From the NCBI GenBank assembly GCA_902627935.1, contig CACOLA010000002.1, positions 62,001-126,000 on the forward strand: a DNA stretch of 64,000 bases, in the 5' to 3' direction. The stretch comes from an uncultured Pelagibacteraceae bacterium. GTDB lineage: Bacteria; Pseudomonadota; Alphaproteobacteria; Pelagibacterales; Pelagibacteraceae. Positions 1 to 64,000 of the stretch are shown in pieces. The notes under the pieces were generated by a model that saw only the letters and a program-made list of their open reading frames with translations, did no database searches and was not told the origin of the DNA. The position numbers and the translations under genes were made by a program. Positions within the stretch are counted from its first letter, which is position 1. Every line of letters starts with the position of its first letter.

Positions 1-673
1 TCTGATCAAATCTTTTCAATATCTCACTTATTGTTCTACCTGCCACAACATTTGATAAATCTCTTTCAAGCATTTTCACATAACGCTTTTTGTCTATTTC
101 TACAATTGTTGGATCAACATCAGAATTACTTTCTAGTCTTTTTAACAAATCATTAAAATATTCTTCTCTCCAGAAGTGTCTAGATAATCTTAGCTTCCAT
201 CTCTTTGGAATATCCAGTTTAGAGATTAATAAATTAAAAATTTCGACATTACCAATAGTCAAAGTTCCTGAAGTGTATCTAATGTGTTTAAGCGATTTGA
301 GAGACGTATTTATAATTTCTTTATCGTCGTTTTTCTCATCTTTAGATCCCAAAATTTCAAATCCGATTTGATTTCTAATAATTGAGTCTTTTTTGTTTTG
401 CGATTTTCGATAAGCTTGGCCGCTATAAAAAATTTTTTCCTTACCCTTTAAATTATTTTCTAAATATCTTAAGCACGATGCAATTGTTAAATCTGGTCTT
501 AAACATAACTCACTTCCATTCTGATCACTAAAAGAAAAAATAAACTTTCTAAAATTTTCTCCTGATCTTTGAACAATGTGACTAGCCTCAATTACTGAAG
601 GTAAATTAATATATTTAAAACCCTTTGATTTTACCGATCTAAGGATATTTTCAGATAAGTTTTTTGACTTCAT
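1..673 (-). CDS. hisZ: ATP phosphoribosyltransferase regulatory subunit HisZ (partial)
   Basis: This is a minus-strand reading frame that starts with ATG at 673 and runs off the left edge, leaving about 224 residues. The visible protein resembles a class II histidyl-tRNA synthetase catalytic core. It includes a stretch reading LCLRPDLTIASCLRYL, which matches the HisZ/HisS motif 2 neighbourhood, followed by IFYSGQAYR and QIGFEILG. In the HisZ family this paralogue of HisRS has lost aminoacylation and acts as the regulatory partner of the short form of HisG, the first enzyme of histidine synthesis. The start overlaps the end of hisS by 23 bases, so the two are probably co-transcribed. Because hisS itself is intact next door, this copy is best read as HisZ. 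The C-terminus and any following hisG lie outside the window. Confidence 0.85.
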   Translation of the reverse strand, partial: MKSKNLSENILRSVKSKGFKYINLPSVIEASHIVQRSGENFRKFIFSFSDQNGSELCLRPDLTIASCLRYLENNLKGKEKIFYSGQAYRKSQNKKDSIIRNQIGFEILGSKDEKNDDKEIINTSLKSLKHIRYTSGTLTIGNVEIFNLLISKLDIPKRWKLRLSRHFWREEYFNDLLKRLESNSDVDPTIVEIDKKRYVKMLERDLSNVVAGRTISEILKRFDQ

Positions 674-2045
674 CGATTAAATTCACTTTCGGAAATGTTT
701 TATTATTTTCACCCTTTGTACCTTTGAGATTTTTTATAGTTACCACATTTTCATTAAATTCGTTTTCTCCACATATTATTGCAACATTTAAATCACGTTT
801 ATTCGCTAAGGTAAGTTGCTTACCTAAATTTTTCTTTGTATCTAAATAAATTTCAGCATTAATATTATTGTTTCTTAATAAGTCTAAAATTTCATAATAA
901 TTTTTAAGATATTTTTCATCCATTACACAAACTAAAACTGGTTTTTTGTTGTCTAATTTTATTTGATCTAATTGCATTAAAGCAAATAAAAATCGATCTA
1001 CGCCAAAACTAATACCAGTTCCAGGAATATCTACACCTTTAAACCTTGAGATTAGTTTTGCATAACTACCTCCAGAACAAATACTTCCAATATCAACCTT
1101 TTTAGCTTTGTTATTTGTTATTTTAAAATTTAGATTTGTTTCAACAATAAAAGAATCATAGTACGAAAGGCCTCGCACTATACAGAAGTTGTTCATTACT
1201 TGGTCTTTGTTTTTTCCGTAACCAAGTATTTTATAAAACTCCTCTAATTCATTAATTCCCTCTAAAGATAATGGATTTTTTAGAGTTTCTTTTAATTCTT
1301 TTAATTCTTTAATTTTTAAAAAATTAAGTATTTGAGAGACTTGTTTGTCATTTAAATCTGCACCTTTAGTTATCGCACCACTAGTGTCTTTTCTCTCTTT
1401 TTTAAGAAGGTCTTCAACGCCTTTTAAACCAAAACCTGGTTTATCTAATTTATCAATAGCTCTAATTACTTTTAATTGTTTATCTTTTGATATTTTTAAA
1501 TCATCGATTAATCCTTGAACTATTTTTCTATTACTGACGTTAATTGTAAATTGATCTTTTTTTAAACCACAATCTAATAAAGTACTTGATATTAAGTTAC
1601 AAAGCTCAGCATTAGCTTGTCCAGGATTAACATTTCCTACTATATCAAAGTCTGCTTGCATAAATTCTCTATATCTTCCATTGCCAGACTTTTCGTTTCT
1701 AAAGACATTTTGAATAGCATATCTTTTAAAAATTGATGGAAGTTTTTGATTATTTTGTGCAACAAATCTAGCTAGTGGGCTAGAAAGATCATATCGAAGG
1801 GTTAAGTTTTTATCTCCATCCTTAAATGAGAAAACATCAGACATAGGATTAGCATCATCTTCTGCTAAAAAAGATCCTATATTTTCACTTATCTCAAAAG
1901 ATGGGGTTTCAAGAGCCTCTGCTCCAAATTTAATAAAATTTTTCTCAATAGTCTTTATTAACTTTTTTTTTAAAAGAAGCTTTTTATCCCATCGGTCTTC
2001 AAATCCAGGAGGTAATCCTGGGACTAATTTATTTTTTTTATTCAT
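651..2045 (-). CDS. hisS: Histidyl-tRNA synthetase, divergent alphaproteobacterial type
   Basis: This enzyme charges tRNA-His with histidine. I place the start at the ATG at 2045 (464 residues, MNKKNKLVPGLPPGFEDRW). The longer open frame to 2093 runs through the tRNA-His gene and is not credible. Motif 2 lies near residues 116-130 and reads RNEKSGNGRYREFMQ. Canonical bacterial HisRS has a Pro-Gln-Lys segment here, used to contact G-1 of the tRNA, and this protein lacks it. That matches the divergent HisRS known from Caulobacter and relatives. A class II motif 3 region is visible near the C-terminus (GTGISFGVDRFLFAL), followed by an anticodon-binding domain. The start codon lies only 4 bases after the CCA end of tRNA-His, and no Shine-Dalgarno can be seen outside the tRNA. 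hisZ follows with an overlap. Confidence 0.95.
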   Translation of the reverse strand: MNKKNKLVPGLPPGFEDRWDKKLLLKKKLIKTIEKNFIKFGAEALETPSFEISENIGSFLAEDDANPMSDVFSFKDGDKNLTLRYDLSSPLARFVAQNNQKLPSIFKRYAIQNVFRNEKSGNGRYREFMQADFDIVGNVNPGQANAELCNLISSTLLDCGLKKDQFTINVSNRKIVQGLIDDLKISKDKQLKVIRAIDKLDKPGFGLKGVEDLLKKERKDTSGAITKGADLNDKQVSQILNFLKIKELKELKETLKNPLSLEGINELEEFYKILGYGKNKDQVMNNFCIVRGLSYYDSFIVETNLNFKITNNKAKKVDIGSICSGGSYAKLISRFKGVDIPGTGISFGVDRFLFALMQLDQIKLDNKKPVLVCVMDEKYLKNYYEILDLLRNNNINAEIYLDTKKNLGKQLTLANKRDLNVAIICGENEFNENVVTIKNLKGTKGENNKTFPKVNLIDEVKKLI

Positions 2046-2049
2046 TTTT

Positions 2050-2123
2050 TGGTACCTTGGGTAGGTTACGCTCCTACGACTTCGGATCCACAAACCGACG
2101 TGATGCTATTTCACCACCAAGGC
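2050..2123 (-). tRNA. tRNA-His (GTG), non-canonical
   Basis: A 74-base cloverleaf can be folded. The acceptor is GCCTTGG with CCAAGGT (G1-U72 wobble), the D stem GTGA/TCAC is perfect, the anticodon loop is TTGTGGA (anticodon GTG), the T stem GTAGG/CCTAC is perfect, and CCA is encoded. Position -1 is T and the discriminator is A73, so the classical G-1/C73 identity pair is absent. This agrees with the divergent HisRS encoded just downstream. The D loop (AATAGCA) lacks GG and the T loop (AGCGTAA) lacks the TTC core. The anticodon stem has one T-T mismatch. Conservation of all the stems argues for function, although the loops are odd enough for a standard scanner to score it low. Confidence 0.8.
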
Positions 2124-2190
2124 ATATCCTTTTCTGTTTTATCTTATTTTGATTGAATTTAAAATTATATTATAAAATTTATTGCTAGCT

Positions 2191-2292
2191 TTAGCCAGCA
2201 TGGTGATATGTGTACGCACCTCTGTTAGTTCCTCTTACAGTAGATCTGAGAGTACAGTTGCTTAGTTCAAATTTAGTATTTACTTTAATCAT
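2191..2292 (-). CDS. Candidate 33-residue small protein
   Basis: This is a short minus-strand frame starting with ATG at 2292 and ending in TAA. It lies between the cspA terminator and tRNA-His. The peptide begins MIKVNTKFELSNC and ends GAYTYHHAG; it is polar with no membrane segment and I do not recognise it. Upstream is AAAAGAACGC, a weak ribosome-site candidate. Just after the coding end is a GC-rich stem (GCTGGC, loop TAAA, GCTAGC) that overlaps the stop codon. Base composition is less A/T-biased than the flanking spacer, which suggests selection, but the element could be a structured RNA instead of a coding gene. No promoter is clear. Confidence 0.35.
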   Translation of the reverse strand: MIKVNTKFELSNCTLRSTVRGTNRGAYTYHHAG

Positions 2293-2339
2293 TTGCGTTC
2301 TTTTAGAGAAAAATTTGAATTAATCAACCCTAAAGTCAA

Positions 2340-2369
2340 AAGACGTTTATCTAAATAGATAAACGTCTT
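2340..2369 (-). terminator. Terminator after cspA
   Basis: A perfect 13-base inverted repeat (AAGACGTTTATCT and its complement, loop of 4) lies 18 bases past the cspA stop. On the minus strand it is followed by a short T run (CTTTTGAC). It is A/T-rich but long, and it separates cspA from the downstream small ORF, tRNA-His and hisS. Confidence 0.7.
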
Positions 2370-2386
2370 TATAATATTTTATAAAT

Positions 2387-2599
2387 TTAATCTATTTTTT
2401 TTAGATTAACTGCTGAAGGACCTTTAGGTCCATCTTCTAACGTGAATTCAAGTTTATCACCTTCATTTAGATACCTCATACCGGCAGTTTTTACTGCTGA
2501 GGCATGTACAAATGCATCTTTTTCCTTATCATCTCTTTCGATAAATCCATAACCCTTTTTACCATTAAACCATTTTACTTTACCTTGAATTGTACTCAT
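2387..2599 (-). CDS. cspA: Cold-shock domain protein
   Basis: This 70-residue single-domain protein binds single-stranded nucleic acid and, in this family, acts as an RNA chaperone. The RNP-1-like motif KGYGFIE (residues 15-21) and RNP-2-like motif DAFVHASAV (residues 28-36) are both present. The start is at ATG 2599, preceded by AAAAAAGGAAT about 10 bases upstream, a usable Shine-Dalgarno. The gene appears monocistronic: tRNA-Phe and infA lie upstream on the same strand after an A/T-rich gap, and a long hairpin terminator lies downstream. It is the usual length for the family. Confidence 0.95.
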   Translation of the reverse strand: MSTIQGKVKWFNGKKGYGFIERDDKEKDAFVHASAVKTAGMRYLNEGDKLEFTLEDGPKGPSAVNLKKID

Positions 2600-2680
2600 C
2601 TTGTTTCTTATTCCTTTTTTGTTGTTTTTAATTGCTTAAGGTTAATTTTTTTTTAAAATTATTTCAAGATCAAAAGTTAG

Positions 2681-2755
2681 TGGTGGCTGAGGAAGGATTC
2701 GCACCTCCGACACAAGCCTTTTCAGGGCTCTGCTCTACTCCTGAGCTACTCAGCC
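2681..2755 (-). tRNA. tRNA-Phe (GAA)
   Basis: A complete 75-base cloverleaf: acceptor GGCTGAG/CTCAGCC, anticodon loop CTGAAAA (GAA), T loop TGCGAAT, and encoded CCA. Its 5' end is 2 bases past the infA stop codon, so it is probably transcribed with infA and released by processing. Confidence 0.95.
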
Positions 2756-2757
2756 TT

Positions 2758-2973
2758 TTAACCTCTAAAGATTATTCTACCTTTAGTGAGATCATAAGGG
2801 GTCATTTCTACTGTGACATTATCCCCTTGCAAAACTCTTATTCTATTTTTCCTAAGCTTTCCTGCTGTATGAGCTGTCACAGTGTGTCCATTTTCTAACT
2901 GAACTCTAAACATAGCATTTGGAAGCAAATCGGTTACTTTGCCTTTGAATTCAAGTAGATCTTGTTTTGACAA
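2758..2973 (-). CDS. infA: Translation initiation factor IF-1
   Basis: A 71-residue OB-fold protein that occupies the ribosomal A site of the 30S subunit during initiation. The whole protein matches the IF-1 pattern: a [20 protein letters not shown] strand pair, a central [17 protein letters not shown] segment, and YDLTKGRI at the end. The gene lies 2 bases downstream of hisD and 2 bases upstream of tRNA-Phe, so it appears to end an operon running murA, DUF2948, hisD, infA and tRNA-Phe. Confidence 0.97.
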
Positions 2974-2975
2974 AT

Positions 2976-4259
2976 TTATTTTCTCCTAATTCTTTTTTTT
3001 ACTGAATAAGCATGTCCTGCTAACCCCTCGTAATTTGCAAGAGTTATAACTGATGGGCCAAGACTTTCAATACCCTTTTTTGTTAAGTTTATATAAGAAA
3101 TTCTTTTATAAAATTCATTAACACTTATTCCGCTTGAATATTTTGCCGAACCATTAGTTGGTAAAATATGATTTGATCCAACATTATAATCTGTCATTGC
3201 CATAACAGCATATTTGCCTAAACATATCGAACCAGAGTTTTTAATTTTTGCTGCAAAATATTTATAGTTTCTAACATTCAACTCTAAATGTTCAGGAGCA
3301 ATTTTATTGACAATATTAATTATTTTATCATCTCCAGCTACATGCATTAAAATTCCATAGTTTTTTAAACTTTTTTTTGCAATAGCAACTCTTGGAATAC
3401 TTTTTAACTGTTTTGAAATTTCAGTTTGAACTTTATTTACTAAGTTTTTATCTTTTGAAATTAAAATACATTGCGCTTGAGGATCATGTTCTGCTTGGCC
3501 AATTAAATCGCTTGCTACCCATTCAGGATTTGAATATTTATCACAAACAATTGTTATTTCCGAAGGTCCGGCAGTCATACCTTCAATTCCAACATCTCCA
3601 AAAACCTCTTTTTTTGCAGTTGCAACAAAAGAATTTCCTGGCCCAACTATTTTGTCAACTTTTTTAATTTTTTTAGTTCCATAAGTAACTGCTGCGATAG
3701 CAGATGGACCTCCTATAGAGAAAATTTCTTTGATTTTACATTTCCTTGCAGCATAAAGTACAGCAGGATTTTGTTCTCCTTTAAAACCTGGGTTTATCAT
3801 TATAATTCTTTTAACACCGGCGACAATTGCTGGTATTGCATTCATAAGAACACTAGATGGGTAAGCAACTTTTGAACCCGGTACATAAATTGCTACTGAC
3901 TCTAATGGTAAATATTTATACTCAAGTTTATTTTTAAATTTATCTTTATAAAGAATATTTTTAAATTTTTGTAGAGAATGAAATTTGTAAATTCGGTTGT
4001 AAGCTATATCGATTGCTTTCTTGACTACGGGATTTAAAGATTTAATCAAATTATTAATTTGTGTGGAGCTAGGTATAATTTTGGTATTTTGATTGAATCT
4101 TTTCTCATATTTAATTAAGGCTTTATCACCATTTTTTTTAATATCATTTATAATTTTAATTACTGAAGCTTTATCAGACTTAATATTTTTTCTTCTTTTA
4201 AGAAGTGCCTTATCCAAAGTTTTGTCAAAATCATTTTTTTTACTATTCAATACTTTCAT
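2976..4259 (-). CDS. hisD: Histidinol dehydrogenase
   Basis: Catalyses the last two steps of histidine synthesis, oxidising L-histidinol to L-histidine with NAD in two stages at a zinc site. The protein has 427 residues, the normal length. Recognisable segments are [17 protein letters not shown], the metal-site [17 protein letters not shown] with the catalytic Glu-His pair, and AGLAGHAYS near the C-terminus with a zinc-ligand His. The start at ATG 4259 overlaps the end of the DUF2948 gene by 4 bases (ATGA). It is separated from the hisZ-hisS genes by cspA and infA, so histidine genes here are scattered and not in one operon. Confidence 0.97.
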
Positions 4260-4654
4260 AACTTTTTAAGTTCATTTTGATCCTCAAGCCGAGCTTCTAT
4301 AGTCTCAGTCGTCAAAGCAATATGAGCATTATTATTAAAGATTAGATTTATTTCATAATCATCATTATTTTTCAAATAATCAATTCCAATTAATTCTAAA
4401 ATTAAATCTTTCTTTGATTGATCAATATTTTTTGATCTAACTTTATCTACAAAATCAAATCTACAAATACTATTAATTTTCTTATTATCTTGATTAGCTT
4501 CAATTTTTTTCCTTTCTACAGATAATAAAAAAACCTTATTAGATGCAAGATATTTTATGTCAGCGACTTTTACTTTTGCACCAGAGCTGTAAGCAGAAAT
4601 CATTTGTAATCCCTCTTGATCATTTGCGATTATTTTTGCCAAATATTTATTCAT
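4256..4654 (-). CDS. DUF2948 family protein
   Basis: A 132-residue soluble protein of unknown function. I place the start at ATG 4654, which overlaps the murA stop as TGATG; a TTG one codon earlier is possible but less likely. In Alphaproteobacteria a DUF2948 gene commonly sits between murA and hisD, as here, and this position is the main basis for the call. Visible features are an N-terminal DQEGLQMISAYSSGAKVKVADIKYL segment broken by polar turns and a C-terminal NAHIALTTETIEARLED segment. No catalytic motif, signal peptide or membrane helix is apparent. The end overlaps the hisD start by 4 bases, so translation may be coupled. Confidence 0.75.
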   Translation of the reverse strand: MNKYLAKIIANDQEGLQMISAYSSGAKVKVADIKYLASNKVFLLSVERKKIEANQDNKKINSICRFDFVDKVRSKNIDQSKKDLILELIGIDYLKNNDDYEINLIFNNNAHIALTTETIEARLEDQNELKKL

Positions 4655-5913
4655 CAATTCAATCTTTTAATTTTAACACCAATTTTTTTTAATTTATTTT
4701 CTATATTTTCATATCCTCTTTCTAAATGATAGACCCGGCCTACAATACTTTTGCCATTAGCTACAATTGCAGCCAAGACTAAGGCGACACTTGCCCTTAA
4801 ATCACTAGACATGAGTTCGGCGCCAATAAATTCTGTACTTCCATTAATTAAAGCTTTGTTGTTTTTAATATCAATTTTTGCACCCAATCTTTGTAACTCT
4901 GCTACATGCATAAATCTATTTTCAAAGATACTTTCGGTAATAGAACTTTTCCCGACACTCTTACACATCAACACCATTAATTGAGCTTGTAGATCTGTAG
5001 GAATACCTGGAAACTCCTTTGTTTTTATATTTCTTAAAGATTTAATTTTTTTAGGTCCTTTGATAAAAATTTTATTATTTACTGTCTTTATTTGTGCTCC
5101 AACTTTTTTCAATAATTGTAACTCGGTATTTATTATTTTAGGGTCTAAGTTTTTTATTTCTAAGTCACCCTTAGCAAGTGTTGCTGCTACACAAAAAGTA
5201 CCAGCCTCTATTCTATCAGCCATCACAGTATGGACTGTTTGATTTAAGGAGTTCACCCCAATAATTTTGCAAGTTCGGCCAGACCACTTAATATCTGCAC
5301 CAGCATTATTCAAAAATTTTGTTAGATCTTTAATTTCAGGCTCTACTGCACAATTTTTTAAAATTGTTTTACCTTTAGCTAAACATGCAGCGAGAATAGA
5401 ATTTTCAGTTGCGCCAACACTTATTTTTGGAAACTTTATTTTTTGACCCTTAAGTTTTCCATTAGATTTTGCTAAAATATATCCATCTTTTATTTTGTAT
5501 TCCATTCCTAATTTTTTTAATGCAGCTAAATGATAATTCACAGGTCTAGCACCTATTAAACATCCACCAGGTAAAGACGTTTTAGATTTAAAAAATTTTG
5601 AAATTAAAGGTCCTAAAACTAATATTGAACCTCTCATTGTTTTTACTAATGAATAGCTTGCAAATGTTTTCATATTCTTTGAATTAGTAATTTTTACAGT
5701 TTTTCTGTCTTTAGATAAAATTACTCTTGAACCAAGAGATTTTAATAAATTAAGCATGGTATTGATATCTCTAACTCTTGGTAAGTTTTTAATAATTACA
5801 GGTTTGTCAAATAATAAAGTCGCTGCAAGTATTGGTAACGATGCGTTTTTTGAACCTGAAATTGAAACTTTACCCTTGATTTTACAAGGACCATTAATCA
5901 GAAATTTATCCAT
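4654..5913 (-). CDS. murA: UDP-N-acetylglucosamine 1-carboxyvinyltransferase
   Basis: The first committed step of peptidoglycan synthesis: transfer of enolpyruvate from PEP to UDP-GlcNAc. The 419-residue protein shows the duplicated EPT fold. The loop LPGGCLIGARPVNYH carries the catalytic Cys at residue 118, so the enzyme should be of the Cys type that fosfomycin can alkylate. N-terminal GSKNASLPILAA and C-terminal DLRASVALVLAA are typical. The ATG is at 5913, 4 bases after dcd. The DUF2948 gene and hisD follow with overlaps. Confidence 0.97.
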   Translation of the reverse strand: MDKFLINGPCKIKGKVSISGSKNASLPILAATLLFDKPVIIKNLPRVRDINTMLNLLKSLGSRVILSKDRKTVKITNSKNMKTFASYSLVKTMRGSILVLGPLISKFFKSKTSLPGGCLIGARPVNYHLAALKKLGMEYKIKDGYILAKSNGKLKGQKIKFPKISVGATENSILAACLAKGKTILKNCAVEPEIKDLTKFLNNAGADIKWSGRTCKIIGVNSLNQTVHTVMADRIEAGTFCVAATLAKGDLEIKNLDPKIINTELQLLKKVGAQIKTVNNKIFIKGPKKIKSLRNIKTKEFPGIPTDLQAQLMVLMCKSVGKSSITESIFENRFMHVAELQRLGAKIDIKNNKALINGSTEFIGAELMSSDLRASVALVLAAIVANGKSIVGRVYHLERGYENIENKLKKIGVKIKRLN

Positions 5914-5916
5914 AAA

Positions 5917-6477
5917 TTACTCTTTGATTTTAGCAACCTGTATGGTGGTTTGTCCCTGATATTTACCGTTTTTTGATTTATAAGTTGTCTCAGGTTGAGT
6001 ATCTGATTTAAAAAATAAAAATTGAGCTATTCCCTCATTTGAGTAAATTTTTGCAGGATTAGGAGTTGTGTTGCTCAACTCGATAACAATATTTCCTTCG
6101 AACTCATTTTCAATTGGAGTTACATTACAAATAATTCCTGTTCTTGCATAAGTACTTTTTCCAACACAAATACATAGAACATCTTTTGGTATTCTAAAAT
6201 ATTCTATTGTTTTAGCTAAAACAAAAGAATTTGGTGGAATTATACAATAGGGTCCCTTTCTCTCAATAAAATTATCATCTGAAAATTTTTTTGGATCAAC
6301 TAATGAACTATTCACGTTTGTAAATATTCTATACTCATCTGAAATTCGGACATCATAACCCATGCTACTTAGTCCATATGATATTTTTCCTTCTGAAACT
6401 TGATGATCCAAAAATGGCTCAATCATATTATACTCTTTACACATTTTTTTTATCCAAGTATCAGGCTGAATCGACAT
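5917..6477 (-). CDS. dcd: dCTP deaminase
   Basis: Converts dCTP to dUTP, supplying dUMP for thymidylate synthesis. The 186-residue protein is the usual length of the trimeric family. It shows the N-terminal [14 protein letters not shown], the substrate-binding [10 protein letters not shown], and [11 protein letters not shown], which holds the catalytic Glu. The C-terminal KYQGQTTIQ nucleotide lid is present. The ATG at 6477 follows an A/T-rich leader that contains two direct repeats of TTAAGCGC (see separate entry). It probably heads the murA operon, because murA starts 4 bases downstream. Confidence 0.96.
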
Positions 6478-6534
6478 TATCTTATTTTCTTTTTATTTTT
6501 TTTTTGAAAAATTTTTCTCTTTTTTAAATTTTTT

Positions 6535-6556
6535 TTAAGCGCAATACTTAAGCGCT
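6535..6556. repeat. Direct repeat TTAAGCGC x2 upstream of dcd
   Basis: Two copies of TTAAGCGC (6535-6542 and 6548-6555) lie 13 bases apart. Together they also form a short AGCGC/GCGCT stem. They sit 58-79 bases before the dcd start and 19 bases after the stop of the small basic protein. On the plus strand a run of seven T follows. It could be an operator for dcd or a weak terminator; I cannot decide. Confidence 0.35.
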
Positions 6557-6574
6557 CATTTTTTTCCTTTACTT

Positions 6575-6775
6575 TCATTCTTTGTCTGGATTAGTTAAAA
6601 AATCTAATGTTATTGGTTTTGAAGCATCTAACGTTTGAGCTTTGGACTCATTCTTTTTAGGACCTTCTTTGGCTAATCTTTTTGCTTTTTTTTCAGCAAG
6701 TTTTTTTTCTCTTTTAGCTTGCTTCTCCATAAGTTTTGCACTTTTTGTAGATTTGTAATCGTAATGAATGCCCAT
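6575..6775 (-). CDS. Small highly charged protein (66 residues)
   Basis: An unrecognised soluble protein. The frame is open to 6901, but that extension would run antisense through the tRNA-Thr gene. I therefore place the start at ATG 6775 (MGIHYDYKST), which has AAAGGA 8 bases upstream as a good ribosome site. Residues 11-48 are rich in Lys and Glu with alternating charge and probably form one long amphipathic helix. The C-terminus reads KPITLDFLTNPDKE. No membrane segment remains with this start. It precedes dcd on the same strand, and no function can be inferred. Confidence 0.65.
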   Translation of the reverse strand: MGIHYDYKSTKSAKLMEKQAKREKKLAEKKAKRLAKEGPKKNESKAQTLDASKPITLDFLTNPDKE

Positions 6776-6858
6776 AAAAAATCCTTTAGTGTATATAATG
6801 TATATTGATAAAAAAATTAAGGCAATAATTTGAAAAAAATGCTTTATTATCAATACAA

Positions 6859-6864
6859 TATAAT
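6859..6864 (+). promoter_or_regulatory. Candidate -10 element for tRNA-Thr
   Basis: A perfect TATAAT ends 11 bases before the tRNA 5' end, the right distance for a transcript starting within about 5 bases of the tRNA. No good -35 hexamer is seen at 16-18 bases. Confidence 0.35.
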
Positions 6865-6875
6865 TGGTATTTAAT

Positions 6876-6949
6876 GCTCCTGTAGTTAAATGGCATAACA
6901 AGTCATTGGTAATGACTAGTTCCCTGGTCAGTACAGGGTGGGAGCACCA
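6876..6949 (+). tRNA. tRNA-Thr (GGT) with unusual T loop
   Basis: A 74-base cloverleaf: acceptor GCTCCTG/TGGGAGC with wobbles at 6-67 and 7-66, D stem GTTA/TAAC with a GG-containing loop AATGGCA, anticodon stem AGTCA/TGACT with loop TTGGTAA (GGT), T stem CCCTG/CAGGG, discriminator A, and encoded CCA. G1-C72 and C2-G71 fit threonine identity. The T loop reads GTCAGTA, so T55 and C56 are kept but the T54-A58 pair is lost. It is convergent with the TVP38-type gene, whose stop codon begins 2 bases past the CCA. Confidence 0.88.
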
Positions 6950-6951
6950 AA

Positions 6952-7671
6952 TTAATTTTTATAAAAAAAATTTCTAGAAATAATTGTAATTATTAATAAA
7001 GCTAAAAATCCAAGTAGTGGTAAATATATTGATGGCGAAGAAATTAAATCAATAGCACTTGGCGCATTTAAGTTTTTATCAATTATTGTTTCTAATCCAT
7101 TTCCGATAGATGTCGTTAAAAAAACTGATGGTATAATCCCTAACAAAGTTGACCAAAAATAATTTCTTACCTTTACATTGAACATACAAGGTAAAACATT
7201 CTGAATTGCAAAAGGTATTCCTCCTACAAACCTATAAATTAACAAGAATATAAATTCTGATTTTTTAAATTTTTTTTCAAGATTGCTAAATCTATTTAAA
7301 AATTTATCTCTTATGATATCTTTTAAAAAAGAGTTTGCAAAAATATATAATAAAGTTGCACCAATAGTCATTCCAATCACTGCGAAAAACAAACCCAGCC
7401 ATTTGCCAAAAATGAAACCAGACATTAGTGCTAAAGGTGATCCAAAACCAGCAGCTAATACCCATATAATTGCAAATAAAATAAATAAAAATCCTAATAA
7501 AAATAAATTTGTCTTTTTAAGTTCAAAAAAATAATCTCTATTATTTTTAATAAATTCATAACTAGTTATTTCCTGAAGGCTAAATTTTGAAAAGAAAAAA
7601 TATAAAATCAAACTAACCGCAGAAACATAAAATAGACCAATAAATATTTTAATTTTTTTTGATTTTTCCAT
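6952..7671 (-). CDS. TVP38/TMEM64 family membrane protein (VTT domain)
   Basis: A 239-residue inner-membrane protein with about six hydrophobic segments. One begins at residue 10, another near 55, the central one contains the family loop AAGFGSPLALMSGFIFGKWLG, and the last lies at 215-232. The pattern, with a second re-entrant-like region YRFVGGIPFAIQNVLPCMF, places it in the SNARE-associated/VTT superfamily related to DedA proteins. Members are implicated in lipid scrambling or membrane homeostasis; the substrate cannot be told from sequence. The ATG is at 7671. It is transcribed away from rpmH and ends 2 bases from tRNA-Thr on the opposite strand. Confidence 0.85.
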   Translation of the reverse strand: MEKSKKIKIFIGLFYVSAVSLILYFFFSKFSLQEITSYEFIKNNRDYFFELKKTNLFLLGFLFILFAIIWVLAAGFGSPLALMSGFIFGKWLGLFFAVIGMTIGATLLYIFANSFLKDIIRDKFLNRFSNLEKKFKKSEFIFLLIYRFVGGIPFAIQNVLPCMFNVKVRNYFWSTLLGIIPSVFLTTSIGNGLETIIDKNLNAPSAIDLISSPSIYLPLLGFLALLIITIISRNFFYKN

Positions 7672-7702
7672 TAATTCAGATGTTAATAATAAAATCTTCT
7701 AT

Positions 7703-7731
7703 TTGCTATTTATATATTTAATTACTATAAA
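7703..7731 (+). promoter_or_regulatory. Promoter for the rpmH operon
   Basis: A -35 TTGCTA (7703-7708) and -10 TATAAA (7726-7731) are separated by 17 bases. Transcription would start near 7738, about 26 bases before the rpmH ATG. This is the only clear sigma-70 site in the 92-base gap between the divergent TVP38-type gene and rpmH. Confidence 0.6.
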
Positions 7732-7763
7732 GATCGGAATTTATTAAAATATTATCACTATTT

Positions 7764-7919
7764 ATGAAAAGAACTTATCAGCCAAAAAAACGAAAAAGAT
7801 TAAAAAAGCATGGATTTCGTTCAAAGATGAAAACTAAAGGAGGCAGAAAACTTCTTAAAAGAAGAAGGGCAAGAGGAAGAAAAAGCTTAACTGTTTCATC
7901 AACAGTTAAAAAAAAATAA
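7764..7919 (+). CDS. rpmH: 50S ribosomal protein bL34
   Basis: A 51-residue protein of the large ribosomal subunit. It begins [20 protein letters not shown] and continues with [15 protein letters not shown], the family signature. The C-terminal [11 protein letters not shown] is slightly longer than in Escherichia coli L34. It opens the widely conserved rpmH-rnpA-yidD-yidC order, with rnpA starting 9 bases after the stop. The predicted promoter lies about 30 bases upstream. Confidence 0.97.
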
Positions 7920-7928
7920 TATAATTAA

Positions 7929-8270
7929 ATGAAAAGCAAAATACTTGCTCTTTCAAAAAATGAAGAATTCAAATACCTTCTCAAGCAGGAAAAAATTTCG
8001 AATAAATACATAATTATTTATTTTGGAAAATTAATAAATAAAAATAGAAATAAGTTAAATATAAGCTTTGTTGCAAAGAAAAAAATTGGTAATGCAGTTA
8101 AAAGAAATAAAATAAAAAGACGATTGAGAAATATATTCAATGATGCTGTCAAAAAAATTTCTTTGAAATTTGATTATTCATACCTTGTTATTGCCAAGCC
8201 ATCTATGTTAAATAATAATTATACAATTATAAAAGAAACCTTATTTCGAGATTTAAAAAGAATACGATAA
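7929..8270 (+). CDS. rnpA: Ribonuclease P protein component
   Basis: The protein subunit of RNase P, which helps the catalytic RNA remove tRNA 5' leaders. The protein has 113 residues. The family RNR motif is present as AVKRNKIKRRLRN, preceded by SFVAKKKIGN. Its stop codon overlaps the yidD start by one base (TAATG). It lies directly downstream of rpmH, as in most bacteria. Confidence 0.95.
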   Translation: MKSKILALSKNEEFKYLLKQEKISNKYIIIYFGKLINKNRNKLNISFVAKKKIGNAVKRNKIKRRLRNIFNDAVKKISLKFDYSYLVIAKPSMLNNNYTIIKETLFRDLKRIR

Positions 8271-8521
8271 TGAATATTTTAACAAAAATTCTTATAAGAA
8301 TTATTAGAGGATACCGTTTTCTCCTAAGTCCAATTTTGGGAAATTCCTGCCGTTATTTACCAACTTGTTCTGAGTATAGTATTGAAGCAATAAAAACTTT
8401 TGGTTGTCTTAAGGGTATTCTTCTAAGTGTAAAAAGAATTTTGTCGTGCCATCCTATTAAATTTCTTGGAGGTGGAGGTGGTTACGATCCGGTAAAAAAA
8501 GAAATTAAGATTAAAAAATAA
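8270..8521 (+). CDS. yidD: Membrane protein insertion efficiency factor YidD
   Basis: An 83-residue amphipathic, membrane-associated protein that aids YidC-dependent insertion. The signature is complete: YRFLLSPILGNSCRYLPTCSEYSIEAI with conserved Cys residues (written here in two parts around PILG), CHPI, and GGGGGYDPV near the end. It overlaps rnpA and yidC by one base on each side, so translation of the three is probably coupled. Confidence 0.95.
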   Translation: MNILTKILIRIIRGYRFLLSPILGNSCRYLPTCSEYSIEAIKTFGCLKGILLSVKRILSCHPIKFLGGGGGYDPVKKEIKIKK

Positions 8522-10203
8522 TGGATACAAAAAATGTAATTGCAGCAATTTCTCTATCAGCAGCGGTAATAGTTCTTTATTCATTATTTTTTATACCTGA
8601 ACAAAATCAAAAAACTCAAAACATTTCTGAAAAAAATACAACTGAACAAAATTCAGATACACCAAGCTTGGATCAAGAAGAAACTCTTGTCAAAATTTCT
8701 CGCGATGAATCAATAGATCAAAATGAGAGAGTGATTTTTGAAAATGAAAATATTGTTGGATCAATCTCTTTAAAAGGCGCAACGATTGATGATTTAACAT
8801 TTAAGAATTATGATACTGAATTAGAAAGTAATAAAAATGTCATATTGTTAAATCCTAGAAATATAGAAGATGGTTATTTTATTGAAAGCGGTTTTGTTAC
8901 AACTGATAAAAATATCGATATTCCAAATTCAGAGACTTTATGGTCTGTTGTAGGAAAAAAAAAATTAACTAAAGAAAATCCAATAAAGATATCCTGGACA
9001 AATAATCAGGGGATTACTTTTGAAAAAAGTATTTATTTGGATGATAAATTTCTATTTACAATTCAACAAAGGATAACAAATTCAACTAGTAAAAAGTATG
9101 ACTTTTATTCTTATGGTCAAATTATAAGAAATAAGATGCCAGAAGGTCTCTCTAATTTTTATATTCTTCATGAAGGGATGTTAGCTGCGCTTGATGGTGA
9201 ACTTTTCGAGGAAGATTACGACGAGATTAAGGAAGAAAAATTCACTAAAAATGCAAATAAAGGCTGGTTTGGAATTGGAGACAAATATTGGATTAGTTCT
9301 ATTATTCCACCTAGAAATAAACAATTCAGAACGACTTTTGATTATAGAAATAAATATAGAGCAAATTTTATTACCACTCAGCCAATGGAACTTAATGCTA
9401 ATTCGTTTATTGAAGATGAGATGCAAATTATTGTAGCTGCAAAAAGAGTTGATGTGGTCGATGGATACGCTGAAAAATTAAATATTGATAAATTTGATCT
9501 AGTAATAGATTGGGGTTTTCTATATTTTATTACAAAGCCTCTTTTTTATGGAATTGATTATTTTTTTAAATTGCTTGGAAATTATGGCCTAGCAATTATT
9601 GCCATTACTGTGTGTATTCGTTTAGTATTTTTTCCGCTAGCTAATTTCTCTTTTAGAAGTATGGCAAAAATGAAGGCACTTCAGCCTGAAATGGTTCGCC
9701 TCAAAGAGCTCCATAAAGAAGATAAAGTTAAATTACAACAAGAGATGATGGCTCTTTACAAAAAAGAAAAAGTTAATCCAATGTCAGGTTGTTTGCCAAT
9801 TCTTGTTCAAATCCCAGTTTTTTTCGCGCTTTACAAAGTATTGTTTGTGACAATTGAAATGAGACAAATGCCTTTTTATGGTTGGATACAAGATTTATCA
9901 GAACGCGACCCAACCTCTATATTCAATTTATTTGGATTACTACCTTATGATGTTCCTTCATTTTTGATAATTGGTGCATGGCCAGTTGCTATGGGTGTTT
10001 CCATGTGGGTTCAGCAAAAATTAAATCCAGCTCCTACTGACCCAATGCAAGCAAAAATATTTATGTTCTTCCCTCTTTTTTTAACGATTATATTAGCTCC
10101 ATTTCCTGCTGGATTAGTCATTTACTGGACTGTTAATAATATTTTGACAATGGCTCAACAACTCTTCATTATGAAGCGTACTACAGTTAAAACTTCAACT
10201 TAA
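8521..10203 (+). CDS. yidC: Membrane protein insertase YidC
   Basis: Inserts and folds inner-membrane proteins, alone or with SecYEG. The protein has 560 residues. A first transmembrane helix at residues 6-26 is followed by a large periplasmic beta domain (about 50-330), then the conserved insertase core. That core includes LFYGIDYFFKLLGNYGLAI, the coiled cytoplasmic loop RSMAKMKALQPEMVRLKELH, and the final helices with PAGLVIYWTVNNILTMAQQ. The stop overlaps argB by one base. In many Alphaproteobacteria engB lies between yidC and argB; here it does not. Confidence 0.96.
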   Translation: MDTKNVIAAISLSAAVIVLYSLFFIPEQNQKTQNISEKNTTEQNSDTPSLDQEETLVKISRDESIDQNERVIFENENIVGSISLKGATIDDLTFKNYDTELESNKNVILLNPRNIEDGYFIESGFVTTDKNIDIPNSETLWSVVGKKKLTKENPIKISWTNNQGITFEKSIYLDDKFLFTIQQRITNSTSKKYDFYSYGQIIRNKMPEGLSNFYILHEGMLAALDGELFEEDYDEIKEEKFTKNANKGWFGIGDKYWISSIIPPRNKQFRTTFDYRNKYRANFITTQPMELNANSFIEDEMQIIVAAKRVDVVDGYAEKLNIDKFDLVIDWGFLYFITKPLFYGIDYFFKLLGNYGLAIIAITVCIRLVFFPLANFSFRSMAKMKALQPEMVRLKELHKEDKVKLQQEMMALYKKEKVNPMSGCLPILVQIPVFFALYKVLFVTIEMRQMPFYGWIQDLSERDPTSIFNLFGLLPYDVPSFLIIGAWPVAMGVSMWVQQKLNPAPTDPMQAKIFMFFPLFLTIILAPFPAGLVIYWTVNNILTMAQQLFIMKRTTVKTST

Positions 10204-11069
10204 TGTTAGAGATTAAAGAAGAGGAAATAAAGAAAATATTGCCCTATGAAGGACCTTCCTTTGATGAAGTTAAGAAATATTTAAATAAATATAATGACGA
10301 GTACATAGTCATTAAATGTGGGGGAAGTGTATTAGACGATAAGATACTATTTGATAATTTTATAAATAATATTTCAATATTACATAATTTAGGATTTTTT
10401 CCAATACTAGTGCACGGGGGAGGCAAAAGAATTTCAAAACAATTAGTGGTAAATGGGATAAAAAGTATTTTTATAAATGGATTAAGGGTTACTGATGAAA
10501 AATCAATTAATATTGTTGAAAAAGTATTAAATATTTTCAACAAAGAAATTACAAAAGCCTTAAGAAAAAAAGGATGTGATAGTCAAACTGTAAGTAATAG
10601 AGAGAATAACATAATAAATGTTATCCAAGAAAATAAAGAACTTGGTTATGTCGGTACACCAACTCATATAGATAAGTCTATAATTGATAATATTGTCAAA
10701 GAAAAAAAAGTGCCAGTAATCTCCCCTTTGGGTATAGATAAAAAAAATAATGTTTATAATATAAATGCTGATACTGCCGCAGGAGCAATTGCAAAAGAAC
10801 TTAATGCTAGAAGATTGATAATAATGAGTGATGTCGAGGGAGTTTTAGATGAAAATAAAAGATTAATTTCTGAAATTAGCACTCAAGAAATTAATGAATT
10901 AATAGACAATAAAATAATAACTGGTGGAATGATACCAAAAATCAAGAATTGCCTTGATGTTGCTAACAATGGAGTAAAGGGAGTTGTGATTATTGATGGA
11001 AGGATAAATCACTCAATTTTGTTTGAATTACTTTCTGATAAAGGATCAGGCACGCTTATAAGAAAATGA
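10203..11069 (+). CDS. argB: Acetylglutamate kinase
   Basis: Phosphorylates N-acetyl-L-glutamate, the second step of arginine synthesis. The 288-residue amino-acid-kinase fold shows IVIKCGGSVLDD, the Gly-rich VHGGGKRIS, NINADTAAGAIAKEL, and SDVEGVL. It carries a short N-terminal helix (LEIKEEEIKKILPYEG). In ArgB enzymes that form hexamers and respond to arginine, an extra N-terminal helix is typical, so arginine feedback is possible but not proven here. It overlaps the HAD gene by 4 bases. Confidence 0.95.
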   Translation: MLEIKEEEIKKILPYEGPSFDEVKKYLNKYNDEYIVIKCGGSVLDDKILFDNFINNISILHNLGFFPILVHGGGKRISKQLVVNGIKSIFINGLRVTDEKSINIVEKVLNIFNKEITKALRKKGCDSQTVSNRENNIINVIQENKELGYVGTPTHIDKSIIDNIVKEKKVPVISPLGIDKKNNVYNINADTAAGAIAKELNARRLIIMSDVEGVLDENKRLISEISTQEINELIDNKIITGGMIPKIKNCLDVANNGVKGVVIIDGRINHSILFELLSDKGSGTLIRK

Positions 11070-11755
11070 ATTTAAAAAAAAAAAAATATCTTTTACTCGA
11101 TCTCGACGGTGTTTGTTACGGAAAACACAATAATTATTCATTAGAGAAAGTATTTGGTCAAGTTTCAAAAAGAATGACAAAATTTATTTCTGAAAAGTTG
11201 AAAATAAATATGGATGAAGCAAAAAAACTTCAGACTAATTATTTTTATAAATATAACACTAGTTTAAATGGTCTGATGATACACCATGATATACCGCCAC
11301 AAGAATTTTTAAAGTATGTTCATACTATTGATCTTTCCTTTATGAAAGAAGATGCAATTATGAGAAGTGAGCTTGAACAATTAAATATGGAAAAATTTAT
11401 TTTTACAAATGGAAGCGCAGAACATGCAAAAAATATTTTATCGCATCTTGGAGTTTATGATCTATTTGGTAGAGAAAAAATATTTGATATACAAGATGCT
11501 GGCTATATTCCTAAACCAGAGGCAAAAACTTTTGATTTAATGGTAAAAAAATTTGGAATTGACCCTAAAGAAACAATATATATAGAGGACATTGCCAAGA
11601 ATCTGAGTATTGGTTATGAACGCGGTTGTACAACAGTTTGGTTAATCAATGATGAACATTTCGGTAAAATGGATGCTGATAAAGATTTTATTTCACACAA
11701 AATTGAAAATCTATCTTTATTTCTTAAGGAAATAAGGTTATTAAAAAACGAATAA
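11066..11755 (+). CDS. HAD-family pyrimidine 5'-nucleotidase-like hydrolase
   Basis: A 229-residue haloacid dehalogenase superfamily phosphatase. Motif I is LLLDLDGVCYG, with the nucleophile as the first Asp of DLD. Motif II is FTNGSAEHA, motif III the Lys of IPKPEAKTF, and motif IV YIEDIAKNL. The cap and overall layout resemble the pyrimidine 5'-nucleotidase (SDT1-like) group, which removes phosphate from UMP or CMP-type substrates. The exact substrate is uncertain. It overlaps argB by 4 bases and precedes dapD by 3 bases, so it belongs to the same transcript. Confidence 0.85.
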   Translation: MNLKKKKYLLLDLDGVCYGKHNNYSLEKVFGQVSKRMTKFISEKLKINMDEAKKLQTNYFYKYNTSLNGLMIHHDIPPQEFLKYVHTIDLSFMKEDAIMRSELEQLNMEKFIFTNGSAEHAKNILSHLGVYDLFGREKIFDIQDAGYIPKPEAKTFDLMVKKFGIDPKETIYIEDIAKNLSIGYERGCTTVWLINDEHFGKMDADKDFISHKIENLSLFLKEIRLLKNE

Positions 11756-11758
11756 GTT

Positions 11759-12562
11759 ATGTCTTTAGAAAAAATTATAAACGATGCTTGGGAAAAAAAA
11801 GATCAAGTAAATCCTAACTCGGATCAATCTTTAAAAGATGCAATTAACCAAGTAATCACTGATTTAGATAGTGGTAAATCGAGAGTTGCTGAAAAAATAA
11901 ATGGAAAATGGATAACTCATCAACATCTAAAAAAAGCTATTATGCTTAGTTTTAGAATTTACCCAATGGATAATTTAAATGGCCCATATTCTAGTTGGTA
12001 TGACAAAGCACATTTATTAAAAGGTAAAACTGCAGGTTGGTCCAGAGAACAACATGAAGCTGCAGGGTTTCGTATGACTCCTAACTCTCCTGTCCGCCCA
12101 GGATCTTTTATTGGAAAGAACGCTGTTCTTATGCCATGTTACGTAAACATCGGTGCTTTTATTGGAGCCGGTACTATGATGGATACGTTTAGTCGTGCTG
12201 GTAGCTGCTGCCAAATTGGAGAAAATTGCCATATATCTGCTGGTTCAGGAATTGGAGGAGTCTTGGAACCTGCTCAAGCACTACCAACAATCATCGAAGA
12301 TAATGTTTTTGTTGGTGCTATGTCTGAAGTTGTTGAAGGTGTTATTGTCGAGGAGGGAAGTGTTCTTTCAATGGGTTGCTATATAGGCCAAAGTACCAAA
12401 ATCATTAACAGATCAAATGGTGAAATAATAAAAGGTCGTGTACCTCCCTATTCGGTCGTTGTACCAGGTACGTACAAAGATCTTTACGCTGTTCATATAA
12501 TTAAAACTGTTGACTCTAAAACTAGGTCAAAGACATCAATTAACGATCTTTTAAGAGATTAA
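11759..12562 (+). CDS. dapD: Tetrahydrodipicolinate N-succinyltransferase
   Basis: Succinylates tetrahydrodipicolinate in the succinylase branch of lysine and meso-diaminopimelate synthesis. The 267-residue protein has an N-terminal helical domain with YDKAHLLKGK and then a left-handed beta helix made of hexapeptide repeats, seen as IGAGTMMDTFSRAGSCCQIG, ISAGSGIGGVLEP and VFVGAMSEVVEGVIV. The length is normal. dapE, the enzyme two steps later, starts 2 bases after the stop. Confidence 0.97.
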   Translation: MSLEKIINDAWEKKDQVNPNSDQSLKDAINQVITDLDSGKSRVAEKINGKWITHQHLKKAIMLSFRIYPMDNLNGPYSSWYDKAHLLKGKTAGWSREQHEAAGFRMTPNSPVRPGSFIGKNAVLMPCYVNIGAFIGAGTMMDTFSRAGSCCQIGENCHISAGSGIGGVLEPAQALPTIIEDNVFVGAMSEVVEGVIVEEGSVLSMGCYIGQSTKIINRSNGEIIKGRVPPYSVVVPGTYKDLYAVHIIKTVDSKTRSKTSINDLLRD

Positions 12563-12564
12563 TC

Positions 12565-13722
12565 ATGCAAAAGTTAAATGAATTACAATTAGCTAAAGAG
12601 CTAATAAGATTTCCCTCCATCACACCTGTTGATGCGGGAATAATGAAATTTTTAGAAAAAAAATTAAAAAAACTAGGTTTCAGAACAAAAATATTAGAAT
12701 TTAAAGAAAAAGGATTTCACCCTGTAAAAAACTTATATGCAAGAATAGGATCTAAAACACCAAATTTTATGTTTGCTGGACACCTAGATGTTGTACCACC
12801 AGGGAACATAAAAGACTGGACAGTAAATCCGTTTAAACCATTTATTAAAAGAGGTCATTTAATTGGAAGAGGTGCAAATGATATGAAAGGTTCTGTTGCA
12901 GCCTTTCTATCAGCTGTGAATACTTTTTTGTCAATAAATAAAAAATTTGATGGATCAATAAGTTTATTGATTACAGGTGATGAGGAAGGTGATGCAATAA
13001 ATGGTACAAGAAAAGTAGTAGAATACTTAAAAAAAAGAAAAGAAAAAATTAATTTTTGCCTAGTTGGTGAACCCACAAATCCAAATAAGTTAGGTGAGAT
13101 GATGAAAATTGGTCGAAGAGGAAGTTTGACTGGTAGATTAACTATTTTTGGTCAGCAAGGCCACGTAGCTTATCCTAAAAGGGCTAATAATCCTTCAACT
13201 ATAATAATAAAAATTTTAAAAGAAATTAAAGAGGTAAATTTTGATAAAGGTACAAAAGATTTTCAGCCAACAAACCTAGAGGTTACACAAATAAAAATAG
13301 ATAATACTGCTGATAATGTTATTCCTAAATTAGCAGAAGCTACTTTTAATATTAGGTTTAATAATAGACACTCTTCCAGCTCTCTTAAAAAAAGACTTAA
13401 TAAAATTTTTACAAAAATTTCAAAAAAAAATAAATCAAAATTTAAAATAAATTATAGAGTTTCTGGTGAAGCTTTCTTAACAAAACCAAACAAAACGACT
13501 TATATGATACAAAGTACAATAAAAAAAATTACTAAAATAAAACCAAAATTATCCACTACAGGTGGAACCTCAGATCTGCGATTTATAAGAACTATATCTC
13601 CTGGTCTTGAATTTGGTTTAGTAGGAAAAACCATGCATAAAGTTGATGAAGCAGTATCATTGAAAGATTTGAAAAATCTTACAAAAATTTATTTTAATAT
13701 TCTGAAAAATTATTTTAAATGA
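12565..13722 (+). CDS. dapE: Succinyl-diaminopimelate desuccinylase
   Basis: Hydrolyses N-succinyl-LL-diaminopimelate to LL-diaminopimelate and succinate. The 385-residue M20-family metallopeptidase shows metal ligands in FAGHLDVVPPG, GRGANDMKG and LLITGDEEGDAINGT, with the catalytic Glu pair in the last. Further ligands are in FCLVGEPT and, at the C-terminus, VGKTMHKVDEAV. A dimerisation lid domain lies between about residues 180 and 295. It follows dapD directly and overlaps the next gene by 4 bases. Confidence 0.96.
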   Translation: MQKLNELQLAKELIRFPSITPVDAGIMKFLEKKLKKLGFRTKILEFKEKGFHPVKNLYARIGSKTPNFMFAGHLDVVPPGNIKDWTVNPFKPFIKRGHLIGRGANDMKGSVAAFLSAVNTFLSINKKFDGSISLLITGDEEGDAINGTRKVVEYLKKRKEKINFCLVGEPTNPNKLGEMMKIGRRGSLTGRLTIFGQQGHVAYPKRANNPSTIIIKILKEIKEVNFDKGTKDFQPTNLEVTQIKIDNTADNVIPKLAEATFNIRFNNRHSSSSLKKRLNKIFTKISKKNKSKFKINYRVSGEAFLTKPNKTTYMIQSTIKKITKIKPKLSTTGGTSDLRFIRTISPGLEFGLVGKTMHKVDEAVSLKDLKNLTKIYFNILKNYFK

Positions 13723-14642
13723 AAACTGCAATTATAAATTCTGACTCTTTTGAAAAACATGATACTGGTGATGGTCACCCTGAACAACCTAAAAGGGTAA
13801 TTGCTATTAAAGAAAAATTAAAAAAAAGAAAAGACCTCATCTGGGAAAAACCAGATGATGTGCCTACTGATATATTATCTATGACACATTCAAAGGACTA
13901 TATAAATAATTTAAATAATTCTTTTCCTCAAAAAGGTTTTGAGTTTTTAGATGGGGACACTGTTGTGTCACCAGATAGTAAAAAAGCAGTTTTTGATGCT
14001 GCGGGCTCTACTATAAGAGCAATAGACGGGATTGAAAATAAGAGATTTCAAAATGCATTTTGTTTAGCTAGACCACCGGGTCATCATGCTGAAAAAAATA
14101 AGGCAATGGGATTTTGTTGTATATCCAATGCAGGTGTAGCAACAAACTATTTAGTTACTAAATATAAATATAAAAGGATTGCATGTGTAGATTTTGATGT
14201 ACACTGGGGAAATGGAAACTATGATGTTATGCGTAATAACAAAAATTCCCTATATATCTCTACTCATCAATATCCATTTTATCCTGGAGGGGGTACAGAA
14301 AAAGATAAAGGTGATTTTAATAACTCATTAAATATTCCTCTGCCTGCTGGCACAAACTCAGAACAATATTTCAATGCTTTTGATAGAGTTTTAGATAGGT
14401 TAGTTCAATATAAACCTGATTTTCTCTTATTTTCAGCAGGTTTTGATGCCCACAAAGACGATCCATTAGCACAATTTCAACTTAGTTCGGAAGATTTTTA
14501 TGAGATAACAAAAAGAACTTTGATAGCCACCAATGAGTATACTAAAGGCAAGGTTGTTTCAATACTTGAAGGTGGATATGATTTAAATGCTCTAGCTGAA
14601 AGTGCCAACAAACATGTTAATGCCCTCATTGAATTCAATTGA
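13719..14642 (+). CDS. Histone-deacetylase-family amidohydrolase
   Basis: A 307-residue zinc hydrolase of the HDAC/AcuC/acetylpolyamine amidohydrolase superfamily. The active site looks intact: RPPGHHA with the paired His (residues 118-124), metal ligands Asp160 and His162 in VDFDVHWGNG, Asp243 in FSAGFDAHKDDPLA, and ILEGGYDL at the end. The pattern is closest to bacterial class II-like HDACs. Possible substrates are acetyl-lysine in proteins or acetylated polyamines; the sequence does not decide. It overlaps dapE by 4 bases and is followed after 29 bases by a SET-domain methyltransferase. Confidence 0.9.
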   Translation: MKTAIINSDSFEKHDTGDGHPEQPKRVIAIKEKLKKRKDLIWEKPDDVPTDILSMTHSKDYINNLNNSFPQKGFEFLDGDTVVSPDSKKAVFDAAGSTIRAIDGIENKRFQNAFCLARPPGHHAEKNKAMGFCCISNAGVATNYLVTKYKYKRIACVDFDVHWGNGNYDVMRNNKNSLYISTHQYPFYPGGGTEKDKGDFNNSLNIPLPAGTNSEQYFNAFDRVLDRLVQYKPDFLLFSAGFDAHKDDPLAQFQLSSEDFYEITKRTLIATNEYTKGKVVSILEGGYDLNALAESANKHVNALIEFN

Positions 14643-14671
14643 TTAATAATACTTCATTGTAAATCAGCTGT

Positions 14672-15145
14672 ATGAAATTATACAAAATTAAAAAATCTAA
14701 AATTGATAATAAAGGGCGAGGACTCTACGCGACACGTGATATTAAAGAAGGTACAAAAATAATAGATTACGTTGGAAAAATAATAACAAATAAAGAAGTG
14801 GATGAATCAAGTAAATTTGATAACAAGAAGCCAATTTACTTATTTACACTAAATAAAAAGTATACTCTTGATGGAGATTTTTCTTGGAATACAGCTGGGT
14901 TAATAAATCATTCGTGTGATAATAATTGTGACTATAACGGAAAAGGATTAAAAATTTGGATAACATCAATTAGAGATATAAAAAAAGGAGAAGAGCTTAC
15001 ATGTGATTATGGTTTTGGTTATGATAAAGATTTTAAACAATTTCCCTGCAAATGTAGATCTAAAAATTGCTGTGGTTATATTGTTAGAGCAGAGTCTAGA
15101 TGGCGAATTAACAAAAAATTTGCAATGAGTAATAAAAAAAATTAA
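14672..15145 (+). CDS. SET-domain protein methyltransferase
   Basis: A compact 157-residue SET protein. Its parts are GRGLYATRDIKEG for the SET-N strand pair, the SAM-binding knot LINHSCDNN (residues 78-85), and ELTCDYGF with the catalytic-type Tyr113. A post-SET Cys cluster (CKCRSKNCCGYI, residues 126-136) probably holds zinc. In eukaryotes this fold methylates histone lysines; in bacteria the substrates are usually unknown. It directly follows an HDAC-like gene. The stop shares TTAA with the truA stop on the opposite strand. Confidence 0.9.
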   Translation: MKLYKIKKSKIDNKGRGLYATRDIKEGTKIIDYVGKIITNKEVDESSKFDNKKPIYLFTLNKKYTLDGDFSWNTAGLINHSCDNNCDYNGKGLKIWITSIRDIKKGEELTCDYGFGYDKDFKQFPCKCRSKNCCGYIVRAESRWRINKKFAMSNKKN

Positions 15146-15882
15146 TAAATAACTTTAGATAAAAAAAGTCCTTCAGGCGGTGCGGGTGGTGCACATAAAA
15201 CTCTTTTCTTTGATTTAAATACCTTCTCAAAAGTTTTAAAATCCCACTTTTTTTCACCTAAAAATTTTAAACAACCAACCATTGATCTAACTTGTTGTTG
15301 TAAAAAAGATTTGGAACGAAACTCAATTTCAATTTTATTTTTTAATGATTTAACTTTTATTGATTTTATTGTTCTAATTGGGCTTTTAGCATGACAACTA
15401 GACGATCTAAAGGTTGAATAATCGTAGGTGCCAATTAATCTTTTAGCACCTTTTTTTATTAAATCTATATCCAAAGGTTTTCTAACATGCCAACCTCTTT
15501 CTTTTTCAATAACTGGTGTGCTTATTCGATTAAATATTACATATTTATATATTCTTTCTTTTGCAGAAAATCTTGAATGAAATTTACTGTTTCTTTTTTT
15601 AATATTAGTTATTGCTATACCTTTTTGATTCAAGAAATGATTTAAAGATTTTAAAAATTTATGTAAATCAATAATTTCTTTATCACAATCAAAATGAGCA
15701 GATTGTGCAATAGCATGTACACCAGTATCTGTTCTCCCTGATCCATATAAAATAACTTTTTGTTTTAGTAGTTTTGAAATTTTTTTTTGAATGATGCCTT
15801 GAATTGTTTGCCCTTTTCTTTGAATTTGCCATCCTCTAAAATTTGTACCAACATATTCAATTATCAACTGATATCTTAACAT
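15142..15882 (-). CDS. truA: tRNA pseudouridine38-40 synthase
   Basis: Makes pseudouridine at positions 38-40 of the tRNA anticodon stem-loop. The 246-residue protein has the catalytic-Asp motif GRTDTGVHAIAQSAHFD (Asp near residue 52), FHSRFSAKERIYKYVI, and FLQQQVRSMVGCL. The length is typical. The ATG at 15882 directly abuts the end of fmt, so it belongs with def-fmt. The 3' end meets the SET gene convergently. Confidence 0.96.
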   Translation of the reverse strand: MLRYQLIIEYVGTNFRGWQIQRKGQTIQGIIQKKISKLLKQKVILYGSGRTDTGVHAIAQSAHFDCDKEIIDLHKFLKSLNHFLNQKGIAITNIKKRNSKFHSRFSAKERIYKYVIFNRISTPVIEKERGWHVRKPLDIDLIKKGAKRLIGTYDYSTFRSSSCHAKSPIRTIKSIKVKSLKNKIEIEFRSKSFLQQQVRSMVGCLKFLGEKKWDFKTFEKVFKSKKRVLCAPPAPPEGLFLSKVIY

Positions 15883-16806
15883 TCAGATTTTAGTACCCTT
15901 TTTAATTTGTGAACCAAGCATAAATTCACCTACATTTTGAACATTCTTTCCCTGTCTTTGTATCTTTTCCACTTTAATTGACCGATTATTACCACATACA
16001 ATTTCCATATAATCTGAAACAACTTCTCCTGGGTTTCCCACTTTATTACCTATTGTAGCTTTTAATATTTTATATCTCTCACCCTTATAATTAAAAAATG
16101 CTCCAGGTGAGGGATACAAACCATTTATTTTGCCGATAATACTTTCGGCAGACTTATTCCAGTCTATTTTCCCTTCATATTTGTTAATTTTTGGCGCATA
16201 AGTAGCTTTTGAATGCTCTTGTTCAAAAAATTTTATTTTATCTTCCAATATATCATCAATGTTGTCCAAAATTTTTTCAGCTGCAACTAATGAAAGTTTT
16301 TCGGCAACATCACTAGCGTTTAAATTATCATCTAAATCAATTTTATAAGTATTACAAACAGGTCCTGTATCCAATTTTTCATTTATTTTCATAATGCTGA
16401 TACCAGTCTGTCTATCAAGATTCATTAAAGATCTTTGAATTGGAGCTGCACCTCTCCAATTTGGTAGTATTGAAGCATGAATATTTATAAATCCTTTTTT
16501 TGTTAAACTTAAAAATTCTTTTGGAATAATCTGACCATATGCAACTACGATAGCTAGATCAGCATCTATTTTTTTTAGGTACTCATATTCTTCTTTGTTG
16601 TCATTCAAAAAAATTGGAGTTCTAAATTCTAAATTTAAAGTTTCAGCAATACCTTGGACTGGAGATTTATTTATTTTTTGACCACGTTGAGACTTTTGTG
16701 GTGGTTGGGTATATACGAGAGTAATTGGAAACCCATTTTGATATAAAGATTTTAATATTGGGACTGCAAATAAAGGTGTACCCATAAATATAATTTTTCT
16801 GGACAT
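15883..16806 (-). CDS. fmt: Methionyl-tRNA formyltransferase
   Basis: Formylates Met-tRNA-fMet for initiation, using 10-formyl-THF. I place the start at ATG 16806 (307 residues, MSRKIIFMGTPLFAVPIL), one base past the def stop; a TTG three codons earlier would overlap def. The formyl-donor catalytic segment is present as INIHASILPNWRGAAPIQ with its conserved His, followed by TGISIMKINEKLDTGPV. The C-terminal tRNA-binding OB domain is complete. def, which removes the formyl group after synthesis, is immediately upstream, the usual pairing. Confidence 0.96.
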   Translation of the reverse strand: MSRKIIFMGTPLFAVPILKSLYQNGFPITLVYTQPPQKSQRGQKINKSPVQGIAETLNLEFRTPIFLNDNKEEYEYLKKIDADLAIVVAYGQIIPKEFLSLTKKGFINIHASILPNWRGAAPIQRSLMNLDRQTGISIMKINEKLDTGPVCNTYKIDLDDNLNASDVAEKLSLVAAEKILDNIDDILEDKIKFFEQEHSKATYAPKINKYEGKIDWNKSAESIIGKINGLYPSPGAFFNYKGERYKILKATIGNKVGNPGEVVSDYMEIVCGNNRSIKVEKIQRQGKNVQNVGEFMLGSQIKKGTKI

Positions 16807-16807
16807 T

Positions 16808-17332
16808 TCAAACAATAATTCTATTAGAATCTTTTTTAATTTTTGAAATTTTTTTTATTATAATATCTTTTTTTAATTTTGATAAGTGATCTATAATGAG
16901 TTTTCCGTCTAAGTGATTTATTTCATGTTGAACACAAGTAGATAAGAGACCATCAAATTCTTTTATTTTAATTTTACCATTAATATCTATGTATTCAATT
17001 TGACAAATTTTTGGTCTTTGGATTTCAATAAATGTATCAGGAATAGATAAACATCCCTCTTCATAGACTGACATCTCATTGCTCAGTTTCTTAATTTTTG
17101 GATTTATAAAACACATTGGATTTTTTTCCCCGTTTTTTGTGGATACGTCAATAACTAGGACTCTTTTAAGAATCCCAACTTGGACGGCGGCAAGTCCGAT
17201 ACCTTTCGAATTGTACATAGTTTCAAATAAATCTTTAATCAAATTTTTTTCGTTTATTCCAACTTTCTCTACGGGAGTTGAAACTTTTTTTAATATCTCA
17301 TCTGGAACTGTGATTATCTCTTTAATACTCAT
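16808..17332 (-). CDS. def: Peptide deformylase
   Basis: Removes the N-formyl group from nascent proteins, using a metal ion, usually iron. The 174-residue protein has all three motifs: GIGLAAVQVG (residues 44-53), EGCLS with the Cys ligand (92-96), and QHEINHLDG with the HExxH ligands and catalytic Glu (135-143). It is the normal length. fmt follows after one base. Confidence 0.97.
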   Translation of the reverse strand: MSIKEIITVPDEILKKVSTPVEKVGINEKNLIKDLFETMYNSKGIGLAAVQVGILKRVLVIDVSTKNGEKNPMCFINPKIKKLSNEMSVYEEGCLSIPDTFIEIQRPKICQIEYIDINGKIKIKEFDGLLSTCVQHEINHLDGKLIIDHLSKLKKDIIIKKISKIKKDSNRIIV

Positions 17333-17355
17333 GATGTAAATAAATAAACTAATTC

Positions 17356-19128
17356 CTAAACTTTTAAAGGAAGAACTTTTAACAAAATTTTATTTCGAAT
17401 ATAGTCAATATCTAATTGATTAAGAGCACTTATAATAAAAAATAGTGTATCTTCATCAAGAGCCTCTAAATCGTCCTGACCAATGACTTCAATTATTCTT
17501 AATAACGATGAACCAATCTCTTTATTATTAATCATTACCTGAATATCTGTAGGAATTTCAGAATTATTAATTTCATATAGATCTTCATATTTTTTCGAAA
17601 TTTCTATTCCATCGGATTTTATAGATTCGATTAAAATTATATCTTTTTTAGATATAATATATTTTTTATCCTTCTTAATTTTTTTTAAATAATTATTTAA
17701 ATCTTTTTCAATTTTAGTTTTTGCAAAATCTCCATTAAAATAATTAACTAATTTTGACTGATGTAGAATATCTTTATTAAATTTAATATTATTTATTTTC
17801 TTATTCTCTTTTTCTAAATTATCAAAATAAAATGTTGAAAAATTGGATGGTACTTGGTCAGTTTCTATCGCTTTTAAAAAATTTTTTAATTCCTCATCAA
17901 AGGCATCTGCATAATTATCTTTTACGAATAAATTTTTTAACAATTTGATCAATTCGAGCTTTTTACTCACATCCGACTCCAGAAGTATTCTCTGATAAAT
18001 TAAAGCTCGTGCCTCTATGTTAGAAAGAGACTTATGCGACTCGATTGCATTTAAAAGTTGATTAATATTAAATTGAAATCTTTTATATAATGAAAATAGA
18101 TCTTGTTCAGAATAATTTTTATCATTAGTAGCTTTTTCTATTAATGAAATTTTATCTATGTCTAAAACATCTATTTCCTCAATATTAAATAATAAATTTG
18201 AAGAGGACAAATATTTCCATATTAGTGGATTAGTATTTTTTTCTGGTTCAAAAATAAAATTAGGATTTGTTCTATGCGCTAGATGAAAATCTAAAATAGA
18301 TGTTTCTAAAATAGCATTATCAGGTTCATCATTAAAACCTAATAAATAATTTATCTTTTTTTCAAAATATTCATCATTAAATCCTAATTCTTTTTTTAAA
18401 TCAAAAATCAATTGTGCCTCTTCGGTTCTTCCTTCATTAATAAGACAGTATAAATTAAATTTTGATAGATATTCGTCATTTATAATTTTTGTATTTTGCA
18501 AAAATAAACTACATGCTTTCTCTATATTTGACTCAGATAAATATTGATCAACTAAATATCTACTTAATTTCGGATGCAAATCTAAAATTTGATTTTTAAT
18601 TAGATATTCCTCTATGAGATCTCTATTCTTATTCTTAATAAGCCAATCAGATTTTATTTTTAAAAATTCACTCTCAGTAAAATTATTATTGGGATAGTAT
18701 GAATTGGTTAACAATGCGATGTTCATTAAATCTGAAGCATCTTTAGACAAATTAATTTTTGATAAATTTGAAAAAAGATATTTTAATTGATCACCGTTAG
18801 AATTTGACCACATATCAATCTTTAATCCAAAATCTTCTGGATCATATAAACCTATAATGCTTATTTCTTTTGAGCTTAAAGATGATTCTACTTTAACACT
18901 ATCAACTGTTTTTTTGGACTGCATATTATAAATATTTGACTCTTTTATATCTTCTTCAAAAGTTTGGTTATTATTGTTTTGATTAATATCTGTTTGGGTT
19001 TTTTCGATGTTTTCATTACCTACATTCCAAATATCGATTGGCTCTTCCTCTGCCTTAGCAACAAAAGTAAAAATAACAATAAGTATAATTGATAAATAAT
19101 TACTATTTAACAATTTTAAAATTTTCAT
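17356..19128 (-). CDS. Exported protein of unknown function (590 residues)
   Basis: I do not recognise a family. Residues 10-27 form a hydrophobic signal-like segment ending FVAKAEEEP, so Sec export with cleavage near AKA is likely. A low-complexity Asn/Gln/Glu-rich stretch follows (about 40-75). From about residue 120 the protein is predicted almost wholly helical, with spaced Leu/Tyr patterns reminiscent of TPR-like repeats, such as SRYLVDQYLSESNIEKACSL. No catalytic motif is seen. It starts inside the end of a 59-residue membrane protein (26-base overlap), suggesting a two-gene unit divergent from aroK-aroB. A periplasmic helical-repeat scaffold is my best guess. Confidence 0.8.
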   Translation of the reverse strand: MKILKLLNSNYLSIILIVIFTFVAKAEEEPIDIWNVGNENIEKTQTDINQNNNNQTFEEDIKESNIYNMQSKKTVDSVKVESSLSSKEISIIGLYDPEDFGLKIDMWSNSNGDQLKYLFSNLSKINLSKDASDLMNIALLTNSYYPNNNFTESEFLKIKSDWLIKNKNRDLIEEYLIKNQILDLHPKLSRYLVDQYLSESNIEKACSLFLQNTKIINDEYLSKFNLYCLINEGRTEEAQLIFDLKKELGFNDEYFEKKINYLLGFNDEPDNAILETSILDFHLAHRTNPNFIFEPEKNTNPLIWKYLSSSNLLFNIEEIDVLDIDKISLIEKATNDKNYSEQDLFSLYKRFQFNINQLLNAIESHKSLSNIEARALIYQRILLESDVSKKLELIKLLKNLFVKDNYADAFDEELKNFLKAIETDQVPSNFSTFYFDNLEKENKKINNIKFNKDILHQSKLVNYFNGDFAKTKIEKDLNNYLKKIKKDKKYIISKKDIILIESIKSDGIEISKKYEDLYEINNSEIPTDIQVMINNKEIGSSLLRIIEVIGQDDLEALDEDTLFFIISALNQLDIDYIRNKILLKVLPLKV

Positions 19129-19282
19129 TTGGAATTATTTTCTCAATTTCTTTTTTAGGAGCTGGGAAATCTAATTTGCTTAGAAGAAATGTTGCACCAA
19201 AAAATATTACTATTATTAGACCTAATTTTAACATTAAGCTTACAGCTTTTCTGCTGGAACTTGTATTTCTTGTAAATTGCAT
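19103..19282 (-). CDS. 59-residue single-pass membrane protein
   Basis: A short minus-strand frame from ATG 19282 to TAG. The protein begins MQFTRNTSSSRKAVSLMLKL, continues with a hydrophobic helix (about residues 17-36) and then LDFPAPKKEIEKIIPNEN. Positive charges precede the helix, so the N-terminus is probably cytoplasmic and the Pro/Lys-rich tail periplasmic. The end overlaps the start of the 590-residue exported protein by 26 bases, which supports co-translation. The plus-strand frame over the same bases is less protein-like. The family is not recognised. Confidence 0.65.
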   Translation of the reverse strand: MQFTRNTSSSRKAVSLMLKLGLIIVIFFGATFLLSKLDFPAPKKEIEKIIPNENFKIVK

Positions 19283-19339
19283 ATAACGTTGGATAAATTC
19301 AAATTAAGACATATTTGTGTTTTTTCAATACAGAAACTT

Positions 19340-19870
19340 ATGAAATCAAAAGAAAATTTAGTTTTTTTAGGCATGATGGGTTCCGGTAAGTCATCAATTG
19401 GCTCTATTGTATCAAATAAACTTAATATTGAATTTATTGATGTTGATCAAAAAATTGAGGAAAAATTAGGTTTAAAGATTTCAAAAATATTTGCAAATAA
19501 GGGAGAGAAATATTTTAGAGAGATTGAAGAAATAGTTAGTCTTAAAATGCTTAAAAAGAGTCATTCGGTGATTTCTTTAGGAGGGGGGGCCTTTTTAAAC
19601 AATAAAATAAAAAAAGAAGTTTTAGAAAATCATATTTCATTTTGGTTAAATTGGGATATAAAAACTCTTATTGATAGGATTAAAAATAGCCCCAAAAGAC
19701 CTGTCGCCTTTAATGCATCAAAGAATGAGCTCACAGATTTGATAAAAAAACGTTCTATCATTTATTCAAAAGCAATGTATAGAATTGATTGTGAAAATCT
19801 GACAAAAAATGAAATTGCCAAAAATATATTAAAAATTTATGAAGCCCACTACCTTAAATATAAAGACTAA
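19340..19870 (+). CDS. aroK: Shikimate kinase
   Basis: Phosphorylates shikimate with ATP in aromatic amino acid synthesis. I place the start at ATG 19340 (176 residues, MKSKENLVFLGMMGSGKSS), because the longer frame from 19277 runs into the divergent small gene. The Walker A loop GMMGSGKSS, the shikimate-binding FIDVDQKIE and FREIEEIV, and the SLGGGAFLN motif are all present. The LID region has SPKRPVA. Its 3' end overlaps aroB by 32 bases in another frame, an unusually long overlap. Confidence 0.94.
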   Translation: MKSKENLVFLGMMGSGKSSIGSIVSNKLNIEFIDVDQKIEEKLGLKISKIFANKGEKYFREIEEIVSLKMLKKSHSVISLGGGAFLNNKIKKEVLENHISFWLNWDIKTLIDRIKNSPKRPVAFNASKNELTDLIKKRSIIYSKAMYRIDCENLTKNEIAKNILKIYEAHYLKYKD

Positions 19871-20945
19871 TTCAGACAATTATAAGATAATAATTGGCTC
19901 AAATATAATAAAGAATTTATCTAAGTATCTAAATAAATATTCTATTAAATTTGATAAATGTCTCCTAGTAATTGACAAAAAAGTACCCAATAAAATGGTA
20001 TCTCACATTTCAAAATCTTTATGGGAAAAGGAAATATTTAAATTTTATTTTAATTCTAACGAAAAAAATAAAAATCTAAACAGTATCAATAAAATTTTAA
20101 ATATTTTACTTAATAAAAATTTTTCGAGACTAGACTGTGTAATTACAGTTGGTGGTGGGATTACTGGAGATGTTGGTGGCTTTGCAGCTAGTTTATATAA
20201 AAGAGGTTTGGGTTTTATTAATATTCCTACTACGTTGCTCTCGCAAGTAGATTCCTCAATAGGAGGAAAAACAGGGGTAAATACAAAAGAAGGTAAAAAT
20301 TTAATTGGAAGTTTTTATCAACCGAAGCTGGTTATTAGTGATACTATATTTTTAAAATCATTGCCCAAAAGAGAGTTGATTTGTGGATATGGAGAAATTT
20401 TTAAGCACTCGCTAATATTAAACAAAAAATTTTATTTATATCTTAATAAAAACTCAAAACAAATTTTTAGTTTAACAAGTCCATTTATTGAAAAAGCTAT
20501 CTACGAAAGTTGTAAAATAAAAAAAAAGGTTGTTGAAAAAGATGAAAAAGAAAAAGGAATTAGAAAAATACTTAATTTTGGTCATACTTTTGCTCATGCT
20601 TTTGAGGCAACATTGGGTTATTCTAAAAAGTTAAATCATGGTGAAGCAGTTATATTAGGAATTATTACTGCATTAAAATTTAGTTTAGATATTAAGTTAA
20701 TAGATACGAGAGAATATAAAAAAATTGTAGAAAATATCCAAAAAATTGACATTCCATCTGATATAAAATTTTATTTTTCTTATAAAAATTTAAATACAAT
20801 TTTAAAATTTATGATGAAAGATAAAAAAAATATTTCAAAAAAAATAAATTTAATTTTATTAAAGAAAATTGGTTTAACTGTAATCAACCGTGAATTTAAT
20901 AAATCAAAAATTAAAAAATTTTTAAAGAAAGAGCTATCTGATTAA
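19839..20945 (+). CDS. aroB: 3-dehydroquinate synthase
   Basis: Cyclises DAHP to 3-dehydroquinate, the second shikimate-pathway step, using NAD and a metal ion. The 368-residue protein shows the dinucleotide-binding GGGITGDVGGFAAS, PTTLLSQVDSSIGGKTGVN, and metal-site His residues in LNFGHTFAHAFE and LNHGEAVILG. The start ATG 19839 lies inside aroK; no later start retains the N-terminal strand. Its 3' end overlaps bolA on the other strand by 12 bases. Confidence 0.96.
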   Translation: MKPTTLNIKTNSDNYKIIIGSNIIKNLSKYLNKYSIKFDKCLLVIDKKVPNKMVSHISKSLWEKEIFKFYFNSNEKNKNLNSINKILNILLNKNFSRLDCVITVGGGITGDVGGFAASLYKRGLGFINIPTTLLSQVDSSIGGKTGVNTKEGKNLIGSFYQPKLVISDTIFLKSLPKRELICGYGEIFKHSLILNKKFYLYLNKNSKQIFSLTSPFIEKAIYESCKIKKKVVEKDEKEKGIRKILNFGHTFAHAFEATLGYSKKLNHGEAVILGIITALKFSLDIKLIDTREYKKIVENIQKIDIPSDIKFYFSYKNLNTILKFMMKDKKNISKKINLILLKKIGLTVINREFNKSKIKKFLKKELSD

Positions 20946-21194
20946 AATTTGAAATGAATGGATATATTTTTTAATTTCTTCATTTAAAACCTTATAAATT
21001 TTTTTGTTACTTTCTATTCTGTTTAAGTTTTTGAGTTCTTGTGAATTTATGATTAATTTTAAATGAAACTTTCCTTCTTGATGACCAGAATGTTTTTTAT
21101 GAAGAAATGACTTATCCTGAACCTCAATCTTTTCAATTACAATCTCATTACTTAATTTTTTTTTTACGATTGCAATTAAATCATTTATATTCAT
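20934..21194 (-). CDS. BolA family protein
   Basis: An 86-residue BolA-fold protein. The family signature HSGHQEGKFHLKLIINSQEL includes the conserved His residues that, in partnership with monothiol glutaredoxins, bind a [2Fe-2S] cluster. It then reads RIESNKKIYKVLNEEI and ends in IHSFQILIR. Members act in iron-sulfur cluster trafficking or regulation. It is divergent from the J-domain gene (19-base gap) and convergent with aroB. The bolA, dnaJ-like, cobS, cobT neighbourhood recurs in Alphaproteobacteria. Confidence 0.9.
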   Translation of the reverse strand: MNINDLIAIVKKKLSNEIVIEKIEVQDKSFLHKKHSGHQEGKFHLKLIINSQELKNLNRIESNKKIYKVLNEEIKKYIHSFQILIR

Positions 21195-21213
21195 AAATAA
21201 TAAATATTATATC

Positions 21214-21741
21214 ATGAAAAATATTTGTGACTGGAATAATTGTAAAGAAATAGGTGAATATCGAGCACCTGTAGAGAGAGATAATAGTAAAAAATATCGA
21301 ATGTTATGTTTAGAGCATGTAAAAGAGTTTAATAAAAATTGGAATTATTTTTCAGGTATGAATGACGATCAAGTTTTAAATTTTTTAAAATCAGATATGA
21401 TTTGGCACAAACCCACTCAAAGCTTTAGTTCAGCTGATAATTTTTTCAAAGTTTTGTGGAGCAATACACTTAGAGATGAGTTAGATAAAGATAAATTTAA
21501 AGGTGATTACGATCATATGCGTCAATTTAAATTTGATCATAAAGATATTAAAGCATTCAGTATTTTGGGAGTTTCTGTAGGTTTAAAATGGCAAAAAATC
21601 CAGGCTAAATTCAAAATCCTTGTCAAAAAATTTCACCCAGATATAAATGCTGGGAATAAAAAATACGAGGAAAAACTTAAACAGATTACATTAGCTTATA
21701 CTCAATTAAAAAATACATATAGGGAAAAAATTGACACCTGA
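21214..21741 (+). CDS. J-domain protein (DnaJ-like)
   Basis: A 175-residue protein with a C-terminal J domain (about residues 112-170). It contains the HPD tripeptide (141-143, FHPDINAG) that stimulates DnaK ATPase. The N-terminal part has Cys5, Cys10, Cys32 and His35, spaced like a small zinc site. It ends within the start of cobS, so it may deliver or remodel substrates for the CobS/CobT AAA+ complex; that is inference from position. No Gly/Phe-rich or classical zinc-finger region of full DnaJ is present. Confidence 0.9.
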
Positions 21742-22705
21742 TTTAAATTTACAACCGGACATAAAAATATCAGTTAAACAAACTTTTGGCATTGAGTCTG
21801 ATATGGAAATAAATGCTTTTTCTGAAAAAAATGAACATGTGCCAGAAATAGACAAAAACTATAAGTTTGATCGAGACACAACTCTCGCAATAATCTCAGG
21901 TTTTGCTTTTAATAAAAGAGTCTTAGTGCAAGGTTATCATGGAACAGGAAAATCCACACACATTGAACAAATAGCTGCGAGATTAAATTGGCCATGTATA
22001 AGAATAAATTTAGATAGTCATGTAAGTCGAATTGATTTAATTGGTAAAGACGCAATAGTATTAAAAGATGGAAAACAAGTTACTCAATTTAATGAAGGTA
22101 TATTGCCGTGGTCAATCCAAAATCCTGTTGCACTAGTATTTGATGAATATGATGCTGGAAGACCTGATGTAATGTTTGTAATTCAAAGAGTTCTTGAAGC
22201 TGAAGGTAGTTTTACTTTATTAGATAAAAATAAAGTTATTAAACAAAATAAATTTTTCAGATTATTCGCAACATCAAATACTGTTGGTCTTGGAGACACA
22301 AGTGGACTTTATCATGGTACGCAGCAAATAAATCAAGGACAAATGGATAGATGGAACATAGTAACAACTCTTAACTATTTGAGTTTAGAAAGAGAAATGG
22401 ATATCATTTTAGCAAAAAATAAAAACTTAGATAATCAGAAAGGGAGAGAAAATGTAGCTAACATGATTAAAGTTGCTTCGCTTACAAGAAAAGGTTTTAT
22501 TGCAGGAGATATTTCAACAGTGATGAGTCCAAGAACTGTGTTGCATTGGGCGGAAAATGCAGAAATTTTCAAAGATACTGGTTATGCTTTTAGGGTAACA
22601 TTTTTAAATAAATGCGACGATATGGAAAAAAACATAATAGCAGAATATTATCAGAGATGTTTTGGTGAAGATTTACCAGAATCACTTTTGAATATTCAAA
22701 TTTGA
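21731..22705 (+). CDS. cobS: CobS-like AAA+ ATPase
   Basis: A 324-residue MoxR/CobS-type AAA+ ATPase. In B12 synthesis CobS forms a ring with CobT and drives cobalt insertion by CobN. The Walker A is YHGTGKSTH, the Walker [10 protein letters not shown], and the sensor region [12 protein letters not shown]; all are intact. The start is a TTG at 21731 that overlaps the J-domain gene by 11 bases. No cobN or other cobalamin-synthesis gene is in the window, so this pair may act as a general metal-insertion or remodelling chaperone. Confidence 0.9.
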
Positions 22706-24507
22706 TGAGTGATAAATCAGAGAATCTTAAAGAAAAACTTAGACAAGCACTTGCATCTACTATTAGAGTAATTTCTGAAGATTTAGAGATTAAAAAAAAT
22801 ATTAAAGATAATAAAAATCCCAAAAAATTTGATTTTTTTGAATTAGAAAATTTAGATAGTAAAAATGATTTTATAAAAGCAAGAGCAGAGGCAGACTCTA
22901 CCGCTCTCAAAAAAAAGTTCTCAGATGAGAAAATTTATAAAAAAAACCTTCCAAGTAATTCAAACTGTAAATCTTTATATGCAATAGCCGAAAAAATAAG
23001 GTACGAAACACTAGGCGGTAAAATGCTAAGAGGTATAAGGAAAAACTTTAAAGAAAATTATAATCAACTGGTAAATCTCAAAAGAAAAAATCAGATTAAA
23101 ACTAAAGACGATGTGCCGGTATCTGAGGCTTTTGAATTATATATGCTTAAAAATTTTCATAATATTGAACTAAGTCCAACTACTACAAAAATGCTCAATT
23201 TTTGGGAAAAAGAATTTAATCAATCAATTAATAAACATATTAGTTTCCTGAAAGACAATTTTGAAAATCAAAATATTTATGGATCTAGATTTTCAAAAAT
23301 TCTTCAAGAAATGGATATTTTTCAAAATGATGAAAATGATCAAACAAATAATGAAAATCAAGAGGAGGGCTTGGATAATCCTTCAAATGATGACCAAAAA
23401 AGCGATACAGAGGATCAAAAAGATGAAAATAAAGATCAAGAGGCAGAATCAAGTTTAGATACAGAATACGATATAGATGAATACAAATTAGACGAACAAT
23501 CAATGAATGTTGAGTCAGATCAACAAAATTCAGAACAAATTATCAAAAAAAATAAACTTAATGATTTACAAATTGAATATAAAATTTTTACTACTCAATT
23601 TGATGAGATTACTAAAGCAGAAAATTTAGAGAATTCAGATGAAGCTAACAAACTTAGAAAAACATTAGATCAACAATTAATTGGTTTTCAAGATTTAGTT
23701 ACTAAACTAGCAAATAAGCTGCAAAGACAATTATTGGCAAAACAAAATAGAGCTTGGGAATTTGATTTAGAAGAGGGTTTACTAGACAGCTCAAAATTAC
23801 CCAGGATAATTATTGATCCGTATAATTCTTTGTCTTTTAAAAAAGAGAAAGATCTTGATTTTAAAGATACAATTGTAACATTATTGATAGATAACTCAGG
23901 GTCAATGAGAGGACGTCCAATTACCATAGCAGCAATCTGTGCAGATATTCTTTCAAGAACATTAGAGCGATGTTCAGTTAAAGTTGAAATTTTAGGGTTC
24001 ACTACAAAAAATTGGAAAGGTGGCCAAAGTAGAGAGTATTGGAATAAAGAGGGAAAACCTAAAACTCCAGGTAGATTGAATGACCTAAGACATATTATAT
24101 ATAAAAGTGCAGATACGCAATGCAGGCAAGCAAAAGACAATCTTGGATTAATGTTAAAAGAAGGTTTGCTTAAAGAAAATATTGATGGAGAAGCAATCAA
24201 TTGGGCTTATTCTAGATTAAAAAAAAGAAGGGAAGAAAGAAAAATTTTAATGGTAATATCAGATGGTGCACCTGTCGATGACTCAACTTTATCAGTAAAT
24301 TCTGGAGACTTCTTAGAAAAACATTTAAAAAAAATTGTTAAATTTATTGAAGAAAAGACTGAAATTGAAGTTTTAGCAATTGGAATAGGCCATGATGTTT
24401 CGAGATATTACAATAAAGCTATAAAAATTACTGATGTTAATGAGTTGGGTGATGTAATGATATCTCAGTTAAGTTCTTTATTTGAGACTAAGAAAAAATA
24501 TCATTAA
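22705..24507 (+). CDS. cobT: CobT-like protein with vWA domain
   Basis: A 600-residue partner of CobS. The start is ATG 22705, sharing a base with the cobS stop (TGATG). The N-terminal helical part is followed by a very acidic, low-complexity linker (about residues 200-275, many Asp/Glu/Asn/Gln). Next comes a C-terminal von Willebrand A domain with the metal-binding MIDAS motif [11 protein letters not shown] near residue 395 and ISDGAPVDD near 515. The acidic linker is typical of CobT. The stop shares TTAA with the regB-like gene stop on the opposite strand. Confidence 0.9.
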
Positions 24508-25784
24508 ATATTAAATAAATCTCTATTATTCCACTTTATAATTACTTCGGCTCCCTCTCTTGTTTTAGAATTTCTAAAATTTAAGGTGGCAAAATTTTTT
24601 TCTAACAAATTTTTTCCAATGAATAAACCTAGTCCTAATCCACTATTTGATTTAAAAGTTGGGTTATTCGATCTTAAATAAGGTTCTCCGATTTTGGATA
24701 AAATATCTTTTGAATAACCATGTCCATCATCTTCAATTGTAATTTCTGTGTTTTCACTATCGCTTTTTAGATTAATAAATATCGTTTTCTTAGCATACTT
24801 GTTAGCGTTTCCGATAAAATTTCTTAAACCATAAACAATTTCAATCGATTTAGTGATTTTTTTTGGATTTGAGTCTTGATCAAAATTAAAAATAAAATTT
24901 TTTTTGCTTATTTCCTTGAAAGATAAAATTATCTCACTTAAGTATTCCCTTATAGACATATCCTTATCAATAAAAATATCTTCTTCAACAGGATTAATGC
25001 TTAAACGTTTCAAAATTTGATTACATCGTTCTACCTGGCTAGATAATAATTCTATATCCTTCTCTATCTCTTTTTGTCCTATAAACTGTTTGCTTAAATC
25101 ATGAGCTATTATTTTAATTGTTGATAATGGTGTTCCTAATGAATGTGCGGCGGCGGCGGCTTGACCTCCTAAAGAAAGAAGCTCGTGTTCTTTGGCCATA
25201 ATTTCCTCCATTTTAGCAAGTGCTTCTTTTCTAAGTCTCGATTGAGAACCAAATGTCATCGCAAAATAATTAAAAAAAAATAAAGCTATTATTAAAGCTA
25301 CTGGTATAGAGAAATAATAATAAGGACTGATGTGAAAATGATCACTAAGGGGTGCAGGTAAGTCAGTTGAATAAAATGTAAGAAATAAAATTACTAAAAA
25401 GGTCACAACGACTAATAAAGTATTAGTTTTAAAACTTAAATTTGAAGATGAAAATACACTTGGAATTAAAATAAAAATTATAAAAGGATTTACAATTCCT
25501 CCCGTAAGATAAAGTAAAACACTTAACTGGAAAATATCGATCATCAAGAATAAAAAAGCAGATCTGTCAGATAGCTGTGTTTTTTTATATCCAAAAATTA
25601 GATATAAGTTACTTATGATACCTAAAAGTATAATTAAGTTCGAAGTAATAAAATCAAATTTAAAATTTAAAATAAAGTAAACAAAATTTACTGCTATTAA
25701 TTGACCTATTATTCCAATCCATCTTAACGTAATGTAGGTTGATTTTTTAAAAGAAAAATATTTTGAAGTTTCAAAAAACTTCAT
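24504..25784 (-). CDS. regB: RegB/PrrB-type redox sensor histidine kinase
   Basis: A 426-residue membrane kinase with six hydrophobic helices in the first 175 residues. The quinone-binding motif GGIVNPF is at residues 95-101. The H box is [15 protein letters not shown] with His214, where RegB usually has His-Glu rather than His-Ser. The redox-type Cys254 sits in [10 protein letters not shown]. The ATPase domain has N and G boxes ([28 protein letters not shown]). In Rhodobacter, RegB phosphorylates RegA in response to respiratory redox state. No response regulator gene is adjacent here. gyrB lies one base upstream on the same strand. Confidence 0.9.
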
Positions 25785-25785
25785 T

Positions 25786-27846
<2,061 letters not shown>

Positions 27847-27865
27847 TTAAATTTTGGAAATTAAA

Positions 27866-27895
27866 ATTATAACATTTTTTAATTAGAATTGTTTA
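27866..27895 (-). promoter_or_regulatory. Candidate gyrB promoter
   Basis: On the minus strand a perfect TATAAT (27866-27871) lies 18 bases from TAAACA (27890-27895). Transcription would start near 27859, giving a leader of about 16 bases before the gyrB ATG. The rest of the 237-base gap to 28081 is A/T-rich with no other feature I can name. Confidence 0.5.
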
Positions 27896-28080
27896 AATTT
27901 AATTATTACTACAAATTTAATTTGTTGAATAAGCACGCTAAAACAACGGTTTTTTATAGTCAACTAAGCTAAACTCCAATTGTATTTATAGATTGCTATT
28001 TGGACCAATTAAAAACATTAATTATCAATATATTAATCTAAAATTGATTATATCTGTAATATATTAGTTTCAATAATTTT

Positions 28081-28872
28081 ATGAAAATCTTCTGTATCTC
28101 AATTTTTGATAAAGATTATGAACAATACAAAAAACTTAATTTAGTACCTGTAGGTTTGGGCAACACTAATTTTAGTAATACTTGGCTCACTGATAAAGGT
28201 GGAAAAAATATTTCACAGAAAAATTTATTTTTTGGGGAATATACTTTTCATTATTATCTATGGAAAAATAAAAAGATAAAATTGAAAACTTATAATTGGA
28301 TTGGATTTTGTTCCTATAGAAGATTTTGGACATACAAAGAGGGATTAAGAATTCAAAGTTTCAATAATTTAAAAAATATCATTTTGAAGAAACCTCAAAA
28401 TAGTTGGAAAAATTTTGATGTAATTTTGGGAAAACCATTAAAATTTAATAAAATTAAAAACATAAAATTGATCAAACAAAATATTTTTGAGGTACTTAAA
28501 AAACCTTCAATGTTATTTCAAAAAAACTCACTTGAAGACCAATTTAGAGTTTTTCATGGCTCATTTTATTTAGATAATGCAATAGAATTATTACCCAAAA
28601 AATATCGTAAAGATTTTAAAACTTTTATGGGTGGACATTTGTTGTATCCATATAATATGTTTATTTGTAGAAATAATAAAATTTTATTTAAATTTTATGA
28701 AGAAATTTTTCCTTGGCTTTTTGCGTGTGAAAAAAAATTTAGAAATACTAATTTAATTGGTTACAATAAAGTAAGAATTTATGGTTTTTTAGCTGAGAGA
28801 TTTATGCCATTCTGGTTTATGAAAAACTATAGAACAACTACTTGTCCAATAACTTTTTTTGAGAATAGATAA
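28081..28872 (+). CDS. DUF4422-type glycosyltransferase-like protein
   Basis: A 263-residue protein resembling DUF4422 domains found in capsule and exopolysaccharide loci. The typical series is visible: NISQKNLFFGEYTFHYYLWKN (split around residue 60), YNWIGFCSYRRFW, then FRVFHGSFY, and HLLYPYNMFICRNNKILFKF. These proteins are thought to be glycosyltransferases; the donor and acceptor are unknown. It stands alone on the plus strand between gyrB and tRNA-Ser and faces the GT17/oxidoreductase pair, so it is probably part of a small surface-glycan group. Confidence 0.75.
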   Translation: MKIFCISIFDKDYEQYKKLNLVPVGLGNTNFSNTWLTDKGGKNISQKNLFFGEYTFHYYLWKNKKIKLKTYNWIGFCSYRRFWTYKEGLRIQSFNNLKNIILKKPQNSWKNFDVILGKPLKFNKIKNIKLIKQNIFEVLKKPSMLFQKNSLEDQFRVFHGSFYLDNAIELLPKKYRKDFKTFMGGHLLYPYNMFICRNNKILFKFYEEIFPWLFACEKKFRNTNLIGYNKVRIYGFLAERFMPFWFMKNYRTTTCPITFFENR

Positions 28873-28883
28873 AAAAATTTTTA

Positions 28884-28973
28884 TGGCGGAGAGAATGGGA
28901 TTCGAACCCATGAAAGAGTTTCCCCTTTACACGCTTTCCAAGCGTGCGCCTTCAACCACTCGGCCACCTCTCC
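28884..28973 (-). tRNA. tRNA-Ser (GGA)
   Basis: A 90-base class II tRNA with acceptor GGAGAGG/TCTCTCC, a long variable arm, anticodon stem CACGC/GCGTG with loop TTGGAAA (anticodon GGA), T loop TTCGAAT, discriminator G, and encoded CCA. It lies 6 bases past the GT17 stop on the same strand. Confidence 0.97.
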
Positions 28974-28979
28974 ATATTC

Positions 28980-29789
28980 CTATAATATAAATGATCTATA
29001 TTTTTCACGGTTAGAAATAAGATATTTTGGAAATGAGTCATCTAAAACAACCTTTTTATATTGATGTCCTCTTTCAAATAAATCAATCTTTTTTTCTATT
29101 TTATTTTTAATTGTATCTATATTAGAGAATTTATCAGTACTAAATTCTGAATGAGCAAATGTTTTTAATTTTAAAGAAATTTTTTCTGGTTTCATAATAT
29201 TATTAAAATGCCACCCACCATTATTGAAAATTTCAATACTTTTTTCTTTGTCAATTCTTAAAAAATTATATTTTAGATTTTTCGATCTCACCCTTTCTCT
29301 CATAAAATCAATTGATTTTAAATTTTTTTTTTCACAAACCCTCGTTCCTTCCCAGGGTGATTCATATGGATTAAAAAGATTAAATTTGAAATTAAAAAAT
29401 TTTTGAAAAAAAATTCCATATTTTTTTTTTAATTTAAATTTATGTAAAATATCTGGTGCTGGTATTTCATCTGGGTCAGAAAAAAAGATATAATCGTTAT
29501 CTTCAGCGAATGATTGTGCAAAATTTAGTAAAAATTCTCTTTGGGTTGCTTGATTTTCCCAAATGTTTGAATTCTTAGGAAATGGACGTTCCATTGCAAT
29601 ATATTTAATTTTTTTTTCTCGTAAAAATTTCAAGTCAAAATTCAATTTTTTAGGATTATTTCTATGATCAAAATTTGACTCACAAATTACAAAGTAATCT
29701 ACATAATCTTTTAAAATATTAAACCTGAGTTCAAACATTAAAGTGTTATCAAAAAAAGTTATGCAGTCTATAATTTTTCTTTTACTCAT
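28980..29789 (-). CDS. Glycosyltransferase family 17 protein
   Basis: A 269-residue protein matching the GT17 pattern, the family of beta-1,4-mannosyl-glycoprotein N-acetylglucosaminyltransferases. Bacterial members occur in polysaccharide loci. It opens with [21 protein letters not shown], continues with [14 protein letters not shown], and has the metal-binding-type [12 protein letters not shown] and GGWHFNNIM. There is no signal or membrane segment. It overlaps the upstream oxidoreductase gene by 8 bases, so the two are co-expressed. The sugar substrates are unknown. Confidence 0.82.
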
Positions 29790-30807
29790 TTTTCCAATTT
29801 TGAATAATTTTCATATTCTGTATAGTATCTTTAATAGACATCCCTGGATAATTTGGATGCAATTTTCCATTGATGACATCTTCGCTTAATTTTTCTATTT
29901 GATAAGAATAAATATTTTTTTTTTTACCTAAATTAAATTCATCATAATTTTTTTTATCAGAGTTTAAAATTACCTTATCTCCCTGCCAAGTATCCTTTAT
30001 TATTATTGAACCTTTTGTCCCCTTAATAGTACTTTCACTACCTAAATTCCTTTTAAATGAAGAGTTTAATTTAGCATTAAAACTGTTATTAAATGAAATA
30101 TTTGCACTAGCGTCAATTTCTACTCCTGTTTCTCCTATTTCATTTTTTATATCAATAATTTTGAATTCATTAGACTTATTATTATTTAAGGAGTTTATTA
30201 ATAAACTGAAAGAAGATGGATAACAGCCTAAATCATAAATACATCCCCCACCTAGGTCCTTATTAAATTTTCTATCATTTGGATTTATTTTTTTTTTTCT
30301 ATTAAATATAAAAAATTTTTTTTTTGTTAATATATTTATACCAAAATTAGATTCTAATGATACCAAATCACCAATTTTATTATCTTTTATCATTTTTAAA
30401 ATCAATTCTATTTGGGGAAGATATCTATACATATAGCCTTCACTAAAAAATATATTCTTTTTAATTAAATCTTTTTTTATATTTTCAGCCTCAATTACAC
30501 TCATTGTTGCCGGTTTTTCTACTAAGACATTCTTATTGTTTTGAATGCTTTTCGCTGTCCAAAAATAATGGAATACATTTGGTAAGGCGATATAAATTAT
30601 ATCTATTTCGTTGCAATTAATAAGATCTTCATAATTATTAAATAAAAAATTTTTTTCAATTTTAAAGATAGAACTAAATTTTTCTAATTTTAATTTATCT
30701 TTACTTGCAACGCTTAGTAATTTTGCATTACTTGAGCTTGAAAAACCATTTGCAAAAGTTTCAGCGACTTTGCCTAAACCAATAATGCCCCAATTAAGTT
30801 TTTTCAT
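29782..30807 (-). CDS. Gfo/Idh/MocA-family oxidoreductase
   Basis: A 341-residue NAD(P)-dependent oxidoreductase. The Rossmann start is WGIIGLGKVAETFANGF, the family EKP motif is VEKPATMS, and the substrate-domain signature is GGGCIYDLGCYP. Such enzymes act on sugars, sugar nucleotides or inositols. Next to a GT17 gene it probably makes or modifies a sugar for surface glycan, which is inference. It lies 3 bases downstream of lepA on the same strand. Confidence 0.88.
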   Translation of the reverse strand: MKKLNWGIIGLGKVAETFANGFSSSSNAKLLSVASKDKLKLEKFSSIFKIEKNFLFNNYEDLINCNEIDIIYIALPNVFHYFWTAKSIQNNKNVLVEKPATMSVIEAENIKKDLIKKNIFFSEGYMYRYLPQIELILKMIKDNKIGDLVSLESNFGINILTKKKFFIFNRKKKINPNDRKFNKDLGGGCIYDLGCYPSSFSLLINSLNNNKSNEFKIIDIKNEIGETGVEIDASANISFNNSFNAKLNSSFKRNLGSESTIKGTKGSIIIKDTWQGDKVILNSDKKNYDEFNLGKKKNIYSYQIEKLSEDVINGKLHPNYPGMSIKDTIQNMKIIQNWKNE

Positions 30808-30810
30808 GGA

Positions 30811-32616
30811 TTATTCTTTTTTTATTTTTAAAACACCTATAAATGCCTCTTGTGGAATTTCTACTCGACCAAATTGTTTTGACCTGGCTTTACCCTTTTT
30901 TTGTTTTTCTAAGAGTTTCCTTTTTCTATCAGTTGCTCCACCACCATGGATTTTGGTCAAAACATCTTTTTTAAAACCTTTAATTGTTTCTCTTGCAACT
31001 ATTTTGCCTCCTATTGCAGCTTGGACTGGTATCATAAAGTTATGTCGAGGTATTAAATCTTTCAATTTTTCACAAACCTCCCTTCCAGTTTTTTGTGCAA
31101 AATCTTTGTGTATCATCATTGCTAGGGCGTCAACAGGTTCTCCATTAACCAAAATACCAAGTTTTACTAAATCACCTTCTCTATGCTCAATGATTTCATA
31201 ATCAAAACTAGCATATCCACTAGTCATAGATTTCAATCTATCATTAAAATCAAAAACAACTTCATTTAATGGTAGCTCATAATTTACAACAGCTCTATTA
31301 CCTGAATAACTTAAATTAGTTTGTATTCCTCTTTTATCCTGACACATTTTTATAATTGAACCCAAATATTGGTCAGGACTAATAATTGTTGCTTTTATCC
31401 ATGGTTCTTCAATATATTTTATTAAAGTTGGGTCAGGTAAGCTTGATGGATTTTGGAGATCAATTATGGTTCCTTTATTAAGATGAACTTTATAAACCAC
31501 ACCAGGTGTAGTAGTTAATAAGTTAACATCAAATTCTCTCTCTAATCTTTCTGTTACAATTTCCAAATGAAGCAATCCTAAAAATCCACATCTAAATCCT
31601 AATCCTAAGGCAGATGATGATTCAGGTTCAAACGAAAAACTTGCATCATTTAATTGAAGTTTAGCTAAACCATCTTTCAATTTTTGAAACTCAGAACTAT
31701 CTACAGGAAATAATCCACAAAATACGACTGGTTTGCTAGGTTTAAATCCTGGCAATGCCTCTTTTAATGGTTTTGAAGCATCACAAATTGTGTCTCCAAC
31801 TTTTGTTTCAGACAAAACTTTGATTCCTGTTGTAATAAATCCAATTTCGCCTGTTTTTAATTCATTTATATCTTCTGGTTTTGGAGTAAAAACCCCAACT
31901 TTTTCAATAATGTATTCTTGACTTGTAGACATCATTTTTATTTTCATGTGTTTTGAAAGCTTACCATCAATTACTCTCACTAAAATTACTACACCTAGAT
32001 ATGTATCATACCAGCTATCCACCAATAAACATTTAAGATCTGAGGAACTTTCTCCTTTCGGTGCGGGTAATGATGCTATTATTTGTTCTAAAATATTCTC
32101 TATTCCCTCTCCAGTTTTACCTGAACATGGAATTGCATTTTCTGTATCAATTCCTATCACTTCTTCAATTTGTTTTTTTGTTCTATCTAAATCTGATGCA
32201 GGTAAGTCAACCTTGTTTAAAACTGGAACTATCTCATGGTTAGTGTCTAAAGCTTGATAAACATTCGCTAAAGTTTGGGCTTCTACACCCTGTGTACTAT
32301 CTACTATTAAAATTGAACCTTCACATGCATATAAAGATCTACTCACTTCATAACTAAAATCTACGTGGCCTGGAGTATCAATAATATTCAAAATATAATT
32401 TTTTCCATTTTTAGCTTTGTAATTTAATTTAACTGTTTGAGCTTTAATTGTGATTCCTCTTTCACGTTCAATATCCATAGAATCTAAAACTTGAGCTTTC
32501 ATCTCTCTTTCAGTTAATCCACCACAACTATGAATTATCCGATCAGCAATTGTGGATTTTCCATGATCTATATGTGCAATTATTGCAAAATTTCTTATAT
32601 TATCAATAGAACTCAT
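30811..32616 (-). CDS. lepA: Elongation factor 4 (LepA)
   Basis: A 601-residue translational GTPase that affects ribosome progress under stress. G1 is [11 protein letters not shown]2/G3 lie in [11 protein letters not shown] and DTPGHVDF, and G4 is [10 protein letters not shown]. The LepA-specific C-terminal domain is seen as [20 protein letters not shown] near the end. The length is normal. It lies 9 bases after pheT and heads toward the oxidoreductase/GT17 pair on the same strand. Confidence 0.97.
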
Positions 32617-32625
32617 TATTTCTTT

Positions 32626-35034
32626 TTAGGAACGAATTTTAGCACCAGTTTTATTTTCAACTGTTTGTATTATCAAATTATTTATTTTTTCTAAATCATT
32701 ATCCGTTAAAGTTTTTTCTAATGATTGAATGGTTACGCTAATAGCAATTGATTTTTGATTATCAGGGATATTATCTCCCTCATAAACATCAAATACTTTA
32801 ATGTTTGAAATTAAATTTTTATCAATACTAGATATTACTTTTACTAACTCTTGTACCTTTATTTTTTTATCTACAATAAATGCGAAATCTCTTTCAGATT
32901 TTTGGAAGTCGGATACTAAATATTTTGTTTTTTGGTCCTTTAAAGGTTTTTTAGGTAATTTTAAATTATCCATAAGTATTTCGAAACCTACTAGAGACTC
33001 TGTTTTAATATCTAATTTTTTAATAATGTTAGGATGAATTTCACCAAAATAAGCAACTACTTTATCCTTTCCTTTATTTAAAAATATTCTACCTGATTTT
33101 CCTGGATGATAATAACTAGGGCTTTCATTATCTAAATAGAATTTTTCTGAGTCATAGCCGGCTTCTACTAAAGTTTGGATAACATCTCTTTTAATATCAA
33201 AGACATCTATATTTCTATCTTTTTCAATCCATGAAAATCTAGATTTTTTTCCAGCTGACAAACCACAAACAATTGTGCTCTGATCTCCAGGTTGAGAACC
33301 ATAGAATATTGGTCCTATTTCAAATATTGATAAATCTTTAATTCCCCTATCTAAATTTTTTCTTACATACATAATTAAATTTGAAAAAATTGAATTTCTT
33401 AATACTCCTAACTCAGAGCTTATTGGATTTATAATTTTAATTTCTTTTTTGGCCTCTTTAAAATGATCATTATATTTAGCATCTGTAAAAGACCAAGTAA
33501 TGGCCTCCAAATACCCTTTAGATGCTACAGCTCTTTGAAGAAAGTGAAACAACTTTTGAGGTTGATTTAATGTATTTTTTAATCTTCCTTTAATAGGATT
33601 TTCTATTTTTATTTTTTCGTAGCCAGTAATTCTTACAAGTTCCTCTACTATATCAATTTCTTGGACAATATCTGGTCTCCAAGATGGAACTGATAAATTA
33701 AAAAACTTTTTTTCTTTTTTTAATTTAAAACCAAGTTTATCTAAAATATTTATCATTTCTTTAGTTGAAATTTTAAAACCAGTAATTTTTTCGAATATTT
33801 TTGGTTCAAATTTTATTATTTTATTTTTATAAGTCTCAATTTTTTGAATATCAATTTTACTGAATTCGCCGCCACAAATTTCCTTAATTAAGAGAGCTGC
33901 TTTATTTAATCCATCCTCAATAGATAGCTGATCAATACCTCTTTCAAATCTAAATTTAGCATCTGTATCGATGTTCAATTTCTTTGCTGTTTTTCTAATT
34001 GATATTGGATCAAAATAAGCCGACTCTAATAAAACATTTTTTGTATCTAACTCAGTACCAGACCTTGTTCCGCCAATGATTCCTCCAAGACCTAAAACTC
34101 CTTTATTATCGCTTATTACACACATTCCATCTTCTAATTTGTAATTTTTATTATCCAGAGCCGTAAATTCTTCTCCTAATTTTGAATTTCTAACAATTAT
34201 TCCCTTATCAATTTTATCAGCATCATACGCATGTAACGGACGATTAATATCAATCATTACATAATTTGTTATATCTACTATTGCTGATATAGGTTTTTGA
34301 CCTATTGAAATTAATTTTTCTTTTAACCATTGAGGACTTTCTTTATTTTTAACGTTGGTTATCAAGCAACTTCCAAAAGATAAGCAACCTTGATTTTTTT
34401 CTTTTAATATTTTTACTTTTAAAGTCTGTTTTATATTAGATTTAATTTTTTTATCTTTTAATAATTTTAGGCTTCCAAAACCTGCAGCTGATAAATCTCT
34501 TGCTATCCCCCGTATACCAAGACAATCAGGTCTATTTGGTGTAATCGATAAATCAATTAGATTAGAACTTGATTTAGAAAAGAAACTTTTTCCAATTTTT
34601 TTTGCATATTTTTGAGATGACAATTCTGTAATTCCTTCACTTTCATTTGATAAATTTAATTCAGATTCAGAACAGAGCATTCCATGAGATACAACATCTC
34701 TGATTTTAGCAACTACTAACTTGGTTTTATTCTTTGGAATTATTGCACCTGGTGGGGCATACACAGTAATAAGACCCTTTCTTGCATTAGCAGCTCCACA
34801 AACAACTTTTTTAATATTTTTTTTGCCTATATCAACATCACAAACTTTAAGTCTATCTGCATTGGGATGTTTTTCAGTTTTAATAATTTTTGCTACCTTA
34901 AATAAATCCAATCCCTCTGATAAATTTTCTTTACTTTCAACTTCCAGACCAATGTCTGTTAATTTATCTATAAGTTTGTCTTCTTTAGCACTTGTTTTTA
35001 AATGATCTTTTAACCAATCATAAGTAATCTTCAT
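32626..35034 (-). CDS. pheT: Phenylalanyl-tRNA synthetase beta subunit
   Basis: The editing and tRNA-binding subunit of the (alpha-beta)2 PheRS. The 802-residue protein has an N-terminal EMAP/tRNA-binding domain ([15 protein letters not shown]), the B3/4 editing domain, B5, a catalytic-like core, and a C-terminal ferredoxin-fold anticodon-binding domain ([15 protein letters not shown]). It overlaps pheS by 4 bases. Confidence 0.97.
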
Positions 35035-36098
35035 CTGCTTAAGCCTCTATAATTTGATGGAACATCATGTGGATCAAAACCAAAATGATTTAACCATCTA
35101 TAGTCAGAATCAAAAAATGCTCTTAAATCATTAATGCCGTATTTTAACATTGCTAATCGATCTATACCTATTCCAAAAGCATATCCTTGATATCTAGAAG
35201 GATCTACTTTTACATTTTTCAAAACATTGGGATGCACCATTCCACAGCCTAGAATTTCAAGCCACTTATCTCCTTCCCCAATAATTATTTTGCCATCTTT
35301 TAATTCATAACCAATATCTACTTCAGCAGATGGTTCCGTGAATGGAAAATGACTAGGTCTAAATCTCATTTTAATTCTTTCGACTTCGAAAAATTCTTTA
35401 ATGAAATAATTTAAACATCCTTTCAAATGCCCCATATTAATGTTTGTATCTATATGCAAACCTTCTACTTGATGAAACATTGGAGCATGTGTTTGATCAC
35501 TATCAGACCTATAAGTTCTGCCAGGAGCAATAATCTTAAACGGAGGCTTATCTTTTAACATAGTTCTGATTTGTACAGGTGATGTATGAGTTCGTAATAA
35601 AACCTCTTTTTTTTCATCTAAGTAAAATGTATCATGCATATCTCTTGCTGGATGATTATCAGGTGTGTTTAAGGCAGTAAAATTGTTATATTCATTTTCA
35701 ACATCAGGGCCTTCTTCAACACTAAATCCTATTTCAGAGAAAATAGATGAAATTTCATCAATAGTTTGTGAAACCGGATGAACTTTACCTCTTACAAAAG
35801 GTCTTTCGGGTAAAGTTATGTCAACTTTTTCTTTTTCTAATTTTTCATTTATTTTTTTTCCATCAATCTCATTGATTTTATAGGTTATCAAATTCTGAAG
35901 TTCATCTTTAGCCAGATTTAAATCTGATGCAAATTTTTTTCTATCTGTCTCTGAAATTGATCCTATTGTTTTAAATTTTGATGAAATTAAACCATTTTTA
36001 CCAAACAGCTCCGTTTTGATTTCATTAATCTCGTCAATACTAAGATTATTTTTGAGTTTTAAAATGAACTGATCTTTAATATTTTTTATGTCTGACAT
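35031..36098 (-). CDS. pheS: Phenylalanyl-tRNA synthetase alpha subunit
   Basis: The catalytic subunit of PheRS. The 355-residue protein has an N-terminal coiled coil (about 1-85) and then the class II core. That core includes [48 protein letters not shown] (motif 2 area) and [14 protein letters not shown] (motif 3). rplT lies 40 bases upstream on the same strand. Confidence 0.97.
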
Positions 36099-36138
36099 AT
36101 ATGTAGATTATTTACTTAAGAAATAAAAACAATAGGGA

Positions 36139-36495
36139 TTAATTCAAAGCAGATTGAGCTTTTTGCACTATTGTTTTAAATGCCTCTGGACTATCATAAG
36201 CAATTTCAGCAAGTATTTTTCTATCAATAGTAATTCCACACTTATTTAATCCATTAATAAACTTAGAGTAAGTTAGGCCCTCAGCCCTCACACCAGCATT
36301 AATCCTTTGTATCCAAAGTGATTTGAAGTCCCTTTTTTTATTTCTTCTATCTCTATATGCATATTGCATAGCTTTTTCCATTGCTTGCTTGGCAACTCTA
36401 ATAGTATTCTTTCTTCTGCCCCATTGACCTTTAACAGCTTTTAAAACTTTTTTATGTTTAGCTCGACTAGTTACACCTCTTTTTACTCTTGCCAT
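36139..36495 (-). CDS. rplT: 50S ribosomal protein bL20
   Basis: A 118-residue large-subunit protein that binds 23S rRNA early in assembly. It starts [19 protein letters not shown] and has the conserved [20 protein letters not shown] segment. The gene follows rpmI after 1 base. In many bacteria L20 represses its own operon by binding the leader; here the leader before rpmI is about 100 bases and could hold such a site, which I cannot confirm. Confidence 0.97.
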
Positions 36496-36496
36496 T

Positions 36497-36703
36497 TTAT
36501 CCTCTTAAACTGTAAGGCATATACGATTTCACAATTTTTCCATCTTGTTTTGACATTGTAGTTGTGCCTCTTAATTTTCTTATCTGTGAATTAGTTCTTT
36601 TAATCATGCCGTGCCTCTTACCTGCTTGCGCAGTAATTACCTTACCTCTTGCAGAAATCTTAAATCTTTTTTTTGCAGAGCTTTTTGTTTTAAGTTTTGG
36701 CAT
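36497..36703 (-). CDS. rpmI: 50S ribosomal protein bL35
   Basis: A 68-residue large-subunit protein. [20 protein letters not shown], then [20 protein letters not shown], are diagnostic. It begins 104 bases after a kinase-like gene that separates it from infC. rplT follows at once. Confidence 0.96.
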
Positions 36704-36807
36704 AATTTTGCGAGGTTATACAAATTATGGTTTAGATTTACAACCTTAATTAGGAGTTTTTACGTGAATATTTAAAGAATTAGCTTAAATTTTCTATATA
36801 ATCTAGC

Positions 36808-37458
36808 TTAAGTATAATTACTCCACTCTTTTCTAATTTCCCATAACTTTGCAAATATTTCTGTTGATATAAAATATTCATTAGTGAGATCTTCTTTTAA
36901 AAAACTATTAATTATATTTAATATCCACCCTGAGTTACAACCTAAAAACTCATTATCAATAATTTTTAATCCCTCAGGAGAAATAATAATATTATCTAAT
37001 GATAAGTCATTGTGATTAATTCGTATTGGAATTTTACTTAAATCAAAGTTATTGGTTTTGCCTATTCTTTTATGAATATGATCAAAATAGTCAAAAACTT
37101 TTATGTTATAATTTATCGACCACATCAATTTTATAATTTTTTTTACTTCTTGAGTTTGAGGAATATTTTTTAAATTTCTTATGTTAATTTCTTTTAAAGT
37201 TTTACCTTCTACCCATTCCTCTACAATATACTTCTCATCATAAACTATCATTTTGGGAAAATAAGTAGACAGTATTTTATGTTTAGAAATAAATTCTCTT
37301 AAAGGTCCTTGCTTAACATCAAATACCTCATATATTTTCACTTTCTTATTTTCATAATAGCCTAAAGCTGAAAGTTTATTATTTTTATTTTTAAAATTTT
37401 TTCTAAGGGGACTTAAATGATTAAAAGTAATATCTTTAATAACAATTTTATTTAACAT
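36808..37458 (-). CDS. Aminoglycoside/choline-kinase-fold phosphotransferase
   Basis: A 216-residue protein with the phosphotransferase (APH/choline kinase) fold. The catalytic loop is INHNDLSLDNIII with the HxDxxxxN pattern, and the metal-binding motif is IIDNEFLG in place of the more common DxD/DxE. The N-lobe carries the hinge segment YIVEEWVEGKTL. It is short for the family, so the N-lobe may be reduced. It lies between infC and rpmI, two genes that are normally adjacent. The substrate is unknown: a sugar, an amino-alcohol or a tRNA-linked group are all possible. Confidence 0.75.
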   Translation of the reverse strand: MLNKIVIKDITFNHLSPLRKNFKNKNNKLSALGYYENKKVKIYEVFDVKQGPLREFISKHKILSTYFPKMIVYDEKYIVEEWVEGKTLKEINIRNLKNIPQTQEVKKIIKLMWSINYNIKVFDYFDHIHKRIGKTNNFDLSKIPIRINHNDLSLDNIIISPEGLKIIDNEFLGCNSGWILNIINSFLKEDLTNEYFISTEIFAKLWEIRKEWSNYT

Positions 37459-37497
37459 ACTTTAATGGAGCCTCATTAGTATTTAGAAAGTAACTTC

Positions 37498-38043
37498 TTA
37501 TAAAGGCTGAATAACCATGATCATTTGTTTGCCATCAAACTTAGGATGTAGTTCAACTTTACCTACCTCCTTCATGTCATCTTTGATTTTGGTCATTAGT
37601 TCATTGCCTAAATGAGAATGTTGTAGCTCTCTTCCTTTAAATCTTATTGTAAATTTTACCTTATCTCCTTTTGAAATAAATTTTTTTGCATTTTTTACTT
37701 TAAATTCGTAATCATGTGTTTCTGTCACTGGTCTCATTTTTATTTCTTTTAATAAAACTATTTTTTGTTTTTTCTTTGCAATATTTGCTTTTTTTTGAGC
37801 ATCATATTTAAATTTGCCCATATCCATAATTTTACAAACTGGTGGATTTGCATTTGGGGCAATTTCAATTAAATCTAATCCTTGGTTTTTTGCCTTTAAA
37901 ATTGCCTCGTTAGTATTAACAATACCTAAATTTTTACCATCACTCGCTATAACTTGAACCTCAGGAGATGATATTCTGTTATTTGATCTTGGACCTCGAT
38001 CCTTCGTTCTTCTTTGAAAGTAATTTTGTTTAAAATCTGCCAC
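37498..38043 (-). CDS. infC: Translation initiation factor IF-3
   Basis: A 181-residue factor that prevents premature subunit joining and checks the initiator tRNA. The N-terminal domain has ILKAKNQGLDLIEIAPNA with PPVCKIMDMGKFKYD. The C-terminal domain has MRPVTETHDYEFKVKNAKKF and KFTIRFKGRELQH. The start is GTG at 38043, directly after the thrS TAA (TAAGTG). In many bacteria infC uses a rare start codon for self-control, so the GTG is worth noting. Confidence 0.96.
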   Translation of the reverse strand: MADFKQNYFQRRTKDRGPRSNNRISSPEVQVIASDGKNLGIVNTNEAILKAKNQGLDLIEIAPNANPPVCKIMDMGKFKYDAQKKANIAKKKQKIVLLKEIKMRPVTETHDYEFKVKNAKKFISKGDKVKFTIRFKGRELQHSHLGNELMTKIKDDMKEVGKVELHPKFDGKQMIMVIQPL

Positions 38044-39963
38044 TTAATTTGATGATGCTTTGTTTAAAGCAGAGAAAGTTTTTAAAAATAAGTTTAAATC
38101 CATATTTTCTTGTTTATTAGAATCCAATCTTCTAATCGTTACTGAGTTACTGTCAACTTCTTTTTTACCACAAATTAGTAAAAGAGGTATTTTTGCAAGA
38201 GAATGATCTCTGATTTTATAGTTGAGATTATGTTTTTTCAAATCAACAAAAGAACTTATCCCTGAGTCTTTTATTTTTTTTGAAACTTTGATTGCATAGT
38301 CATCAAACTCATCAGAAATAGGAATGACAACAGTTTGAAGAGGTGAAATCCAAAATGGAAATTTGCCAGCATAATGTTCAATTAAAATTCCAATAAATCT
38401 TTCTAATGAACCAAAAAGAGCTCTATGTAACATCACTGGAACTTTTTTTGAGCCATCTTTATCCACATAATATGAATCTAATCTTCCAGGTAAGTTAAAG
38501 TCTACTTGAAGCGTTCCACATTGCCAGTCTCTACCAATTGCATCTCTGAGAACAAACTCAATTTTAGGACCATAAAAGGCACCTTCGCCCTTATTAATAC
38601 TATACTCTAATTTTGACTCTTTAACTGCCTTCAATAATGATGCCTCAGCTCTGTCCCAAATTTCATCATCTCCTACTCTAACTTTAGGTCGATCAGCATA
38701 TTTCAAAATTACATTTTCAAATCCTAAATCTTTATAAATATCTAAAATCAAATTAGTTACATTTAAACACTCGCTGGTAATTTGTTCTTCCGAGCAAAAA
38801 ATATGTGCATCATCTTGGGTAAATGCTCTTACCCTCAGCAATCCATGTAAAGCTCCTGAAGGCTCATATCTATGTACTTTACCAAATTCAGTAATCCTCA
38901 ATGGTAAATCTCGATAACTTTTTAGACCTTGGTTGAAGACTTGTATATGACCTGGACAATTCATCGGTTTTATTGCAAACACTTTTTCGTCTGGCGTTTC
39001 AGATGTATACATGTTCTCACCATATTTTTCCCAATGACCAGATTTTTCCCATAACAAACGGTCTAACACCTCTGGGGTGTTAACCTCTTTATACCCAGCA
39101 GCATCTTGTCTTGTTCTCATATAATTAATTAATTTTTGGAATAGTGACCAACCTTTCTCATGCCAAAATACAGAGCCCGGACTTTCCTCTCTAAAGTGAA
39201 ACAAATCCATCTCTTTACCTAGCTTTCGATGGTCTCTTTTTTCTGCCTCTTCTATTCTTTTTAAATAGGCATCTAAATCTTTTTGATTAGCCCAACCTGT
39301 TCCATAAATTCTTTGAAGCATTTCATTTTTAGAATCTCCACGCCAATATGCTCCTGAAACTTTTGTCAGCTTAAAAGCTTTGCCAATTTTCCCTGAGGAT
39401 ACTAAATGAGGGCCTCTACACAAATCATACCAAGTATCACCATGGTGATAAATAGATAGCTCTTCATTATGCGGGATACTCTCAATTATTTCAGCTTTAT
39501 ACTTTTCTCCAATCTTTTTAAAATGTTTTATCGCTTTTTCTCTCTCCCAGACTTCTCTTCTCGTTTTGACATCTTTATCAATTATTTGTGACATCCTTTT
39601 TTCAATTTTTTTAAGATCATCGCTTGTAAAAGGTTCTTTTCTAGCGAAATCATAGTAAAAACCATTTTCTATTACTGGCCCAATAGTCACTTGTGTACCA
39701 GGATATAATTCTTGGACAGCCATTGCCATAATATGGGCTGTATCATGTCTTATAACCTCTAGTCCCTCATGATCTTTTGCTGTAAAAATTTTTACTGTGC
39801 AATCATTGCTGATTACATGATATAAATCCTTTAGCTCTCCATTTACACTCATTATTAAAGCTTGTTTTGCTAATGACTTACTAATTTTTTCAGCAATTTC
39901 AAAACCAGTTACCTTTTTTGAAAAATCAATATTTTTTCCATCTGGTAAAGTTATTATAGGCAT
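38044..39963 (-). CDS. thrS: Threonyl-tRNA synthetase
   Basis: A 639-residue class II synthetase. It has an N-terminal TGS domain, an editing domain with the HDTAHIMAMAVQELYP motif, then the catalytic core with PMNCPGHIQVF, RVRAFTQDDAHIFC and the motif 3 area MLHRALFGSLERFIGIL. The C-terminal anticodon domain is PLQTVVIPISDEF onward. The catalytic zinc ligands Cys and His are recognisable (the Cys in MNCPGH). The infC start abuts its stop, and the GT4 gene ends directly upstream. Confidence 0.97.
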   Translation of the reverse strand: MPIITLPDGKNIDFSKKVTGFEIAEKISKSLAKQALIMSVNGELKDLYHVISNDCTVKIFTAKDHEGLEVIRHDTAHIMAMAVQELYPGTQVTIGPVIENGFYYDFARKEPFTSDDLKKIEKRMSQIIDKDVKTRREVWEREKAIKHFKKIGEKYKAEIIESIPHNEELSIYHHGDTWYDLCRGPHLVSSGKIGKAFKLTKVSGAYWRGDSKNEMLQRIYGTGWANQKDLDAYLKRIEEAEKRDHRKLGKEMDLFHFREESPGSVFWHEKGWSLFQKLINYMRTRQDAAGYKEVNTPEVLDRLLWEKSGHWEKYGENMYTSETPDEKVFAIKPMNCPGHIQVFNQGLKSYRDLPLRITEFGKVHRYEPSGALHGLLRVRAFTQDDAHIFCSEEQITSECLNVTNLILDIYKDLGFENVILKYADRPKVRVGDDEIWDRAEASLLKAVKESKLEYSINKGEGAFYGPKIEFVLRDAIGRDWQCGTLQVDFNLPGRLDSYYVDKDGSKKVPVMLHRALFGSLERFIGILIEHYAGKFPFWISPLQTVVIPISDEFDDYAIKVSKKIKDSGISSFVDLKKHNLNYKIRDHSLAKIPLLLICGKKEVDSNSVTIRRLDSNKQENMDLNLFLKTFSALNKASSN

Positions 39964-41118
39964 TTACTTTTTAAGTTTTTTATATTCTGAATAAGTAGAA
40001 AAACACATTTTTTCAACATTAAATTTATTAACTACATTTTTTCTTCCTTCAATACCAACTGTTTTTAATGTAGCATCATCTAAATTAAGTACTTTAAGAA
40101 TTTTTTCACACAAAGACTCTGGGCTCCCAGAATCAAATAAATATCCAGTTTTCCCATCAATTATTGTTTCTTTTGAGCCACCAATATTACTTGCTATAAT
40201 TATCTTTTCCATCGATTGAGCTTCTACTGCAACTCTTCCAAATGATTCTGGCTCAATTGACGAAGAAATTATTATGTCTGAGACTTTATATGCTAATGCC
40301 ATGTCACTACAATGGTCAATAAATTTAATTTGTTTAGTCATTCTATATTGCTCACTTAATCTAATTAGTTTTTTTTTATATAGATCTCTACCTTGATCAC
40401 TTCCTAAAATAACAGAATAAAAGGCTTCATAACCGAGTTGTTTGTTTACAAGGTTTATTGCTTCAATAAATAATTCTTGTCCCTTCCAATAAGTTAATCG
40501 CCCAGGTAACAAAATTATCTTTTTATTTTCCTCTATTTGCCAGCTTTTAAGTAATTTTTTCTCTTCCATTTCCGTCTTGGTTGTTGGATCAAAATAATCA
40601 ACATTTATGCCTCTAAAAATAACTAAAAGTTTTTTCTTCTTATTTAAGTAATTTGAATAATCTTCTGTTATTTTTGAAAAAATAAAATTTGAACCAGCTA
40701 TTATAAGATCTGACTTAACCATAATTGAATTATAAAACCTTTTTAATCCACTTTTAAAATTATAAGTTCCATGAAATGTTGTCACAAATTTTCTTCCTGT
40801 AAATTTTGCTGCAAAAAAACAAGACCATGCTGGTGCTCTACTTCTTGCATGGATAATATCAATATCATAAAAAAAAATGATAGATATAATCGCAATAGTG
40901 TTAAATAAAATAATTAGTGGATTTTTGCTTTGGACTGGTAATCTTATTAATTTAACTTTTTCTTTATCAATAAATTTAATTAATTCTCCGCCGCTTGTTA
41001 ATATGAATGATTTGCAGTCATTTTCTGGTAAATAGTGTGCTACGTCATAACAGCCTGTCTCGGCACCTCCATATCCTAGCTTTGGAATTACTTGCAGAAC
41101 TTTTAAATTAGATGACAT
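39964..41118 (-). CDS. Glycosyltransferase family 4 protein
   Basis: A 384-residue GT-B glycosyltransferase. It starts with VLQVIPKLGYGGAETGCYDVA and has the C-terminal donor-binding EPESFGRVAVEAQSMEK (the E-x7-E pattern). LLPGRLTYWKGQELFIEA marks the start of the second Rossmann domain. It probably transfers a sugar in lipopolysaccharide or other surface glycan; the exact step is unknown. A cytosolic or membrane-peripheral location is likely: one hydrophobic patch (about 68-84) could be a membrane anchor. The stop codon directly adjoins the thrS ATG. Confidence 0.9.
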   Translation of the reverse strand: MSSNLKVLQVIPKLGYGGAETGCYDVAHYLPENDCKSFILTSGGELIKFIDKEKVKLIRLPVQSKNPLIILFNTIAIISIIFFYDIDIIHARSRAPAWSCFFAAKFTGRKFVTTFHGTYNFKSGLKRFYNSIMVKSDLIIAGSNFIFSKITEDYSNYLNKKKKLLVIFRGINVDYFDPTTKTEMEEKKLLKSWQIEENKKIILLPGRLTYWKGQELFIEAINLVNKQLGYEAFYSVILGSDQGRDLYKKKLIRLSEQYRMTKQIKFIDHCSDMALAYKVSDIIISSSIEPESFGRVAVEAQSMEKIIIASNIGGSKETIIDGKTGYLFDSGSPESLCEKILKVLNLDDATLKTVGIEGRKNVVNKFNVEKMCFSTYSEYKKLKK

Positions 41119-41160
41119 CTGATATGATTATACATTAATAGGATTAACTATTAAACTCTT

Positions 41161-41904
41161 ATGATAAAATACAATTATTTAAAAATCTCAAAGTTAAAAA
41201 AAATTCGGTATTTAAAGAACAATCAAAAAGATAAACCCTATATTGTTTTTCTTCATGGATTTATGTCAGATCTAAATGGAAAAAAACCTTTGGCCTTTTT
41301 GAAGTTTGCAAATAATAATAAATTAGGTTTTTTAGCTTTAGAATACTCTGGACATGGAAAATCCTCAGGTAAATTTATTAATGGAAATATTAGTGTGTGG
41401 AGTAAAGAAACAACTTTTGTAATTAAAAAAATAATAGGAAAAAAAGATTTAATATTAATTGGGTCAAGTATGGGTGCTTGGATAGGATTAAACCAATTTA
41501 AAATATTTAAGAAAAGAATTAAGGGTTTTTTAGGAATTGGCTCAGCACCTGAATTCTTGGAGAATTTAATGTGGAAAAAATTCACAAAAAAAATAAAAAA
41601 AGAAGTTTTGTTAAAAGGTATTACAAATCTGAAACATGGGAAATATGTATACCCAATAACCCATCAAATAATAAAGGATGGTCGAAAAAATAGAATTTTA
41701 CACAAAAAAATTTCATATAGATTAAATGTAACGATGGTTCATGGTGAAAAAGATGAATCTGTTCCAACAAATTATTCAAAAAAAGTTTTACGCATGTTTA
41801 AGAACGCAAAAAAAAAATTAGTGATAGTCAAAAAAGGAGACCACAGTCTGTCATCAAATAAAGGGCTTAAAATTTTAACTAAAGAGCTAAAATTAATTAT
41901 TTAA
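41161..41904 (+). CDS. Alpha/beta hydrolase
   Basis: A 247-residue hydrolase-fold protein. The nucleophile elbow is LIGSSMGAW (GxSxG), the acid is in VHGEKDESVP and the His in VKKGDHSLS, so the triad is complete. HGFMSDLNGKKP forms the oxyanion region. It resembles BEM46/DUF-type esterases and thioesterases, but no substrate can be stated. It is divergent from the GT4 gene with a 42-base gap, and its stop shares TTAA with the gltB stop. Confidence 0.88.
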   Translation: MIKYNYLKISKLKKIRYLKNNQKDKPYIVFLHGFMSDLNGKKPLAFLKFANNNKLGFLALEYSGHGKSSGKFINGNISVWSKETTFVIKKIIGKKDLILIGSSMGAWIGLNQFKIFKKRIKGFLGIGSAPEFLENLMWKKFTKKIKKEVLLKGITNLKHGKYVYPITHQIIKDGRKNRILHKKISYRLNVTMVHGEKDESVPTNYSKKVLRMFKNAKKKLVIVKKGDHSLSSNKGLKILTKELKLII

Positions 41905-44900
41905 CTAACTTTTTTTACAACCTTTTTAAGAGTAATTGGATTCTGAAGTTTTTCTATCATCTCTTTTGGACATACTTGAACAAAACTATCTAGTTCTAAG
42001 TCAAAATTATCTATTATTGTCTTAGATAGTTTTGAATTTGTTTCTTGATAATGTTCAATTATCAATTTTTTAAGAAATGTTTTCCAATAATCTGTTTCTA
42101 CACCTTGCCAAATAACTGTCTCTGGATTTACTTTCTTTTCAAAATTTTTAGATTTATCATAAATAAAAGCCATACCTCCAGTCATACCTGCTGCAAAGTT
42201 ATCTCCAACTTTTCCTAAAATTACGATATTTCCTCCAGTCATATATTCACAACCGTTAGAGTCACATCCTTCAATTACTGACGTAGCACCAGAATTTCTT
42301 ACAGCAAATCTATCTCCTGCTTGTCCAGCTGCAAAAAGCTTGCCTGAAGTTGCTCCATAAAGAACAGTATTTCCAATAATCGTATTTTCACTAGAAATTA
42401 AATTGCTCTCATCCGAGAGCTTTATAGAAATTGTAGCTCCTGATAATCCTTTGCCCACATAATCGTTTGCGTCACCCATAAGCACTAATTTTAAACCTTT
42501 TGTAGAAAAAGCTCCAAAAGATTGGCCTGCAGAACCTCTAAAATTTAACGTTAAAAAATTTTCAGGTAACATTTCATATCCATATTTTTTATACAAATGA
42601 TGTGAAATTCTAGTCCCAACAGCTCTATTGGTATTTTTGATTAAATACTCTTGATCTAATTTTTTTGAATTGTCTAAAGCAGTTTCTATATCTGGCCAAA
42701 TTTTTTGATCTAAAGTATCTGGAACTTTATTTATTTCTGGATTCTCACAGTAACGCTTTTTATCCCCTGGATCAGCTTGCACAAACAACGGATTTAAATC
42801 AAGATCATCAAGATTTGGGGAAGCTTTGTTTACTTGCATTAATAAATCTGTACGACCAATAATATCATTTAGTGACCTAAAACCTATTTTAGCCAAAATT
42901 TCTCTTACCTCTGAAGCTATAAACGTAAATAAATTCACAATCTTATCTGGTGTTCCACTAAATTTTTCTCTCAGCTTTTCATCTTGGGTACATACTCCTA
43001 CTGGACATGTATTAGAATGACATTGTCTAACCATTATACATCCCATAGCTACTAAAGCAGTTGTAGCAACTCCATATTCTTCAGCTCCCATCATTGCAGC
43101 TATTACAACGTCTCTACCCGTTTTAATTCCACCGTCTGTTCTTAGAGTGACTTTATGTCTTAAATTATTTAATGTTAAAACCTGATTGGCTTCAGTTAAA
43201 CCCATCTCCCAAGGTATTCCAACATATTTGACACTTGTTTGAGGAGTTGCACCTGTTCCTCCATTATGGCCTGAAATTAAAATGATATCAGCTTTTGCTT
43301 TAGCTACACCAGCAGCTATAGTTCCAATTCCTGATGATGCAACTAACTTAACTCCAACTCTTGCATTTGGATTTGTCTGCTTTAAATCATAAATTAGTTG
43401 AGCCAGGTCCTCTATAGAGTAAATATCGTGATGTGGTGGTGGAGAAATTAATGTAACTCCTGGTGTAGAATGTCTTAGTTTTGCAATTTCCTTTGTTACT
43501 TTAAAACCAGGTAACTGACCACCTTCTCCAGGCTTAGCACCTTGAGCCATTTTAATTTCTATTTCATTACAATTATTTAAGTAATTTACAGTCACACCAA
43601 ATCTTGCTGATGCAATTTGTTTAACTCTAGAATTTGCACTATCGCCACTATCCATTACCTTAAATCTTTCTGCATCTTCTCCACCCTCACCACTACAAGA
43701 AGCTCCTTTGATTCTATTCATTCCGATAGCTAGTGTTTCATGTGCTTCCTTAGATAAAGCGCCATGAGACATACTTCCGCTACCAAATCTTTTTAATATT
43801 TTTTCTATTGGTTCAACCTCAGATATATTTATTGATGAACCTAGTTTCTTTTTTCTAAAATCTACTAGATCTCTCAAATTAATTGGAGGTAAATTGTAAA
43901 TACCTTCTGCATATTTCTTATAAGCCTCATATGAATTTGAACCTACAGCACTTTGTAATAAATGAATAAGCTTTCCTTGATATTGGTGTGTTTCTCCATT
44001 TTTCCTATATCTATAAATACCTCCGATTGGCAGCACTGTTTCTGTACTTTCAAATGCTTCTTTATGAATTTCTCTTATTTTTTTTTCAATTCCAACTAAA
44101 CCAATACCTGAAATTTTTGACGTAACTCCAGGAAAATAATCATCTACAACTGTTCTGCTTAATCCTACAGTTTCAAAATTGCATCCACCTCTATAAGAGC
44201 TTAAAACGGAAATCCCCATTTTCGACATTATCTTTAACAAACCGGCATTTACTGAATTTATGTATCTTTGTACACATTCATCAAAACTAAATTGACCGAA
44301 AAGTTTTTTTTCATATCTCTGATATAAGCTATCGAAAGCTAGATATGGATTAACTGTTGTTGCCCCAACTCCAATTAATGTTGCAAATGAATGAGTATCT
44401 ATAGCTTCACCTGATTGAACATTAATAGAAACATAGCCTCTTAATTTTTTTTGTATTAAAAATGTGTTTATGGCACCAACACACAATAACATTGGCATTG
44501 GTAATCTTTCAGAAGAGAGATTTTTGTCACTTAAAATTAATTGCGTTACACCTTGTCTCACAGCAATTTCAGACTCTTTTTGTATCCTTTTAATAGAATC
44601 TGCCAAATTGTCATTTTGTGAAAATGAACAATCTAAAGTTTCTGAATTTTTACCAAAAAAATTAATGAACTTATTAAATTGTGAATTCGATAAAATAGGA
44701 CTGTTTAAAACATAAATATTCTCTTTAGTTAAAGTGTCGAAATCAAGAATATTACCTAAATTTCCAAATCTGGTTTTTAAACTCATTACTTTATTTTCTC
44801 TTAATGAGTCAATTGGAGGATTGGTTACTTGGCTAAAATTTTGTCTAAAAAAATGGTAAAGTGGTCTATACTTATCAGATAACACCGCTAGAGGAGTATC

Positions 44901-46406
44901 ATCACCCATTGAACCAGTTGCCTCTTTTGCGTCTTCTGCCATTGGATGTAAAATAAGTTCTAGATCTTCTAAACTTATTCCGAAAGTATATTGTCTTCTC
45001 CTTAAGTTTTCGCCATCAAAATTATTTTTTTCATTAGAAATTAATAATTTTTCGTCTAAATTTATTATTTGAGAATTAAAATGTTTAAATTCTTTAGCTA
45101 GATAATCCTTTATTTGAGTATTAGAAAAGACTTTACCTTTTTCAATTCTCACTCCAATAATTTCACCAGGACCCAATCTTCCCTTAGTTAAAATTTTTTT
45201 TTCATTTAAATCAATCATGCCTGTTTCTGAACCTGCAAAGATCATTTTGTCTTTTGTAATTGCATATCTCAATGGTCTAAGCCCGTTTCTATCATTTGCC
45301 GCTATGACCCATTCATTGTCTGTGGCTGCGATAGCAGCAGGTCCATCCCATGGTTCCATTGTGCTATTTAAAAAATTGAACAGTTGTTGATGGCTTTTTG
45401 ATAATGTCTTATTTTTTTTTGACCATGCATCAGGTACTAGCATCAATTTAGCTAATGGTGCCGATTGGCCTGATTTGTTCAATAATTCAAATACGTTATC
45501 TAATGCGGCAGAGTCGGAAACTCCTTTTTGAATTACTGGTTTTAAATTTTCAATATTGTCAAAAAGTGGACTGCTCATTTCTTGTTCATGTACTTTCATC
45601 CAGTTTTTATTTCCCTTGTAAGTATTTATTTCACCATTGTGTGCTATGGCTCTAAATGGTTGAGCTAAGCTCCAGCTTGGCGCAGTATTTGTTGAAAATC
45701 TTTGATGAAATATTGCATACCTTGAAACAAATCTTGAATCTTTTAAATCTAGATAAAAGTCTGATATTGCTTCAGCTAAATATAGGCCTTTATAAATTAT
45801 GGATTTTGAACTTATTGAACAAATGTAAAAATTATTCAGTGAGGCATCAAAAGCTTTATTTTCAATTCTCTTCCTTGTTTCATAAATTTTTCTTTCTAAG
45901 TTTTTATCTAATAAATTTGGATTATTAGATTTAAAAAGTACCTGTATGATTTCTGGCATAGTTTGAAGAGCTTTTTCTCCTAACACTTTTGGATTTACTG
46001 GGACTTGTCGCCAACCATATATACTAAAATTATTCTTGGTTAGTTCGCTTTCAACTATAGTTTTGCAACTCTCTTGTGCTGAATAGTCATTTCTGGGTAA
46101 AAAAATCATACCTACACAGATTTCGGAGTTTTCATAATCATGTCCAGTAACTTGTATTTTTTCAATGAAAAAATCCTTTGGAATTTCAACATGGATCCCA
46201 GCTCCATCACCTGTTTTTCCATCTGCATCAACTGCACCCCTGTGCCAAACAGCTTTTAAAGCTTCAATTCCATACTCAACTATAGCTCTAGATTTTTTTC
46301 CTTCTGTAGATGCGATTAAGCCCACTCCACAAGCATCATGTTCCATCTCTTTTGTATAAACATGATTTTTTATAAGCAACTCTAAGTTTTTTTTATAGTT
46401 TTTCAT
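41901..46406 (-). CDS. gltB: Glutamate synthase large subunit
   Basis: Makes glutamate from glutamine and 2-oxoglutarate (GOGAT). The 1501-residue protein has an N-terminal class II glutaminase domain that must be processed to expose Cys26 in HDACGVGLIAS. Then come the central and FMN-binding synthase domains, with a [3Fe-4S] Cys set visible as CIMVRQCHSNTCPVGVCTQ. A C-terminal GXGXG beta-helix follows, with repeats such as GNTVLYGATSGKLFAAGQAG. The length is normal. gltD overlaps by one base, completing the complex. This is the ammonia-assimilating route after glutamine synthetase. Confidence 0.97.
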   Translation of the reverse strand: MKNYKKNLELLIKNHVYTKEMEHDACGVGLIASTEGKKSRAIVEYGIEALKAVWHRGAVDADGKTGDGAGIHVEIPKDFFIEKIQVTGHDYENSEICVGMIFLPRNDYSAQESCKTIVESELTKNNFSIYGWRQVPVNPKVLGEKALQTMPEIIQVLFKSNNPNLLDKNLERKIYETRKRIENKAFDASLNNFYICSISSKSIIYKGLYLAEAISDFYLDLKDSRFVSRYAIFHQRFSTNTAPSWSLAQPFRAIAHNGEINTYKGNKNWMKVHEQEMSSPLFDNIENLKPVIQKGVSDSAALDNVFELLNKSGQSAPLAKLMLVPDAWSKKNKTLSKSHQQLFNFLNSTMEPWDGPAAIAATDNEWVIAANDRNGLRPLRYAITKDKMIFAGSETGMIDLNEKKILTKGRLGPGEIIGVRIEKGKVFSNTQIKDYLAKEFKHFNSQIINLDEKLLISNEKNNFDGENLRRRQYTFGISLEDLELILHPMAEDAKEATGSMGDDTPLAVLSDKYRPLYHFFRQNFSQVTNPPIDSLRENKVMSLKTRFGNLGNILDFDTLTKENIYVLNSPILSNSQFNKFINFFGKNSETLDCSFSQNDNLADSIKRIQKESEIAVRQGVTQLILSDKNLSSERLPMPMLLCVGAINTFLIQKKLRGYVSINVQSGEAIDTHSFATLIGVGATTVNPYLAFDSLYQRYEKKLFGQFSFDECVQRYINSVNAGLLKIMSKMGISVLSSYRGGCNFETVGLSRTVVDDYFPGVTSKISGIGLVGIEKKIREIHKEAFESTETVLPIGGIYRYRKNGETHQYQGKLIHLLQSAVGSNSYEAYKKYAEGIYNLPPINLRDLVDFRKKKLGSSINISEVEPIEKILKRFGSGSMSHGALSKEAHETLAIGMNRIKGASCSGEGGEDAERFKVMDSGDSANSRVKQIASARFGVTVNYLNNCNEIEIKMAQGAKPGEGGQLPGFKVTKEIAKLRHSTPGVTLISPPPHHDIYSIEDLAQLIYDLKQTNPNARVGVKLVASSGIGTIAAGVAKAKADIILISGHNGGTGATPQTSVKYVGIPWEMGLTEANQVLTLNNLRHKVTLRTDGGIKTGRDVVIAAMMGAEEYGVATTALVAMGCIMVRQCHSNTCPVGVCTQDEKLREKFSGTPDKIVNLFTFIASEVREILAKIGFRSLNDIIGRTDLLMQVNKASPNLDDLDLNPLFVQADPGDKKRYCENPEINKVPDTLDQKIWPDIETALDNSKKLDQEYLIKNTNRAVGTRISHHLYKKYGYEMLPENFLTLNFRGSAGQSFGAFSTKGLKLVLMGDANDYVGKGLSGATISIKLSDESNLISSENTIIGNTVLYGATSGKLFAAGQAGDRFAVRNSGATSVIEGCDSNGCEYMTGGNIVILGKVGDNFAAGMTGGMAFIYDKSKNFEKKVNPETVIWQGVETDYWKTFLKKLIIEHYQETNSKLSKTIIDNFDLELDSFVQVCPKEMIEKLQNPITLKKVVKKVS

Positions 46407-47845
46407 TATGCTACTTTTGTCTTTTTTAATTCCATATTCTCTAAATACGTTTTCATAGAAGAGGCTGCATCTCTCCCATCTTTAATTGCCCATACTACTA
46501 ATGAAGCTCCTCTGACAATGTCTCCTGCAGCAAAAACTCCCTTTAGATTTGTTTCCATCGTATCAAAGTCAGTTTTGATTGTTCCCCATTTTGTTACTTG
46601 TAATTCTTGTGCATCAAATAATAATGGTAAATTTTCTGGATCAAATCCAAGAGCTTTGATTACCATGTCAGCTTTTACTTCAAATTCAGAACCCTCTTTT
46701 ATTTCTGGTTTTCGTCTTCCTGTCTCATCTGGTTCACCTAATTCAATTCGATTAACAACTAAATTTTCAACCTTGTTTTTTCCTTTAAATTCTTTTGGAC
46801 TTGAAAGCCAAACAAACTTGACACCTTCTTCTTCTGCATTTGCAACTTCTCTAGCAGATCCAGGCATGTTCTCTTTGTCTCGTCTATATAAACATTTAAC
46901 AGATTTTGCTTTTTGTCTTACGGAAGTTCTTACACAATCCATAGCTGTGTCACCACCACCTATTACAACGACATCTTTTCCCTCAGCATTCAAAGTTCCT
47001 CTATCAAATAACTCTACTTTATCACCTAAACCTTTTTTATTTGATGCTGTCAAAAATTCCATTGCTGGAAATATATTACCTAAATCATTACCAGGTAGTT
47101 CAATTTCTCTTGGTTTATATACGCCAGTAGCGATTAAAATTGCATCGTGTTTTTTTCGTAATTGTTCTAAGGTTGCATCTTTACCAACTTCAAAATTTTG
47201 AACAAATTTTATACCACCATCTTTTAGCAACTTTGTTCTTCTCTCAACTACATGTTTTTCAAGTTTGAAATTGGGAATACCATAAATCAATAATCCACCT
47301 GCACGATCATATCTGTCATAAACAGTAATTTTATATCCATTTTTTCTTAACTGTTCAGCAGCTGCTAAACCTGCGGGACCAGCACCAATAATTCCAACAC
47401 TTTGTTCTTTCTCATATTTCAAAGAAATGGGTTTAACCCAGCCCTGTTCCCACGCTGTATCATTGATATATTTCTCAACTGAACCAATAGTTACTGTTCC
47501 ATGACCTGATTGCTCAATTACACAGTTACCTTCACACAATCTATCCTGAGGACAAATTCTTCCACACACCTCTGGCATATTGTTAGTGCTTTGAGACAAT
47601 TCATAAGCCTCTTTTAATCTCCCTTCAGCAGTAAGTTTTAACCAATCTGGTATATTATTGCTTAAAGGACAATGTACTTGACAGAATGGAACTCCGCATT
47701 GAGAACATCTGCTCGACTGTTCTTCGGCTTTTTTCTTTACGAAATCGTCGTAGATCTCATTAAAATCTTTTTTTCTACTGTCAGTCTCCCTTTTAGGTGG
47801 AGTTTGCTGACCTATTTTAACAAACTTTAACATTTTATCAGTCAT
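46406..47845 (-). CDS. gltD: Glutamate synthase small subunit
   Basis: A 479-residue NADPH-oxidising flavoprotein that feeds electrons to GltB. N-terminal Cys motifs for two [4Fe-4S] clusters are seen in SRCSQCGVPFCQVHCP and CGRICPQDRLCEGNC. The FAD site is IGAGPAGLAAAEQLR and the NADPH site VIGGGDTAMDCVR. The promoter may include a TATAAT at 47868-47873 upstream, without a clear -35. The gene order gltD-gltB is as usual for the pair. Confidence 0.96.
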   Translation of the reverse strand: MTDKMLKFVKIGQQTPPKRETDSRKKDFNEIYDDFVKKKAEEQSSRCSQCGVPFCQVHCPLSNNIPDWLKLTAEGRLKEAYELSQSTNNMPEVCGRICPQDRLCEGNCVIEQSGHGTVTIGSVEKYINDTAWEQGWVKPISLKYEKEQSVGIIGAGPAGLAAAEQLRKNGYKITVYDRYDRAGGLLIYGIPNFKLEKHVVERRTKLLKDGGIKFVQNFEVGKDATLEQLRKKHDAILIATGVYKPREIELPGNDLGNIFPAMEFLTASNKKGLGDKVELFDRGTLNAEGKDVVVIGGGDTAMDCVRTSVRQKAKSVKCLYRRDKENMPGSAREVANAEEEGVKFVWLSSPKEFKGKNKVENLVVNRIELGEPDETGRRKPEIKEGSEFEVKADMVIKALGFDPENLPLLFDAQELQVTKWGTIKTDFDTMETNLKGVFAAGDIVRGASLVVWAIKDGRDAASSMKTYLENMELKKTKVA

Positions 47846-48028
47846 AGAATCTTTAAATTTTGGGCAAATTATACATTGTTTTTGCTAATAAAAGTATTAT
47901 TTAGGTCAGTAATTATGACTTATAATTGTCTTTATTTAGCTTAAAATATAAAAAATTTATTATTTGCATAGCTATTATGATTAAATCGAATTGTTTAAAA
48001 TCATTATTTTTTAAGTTACGACGTCTGC

Positions 48029-48796
48029 ATGCTTCAAAATTTTTTAGAAATCATAATTCTCTCTGCAGTCCAAGGAATTTCAGAATTTTTACCCATTAGT
48101 TCATCTGCACATCTAATTTTAGTATCAAATTTTTTTAATTTTAGCTTAAGTTCTTTGTTCATTGATATAGGTCTGCATTTAGGCTCATTATTTGCAATAA
48201 TCTATTACTTCAGAAAAGATTTAATAAATTTAAGAAATAATCAAAAACTTTTAGGTTTAATCTTAGTTGGTTCTATTCCTCTTATAATTTTTGGATATTT
48301 AATATATTCTACAGAGACAATTAATCTTGTAAGAAATATAGAAATTATTGCATGGACAACTCTACTTTTTGGTATAGTTCTATATTTTTCAGATAAAAGA
48401 GAAACCAATCGTAATATATCAACCAACTTAAACATAAAATCAATTTTGTTTATAGGACTTTTTCAAATTTTAGCTCTCGTGCCTGGCGTAAGTAGGGCAG
48501 GAATAACTTTAACGGCAGCTCGATTTTTAAAATTTAATAGAGTAGACTCAAGTAAAATTGCTTTTTTATTATCTGTACCTGCTTTAGCTGGTGCAAGTTT
48601 TTTAGGTCTAAAGGACGCTATACAACAATCTGAAGAATTAAACTATCTTCTTTTAATTTCAATTACTTTGTCTTTTATTTTTTCATTTATCACAGTTAAA
48701 TATTTTATAAAATATGTTAGTAATTTTTCTTTAACTGCATTTGTAATTTATAGAATTTTTGTTGGTTTTATCTTGCTCTCAATAATTTATTATTAA
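48029..48796 (+). CDS. uppP: Undecaprenyl-diphosphatase
   Basis: Dephosphorylates undecaprenyl diphosphate to recycle the lipid carrier of cell-wall and glycan synthesis. The 255-residue membrane protein has about seven to eight helices. The two conserved motifs are present: GISEFLPISSSAHLIL near the N-terminus and LVPGVSRAGITLTAARFL near residue 150. It is divergent from gltD (183-base gap) and its stop shares TTAA with the EamA gene. Confidence 0.95.
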   Translation: MLQNFLEIIILSAVQGISEFLPISSSAHLILVSNFFNFSLSSLFIDIGLHLGSLFAIIYYFRKDLINLRNNQKLLGLILVGSIPLIIFGYLIYSTETINLVRNIEIIAWTTLLFGIVLYFSDKRETNRNISTNLNIKSILFIGLFQILALVPGVSRAGITLTAARFLKFNRVDSSKIAFLLSVPALAGASFLGLKDAIQQSEELNYLLLISITLSFIFSFITVKYFIKYVSNFSLTAFVIYRIFVGFILLSIIYY

Positions 48797-49683
48797 TTCA
48801 ATTTTTTTATTGTAGGTAGTAATTGAGATGTCAATACGCCACTTAATATAAACACACATCCTAATATATTATTAAAGTCTAAAATTTGACTTAATAAAAA
48901 CCAAGCTGCAATAGTTGCGAAAACACCCTCCAGAGAAAAAATTATAGCTGCTGGTGCGGGTGTAATGTTTTTTTGAGCATAAATTTGTAAAACAAATGCA
49001 AAACCTCCTGATAAAATTCCAGCATAAAGAATTGAGTCTATCTCATTGAGAATATTTTTAATTACAAACTCTTCATAAATTAATCCAATGATAAAAGAAA
49101 ATAAAGCTACTAGAAATGTTTGAACAGCACCTAGTGTTAATGGTAAGTTATATGTTTTTACAATCATTCCAGTAAATATAATGTGGGTGCTCCAGAATAA
49201 TGCTCCAAGAATAACTAATGTATCTCCAAGTCTTACTGTAGCATCATAAAAATTTGTTAAAAAGTATCCGCCTATTAAACATAAAATCACTGACGGCCAT
49301 ACACTCCAATGTAATGTATCTCTTTTAAAAATAAAAATTATTATTGGCACCATCGGTACATAGAAAATTGTGAAGAAAGCTGCGTTTGCTACATCGGTAT
49401 AAAGTAAAGCTACTTGTTGTAATGCTGAGCCTAAAAAAAGAGACAACCCGATTAAAAAAGATAAAATAACAAAACTTCTATGACCAATTTTAAATTCAAA
49501 TTTAAATTTTTTCTTTTCAAAAAATAATGCTAATGGGAGTATTGCTAAGAAACCTACAAAAAATCTCACAGCATTAAACGTAAATGGACCTATGTCATCC
49601 ATGCCAGTATCTTGAGCAATGAATGTAGTTCCCCAAATAAATGTACACAGCAAAGCACTTAACAATGAAACACTTTTAGACAT
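48793..49683 (-). CDS. EamA-family (DMT) transporter
   Basis: A 296-residue inner-membrane protein with ten hydrophobic helices and two EamA repeats. The first starts at WGTTFIAQDTG and the second near LVILGALFWSTHIIF; the C-terminal repeat has ITPAPAAIIFSLEGVFATIAAW. Members usually export amino acids, nucleosides or metabolites; the substrate is unknown. It lies 8 bases downstream of aceF on the same strand. Confidence 0.88.
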   Translation of the reverse strand: MSKSVSLLSALLCTFIWGTTFIAQDTGMDDIGPFTFNAVRFFVGFLAILPLALFFEKKKFKFEFKIGHRSFVILSFLIGLSLFLGSALQQVALLYTDVANAAFFTIFYVPMVPIIIFIFKRDTLHWSVWPSVILCLIGGYFLTNFYDATVRLGDTLVILGALFWSTHIIFTGMIVKTYNLPLTLGAVQTFLVALFSFIIGLIYEEFVIKNILNEIDSILYAGILSGGFAFVLQIYAQKNITPAPAAIIFSLEGVFATIAAWFLLSQILDFNNILGCVFILSGVLTSQLLPTIKKLN

Positions 49684-49691
49684 AATTTCAA

Positions 49692-50957
49692 TTAAACAGC
49701 TAACTTATATGCAAAGTTTTTACCAAGGTTTTCTTTTAATTCATTATTAAAACGAGCAGCTTCTGCGCCATCAATAATTCTGTGATCATAAGATAAAGAT
49801 AGTGGCAACATAGTACGCGTAACAAATTTACCATTAATAAACATCTGTTTTTTTTCTGCTCTACCCACTCCTAAAATTGCAACCTCAGGATAATTTATAA
49901 TTGGAGTGAAAAAAGAGCCTCCAATGCCCCCTAGGCTAGTTATAGTCATAGAACCTCCAAATAACTCTTTTTTATCAATTTTAAGATCTCTACACTGCTG
50001 ACTTATTTTTTTTAGCTCCGTGCTTATCAAAGAAATATTTTTATTATCAGCATTCCTTAATTTTGGAACCATCAAGCCATGAGGAGTATCTACGGCTATA
50101 CCAACATGAAAATATTTTTTAACAGTCATTTTGCCATTTTCGATTTCATCTAATGAGGTATTGAAATTTGGAAATTTTTTTAATGATACCGTTAATGCCT
50201 TTACGATGAAAGCTAATGGAGTAATCTTTTTTTTTTCTCCAGTATATATATCTGTGAGGGAGGTTCTAAATTCCTCTAATTCAGTTATATCAGCCTCATC
50301 ATGATTAGTTACATGAGGAATTTTAGACCACGAATTTATTAAATATTTTGATGATAATTTTTTTACCCTTGGTATATCTTTAATTTCTACTTCTCCAAAC
50401 TCAGAATGAGAATACTCTTGTTCAATTTTTTGATCTTTTGTACTTTGGTTTCTGAGACTTTTATTAGATTTAGTTGCAACAAATAACTTTACATCACTTT
50501 CAGTAACTCTCCCTTGCCTTTCACTACCAGAAACCTTGTTAATATCTATTCCAAGCTCTCTTGCAAATTTTCTTACTTTTGGTGATGCAGAAGCTTTTGT
50601 GGAAACATCATCAATTATTATATCTCCATTTTCTTTGCTTTCTTTAATTTCATTTTTATCTATCTCTTTTGATAATTGAATTTTTGGTAATTCTACAACT
50701 TCTATTGCTTTTAATTCTTTCTGACTTTCAATTTCTATAATTTTATCACCTTCAGATACTTTATCTCCTACCTTAACATTTAAAGAAATTACTGTACCTT
50801 CATCTGATGATGGTATCTCTACACTTGATTTATCACTTTCAATAGTAATTAATGGATCATTCTTTTTTATTTTTTGACCTTTTTTAATTAAAACTTCAAT
50901 AACTTCCACATCTCTAAATTCACCGATGTTTGGAACTTTAATATCTTTCTTGGACAT
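49692..50957 (-). CDS. aceF: Pyruvate dehydrogenase E2 (dihydrolipoyl acetyltransferase)
   Basis: Transfers the acetyl group to CoA and forms the core of the complex. The 421-residue protein has one N-terminal lipoyl domain with the modified Lys43 in ESDKSSVEI. An E3/E1-binding peripheral domain follows (about 120-160, SASPKVRKFARELGI), and then the catalytic domain with LSYDHRIIDGAEAARF (active-site His and Asp). It overlaps aceE by one base. A single lipoyl domain is fewer than the three in Escherichia coli E2, but the E1 here carries another. Confidence 0.95.
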   Translation of the reverse strand: MSKKDIKVPNIGEFRDVEVIEVLIKKGQKIKKNDPLITIESDKSSVEIPSSDEGTVISLNVKVGDKVSEGDKIIEIESQKELKAIEVVELPKIQLSKEIDKNEIKESKENGDIIIDDVSTKASASPKVRKFARELGIDINKVSGSERQGRVTESDVKLFVATKSNKSLRNQSTKDQKIEQEYSHSEFGEVEIKDIPRVKKLSSKYLINSWSKIPHVTNHDEADITELEEFRTSLTDIYTGEKKKITPLAFIVKALTVSLKKFPNFNTSLDEIENGKMTVKKYFHVGIAVDTPHGLMVPKLRNADNKNISLISTELKKISQQCRDLKIDKKELFGGSMTITSLGGIGGSFFTPIINYPEVAILGVGRAEKKQMFINGKFVTRTMLPLSLSYDHRIIDGAEAARFNNELKENLGKNFAYKLAV

Positions 50958-53900
50958 TATAATTTTGTTGGCATTGGTTTTTCTTTGTCGATTTTATATT
51001 TTTTTATTGCTTCTTGAACATATTTTGAAGCAATTAATTGTTCCTTAGCTAAAATACTTAGCCCATAAGTAACAACATGTTCTTTATCAACTTCAAAAAA
51101 CTTTCTTAAATTTTTTCTTGTATCGCTACGACCAAATCCATCTGTTCCTAATGAATAAAAACTTTTATTTATAAAGGGTCGAATTTGATCTGAATTCATT
51201 CTCATATAATCAGAAGCAGCTAAAATAGGTCCTTCAGTTTTACCTAAACAACTTTCAACATATGATTTTTTTGGCTCTTTATCTGGATTCAGAAGATTAT
51301 ATCTTTCAACCTCTAAGCCATCTCTTCTTAATTCATTAAAACTAGTGACACTCCAAACTTCACTATCAATTTGATACTCTTTTTGCAATATTTCAGCGCC
51401 TGCAATCATTTCTCTTAAAATTGTACCTGACCCTAAAAATTGAATTTTAGTTTTTCTATACTTATCGAATACTTTGATCTTATACATTCCTTTTAAAATA
51501 CCTTCTTCGCACAATCTATCTTTTGGCATAGCAGGATGAGGATAGTTTTCATTCATAGTTGTAATATAATAAAAAATATTTTCTTTTTTTTCATGCATTC
51601 TTCTCAAACCTTCTCTAAAGATAGTTGCTAATTCATAATGGAATGTTGGATCATAAGATTTACAATTAGGAATTGTTGAAGCCAATAAATGACTATGACC
51701 ATCTTGATGTTGCAAACCTTCTCCAGCTAAAGTTGTTCTTCCTGCTGTAGCACCAATTAGAAAACCTCTTGATTGACTGTCTGCACCTGCCCAAGCAAAG
51801 TCCCCTATTCTTTGAAAACCAAACATTGAGTAAAAAAGATAAATGGGGATCATTTCAATGTCATGATTTGTATAAGAAGTTCCAGCTGCAATCCAAGATG
51901 ACATTGCTCCAGCCTCATTAATCCCTTCTTCTAAAACTTGTCCTTTTTTATCCTCTCTATAAGAACTTAATTGCGCAGAGTCCTCTGGTTCATATTTTTG
52001 TCCCTCATGAGCATAAATACCTATTTTTTGAAAAAAACCCTCCATACCAAATGTTCTGGCTTCATCTGGAATTATTGGAACTAATCTTGGAGCAACATTT
52101 TTATCTCTTAAAAGATTTGTTAACATTCTAACTAATGCCATGGTTGTAGACATTTCTTTATCTACAGTGGACTCTTTCATGTTATCAAAAATGTTTTTCG
52201 GAGGTGTTTTAATAGGTTTTGCGTAAGTAGTTCTCTCTGGAATAAAACCACCTAACTGAAGCCTTCTTTCTTTAATATACTTTATTTCAGGTGAATTTTG
52301 ATCTGGCTTGTAATATTCAATATTTTGAACTTGTTTATCAGTTAAAGGAACATCAAATCTATCCCTATAATACATTAAATCATCAATATCTAATTTTTTA
52401 GTTTGGTGTGTCGTGTTTACACTTTCTCCACTTTTTCCCATTCCATAACCTTTAATAGTTTTAGCTATTACCACTGTTGGGCTTCCAATATTTTTTGAGG
52501 CTTTATCATAAGCTGCAAAGACTTTGTGGGGATCGTGTCCACCTCTATTTAATCTCCAAATATCTTTATCTGATAGACTCGAAACTAATTCTTTTGTCTC
52601 TTGATATTTACCAAAAAACTTTTCTCTGACATAAGCTCCATCTCTTGCCTTCATTGCTTGATATTCTCCATCTACAGTTTCATTCATAGTTTTAATTAAA
52701 TGACCAGTTTTATCATTTGCTAGTAAGGGGTCCCAATAAGATCCCCAAATTACTTTTATTACATTCCAACCAGCACCTCTAAAAATGCCTTCTAATTCTT
52801 GTATAATTTTTCCATTACCTCTAACTGGTCCATCTAATCTTTGAAGGTTACAATTAATTACAAATATCAAGTTATCCAAGTTTTCTCTGGCTGCTAAACC
52901 AATTGCTCCTAAAGATTCTGGTTCATCCATCTCACCGTCACCTAAAAAAGCCCAAACTTTTCTTCCTTCATCTTTGATAAGACCCCTATTAATCAAATAC
53001 TTCATATATCTAGCTTGATAAATTGCTAACATTGGTCCTAACCCCATAGAAACTGTAGGGAATTGCCAAAAGTTTGGCATCAACCAAGGATGTGGGTAAG
53101 ACGATAACCCGCCTGGGTTAACCTCTTGTCTAAAACTATCTAATTGTTTTTCGTTAAGTCTTCCTTCAAGAAAAGCTCTTGCGTACATGCCAGGTGCACT
53201 ATGACCTTGAAAATAAACTAAATCACCTCCAAATTTGTTATTTTTAGCTCTCCAGAAATGATTCATCCCAACATCATAAAGGGTAGCAGCAGAGGCAAAT
53301 GTTCCTATATGCCCTCCAAGTTCTGGGAATTTCTTATTTGCTCTAACTACCATGGCAGCAGCATTCCATCTTATCAATGACCTTATTCTTCTCTCAATAT
53401 TTTGATCTCCATTAGACTTTTTTTCCTTATCAACAGGGATTGTATTAATATAAGGTGTGTTTTGGGTATAAGGAATGTTGGCGCCCTCACTATATGCTTT
53501 ATTGATTAATTCCTTAATTAAATAATGAGCCCTTTGATTTCCATCTTTTTCAATTACAGCCGAGAGTGAATCTAGCCATTCATTAGTTTCTATATGGTCA
53601 ATATCACCATCTTTTATAACTTGTATGTTCTCTTTTTTTTTTGTCTCATTATTCTTGGTTTCTAACTTTTGTGGTTGATTTTTTAATGCATTTTCTGCCT
53701 CTACAATTAAATTTATAGTGTCTTTAGGAATAACTTCTGATGGGGAAGAGGTTTGATTTAAATCTGACATAATTAAAAGCAAATCTCCTTTTGAGACTTT
53801 ATCTCCAACTTTAACTTTCACAGATTTTATTTTGCCAGACAATGTTGAGGGGATTTCAACACTTGATTTATCACTTTCAATTGTGACAACTGGATCATTC

Positions 53901-53992
53901 TTTGTAATCTCCTGTCCTTCTTTTACTAAAAGTTCAATTATTTCCACATTCTCGAAATCACCGATATCAGGTACTAATAATTTTTCACTCAT
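50957..53992 (-). CDS. aceE: Pyruvate dehydrogenase E1 with N-terminal lipoyl domain
   Basis: The thiamine-diphosphate-dependent, homodimeric (AceE-type) E1. It has 1011 residues against about 890 in Escherichia coli. The extra length is at the N-terminus: residues 1-78 are a complete lipoyl domain with Lys42 in ESDKSSVEI, joined by a charged linker (80-125). The E1 proper starts near residue 128 (DGDIDHIETNEWLDSLS). The ThDP motif includes FLGDGEMDEPESLGA and DNLIFVINCNLQRLDGPVRG. The lipoyl domain is very like that of AceF, so a duplication is likely. It is co-transcribed with aceF. Confidence 0.95.
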   Translation of the reverse strand: MSEKLLVPDIGDFENVEIIELLVKEGQEITKNDPVVTIESDKSSVEIPSTLSGKIKSVKVKVGDKVSKGDLLLIMSDLNQTSSPSEVIPKDTINLIVEAENALKNQPQKLETKNNETKKKENIQVIKDGDIDHIETNEWLDSLSAVIEKDGNQRAHYLIKELINKAYSEGANIPYTQNTPYINTIPVDKEKKSNGDQNIERRIRSLIRWNAAAMVVRANKKFPELGGHIGTFASAATLYDVGMNHFWRAKNNKFGGDLVYFQGHSAPGMYARAFLEGRLNEKQLDSFRQEVNPGGLSSYPHPWLMPNFWQFPTVSMGLGPMLAIYQARYMKYLINRGLIKDEGRKVWAFLGDGEMDEPESLGAIGLAARENLDNLIFVINCNLQRLDGPVRGNGKIIQELEGIFRGAGWNVIKVIWGSYWDPLLANDKTGHLIKTMNETVDGEYQAMKARDGAYVREKFFGKYQETKELVSSLSDKDIWRLNRGGHDPHKVFAAYDKASKNIGSPTVVIAKTIKGYGMGKSGESVNTTHQTKKLDIDDLMYYRDRFDVPLTDKQVQNIEYYKPDQNSPEIKYIKERRLQLGGFIPERTTYAKPIKTPPKNIFDNMKESTVDKEMSTTMALVRMLTNLLRDKNVAPRLVPIIPDEARTFGMEGFFQKIGIYAHEGQKYEPEDSAQLSSYREDKKGQVLEEGINEAGAMSSWIAAGTSYTNHDIEMIPIYLFYSMFGFQRIGDFAWAGADSQSRGFLIGATAGRTTLAGEGLQHQDGHSHLLASTIPNCKSYDPTFHYELATIFREGLRRMHEKKENIFYYITTMNENYPHPAMPKDRLCEEGILKGMYKIKVFDKYRKTKIQFLGSGTILREMIAGAEILQKEYQIDSEVWSVTSFNELRRDGLEVERYNLLNPDKEPKKSYVESCLGKTEGPILAASDYMRMNSDQIRPFINKSFYSLGTDGFGRSDTRKNLRKFFEVDKEHVVTYGLSILAKEQLIASKYVQEAIKKYKIDKEKPMPTKL

Positions 53993-54090
53993 TTGTTTTT
54001 AAGTCTTATACACTATATAATTTTACTTAATTGCTAATTTTAACACATTCTGTTCAATTTTTAGACACTCTTTACGATCATACTTAAAAA

Positions 54091-54207
54091 ATGATAAAAA
54101 AGTTATTAAATTCACTATTACAGCCTAAAATTAGTAATTATACGGATGCAAAAATCTGGATACAAAAAATTTTACTAGAAAAAAAATACAGAAAAATGAA
54201 TACTTAA
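54091..54207 (+). CDS. Candidate 38-residue peptide
   Basis: A short plus-strand frame in the 211-base gap between aceE and the thiolase gene, from ATG 54091 to TAA. The peptide begins MIKKLLNSLLQPKISNYTD and ends EKKYRKMNT; it is basic and could form an amphipathic helix. Its stop shares TTAA with the thiolase stop, exactly as other convergent gene pairs here do. No clear ribosome site is seen. The family is unknown and it may be chance. Confidence 0.3.
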   Translation: MIKKLLNSLLQPKISNYTDAKIWIQKILLEKKYRKMNT

Positions 54208-55379
54208 ATACTCTCAACACACAAGGCTATTCCCATTCCACCCCCTATACAAAGAGTAGCGCAACCTTTTTTTTTATTCTGCCTTTTCATTTCATAAATT
54301 AATGTAACTAATATTCTAGTGCCTGAAGCCCCAATTGGATGACCTAGTGCTATAGCACCACCATTAACATTTACTTTTTTTTCATCTATATTTAATTCCT
54401 TTATTACTGCTATACTTTGAGCAGCGAATGCTTCATTAATTTCGAACAAATCAACATCTTCAATTTTCCAATTTGCTTTTTTTAAGGCCTGCTTAACAGA
54501 ATTTATTGGCCCTAACCCCATCAATGAGGGTTCGATACCTACAGATGACCATGAAACTATTCTCACCAAAGGTTTCAATGATTTTTTTTCAGCTTCACTT
54601 AGACTTGTTAAAATTACAGCAGCTGCACCATCATTTATTCCTGACGAATTTCCAGCTGTTACAGTTCCATTTTCTTTAAAAACACTCTTCAATTTTTTTA
54701 GATCATCGTATTTTAAATTTTTTCTTGGATGTTCATCAATATCTAAATTTGAGTCTCCAATACTAACTGTTACTAATTCCTCTTTAAATTTGTTTTGTTG
54801 TAGTGAAATTTGTGCCTTAGACTGCGAATTTATTGCAAAATTATCTTGTTCCTCCCTTGAGATCTTATATTTTTCAGCAATATTTTCAGCCGTAACACCC
54901 ATATGATAATGATTGAATGCATCTTTTAATCCATCAAAAATCATTGTGTCAATTAAATCTTTTTCAAAAAATTTATTATTATTTCTTAAATGTATCGAAT
55001 GTGGTGCCATGGACATATTTTCTTGACCTCCAGAAATAATATATTTTGCTTCATTTAGTTTTATTGATTGAAACCCAGAAATCACTGCTCTTAAACCAGA
55101 GCCGCATACTTGATTTATTAAATAAGCAGGAATTGAATTAGGCAAACCTGCGTTAATGGAAGCTTGTCTGGCTGGATTTTGACCAGTTCCCGCTGTTAAA
55201 ACCTGTCCTAAAATTACTTCATCAATATCCTGGGGCTTAATTTTAGTCCTATTTAAAACCTCTTTAATAACTATAGATCCAAGTTTATCAGCTTTAATAT
55301 CTTTGAAAGAACCTTTATGAGTTCCAATCGGCGTTCTAGCAGCAGCGACAATTACAACTTCACTTAAATTTTTACTCAT
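54204..55379 (-). CDS. Acetyl-CoA acetyltransferase (thiolase)
   Basis: A 391-residue thiolase. The active-site Cys is in NQVCGSGLRAV, near residue 90. C-terminal motifs are NGGAIALGHPIGASGTR with the catalytic His and CIGGGMGIA with the second Cys. The pattern fits the biosynthetic/degradative acetoacetyl-CoA thiolase group (AtoB/PhaA). It may condense acetyl-CoA or split acetoacetyl-CoA; no partner genes are adjacent. The promoter side is the 70-base gap before tRNA-Arg. Confidence 0.93.
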   Translation of the reverse strand: MSKNLSEVVIVAAARTPIGTHKGSFKDIKADKLGSIVIKEVLNRTKIKPQDIDEVILGQVLTAGTGQNPARQASINAGLPNSIPAYLINQVCGSGLRAVISGFQSIKLNEAKYIISGGQENMSMAPHSIHLRNNNKFFEKDLIDTMIFDGLKDAFNHYHMGVTAENIAEKYKISREEQDNFAINSQSKAQISLQQNKFKEELVTVSIGDSNLDIDEHPRKNLKYDDLKKLKSVFKENGTVTAGNSSGINDGAAAVILTSLSEAEKKSLKPLVRIVSWSSVGIEPSLMGLGPINSVKQALKKANWKIEDVDLFEINEAFAAQSIAVIKELNIDEKKVNVNGGAIALGHPIGASGTRILVTLIYEMKRQNKKKGCATLCIGGGMGIALCVESI

Positions 55380-55449
55380 TTGTTAATATGTTTTCGACAA
55401 AATACATTAAAAAGTGTTATTACTATATAGTTAAAATTATTAATTATCA

Positions 55450-55526
55450 GCACCTCTAGCTCAATTGGATAGAGCGGCTGACTACGGATCAGCAGGTTGA
55501 GGGTTCGACTCCTTCGAGGTGCACCA
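55450..55526 (+). tRNA. tRNA-Arg (ACG)
   Basis: A 77-base cloverleaf: acceptor GCACCTC/GAGGTGC, D loop with GG, anticodon stem GCTGA/TCAGC with loop CTACGGA (anticodon ACG, whose A34 is normally deaminated to inosine), T loop TTCGACT, and encoded CCA. Its promoter probably lies in the 70-base gap after the divergent thiolase gene. Confidence 0.97.
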
Positions 55527-55538
55527 TAACGGATTAAA

Positions 55539-55637
55539 ATGATAAAGTGGATACTAAAGTTGTCATTACAAAAATCAGTAATTATTTTTTTTATTTTTAT
55601 TTTTATTATTTTATTAATACTAACAATTTTTTTATAA
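55539..55637 (+). CDS. Candidate 32-residue membrane peptide
   Basis: A short frame starting 12 bases after tRNA-Arg and ending 3 bases before the thioesterase start. It begins MIKWILKLSLQKS and continues as one very hydrophobic helix of Ile, Phe and Leu to the end, so it would be a single-pass membrane peptide. The helix is encoded by T/A-rich sequence that could arise by bias alone. The tight fit between two genes is the main support. Confidence 0.35.
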   Translation: MIKWILKLSLQKSVIIFFIFIFIILLILTIFL

Positions 55638-55640
55638 ATT

Positions 55641-56066
55641 ATGAATAACAAATTTGAACAAATTAGTCTTAAACCAGGTTTCATGAAGCATAATGGTGGT
55701 ATATTATTCAGAAATGTCTCAAAAGATGAGTTTGAGTTTAAGTCAACAATCAATGAAAACCATTTAAATAACGCTGGCATAACTCATGGTGGATACATCG
55801 CTGCTTTGATTGATGCTGGTTCAGGAACTTCTGCACATAGATCAGCAAATAATGATCCTTGTGTTACTATTTCTTTAGATTTAAAATATATCGGATCTTC
55901 AAAAGTTGGTGATGAAATTTTAGGAAAAACCAAAATTTTAAAAAAGACAAAATCGCTAATTTTTTTATTTTGTGAATTAAGAAGTAAAGATAAAATTATT
56001 GCATCTGCAACTGGAATTTGGAAAATTCTTAAAGCTAAGCCCTCTAATTTAGGGCCTGGGGGATAA
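55641..56066 (+). CDS. Hotdog-fold thioesterase (PaaI/YbgC-like)
   Basis: A 141-residue acyl-CoA thioesterase-fold protein. The hotdog helix is NAGITHGGYIAALIDAGSGTSA, with conserved Gly and catalytic-type Asp, and SLDLKYIGSSKVGDEI follows as a beta strand. PaaI-type members hydrolyse aromatic or short acyl-CoA esters; the substrate is unknown. It sits after tRNA-Arg and before the helicase operon. The 120-base gap after it holds only short A/T-rich frames I do not consider genes. Confidence 0.85.
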   Translation: MNNKFEQISLKPGFMKHNGGILFRNVSKDEFEFKSTINENHLNNAGITHGGYIAALIDAGSGTSAHRSANNDPCVTISLDLKYIGSSKVGDEILGKTKILKKTKSLIFLFCELRSKDKIIASATGIWKILKAKPSNLGPGG

Positions 56067-56186
56067 GATAAAATGAAAAAAAATGAGAACATTCTATCTT
56101 GCGATTCGGCCCTGCTTTAGTCCATATTTGTTCTTTGATGGTAACAATATCTGGTATGAATAAAAAAAAAGATACTAAAGATAGAA

Positions 56187-58667
56187 ATGAATAAAAATAA
56201 AATTACCGCTGTTTTAGGTCCGACAAATACAGGAAAAACTCATTTAGCAATTGAAACTATGTTATCTTTTGAAAGTGGCATGATAGGATTTCCACTCAGG
56301 TTACTCGCTAGAGAAGTTTATGATAAAATTATAAAAAAAATTAATTTAGATAAAGTTGCACTAATTACAGGGGAAGAAAAAATTATTCCCTCAAATGCTA
56401 GATATTTTTTGTGCACTGTTGAGTCAATGCCAATTGACAAGTCGTTAGATTTTGTTGGAGTAGATGAGATTCAAATGTGCGCAGATCATGAGAGAGGTCA
56501 CATTTTCACTGATAGATTGCTTAATACTAGAGGAAATAAATTAACAATGTTTATGGGATCTCACACAATTAAAAGTATAATTTCAAAATTAGATGATGAC
56601 ATTGAATTTGTTAATAGAAACAGATTGTCTAAACTTACATATGCGGGCCATAAGAAGATTTCTAGAATTGATAGAAAAACTGCAATAATAGCTTTTTCAG
56701 CTGAGGAAGTGTATGCAATTGCAGAATTGATTAGAAGACAAAAAGGTGGAGCAGCAATAGTAATGGGCTCTTTAAGTCCAAAGACAAGAAATTCTCAAGT
56801 TGAATTGTATCAATCAGGAGATGTTGATTTTTTAGTTGCTACAGATGCTATTGGTATGGGCATTAATATGGATTTAGATTATGTTTATTTTTCTAATCTT
56901 AAGAAATTCGATGGAAAAAAACTTAGAAAATTAAATTTATCTGAAATAGGCCAAATTGCTGGAAGAGCAGGGCGATATCTAAATGATGGTAGTTTTGGAA
57001 TAACTGGTGACTGCAAACAATTAAATTCGGAGGAAGTAAATTTATTAGAAAATCATAAGTTTGAGGAAATAAAAACACTATTTTGGAGAAATTCAAATCT
57101 TAATTTTAACAATCCATATTACTTAATTAAATCTCTAGAAGAAAAACCCCAAAAAGAGTGGTTGAGAAAAATTTATGAATGTGAAGATGAGAAAGCTTTA
57201 AAATATTTTCTAAGAGATAAGAACTTTGAGAATATAGATTTTAATAGCAGAACACTACATTTGCTTTGGGAATGCTGTCAGATACCAGATTTTGTTAAAA
57301 AGACCTATGGAAATCATTATGAGGTAATAGAAAATGTATTTAAATTCCTAATAAGCAAGAATGCCAAAATTACCAATGAATATATGCAATTACAGCTAAT
57401 GAAATTAGATAAATTAGATGGTAATGTAGACTCATTATCAAATAGAATTGCAAATGTCAGAACTTGGTCATATGTTTCAAATAAAAATAATTGGATTGAA
57501 AATCAAAATTATTGGATAGAAAAAACTAAATTACTAGAAGATAAACTTTCAGATAGACTTCATGAAGAACTTACCAAAACTTTTATTGATAAAAGAGCTA
57601 GTATACTTGCAAGGGGCTTGAAACAAGATATGGATTTTAAAACAGAAATATTAGAAAATAATGATGTTAAAATTGATGACCAATTTATTGGAAAAATAAA
57701 TGGCTTAAAACTTGAGTTGGATCTTAAAAAAGGTGCACTAGAAACAGATATTAAATCGCTGAAAAAAGCAGCAAGACAAACTATTGGTCCAGAATTAGAA
57801 AAAAGAATTCAAAATATAATTGATACTGGATTGATTGAACTTGACCATAATTTCAAAATTAATTGGAATGAATTTGCAATTGCAAGATTAATTCCTGGTA
57901 ATGATTATCTTAGTCCTAACTTTGAATTAATTGTTGATGATATACTTGACCAGGGAAATAGAAGAAAATTAAATAATTTTATTGAAAAATGGTTAAAAAA
58001 TAAAATTAATATTGTTTTAAAAAGCTTAGTAGATTTGAAAAATCTTAAAGACAAACATTCTTCTATTAAAGCTTTAGCATATCAGCTTTATGAAAATAAT
58101 GGAGTGCTAAAAAGAGAAAATGTTACTGAATATTTAAAAAATTTAGGACAAAATGAGAGAAAGATTTTAAGAGATCTAGGTGTTAAGTTTGGAAGATACC
58201 ATGTTTTTTTATACAAACTAATTAAGCCTGAACCTGTAATATTGAGAACTCTGCTATGGAAGAATTTTCATCAAAAATATTTCAAACTAAATCCACCTAC
58301 CTTTGGTTTAAATTTTATTGAAGCAATGGACGATAAAAATAAAAATTTTATGTTACTATGTGGTTTCGAAAAGTTTGACAATTACTTTGTAAGAATAGAT
58401 ATTTTAGAGAGACTATTCATGCAAATAATTAATTCAGGTAGCGAAGAAAAGAGAGAAATTAAATTAGTACCAGAAATGTTGAATCTTTTAGGATGTAGTA
58501 AAGATAATTTTAAAAAACTAATAAAAAAAATGAATTATAAGGTAACTGAAAAAAACGAGGATATATTTTTTAAATATGTACCTCCTAAAAAAACAAAAAA
58601 ATCTACTAATAAAAAAAAAGACAAGGAAAGCCCATTTGGAGTACTGAAAAATTTAAATTTGGGATAG
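56187..58667 (+). CDS. SUV3-like superfamily II RNA/DNA helicase
   Basis: An 826-residue helicase. Walker A is LGPTNTGKTH (residues 10-18), motif II is GVDEIQMCAD in place of a classical DEAD box, SHTIKS is near motif III, and motif VI is GQIAGRAGRYL. This matches the SUV3-like helicases of Alphaproteobacteria, homologous to the mitochondrial degradosome helicase. A long C-terminal region (from about 350) is mostly helical and ends in a Lys-rich tail. It probably unwinds RNA for decay. It is followed after 3 bases by a TerB-like gene and then fdxA and carD. Confidence 0.9.
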   Translation: MNKNKITAVLGPTNTGKTHLAIETMLSFESGMIGFPLRLLAREVYDKIIKKINLDKVALITGEEKIIPSNARYFLCTVESMPIDKSLDFVGVDEIQMCADHERGHIFTDRLLNTRGNKLTMFMGSHTIKSIISKLDDDIEFVNRNRLSKLTYAGHKKISRIDRKTAIIAFSAEEVYAIAELIRRQKGGAAIVMGSLSPKTRNSQVELYQSGDVDFLVATDAIGMGINMDLDYVYFSNLKKFDGKKLRKLNLSEIGQIAGRAGRYLNDGSFGITGDCKQLNSEEVNLLENHKFEEIKTLFWRNSNLNFNNPYYLIKSLEEKPQKEWLRKIYECEDEKALKYFLRDKNFENIDFNSRTLHLLWECCQIPDFVKKTYGNHYEVIENVFKFLISKNAKITNEYMQLQLMKLDKLDGNVDSLSNRIANVRTWSYVSNKNNWIENQNYWIEKTKLLEDKLSDRLHEELTKTFIDKRASILARGLKQDMDFKTEILENNDVKIDDQFIGKINGLKLELDLKKGALETDIKSLKKAARQTIGPELEKRIQNIIDTGLIELDHNFKINWNEFAIARLIPGNDYLSPNFELIVDDILDQGNRRKLNNFIEKWLKNKINIVLKSLVDLKNLKDKHSSIKALAYQLYENNGVLKRENVTEYLKNLGQNERKILRDLGVKFGRYHVFLYKLIKPEPVILRTLLWKNFHQKYFKLNPPTFGLNFIEAMDDKNKNFMLLCGFEKFDNYFVRIDILERLFMQIINSGSEEKREIKLVPEMLNLLGCSKDNFKKLIKKMNYKVTEKNEDIFFKYVPPKKTKKSTNKKKDKESPFGVLKNLNLG

Positions 58668-58670
58668 TTA

Positions 58671-59087
58671 ATGTTTTATAATAAAAAAAAAGATAATAAA
58701 AATAAAGATTCTTATTTTATAAAAATTGCTGCACTACTTATTCATGCAGCAAAAATTGATGAGCATTATTCAAGAGATGAAGAAAAAATAATCAAACAAA
58801 CTCTTCTAGAACTTGGTGCGACTGAAAATACTTTGGATTTATTAATATCCAAAGCTAAAGAAAGTGAAGAAAATGCAAACCAGATTTTAGATTTTACAAA
58901 AGAAGTAAAAAACTTACAAGAGAATGAAAAAATTAAAATTATTCAATCTCTCTGGAAAATTATTTATTCGAATAAAGATGCTGATATATATGAGACAAAT
59001 TTAATGCGAAGACTTTCCGGATTACTTTATATTGACAGTAAGACTATGGGAGATATTAAAGAGCAAATTAAAAAACAAAATTCATAA
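58671..59087 (+). CDS. TerB-like protein
   Basis: A 138-residue all-helical protein resembling the TerB (tellurite-resistance) domain. It starts with a Lys/Asn-rich tail, then [24 protein letters not shown], and later [22 protein letters not shown], two repeats with the acidic metal-site-like D/E pattern of the family. TerB-like proteins bind metals or membrane complexes; the function in this operon is unknown. In several Alphaproteobacteria an S4-domain RNA-binding gene lies in this place between the helicase and fdxA. It overlaps fdxA by one base. Confidence 0.75.
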
Positions 59088-59413
59088 TGACTTACATAGT
59101 AAATGATAAATGTATTAAATGTAAACTAATGGATTGTGTTGAAGTTTGTCCAGTAGATTGCTTCTATGAAGGTAAAAATATGCTTGTAATTAAACCTGAT
59201 GAGTGTATAGATTGTGGCGTTTGCGAACCTGAGTGTCCAGTAGACGCTATAACTGCTGATACAGAACCAGGTAGTGAAAAGTGGTTAGAAATCAATAAAC
59301 AATATTCTGAAATCTGGCCAAACATAAGTGAAAAAAAAGATCCTCCATCGGATCACAATAAATATAAAAATGAACAAAATAAGTTTGAAAAATATTTTAA
59401 AGAAAACCTTTAA
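59087..59413 (+). CDS. fdxA: Seven-iron ferredoxin
   Basis: A 108-residue ferredoxin of the FdxA type. Cys motifs [14 protein letters not shown] and [12 protein letters not shown] can hold one [3Fe-4S] and one [4Fe-4S] cluster. The N-terminal [12 protein letters not shown] and [12 protein letters not shown] are family signatures. It transfers electrons in the cytoplasm; the partner is not evident. carD follows, with its likely start inside the 3' end of this gene. Confidence 0.95.
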
Positions 59414-60272
59414 GAAAAAAGTCCCAAAAAAAACTGCCAATAAAGTTGTAAAAAAAAAAACAACTAAATCAAATAAAATTAAGAAAAAAGCTGACAAAAA
59501 AAATTCAAAAAAATTGATTAAAAAAAAAATAATCAAACCAAAAAAAATAAATAATCAGAAAATATCTAAAAAAACTGAACAAACAATAGAGACTAAGACT
59601 GATAATTTAAGAATAGCTAAAACTAATGAAATAAAGCCAGAAATTAAAAAAGTCAAAAAGCAAGAAACTCAAAAGAAAGAATATAAGGTTAAAGATTATG
59701 TTGTTTATCCTAAACATGGAGTTGGTCAAATAACAGAATTTAAAAAAATAAATATTGGTGGTATAGATGTCGAAACCTATATAATCAAATTTGAAAAAGA
59801 TAAAGCAAATGGAATGGTGCCTGTAAACAAGCAGTCTCATTTACGTCCTTTGGCAACAATAAATCAAGTTAACAAATGTATTTCAATTTTAAAAAGTAAA
59901 CCAAAAATAAAAAGATCAATGTGGAGCAGAAGAGCTCAGGAATACGAAGCCAAGATTTCATCTGGTAAAATCTATGAATTAGCCGAAGTCGTTAGAGATT
60001 TGAATAAAGGCGATGATCTAATGGTTGATCAATCTTATAGCGAGAGACAATTATTTGAAAAAGCTTATGAAAGAATTCTTTCCGAATTTCAAATAGTTTT
60101 AAACGTATCTATTGAGGATACTCAAAAAAAACTTGATAAGGCTTTAAAAAGAAATTTAGGTGGAAATCAACCAAATCAAGCAACTAAAGAAGCCACGAAA
60201 GCCCCTACTAATGATTTATCAACTGAAGAACCTATAGGTGATGCAGATGATACCGAGCCTATTGATGATTAA
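59370..60272 (+). CDS. CarD-family transcription regulator with Lys-rich N-terminus
   Basis: CarD/CdnL proteins bind RNA polymerase beta and stabilise open promoter complexes. I place the start at ATG 59370 (300 residues); a GTG at 59328 is possible. The first ~100 residues are dominated by Lys, with runs such as [17 protein letters not shown]. The CarD domain starts at [17 protein letters not shown], with [14 protein letters not shown] in the RNAP-interaction domain, then the DNA-binding region [16 protein letters not shown]. An acidic tail ([12 protein letters not shown]) ends the protein. It is preceded by fdxA and followed by a strong hairpin terminator. Confidence 0.88.
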
Positions 60273-60314
60273 AAAAAACGCCTCTCACACAAATCGTTAT
60301 GAGAAGCGTTTTTT
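60273..60314. terminator. Bidirectional terminator between carD and the basic peptide gene
   Basis: An 11-base stem AACGCTTCTCA/TGAGAGGCGTT (minus strand, one G-U pair) with a 12-base loop is followed by eight T on the minus strand. On the plus strand the same hairpin has one C-A mismatch and is followed by six T. It can end both carD and the basic-peptide transcript, and fits the minus direction better. Confidence 0.8.
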
Positions 60315-60332
60315 ATAAAGATAACTAAGTGA

Positions 60333-60416
60333 CTATCTTCTTCTTCTTCTTTTCTTAGCTTTTTTCTTAGCTTTTTTCTTAGTTTTCTTTGCAGCTTTTT
60401 TTCTTCTTTTAGGCAT
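60333..60416 (-). CDS. 27-residue Lys/Arg-rich peptide
   Basis: A very short gene: ATG 60416, stop TAG. The peptide starts MPKRRKKAAKKTKKKAKK and ends in five Arg. 13 Lys and 7 Arg make 20 of 27 residues; the rest are Ala, Thr and Pro. The composition is like the tail of histone H1 or a nucleoid-condensing peptide. Support for a real gene is strong: a consensus promoter, a hairpin leader, GGGAG 7 bases before the ATG, and a strong terminator 20-60 bases past the stop. It is monocistronic and convergent with carD. Nucleic-acid binding is my inference. Confidence 0.75.
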   Translation of the reverse strand: MPKRRKKAAKKTKKKAKKKAKKRRRRR

Positions 60417-60440
60417 CTTTAGCTCCCTTTTATTAGTTAA

Positions 60441-60459
60441 ACGAATCAAATTGATTCGC
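60441..60459 (-). promoter_or_regulatory. Hairpin in the leader of the basic-peptide gene
   Basis: GCGAATCA, loop ATT, TGATTCGT (minus strand) form an 8-base stem between the predicted transcription start and the GGGAG ribosome site. It could protect the mRNA 5' end or serve as an operator. Confidence 0.5.
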
Positions 60460-60469
60460 TATTAACTTA

Positions 60470-60498
60470 TATTTATTTTTTTAAACAAGTTATGTCAA
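60470..60498 (-). promoter_or_regulatory. Promoter for the basic-peptide gene
   Basis: On the minus strand a perfect -35 TTGACA (60493-60498) lies 17 bases from a -10-like TAAATA (60470-60475). A start near 60463 gives a leader of about 47 bases. Between 60499 and 60625 I see only A/T-rich spacer with no further gene. Confidence 0.65.
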
Positions 60499-60625
60499 TT
60501 CTTTAATTACGAAAGAAAAATTGAAAATAAAAAAAATTTCTTAAAAAAAAAATAAAAAAAATTTATTTTTTTTAATGTTAAAAAAGTTAGTGTTTATGCG
60601 CTTTATAATCAAATATATTAAACAG

Positions 60626-62326
60626 TTAATAAAGTTTTTCTAATTCCTCTTTATATTTTTCTAAAATTTTTTTTCTTTTAAGTTTTAAAGTTGGTGTTAA
60701 CATTCCATTATTAATTGTAAATTCGTCTTTAATTATTTTAAATTTTTTAACTTTTTCAACTAAAGATAAGCTTTTGTTCAAATTTTCTATATAAAATTCA
60801 ATATTTTTTTTATTTTCATCACTATCACTAACAATTAACGCAACTAAATAAGTTTTTTTATCTCCATAAACAAAACTTTGAAGTATTTTTTCATTTAAGC
60901 ACAACATATTTTCAATTTTAGATGGTGAAATATTATCACCACCAAGATTTACAATAATTTCTTTTTTTCTATCAGTTATTTTTAAATTTCCATCTTTAGT
61001 AATCTCTCCTATATCTCCAGTCGATAACCATCCATCTCTTATAATCTCATCTGTTTCTTTTTTCATATTCCAATAACCAATCATCACATTTTCACCCTTT
61101 ACTAAAATCTCACCATCTGAAGCTATTTTTACTTGATTAGTGCTAAAGGGTGGTCCTACTGTCTCAATCTTAATTTTACCTGGAATGTTACAGCTAACAA
61201 CAGGTGACGCCTCAGTTAATCCATAACCCTGTAAGGTTGGTAAGCCTATAGAATTTAAAAATTCGCCAATTTTTTTATCTAAAGCACCCCCACCTGAGAC
61301 AAAAGCTTTCAATTTACCTCCAAATTGATTTTTAACTTTTCTTCTTACAAGTATTTCACATAAAAAATTTAATATCTTTTGTCTAAAATTTAATCTTTCA
61401 TTTTTTAAAATTTTTATCCCAAGAAAAATAGTCTTATTAATTAATTTTTTTTTAAAACCTTTTTGTTTTGAAAATGAGAAAGAAATCTTGCTAAATAAGT
61501 TTTGATAAAATCTTGGAACTGCTGTCATTATAGTTGGTTTTGCTTCAAACATATTAGAAACTAACTTTTCTAAACTTTCTGCGTAAAAAATTTTTGCACC
61601 AAGTGAAATTTGTACATACTGAACTGTATGTTCGTATGAATGAGACAATGGAAGCCAGGTCAAAAAAACTGGTTCTTCATTTTTAATAAGTTTTTTTAAA
61701 ATTTCTTGAGCTCCCTCGCAATTCGACAAGATACCTCCATGACTAATCATTACCCCTTTAGGATTGCCAGTTGTACCAGAAGTATAGATTATACAAGCGA
61801 GATCTTTTCTCTCAATTTCTTGATTAAAATTTGATTGATCCTCTAAAATATTTTTTGTTGAATTTTCATTAAAAAAATCATCAAGACACTTAATTTTATC
61901 ATTTATATATTCTATTGATAAAATTTTAATATCATTTGAAATAAATTTTTTTATTTTTTGAAATTGAAGATTATTTGAAACAATACAAATTTTAGGCTTA
62001 CAATCATTTATGATATATTCATAGTCATTTTCTGAATAAGTAGTAAAGAGTGGAACAGTCACACCCCCAGCGTTCATAATTGCTATATCGGTAATAAGCC
62101 ATTCAGGTCGATTTTCTGATAATAAAATGCATCTATCTCCTTTTAATAAATGTTTTTTTAAGTAATCAGATAAAATACGAACATTTAATTCAACTTGTTT
62201 CCAAGATAAAAAATCCTTTTCATTATCCCTTAAAGATTTTAAAAATGGCTTATCAGAAATTGAATTTATTTCTTCACTCTTTTTAAAAAAAAGTTCTACT
62301 AAGCTGTTGGTACTGCGTAATTCCAT
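60626..62326 (-). CDS. Long-chain acyl-CoA synthetase (AMP-forming)
   Basis: A 566-residue ANL-superfamily enzyme that activates a fatty acid with ATP and CoA. AMP-binding motifs are IIYTSGTTGNPKGVMISH and GYGLTEASPV; DGWLSTGDIGEI marks the hinge and C-terminal domain, and KIENML lies just beyond. A final catalytic-type Lys is in LTPTLKLKRKKI. The pattern is nearest the FAA1/FadD group of long-chain enzymes. Its ATG at 62326 lies 4 bases after the CCA end of tRNA-Leu, so no separate ribosome site is possible outside the tRNA. Confidence 0.9.
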   Translation of the reverse strand: MELRSTNSLVELFFKKSEEINSISDKPFLKSLRDNEKDFLSWKQVELNVRILSDYLKKHLLKGDRCILLSENRPEWLITDIAIMNAGGVTVPLFTTYSENDYEYIINDCKPKICIVSNNLQFQKIKKFISNDIKILSIEYINDKIKCLDDFFNENSTKNILEDQSNFNQEIERKDLACIIYTSGTTGNPKGVMISHGGILSNCEGAQEILKKLIKNEEPVFLTWLPLSHSYEHTVQYVQISLGAKIFYAESLEKLVSNMFEAKPTIMTAVPRFYQNLFSKISFSFSKQKGFKKKLINKTIFLGIKILKNERLNFRQKILNFLCEILVRRKVKNQFGGKLKAFVSGGGALDKKIGEFLNSIGLPTLQGYGLTEASPVVSCNIPGKIKIETVGPPFSTNQVKIASDGEILVKGENVMIGYWNMKKETDEIIRDGWLSTGDIGEITKDGNLKITDRKKEIIVNLGGDNISPSKIENMLCLNEKILQSFVYGDKKTYLVALIVSDSDENKKNIEFYIENLNKSLSLVEKVKKFKIIKDEFTINNGMLTPTLKLKRKKILEKYKEELEKLY

Positions 62327-62330
62327 AATT

Positions 62331-62415
62331 TGGTGGGCGAAGAGAGAATCGAACTCTCACTTCTTGCGAAACACGATTTTGAGTCGTGCGCGTCTACCAA
62401 TTCCGCCATTCGCCC
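62331..62415 (-). tRNA. tRNA-Leu (CAA)
   Basis: An 85-base class II tRNA: acceptor GGGCGAA/TTCGCCC, long variable arm, anticodon stem CACGA/TCGTG with loop CTCAAAA (CAA, reading TTG codons), T loop TTCGATT, and encoded CCA. It directly precedes the acyl-CoA synthetase gene by 4 bases. Confidence 0.96.
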
Positions 62416-62474
62416 TAAATTGTTAAATATTTTATTAAATAGTATAAGAACTAAAATTATATTAAAACCAAAAA

Positions 62475-63080
62475 ATGTTTAATAGTCTTTACAAAAAATG
62501 TTTAAGTTTAGCTGCTAATAAAAAGGCTAAATATTACTTAGCAATTGTATCATTTATTGAAAGTTCGTTTTTCCCTATTCCCCCAGACGTTATGATAATC
62601 CCCATGGTAATATCCAAAAAAAAAGATTTCATAAAAATCTTTTTTATATCGACAATTTTTTCAGTTATAGGCGGTATATTAGGTTACGTAATTGGTGCAT
62701 TTTTTTTGGAGTTTGCAAACAATATAATGAGTTTTTATAATTATGAAAATAAATTATTTGATATCAAAAATAATCTAAAAAACAGTGATGGTTTTTATGC
62801 TTGGCTAGGAATTCTTTTTTTAGCAGGTTTTACTCCTCTTCCTTACAAGGTTTTTACTATTGCTAGTGGTTTATTAGGATTTAATCTTCTTATCTTCATT
62901 CTAATAAGTTTCTTATCTAGAGGGTTGCGTTTTTTTGTAGTGTCGTATCTATCTTACAAATTTGGATATTTATTTACTGAATTTATGGATAGACATGGAT
63001 CTAAATGGTTCACAATTGTTGGTATATTAATTGTGATAACTGGAGCTATAATCTACTTAATTTTTAAATCATATGTTTAA
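62475..63080 (+). CDS. DedA/YqaA-family membrane protein
   Basis: A 201-residue inner-membrane protein of the SNARE-associated/VTT superfamily, nearest the YqaA branch. The signature VSFIESSFFPIPPDVMIIPM is near residue 26, GGILGYVIGAFF is the following helix, and FLAGFTPLPYKVFTIASGLLGF forms the second half (about 110-140). It has about five helices. DedA relatives help maintain membrane potential or flip lipid carriers. It overlaps dsbB by 8 bases. Confidence 0.88.
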   Translation: MFNSLYKKCLSLAANKKAKYYLAIVSFIESSFFPIPPDVMIIPMVISKKKDFIKIFFISTIFSVIGGILGYVIGAFFLEFANNIMSFYNYENKLFDIKNNLKNSDGFYAWLGILFLAGFTPLPYKVFTIASGLLGFNLLIFILISFLSRGLRFFVVSYLSYKFGYLFTEFMDRHGSKWFTIVGILIVITGAIIYLIFKSYV

Positions 63081-63558
63081 TTTAAAAGAAGAATTCTATT
63101 TAAAAATAATTTTAATATTTAGTTTTATTGCTTTGATTTCAGCATATTTTATTGAACATATTCTTGGCCATCAACCTTGCAATTTGTGTCTAATAGAAAG
63201 AATTCCATATGGATTAAATATAATTTTAATAATAATAATATTCGCTATAAAAAAAAACGAGAATTTTTTTGTTTTATTATTGATACTTACATCTATCTTT
63301 TCTGTTGCCATCTCCTTTTATCATTATGGAATTGAGGAAGGTTTTTTTCAAGAATCGACCGTTTGTGGTGTAAACGATTTCACTGAAACTATTACAAAGG
63401 AGGATATATTAGAACAACTAAATAATAAAACGGTAAGCTGTAAAGATGTGACATTTAGGATTTTTGGATTATCACTTACAAGTATTAATATTGTAATAAA
63501 TACATTATTTATTATAACGCTCATAAAAATTTATTTTTTATATGAAAAAAACAAATAG
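63073..63558 (+). CDS. dsbB: Disulfide bond formation protein DsbB
   Basis: Re-oxidises the periplasmic thiol oxidase DsbA and passes electrons to quinone. The 161-residue protein has four transmembrane helices. The first redox pair is CNLC (Cys36, Cys39) and the second is Cys98 and Cys123 in the second periplasmic loop. ERIPYGLN after the first pair is a quinone-site-type Arg. It overlaps coq7 by 17 bases. DsbA is not in the window. Confidence 0.93.
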   Translation: MFNLKEEFYLKIILIFSFIALISAYFIEHILGHQPCNLCLIERIPYGLNIILIIIIFAIKKNENFFVLLLILTSIFSVAISFYHYGIEEGFFQESTVCGVNDFTETITKEDILEQLNNKTVSCKDVTFRIFGLSLTSINIVINTLFIITLIKIYFLYEKNK

Positions 63559-64000
63559 AAGAGTTGAAGAATTTATAAGAGTCGACCACGCTGGTGAGAG
63601 AGGTGCAGTTAAAATTTATGAGGGGCAGCTTTTAGCTCTAAATACAATTGTAAAAAATGATAGTTTAAAAAAAACAATTGAAGATATGAAAGAACATGAG
63701 GTTGAACACTGTCAGTTTTTTGAAAATGAAATAAAAAGAAGAAATATAAGACCAACAAAATTTTTACCTTTGTGGGATTTATTAGGTGTAGGTTTAGGAT
63801 TTGGCTCAACTTTACTTGGCAAAAAAGCAGCAATGTTGTGCACAGCATCTGTTGAGGAAGTAATTGATAAACATTATCAAGACCAAATTGATCAATTAGG
63901 CCCTGATGAAAAAGAATTAAAAAAAAAGATTACAAAATTTAGACAGGATGAGTTAGATCACAAAGATATTGCCTACGAAGAAGGTGCTTCTAAAAAAGGA
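63542..64000 (+). CDS. coq7: Ubiquinone biosynthesis hydroxylase COQ7 (partial)
   Basis: Hydroxylates 2-octaprenyl-3-methyl-6-methoxy-benzoquinol in ubiquinone synthesis. The frame starts with ATG 63542 and runs off the right edge after 153 residues. It shows FIRVDHAGERGAVKIYEGQ, MKEHEVEHCQFF (first EXXH), a hydrophobic GVGLGFGSTLLG, SVEEVIDKHYQ and DELDHKD (second EXXH-like). These are the di-iron ligands of the COQ7/CatA family. Some C-terminal residues are missing. It lies in a dedA-dsbB-coq7 unit. Confidence 0.9.
   Translation, partial: MKKTNRRVEEFIRVDHAGERGAVKIYEGQLLALNTIVKNDSLKKTIEDMKEHEVEHCQFFENEIKRRNIRPTKFLPLWDLLGVGLGFGSTLLGKKAAMLCTASVEEVIDKHYQDQIDQLGPDEKELKKKITKFRQDELDHKDIAYEEGASKKG

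Follow-up and report, generated by a model that had tools for sequence, protein, structure and literature searches.

SAR11 cells shed nearly everything and are considered frugal with nitrogen. A small locus in a Pelagibacteraceae genome raises the question of why such streamlined bacteria still retain a gene whose peptide is among the richest in nitrogen that can exist, and of what this peptide does. The locus lies in the window (the whole 64,000-nucleotide stretch of DNA analysed here) and holds a 27-codon gene for MPKRRKKAAKKTKKKAKKKAKKRRRRR, whose 27 residues include 13 Lys and 7 Arg and contain 2.26 N atoms per residue. SAR11 are the most abundant bacteria of the ocean, and this gene, located opposite carD, has been overlooked. 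Our literature search found no description of it, and the main text of Meyer 2009 on SAR11 structured RNAs (PMC2704228) makes no mention of carD, lysine, a small protein or a short ORF.

Gene structure and signals

The gene is 84 nt long, from a start ATG at 60416-60414 to a stop TAG at 60335-60333. The features of the locus are as follows.

59370 to 60272, plus strand: carD, the convergent neighbour of the peptide gene; Pfam PF02559 (RID) and PF21095 (CarD_C)
60266 to 60314, minus strand: intrinsic terminator, bidirectional and common with carD; its U run ends at the carD stop codon
60333 to 60416, minus strand: the 27-codon gene, stop TAG; frame kept in 85 loci
60423 to 60427, minus strand: GGGAG ribosome-binding site, 6 nt ahead of the ATG; all loci have GGGAG or a near variant of it
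60440 to 60460, minus strand: 5'-terminal leader hairpin of 9 bp with a loop of 3; contains the invariant CGAATCA box (60458-60452)
60462 to 60464, minus strand: predicted transcription start, about 7 nt past the -10, inferred from the -35/-10 spacing
60470 to 60475, minus strand: -10-like TAAATA, with no T at the last position; non-consensus and variable among relatives
60493 to 60498, minus strand: -35 TTGACA; TTGAC in 76/76 loci compared, in both Pelagibacteraceae and the sister family f2
60626 to 62326, minus strand: long-chain acyl-CoA synthetase (AMP-binding), the upstream neighbour, a separate unit

The coordinates and residue counts given in a preliminary description of this DNA are confirmed, and the TTGACA placed 17 nt from an A/T-rich -10 and the GGGAG site are present as reported there. 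The leader hairpin, described as having 8 bases, has 9 bp upon refolding. A spacer of about 130 nt, A/T-rich, separates the acyl-CoA synthetase gene from the -35 of the peptide gene. At the other end, a terminator-like hairpin followed by a U tail lies at about 60314-60273 and has a folding energy of -21.4 kcal/mol (z -6.6); on the carD strand the hairpin is weaker (-14.8 kcal/mol). The promoter and terminator of the preliminary description stand as elements that are present and conserved in relatives, but they do not stand as scored predictions: a simple sigma-70 scan counts no promoter at the peptide gene (TAAATA is without the final T), and a strict terminator scan reports none. Our promoter and terminator calls are therefore made because the signals are conserved, not because of a consensus score.

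The N-terminus of CarD itself (59370-59672) forms a Lys-rich tail of about 100 residues ahead of the RID domain, and the sister family has this tail as well. The gene of a transcription factor with an H1-like tail here adjoins that of an H1-like peptide.

Because lysine is readily encoded by AAA-rich DNA, a gene of this composition could be a chance ORF in A/T-rich DNA. The window has a single ORF of at least 20 aa with a K+R fraction of at least 0.7, while none is found in 150 random 64-kb sequences (Markov-1, with the dinucleotide frequencies of the window). Even with a K+R fraction of at least 0.5, no ORF of at least 20 residues occurs in these 150 sequences. This absence and the order-wide conservation described below refute the chance reading, to which we give practically no weight.

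Conservation in Pelagibacterales

Using carD as an anchor in related genomes, the DNA past its 3' end was read. A convergent Lys/Arg-rich gene is found at 85 of the 85 carD loci with enough flank, representing 84 genomes from 11 genera of Pelagibacteraceae and the sister family f2. Five loci without the gene (L018, L023, L036, L040, and L181) stop at a contig edge. The search for a short gene opposite carD in other SAR11 genomes, suggested in the preliminary description, thus recovers it throughout together with its promoter, leader, ribosome site, and terminator (a G+C-rich hairpin with a T run exists at the terminator position in nearly all loci). The description of the gene as monocistronic with its own signals holds, since all of these elements and the frame are conserved. 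Frameshifts between strains, named at the outset as evidence against the gene, are absent except in L061, an incomplete genome, where a one-base length difference in an A-run puts the last codons off frame. The L061 product has 47 aa instead of about 21, and the frameshift could be an assembly error.

The Pelagibacteraceae peptides are 20-58 aa long and made of K, R, and A with a few P, T, G, and S. Examples are MAKRRKAKKGKKKAKKRRRR (20 aa, L079) and MAKKRKKAAKKKVAKKPAKRKVAKKKPAAKKRKPAAKKKAPAKKRKPAKKKTAKKRKR (58 aa, L178). In the genus of the window, K+R makes up about 75% of the peptide. Intermediates of 34-58 aa with APAKK/KPAAKKK repeats are found in genus g15. Apart from the off-frame tail of L061, the only residues found after the start Met in the family are K, R, A, P, T, G, S, and V, with one V confined to the longest forms (genus g15). 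As AAA and AAG are one base away from codons for E, Q, N, and I and from stop codons, this restriction implies purifying selection on charge. The N-terminal MAKRRKKA or MPKRRKKA and the C-terminal RRR are kept, with varying codons (AGA/CGT, GCT/GCA/GCG, and AAA/AAG). The same leader and peptide start are also found in single-cell genome records of Pelagibacteraceae. Judged by this conservation, the gene in the window is a real coding gene.

Two irregular loci were seen. In L052 (at the contig end of G120) with L161, the leader and peptide start that come after a CarD of the g12 type are those of Pelagibacter (g1), which reflects either recombination between genera or a chimeric assembly (the genome is 6% contaminated). 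In G090:C6:5206-8339, the carD-peptide locus exists twice on one contig in inverted orientation, probably an assembly artefact.

The sister family and the direction of change

In the sister family f2, the proteins encoded at the same place are 76-91 aa long (one has 40 aa), e.g., MEELKVIFAKARKKAKKKAAPKKKRKAAKRKP... They consist of a conserved N-terminal segment, MEELKVIFAKA, and KKAAPKK repeats of lysine, alanine, and proline. The N-terminal segment is absent from the Pelagibacteraceae forms. AlphaFold predicts no globular domain for an 85-aa f2 orthologue (mean pLDDT 68, pTM 0.24). The genes of the two families are treated as orthologues because they occupy the same place and share the promoter and leader; orthology was not taken from protein alignment, which low complexity makes meaningless.

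A CarD tree recovers the genera and places f2 as the sister of Pelagibacteraceae. Since no outgroup with the gene was found, the tree leaves the direction of length change undecided. An ancestral long form is possible and would agree with genome streamlining. At 28 loci from other alphaproteobacterial families, no peptide gene adjoining carD was found. Neither the leader pattern nor the codon pattern identifies a copy in viral contigs, and a phage origin was set aside on this ground; the MPKRRKKA-like starts seen in 13 viral contigs belong to unrelated proteins. Ranging from 20 to 91 aa over the genera, the series serves as a natural experiment that asks what portion of an H1-like tail is required.

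Leader hairpin and the CGAATCA box

The leader hairpin of the window folds at -8.5 kcal/mol (z -5.7). In 76 of the 76 loci with the CGAATCA box, from both families, the box begins 38-42 nt past the start of the -35, while anything from 36 to 63 nt separates it from the start codon. The box is thus anchored to the promoter, at the predicted 5' end of the RNA. In L008 the leader has CGAATCG in place of CGAATCA.

The box lies inside a hairpin in every case and its partner arm varies. The CGAATC arm pairs with GATTCG or GATTTG in 68 loci, and the GATTTG arm (10 loci) retains a G-U pair, which is tolerated by an RNA hairpin but not by a DNA palindrome. The f2 hairpins have lost the outermost C-G pair. 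An altered 3' arm is seen in genera g8, g12, and g15, where the stem is still present but displaced by some bases (TCAC...GTGA); the leader of genus g10 resembles these. The expected number of occurrences of the hairpin pattern in the window is 0.04, and the genome has one. Among the 247 genomes of the family it occurs in 170, at most once per genome, with zero hits for the reversed control, and good genomes without it belong mostly to the shifted-stem genera. As no second CGAATCA box or hairpin copy was found in the bacterium's own genome, a wider CGAATCA-box regulon was rejected. The most likely task of the 5' hairpin and its box is to protect or tune the short mRNA.

The f2 leaders have a second small stem immediately 5' of the ribosome site; in this stem a compensatory exchange is seen once (ACCC/GGG versus ACGC/GCG in L038). 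In the sister-family leaders (L032-L043 and L083), a conserved AACCTCTAACTAAACCC is able to pair with the GGGGGGAG ribosome site or with the start region; translational control is possible. A leader CTCC complementary to the GGAG of the ribosome site is seen in g10, g12, and g15 (L049-L051, L053-L055, L177, and L179). The second stem of f2 and the CTCC/GGAG pairing suggest some control of mRNA stability or translation.

Codon usage and detection

The peptide gene uses AAG for 28.5% of Lys and GCT for 83% of Ala (the sequences counted are not independent of one another); in carD and in the genes for elongation factors and ribosomal proteins the figures are 14% and 41-48%. As the bias is unlike that of elongation-factor and ribosomal genes, it is not taken as proof of the high expression proposed in the preliminary description. 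The bias looks less like the usual codon optimisation than like A-runs being broken up or a 12-nt repeat unit being copied. A-runs in the peptide gene are at most 7 long in 36 of 42. AAG is found mostly at the start of Lys runs, and the Lys-rich tail of carD has A-runs of 8-11. The placement of AAG may limit slippage on poly-A.

By default, Prodigal accepts genes of 90 nt or longer, and it is plausible that automated annotation would discard a gene of 84 nt. Complete trypsin digestion of the peptide yields no fragment longer than 3 residues. Such a gene falls in a systematic blind spot, being under the usual minimum of gene finders and giving tryptic fragments too short for proteomics. The start-site tables of an in-situ study of HTCC7211 list annotated genes only, with hupA among the top starts (PMC5069720).

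Proposed function and alternatives

The 27-mer has no match in Pfam, NCBIfam, or PDB chains, and Rfam has no usable match. The long f2 form likewise has no match in Pfam or NCBIfam and no usable one in PDB, where the sole match of a long orthologue, a ribosomal L29 protein, is weak (E 0.52). Neither the short nor the long form matches the curated H1-like profiles of Pfam/NCBIfam, a test weakened by composition filters.

We consider it fairly probable that this single-copy, monocistronic gene, found across the sampled Pelagibacterales, makes a miniature histone-H1-like protein that binds nucleic acids and has a role in the nucleoid. The link to histone H1-like tails, drawn in the preliminary description, is strengthened by the f2 gene at the same place, which encodes an H1-like KKAAPKK protein. 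The Pelagibacteraceae form would be this protein with the N-terminal segment absent and the repeat cut to 20-58 residues. With about 21 positive charges and no hydrophobic core, the peptide would be a flexible polycation without a fold. It would bind DNA (or RNA) via the phosphate backbone, and would neutralise and bridge the nucleic acid locally. Such binding is suggested by composition and homology, and the nucleoid role is likewise predicted from sequence. The genome has two HU/IHF-family genes, located elsewhere, so that the peptide would be an additional factor, acting beside HU and not in its place. Against the approximately 2.6 million phosphates of a 1.3-Mb genome, its 21 or so charges make bulk neutralisation impossible with 100,000 copies or fewer. 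Precedents exist among H1-like proteins. Peptides derived from the AlgP repeats bind DNA in vitro (PMC9239181), and Hc2 of Chlamydia is described as varying in repeat number (PMC2848022).

Homology to any named H1-like family is beyond proof with sequence of such low complexity, and the composition would fit RNA, ribosome, or polyphosphate binding equally well. The main rival is a very small ribosomal or rRNA-binding protein, i.e., an extended basic peptide threading rRNA as bTHX, bS22, or eL41 does. Size, charge, single copy, and family-wide presence fit this reading, the structured leader is generally like those of ribosomal protein genes, and the one weak PDB match mentioned above is ribosomal. 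A protein threaded through rRNA, however, is not expected to range from 20 to 91 aa by changes in repeat number with little positional constraint; the gene does not adjoin ribosomal genes, no ribosomal family is matched, and the 27-mer has no match to the bTHX, bS22/COX24, and eL41 profiles in Pfam, NCBIfam, and PDB chains. We regard the ribosomal reading as unlikely, while giving it more weight than the other alternatives. A polycation that binds polyphosphate, membrane, or a metabolite instead of nucleic acid is improbable: the H1-like AlgP does localise to polyphosphate granules and space them (PMC9239181), but no polyphosphate genes are linked at this locus and no sequence feature distinguishes such a polycation.

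Another alternative places the function in the RNA. In Mycobacterium, the antisense RNA AscarD covers the whole carD gene (PMC8820732), and the transcript studied here is also convergent with carD, overlaps its 3' end, and has a strongly conserved leader box. While AscarD spans carD, the terminator here ends at the carD stop codon, and no AscarD-like complementarity to the carD coding region was found. Also, the reading frame and K/R composition are kept with synonymous change, and the ribosome site is conserved. We therefore give little probability to the product being an RNA, small or antisense, that acts on carD. A short K/R-rich ORF followed by a terminator may also resemble a leader peptide that attenuates a downstream operon in response to Lys/Arg. 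Gene order excludes this, as carD is convergent in all loci read; there is no downstream gene on the same strand, with carD and the genes before it running the opposite way, and an unsystematic look saw no alternative antiterminator fold. We give attenuation hardly any credence.

If the peptide is an H1-like nucleic-acid-binding protein, a conserved protein of 20 residues of K, R, and A would come close to the smallest size at which a nucleoid or RNA-binding protein can function. A more tentative proposal is that it might be the smallest of all known dedicated nucleoid proteins: streamlining would have reduced an H1-like linker protein to a bare polycation of 20-30 residues, universally kept with its own ancient promoter and an mRNA leader element of a new kind, the CGAATCA box.

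Comparison with known basic proteins

Among known nucleoid proteins, HU and IHF possibly share a nucleoid task with the SAR11 peptide, which is without the HU fold, unrelated in sequence, and not matched by the HU/IHF profile PF00216. The ribosomal proteins of the bTHX, bS22/COX24, and eL41 types are alike in having 25-35 residues, strong basicity, and a single copy, while the SAR11 peptide varies by repeat units, matches none of these families, and lies outside a ribosomal locus. Protamines and other small arginine-rich packaging peptides are similarly short and polycationic and have no fold. In contrast to them, the SAR11 peptide is lysine-rich and comes from a free-living bacterium with no evidence of bulk packaging. 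The bacterial H1-like proteins (Hc1 and Hc2 of Chlamydia; AlgP and PhaF of Pseudomonas) also have repeats of lysine and alanine (and proline) without acidic or bulky residues. Variation in repeat number is common to both, and the f2 orthologue has the KKAAPKK type. The repeats are clear in f2 and g15, while the peptide of the window keeps AKKK and has one P only. The Pelagibacteraceae peptide differs in its lack of an N-terminal domain, its higher arginine content, and its size, 20-58 aa compared to 165-237 aa in Hc2 and 352 aa in AlgP.
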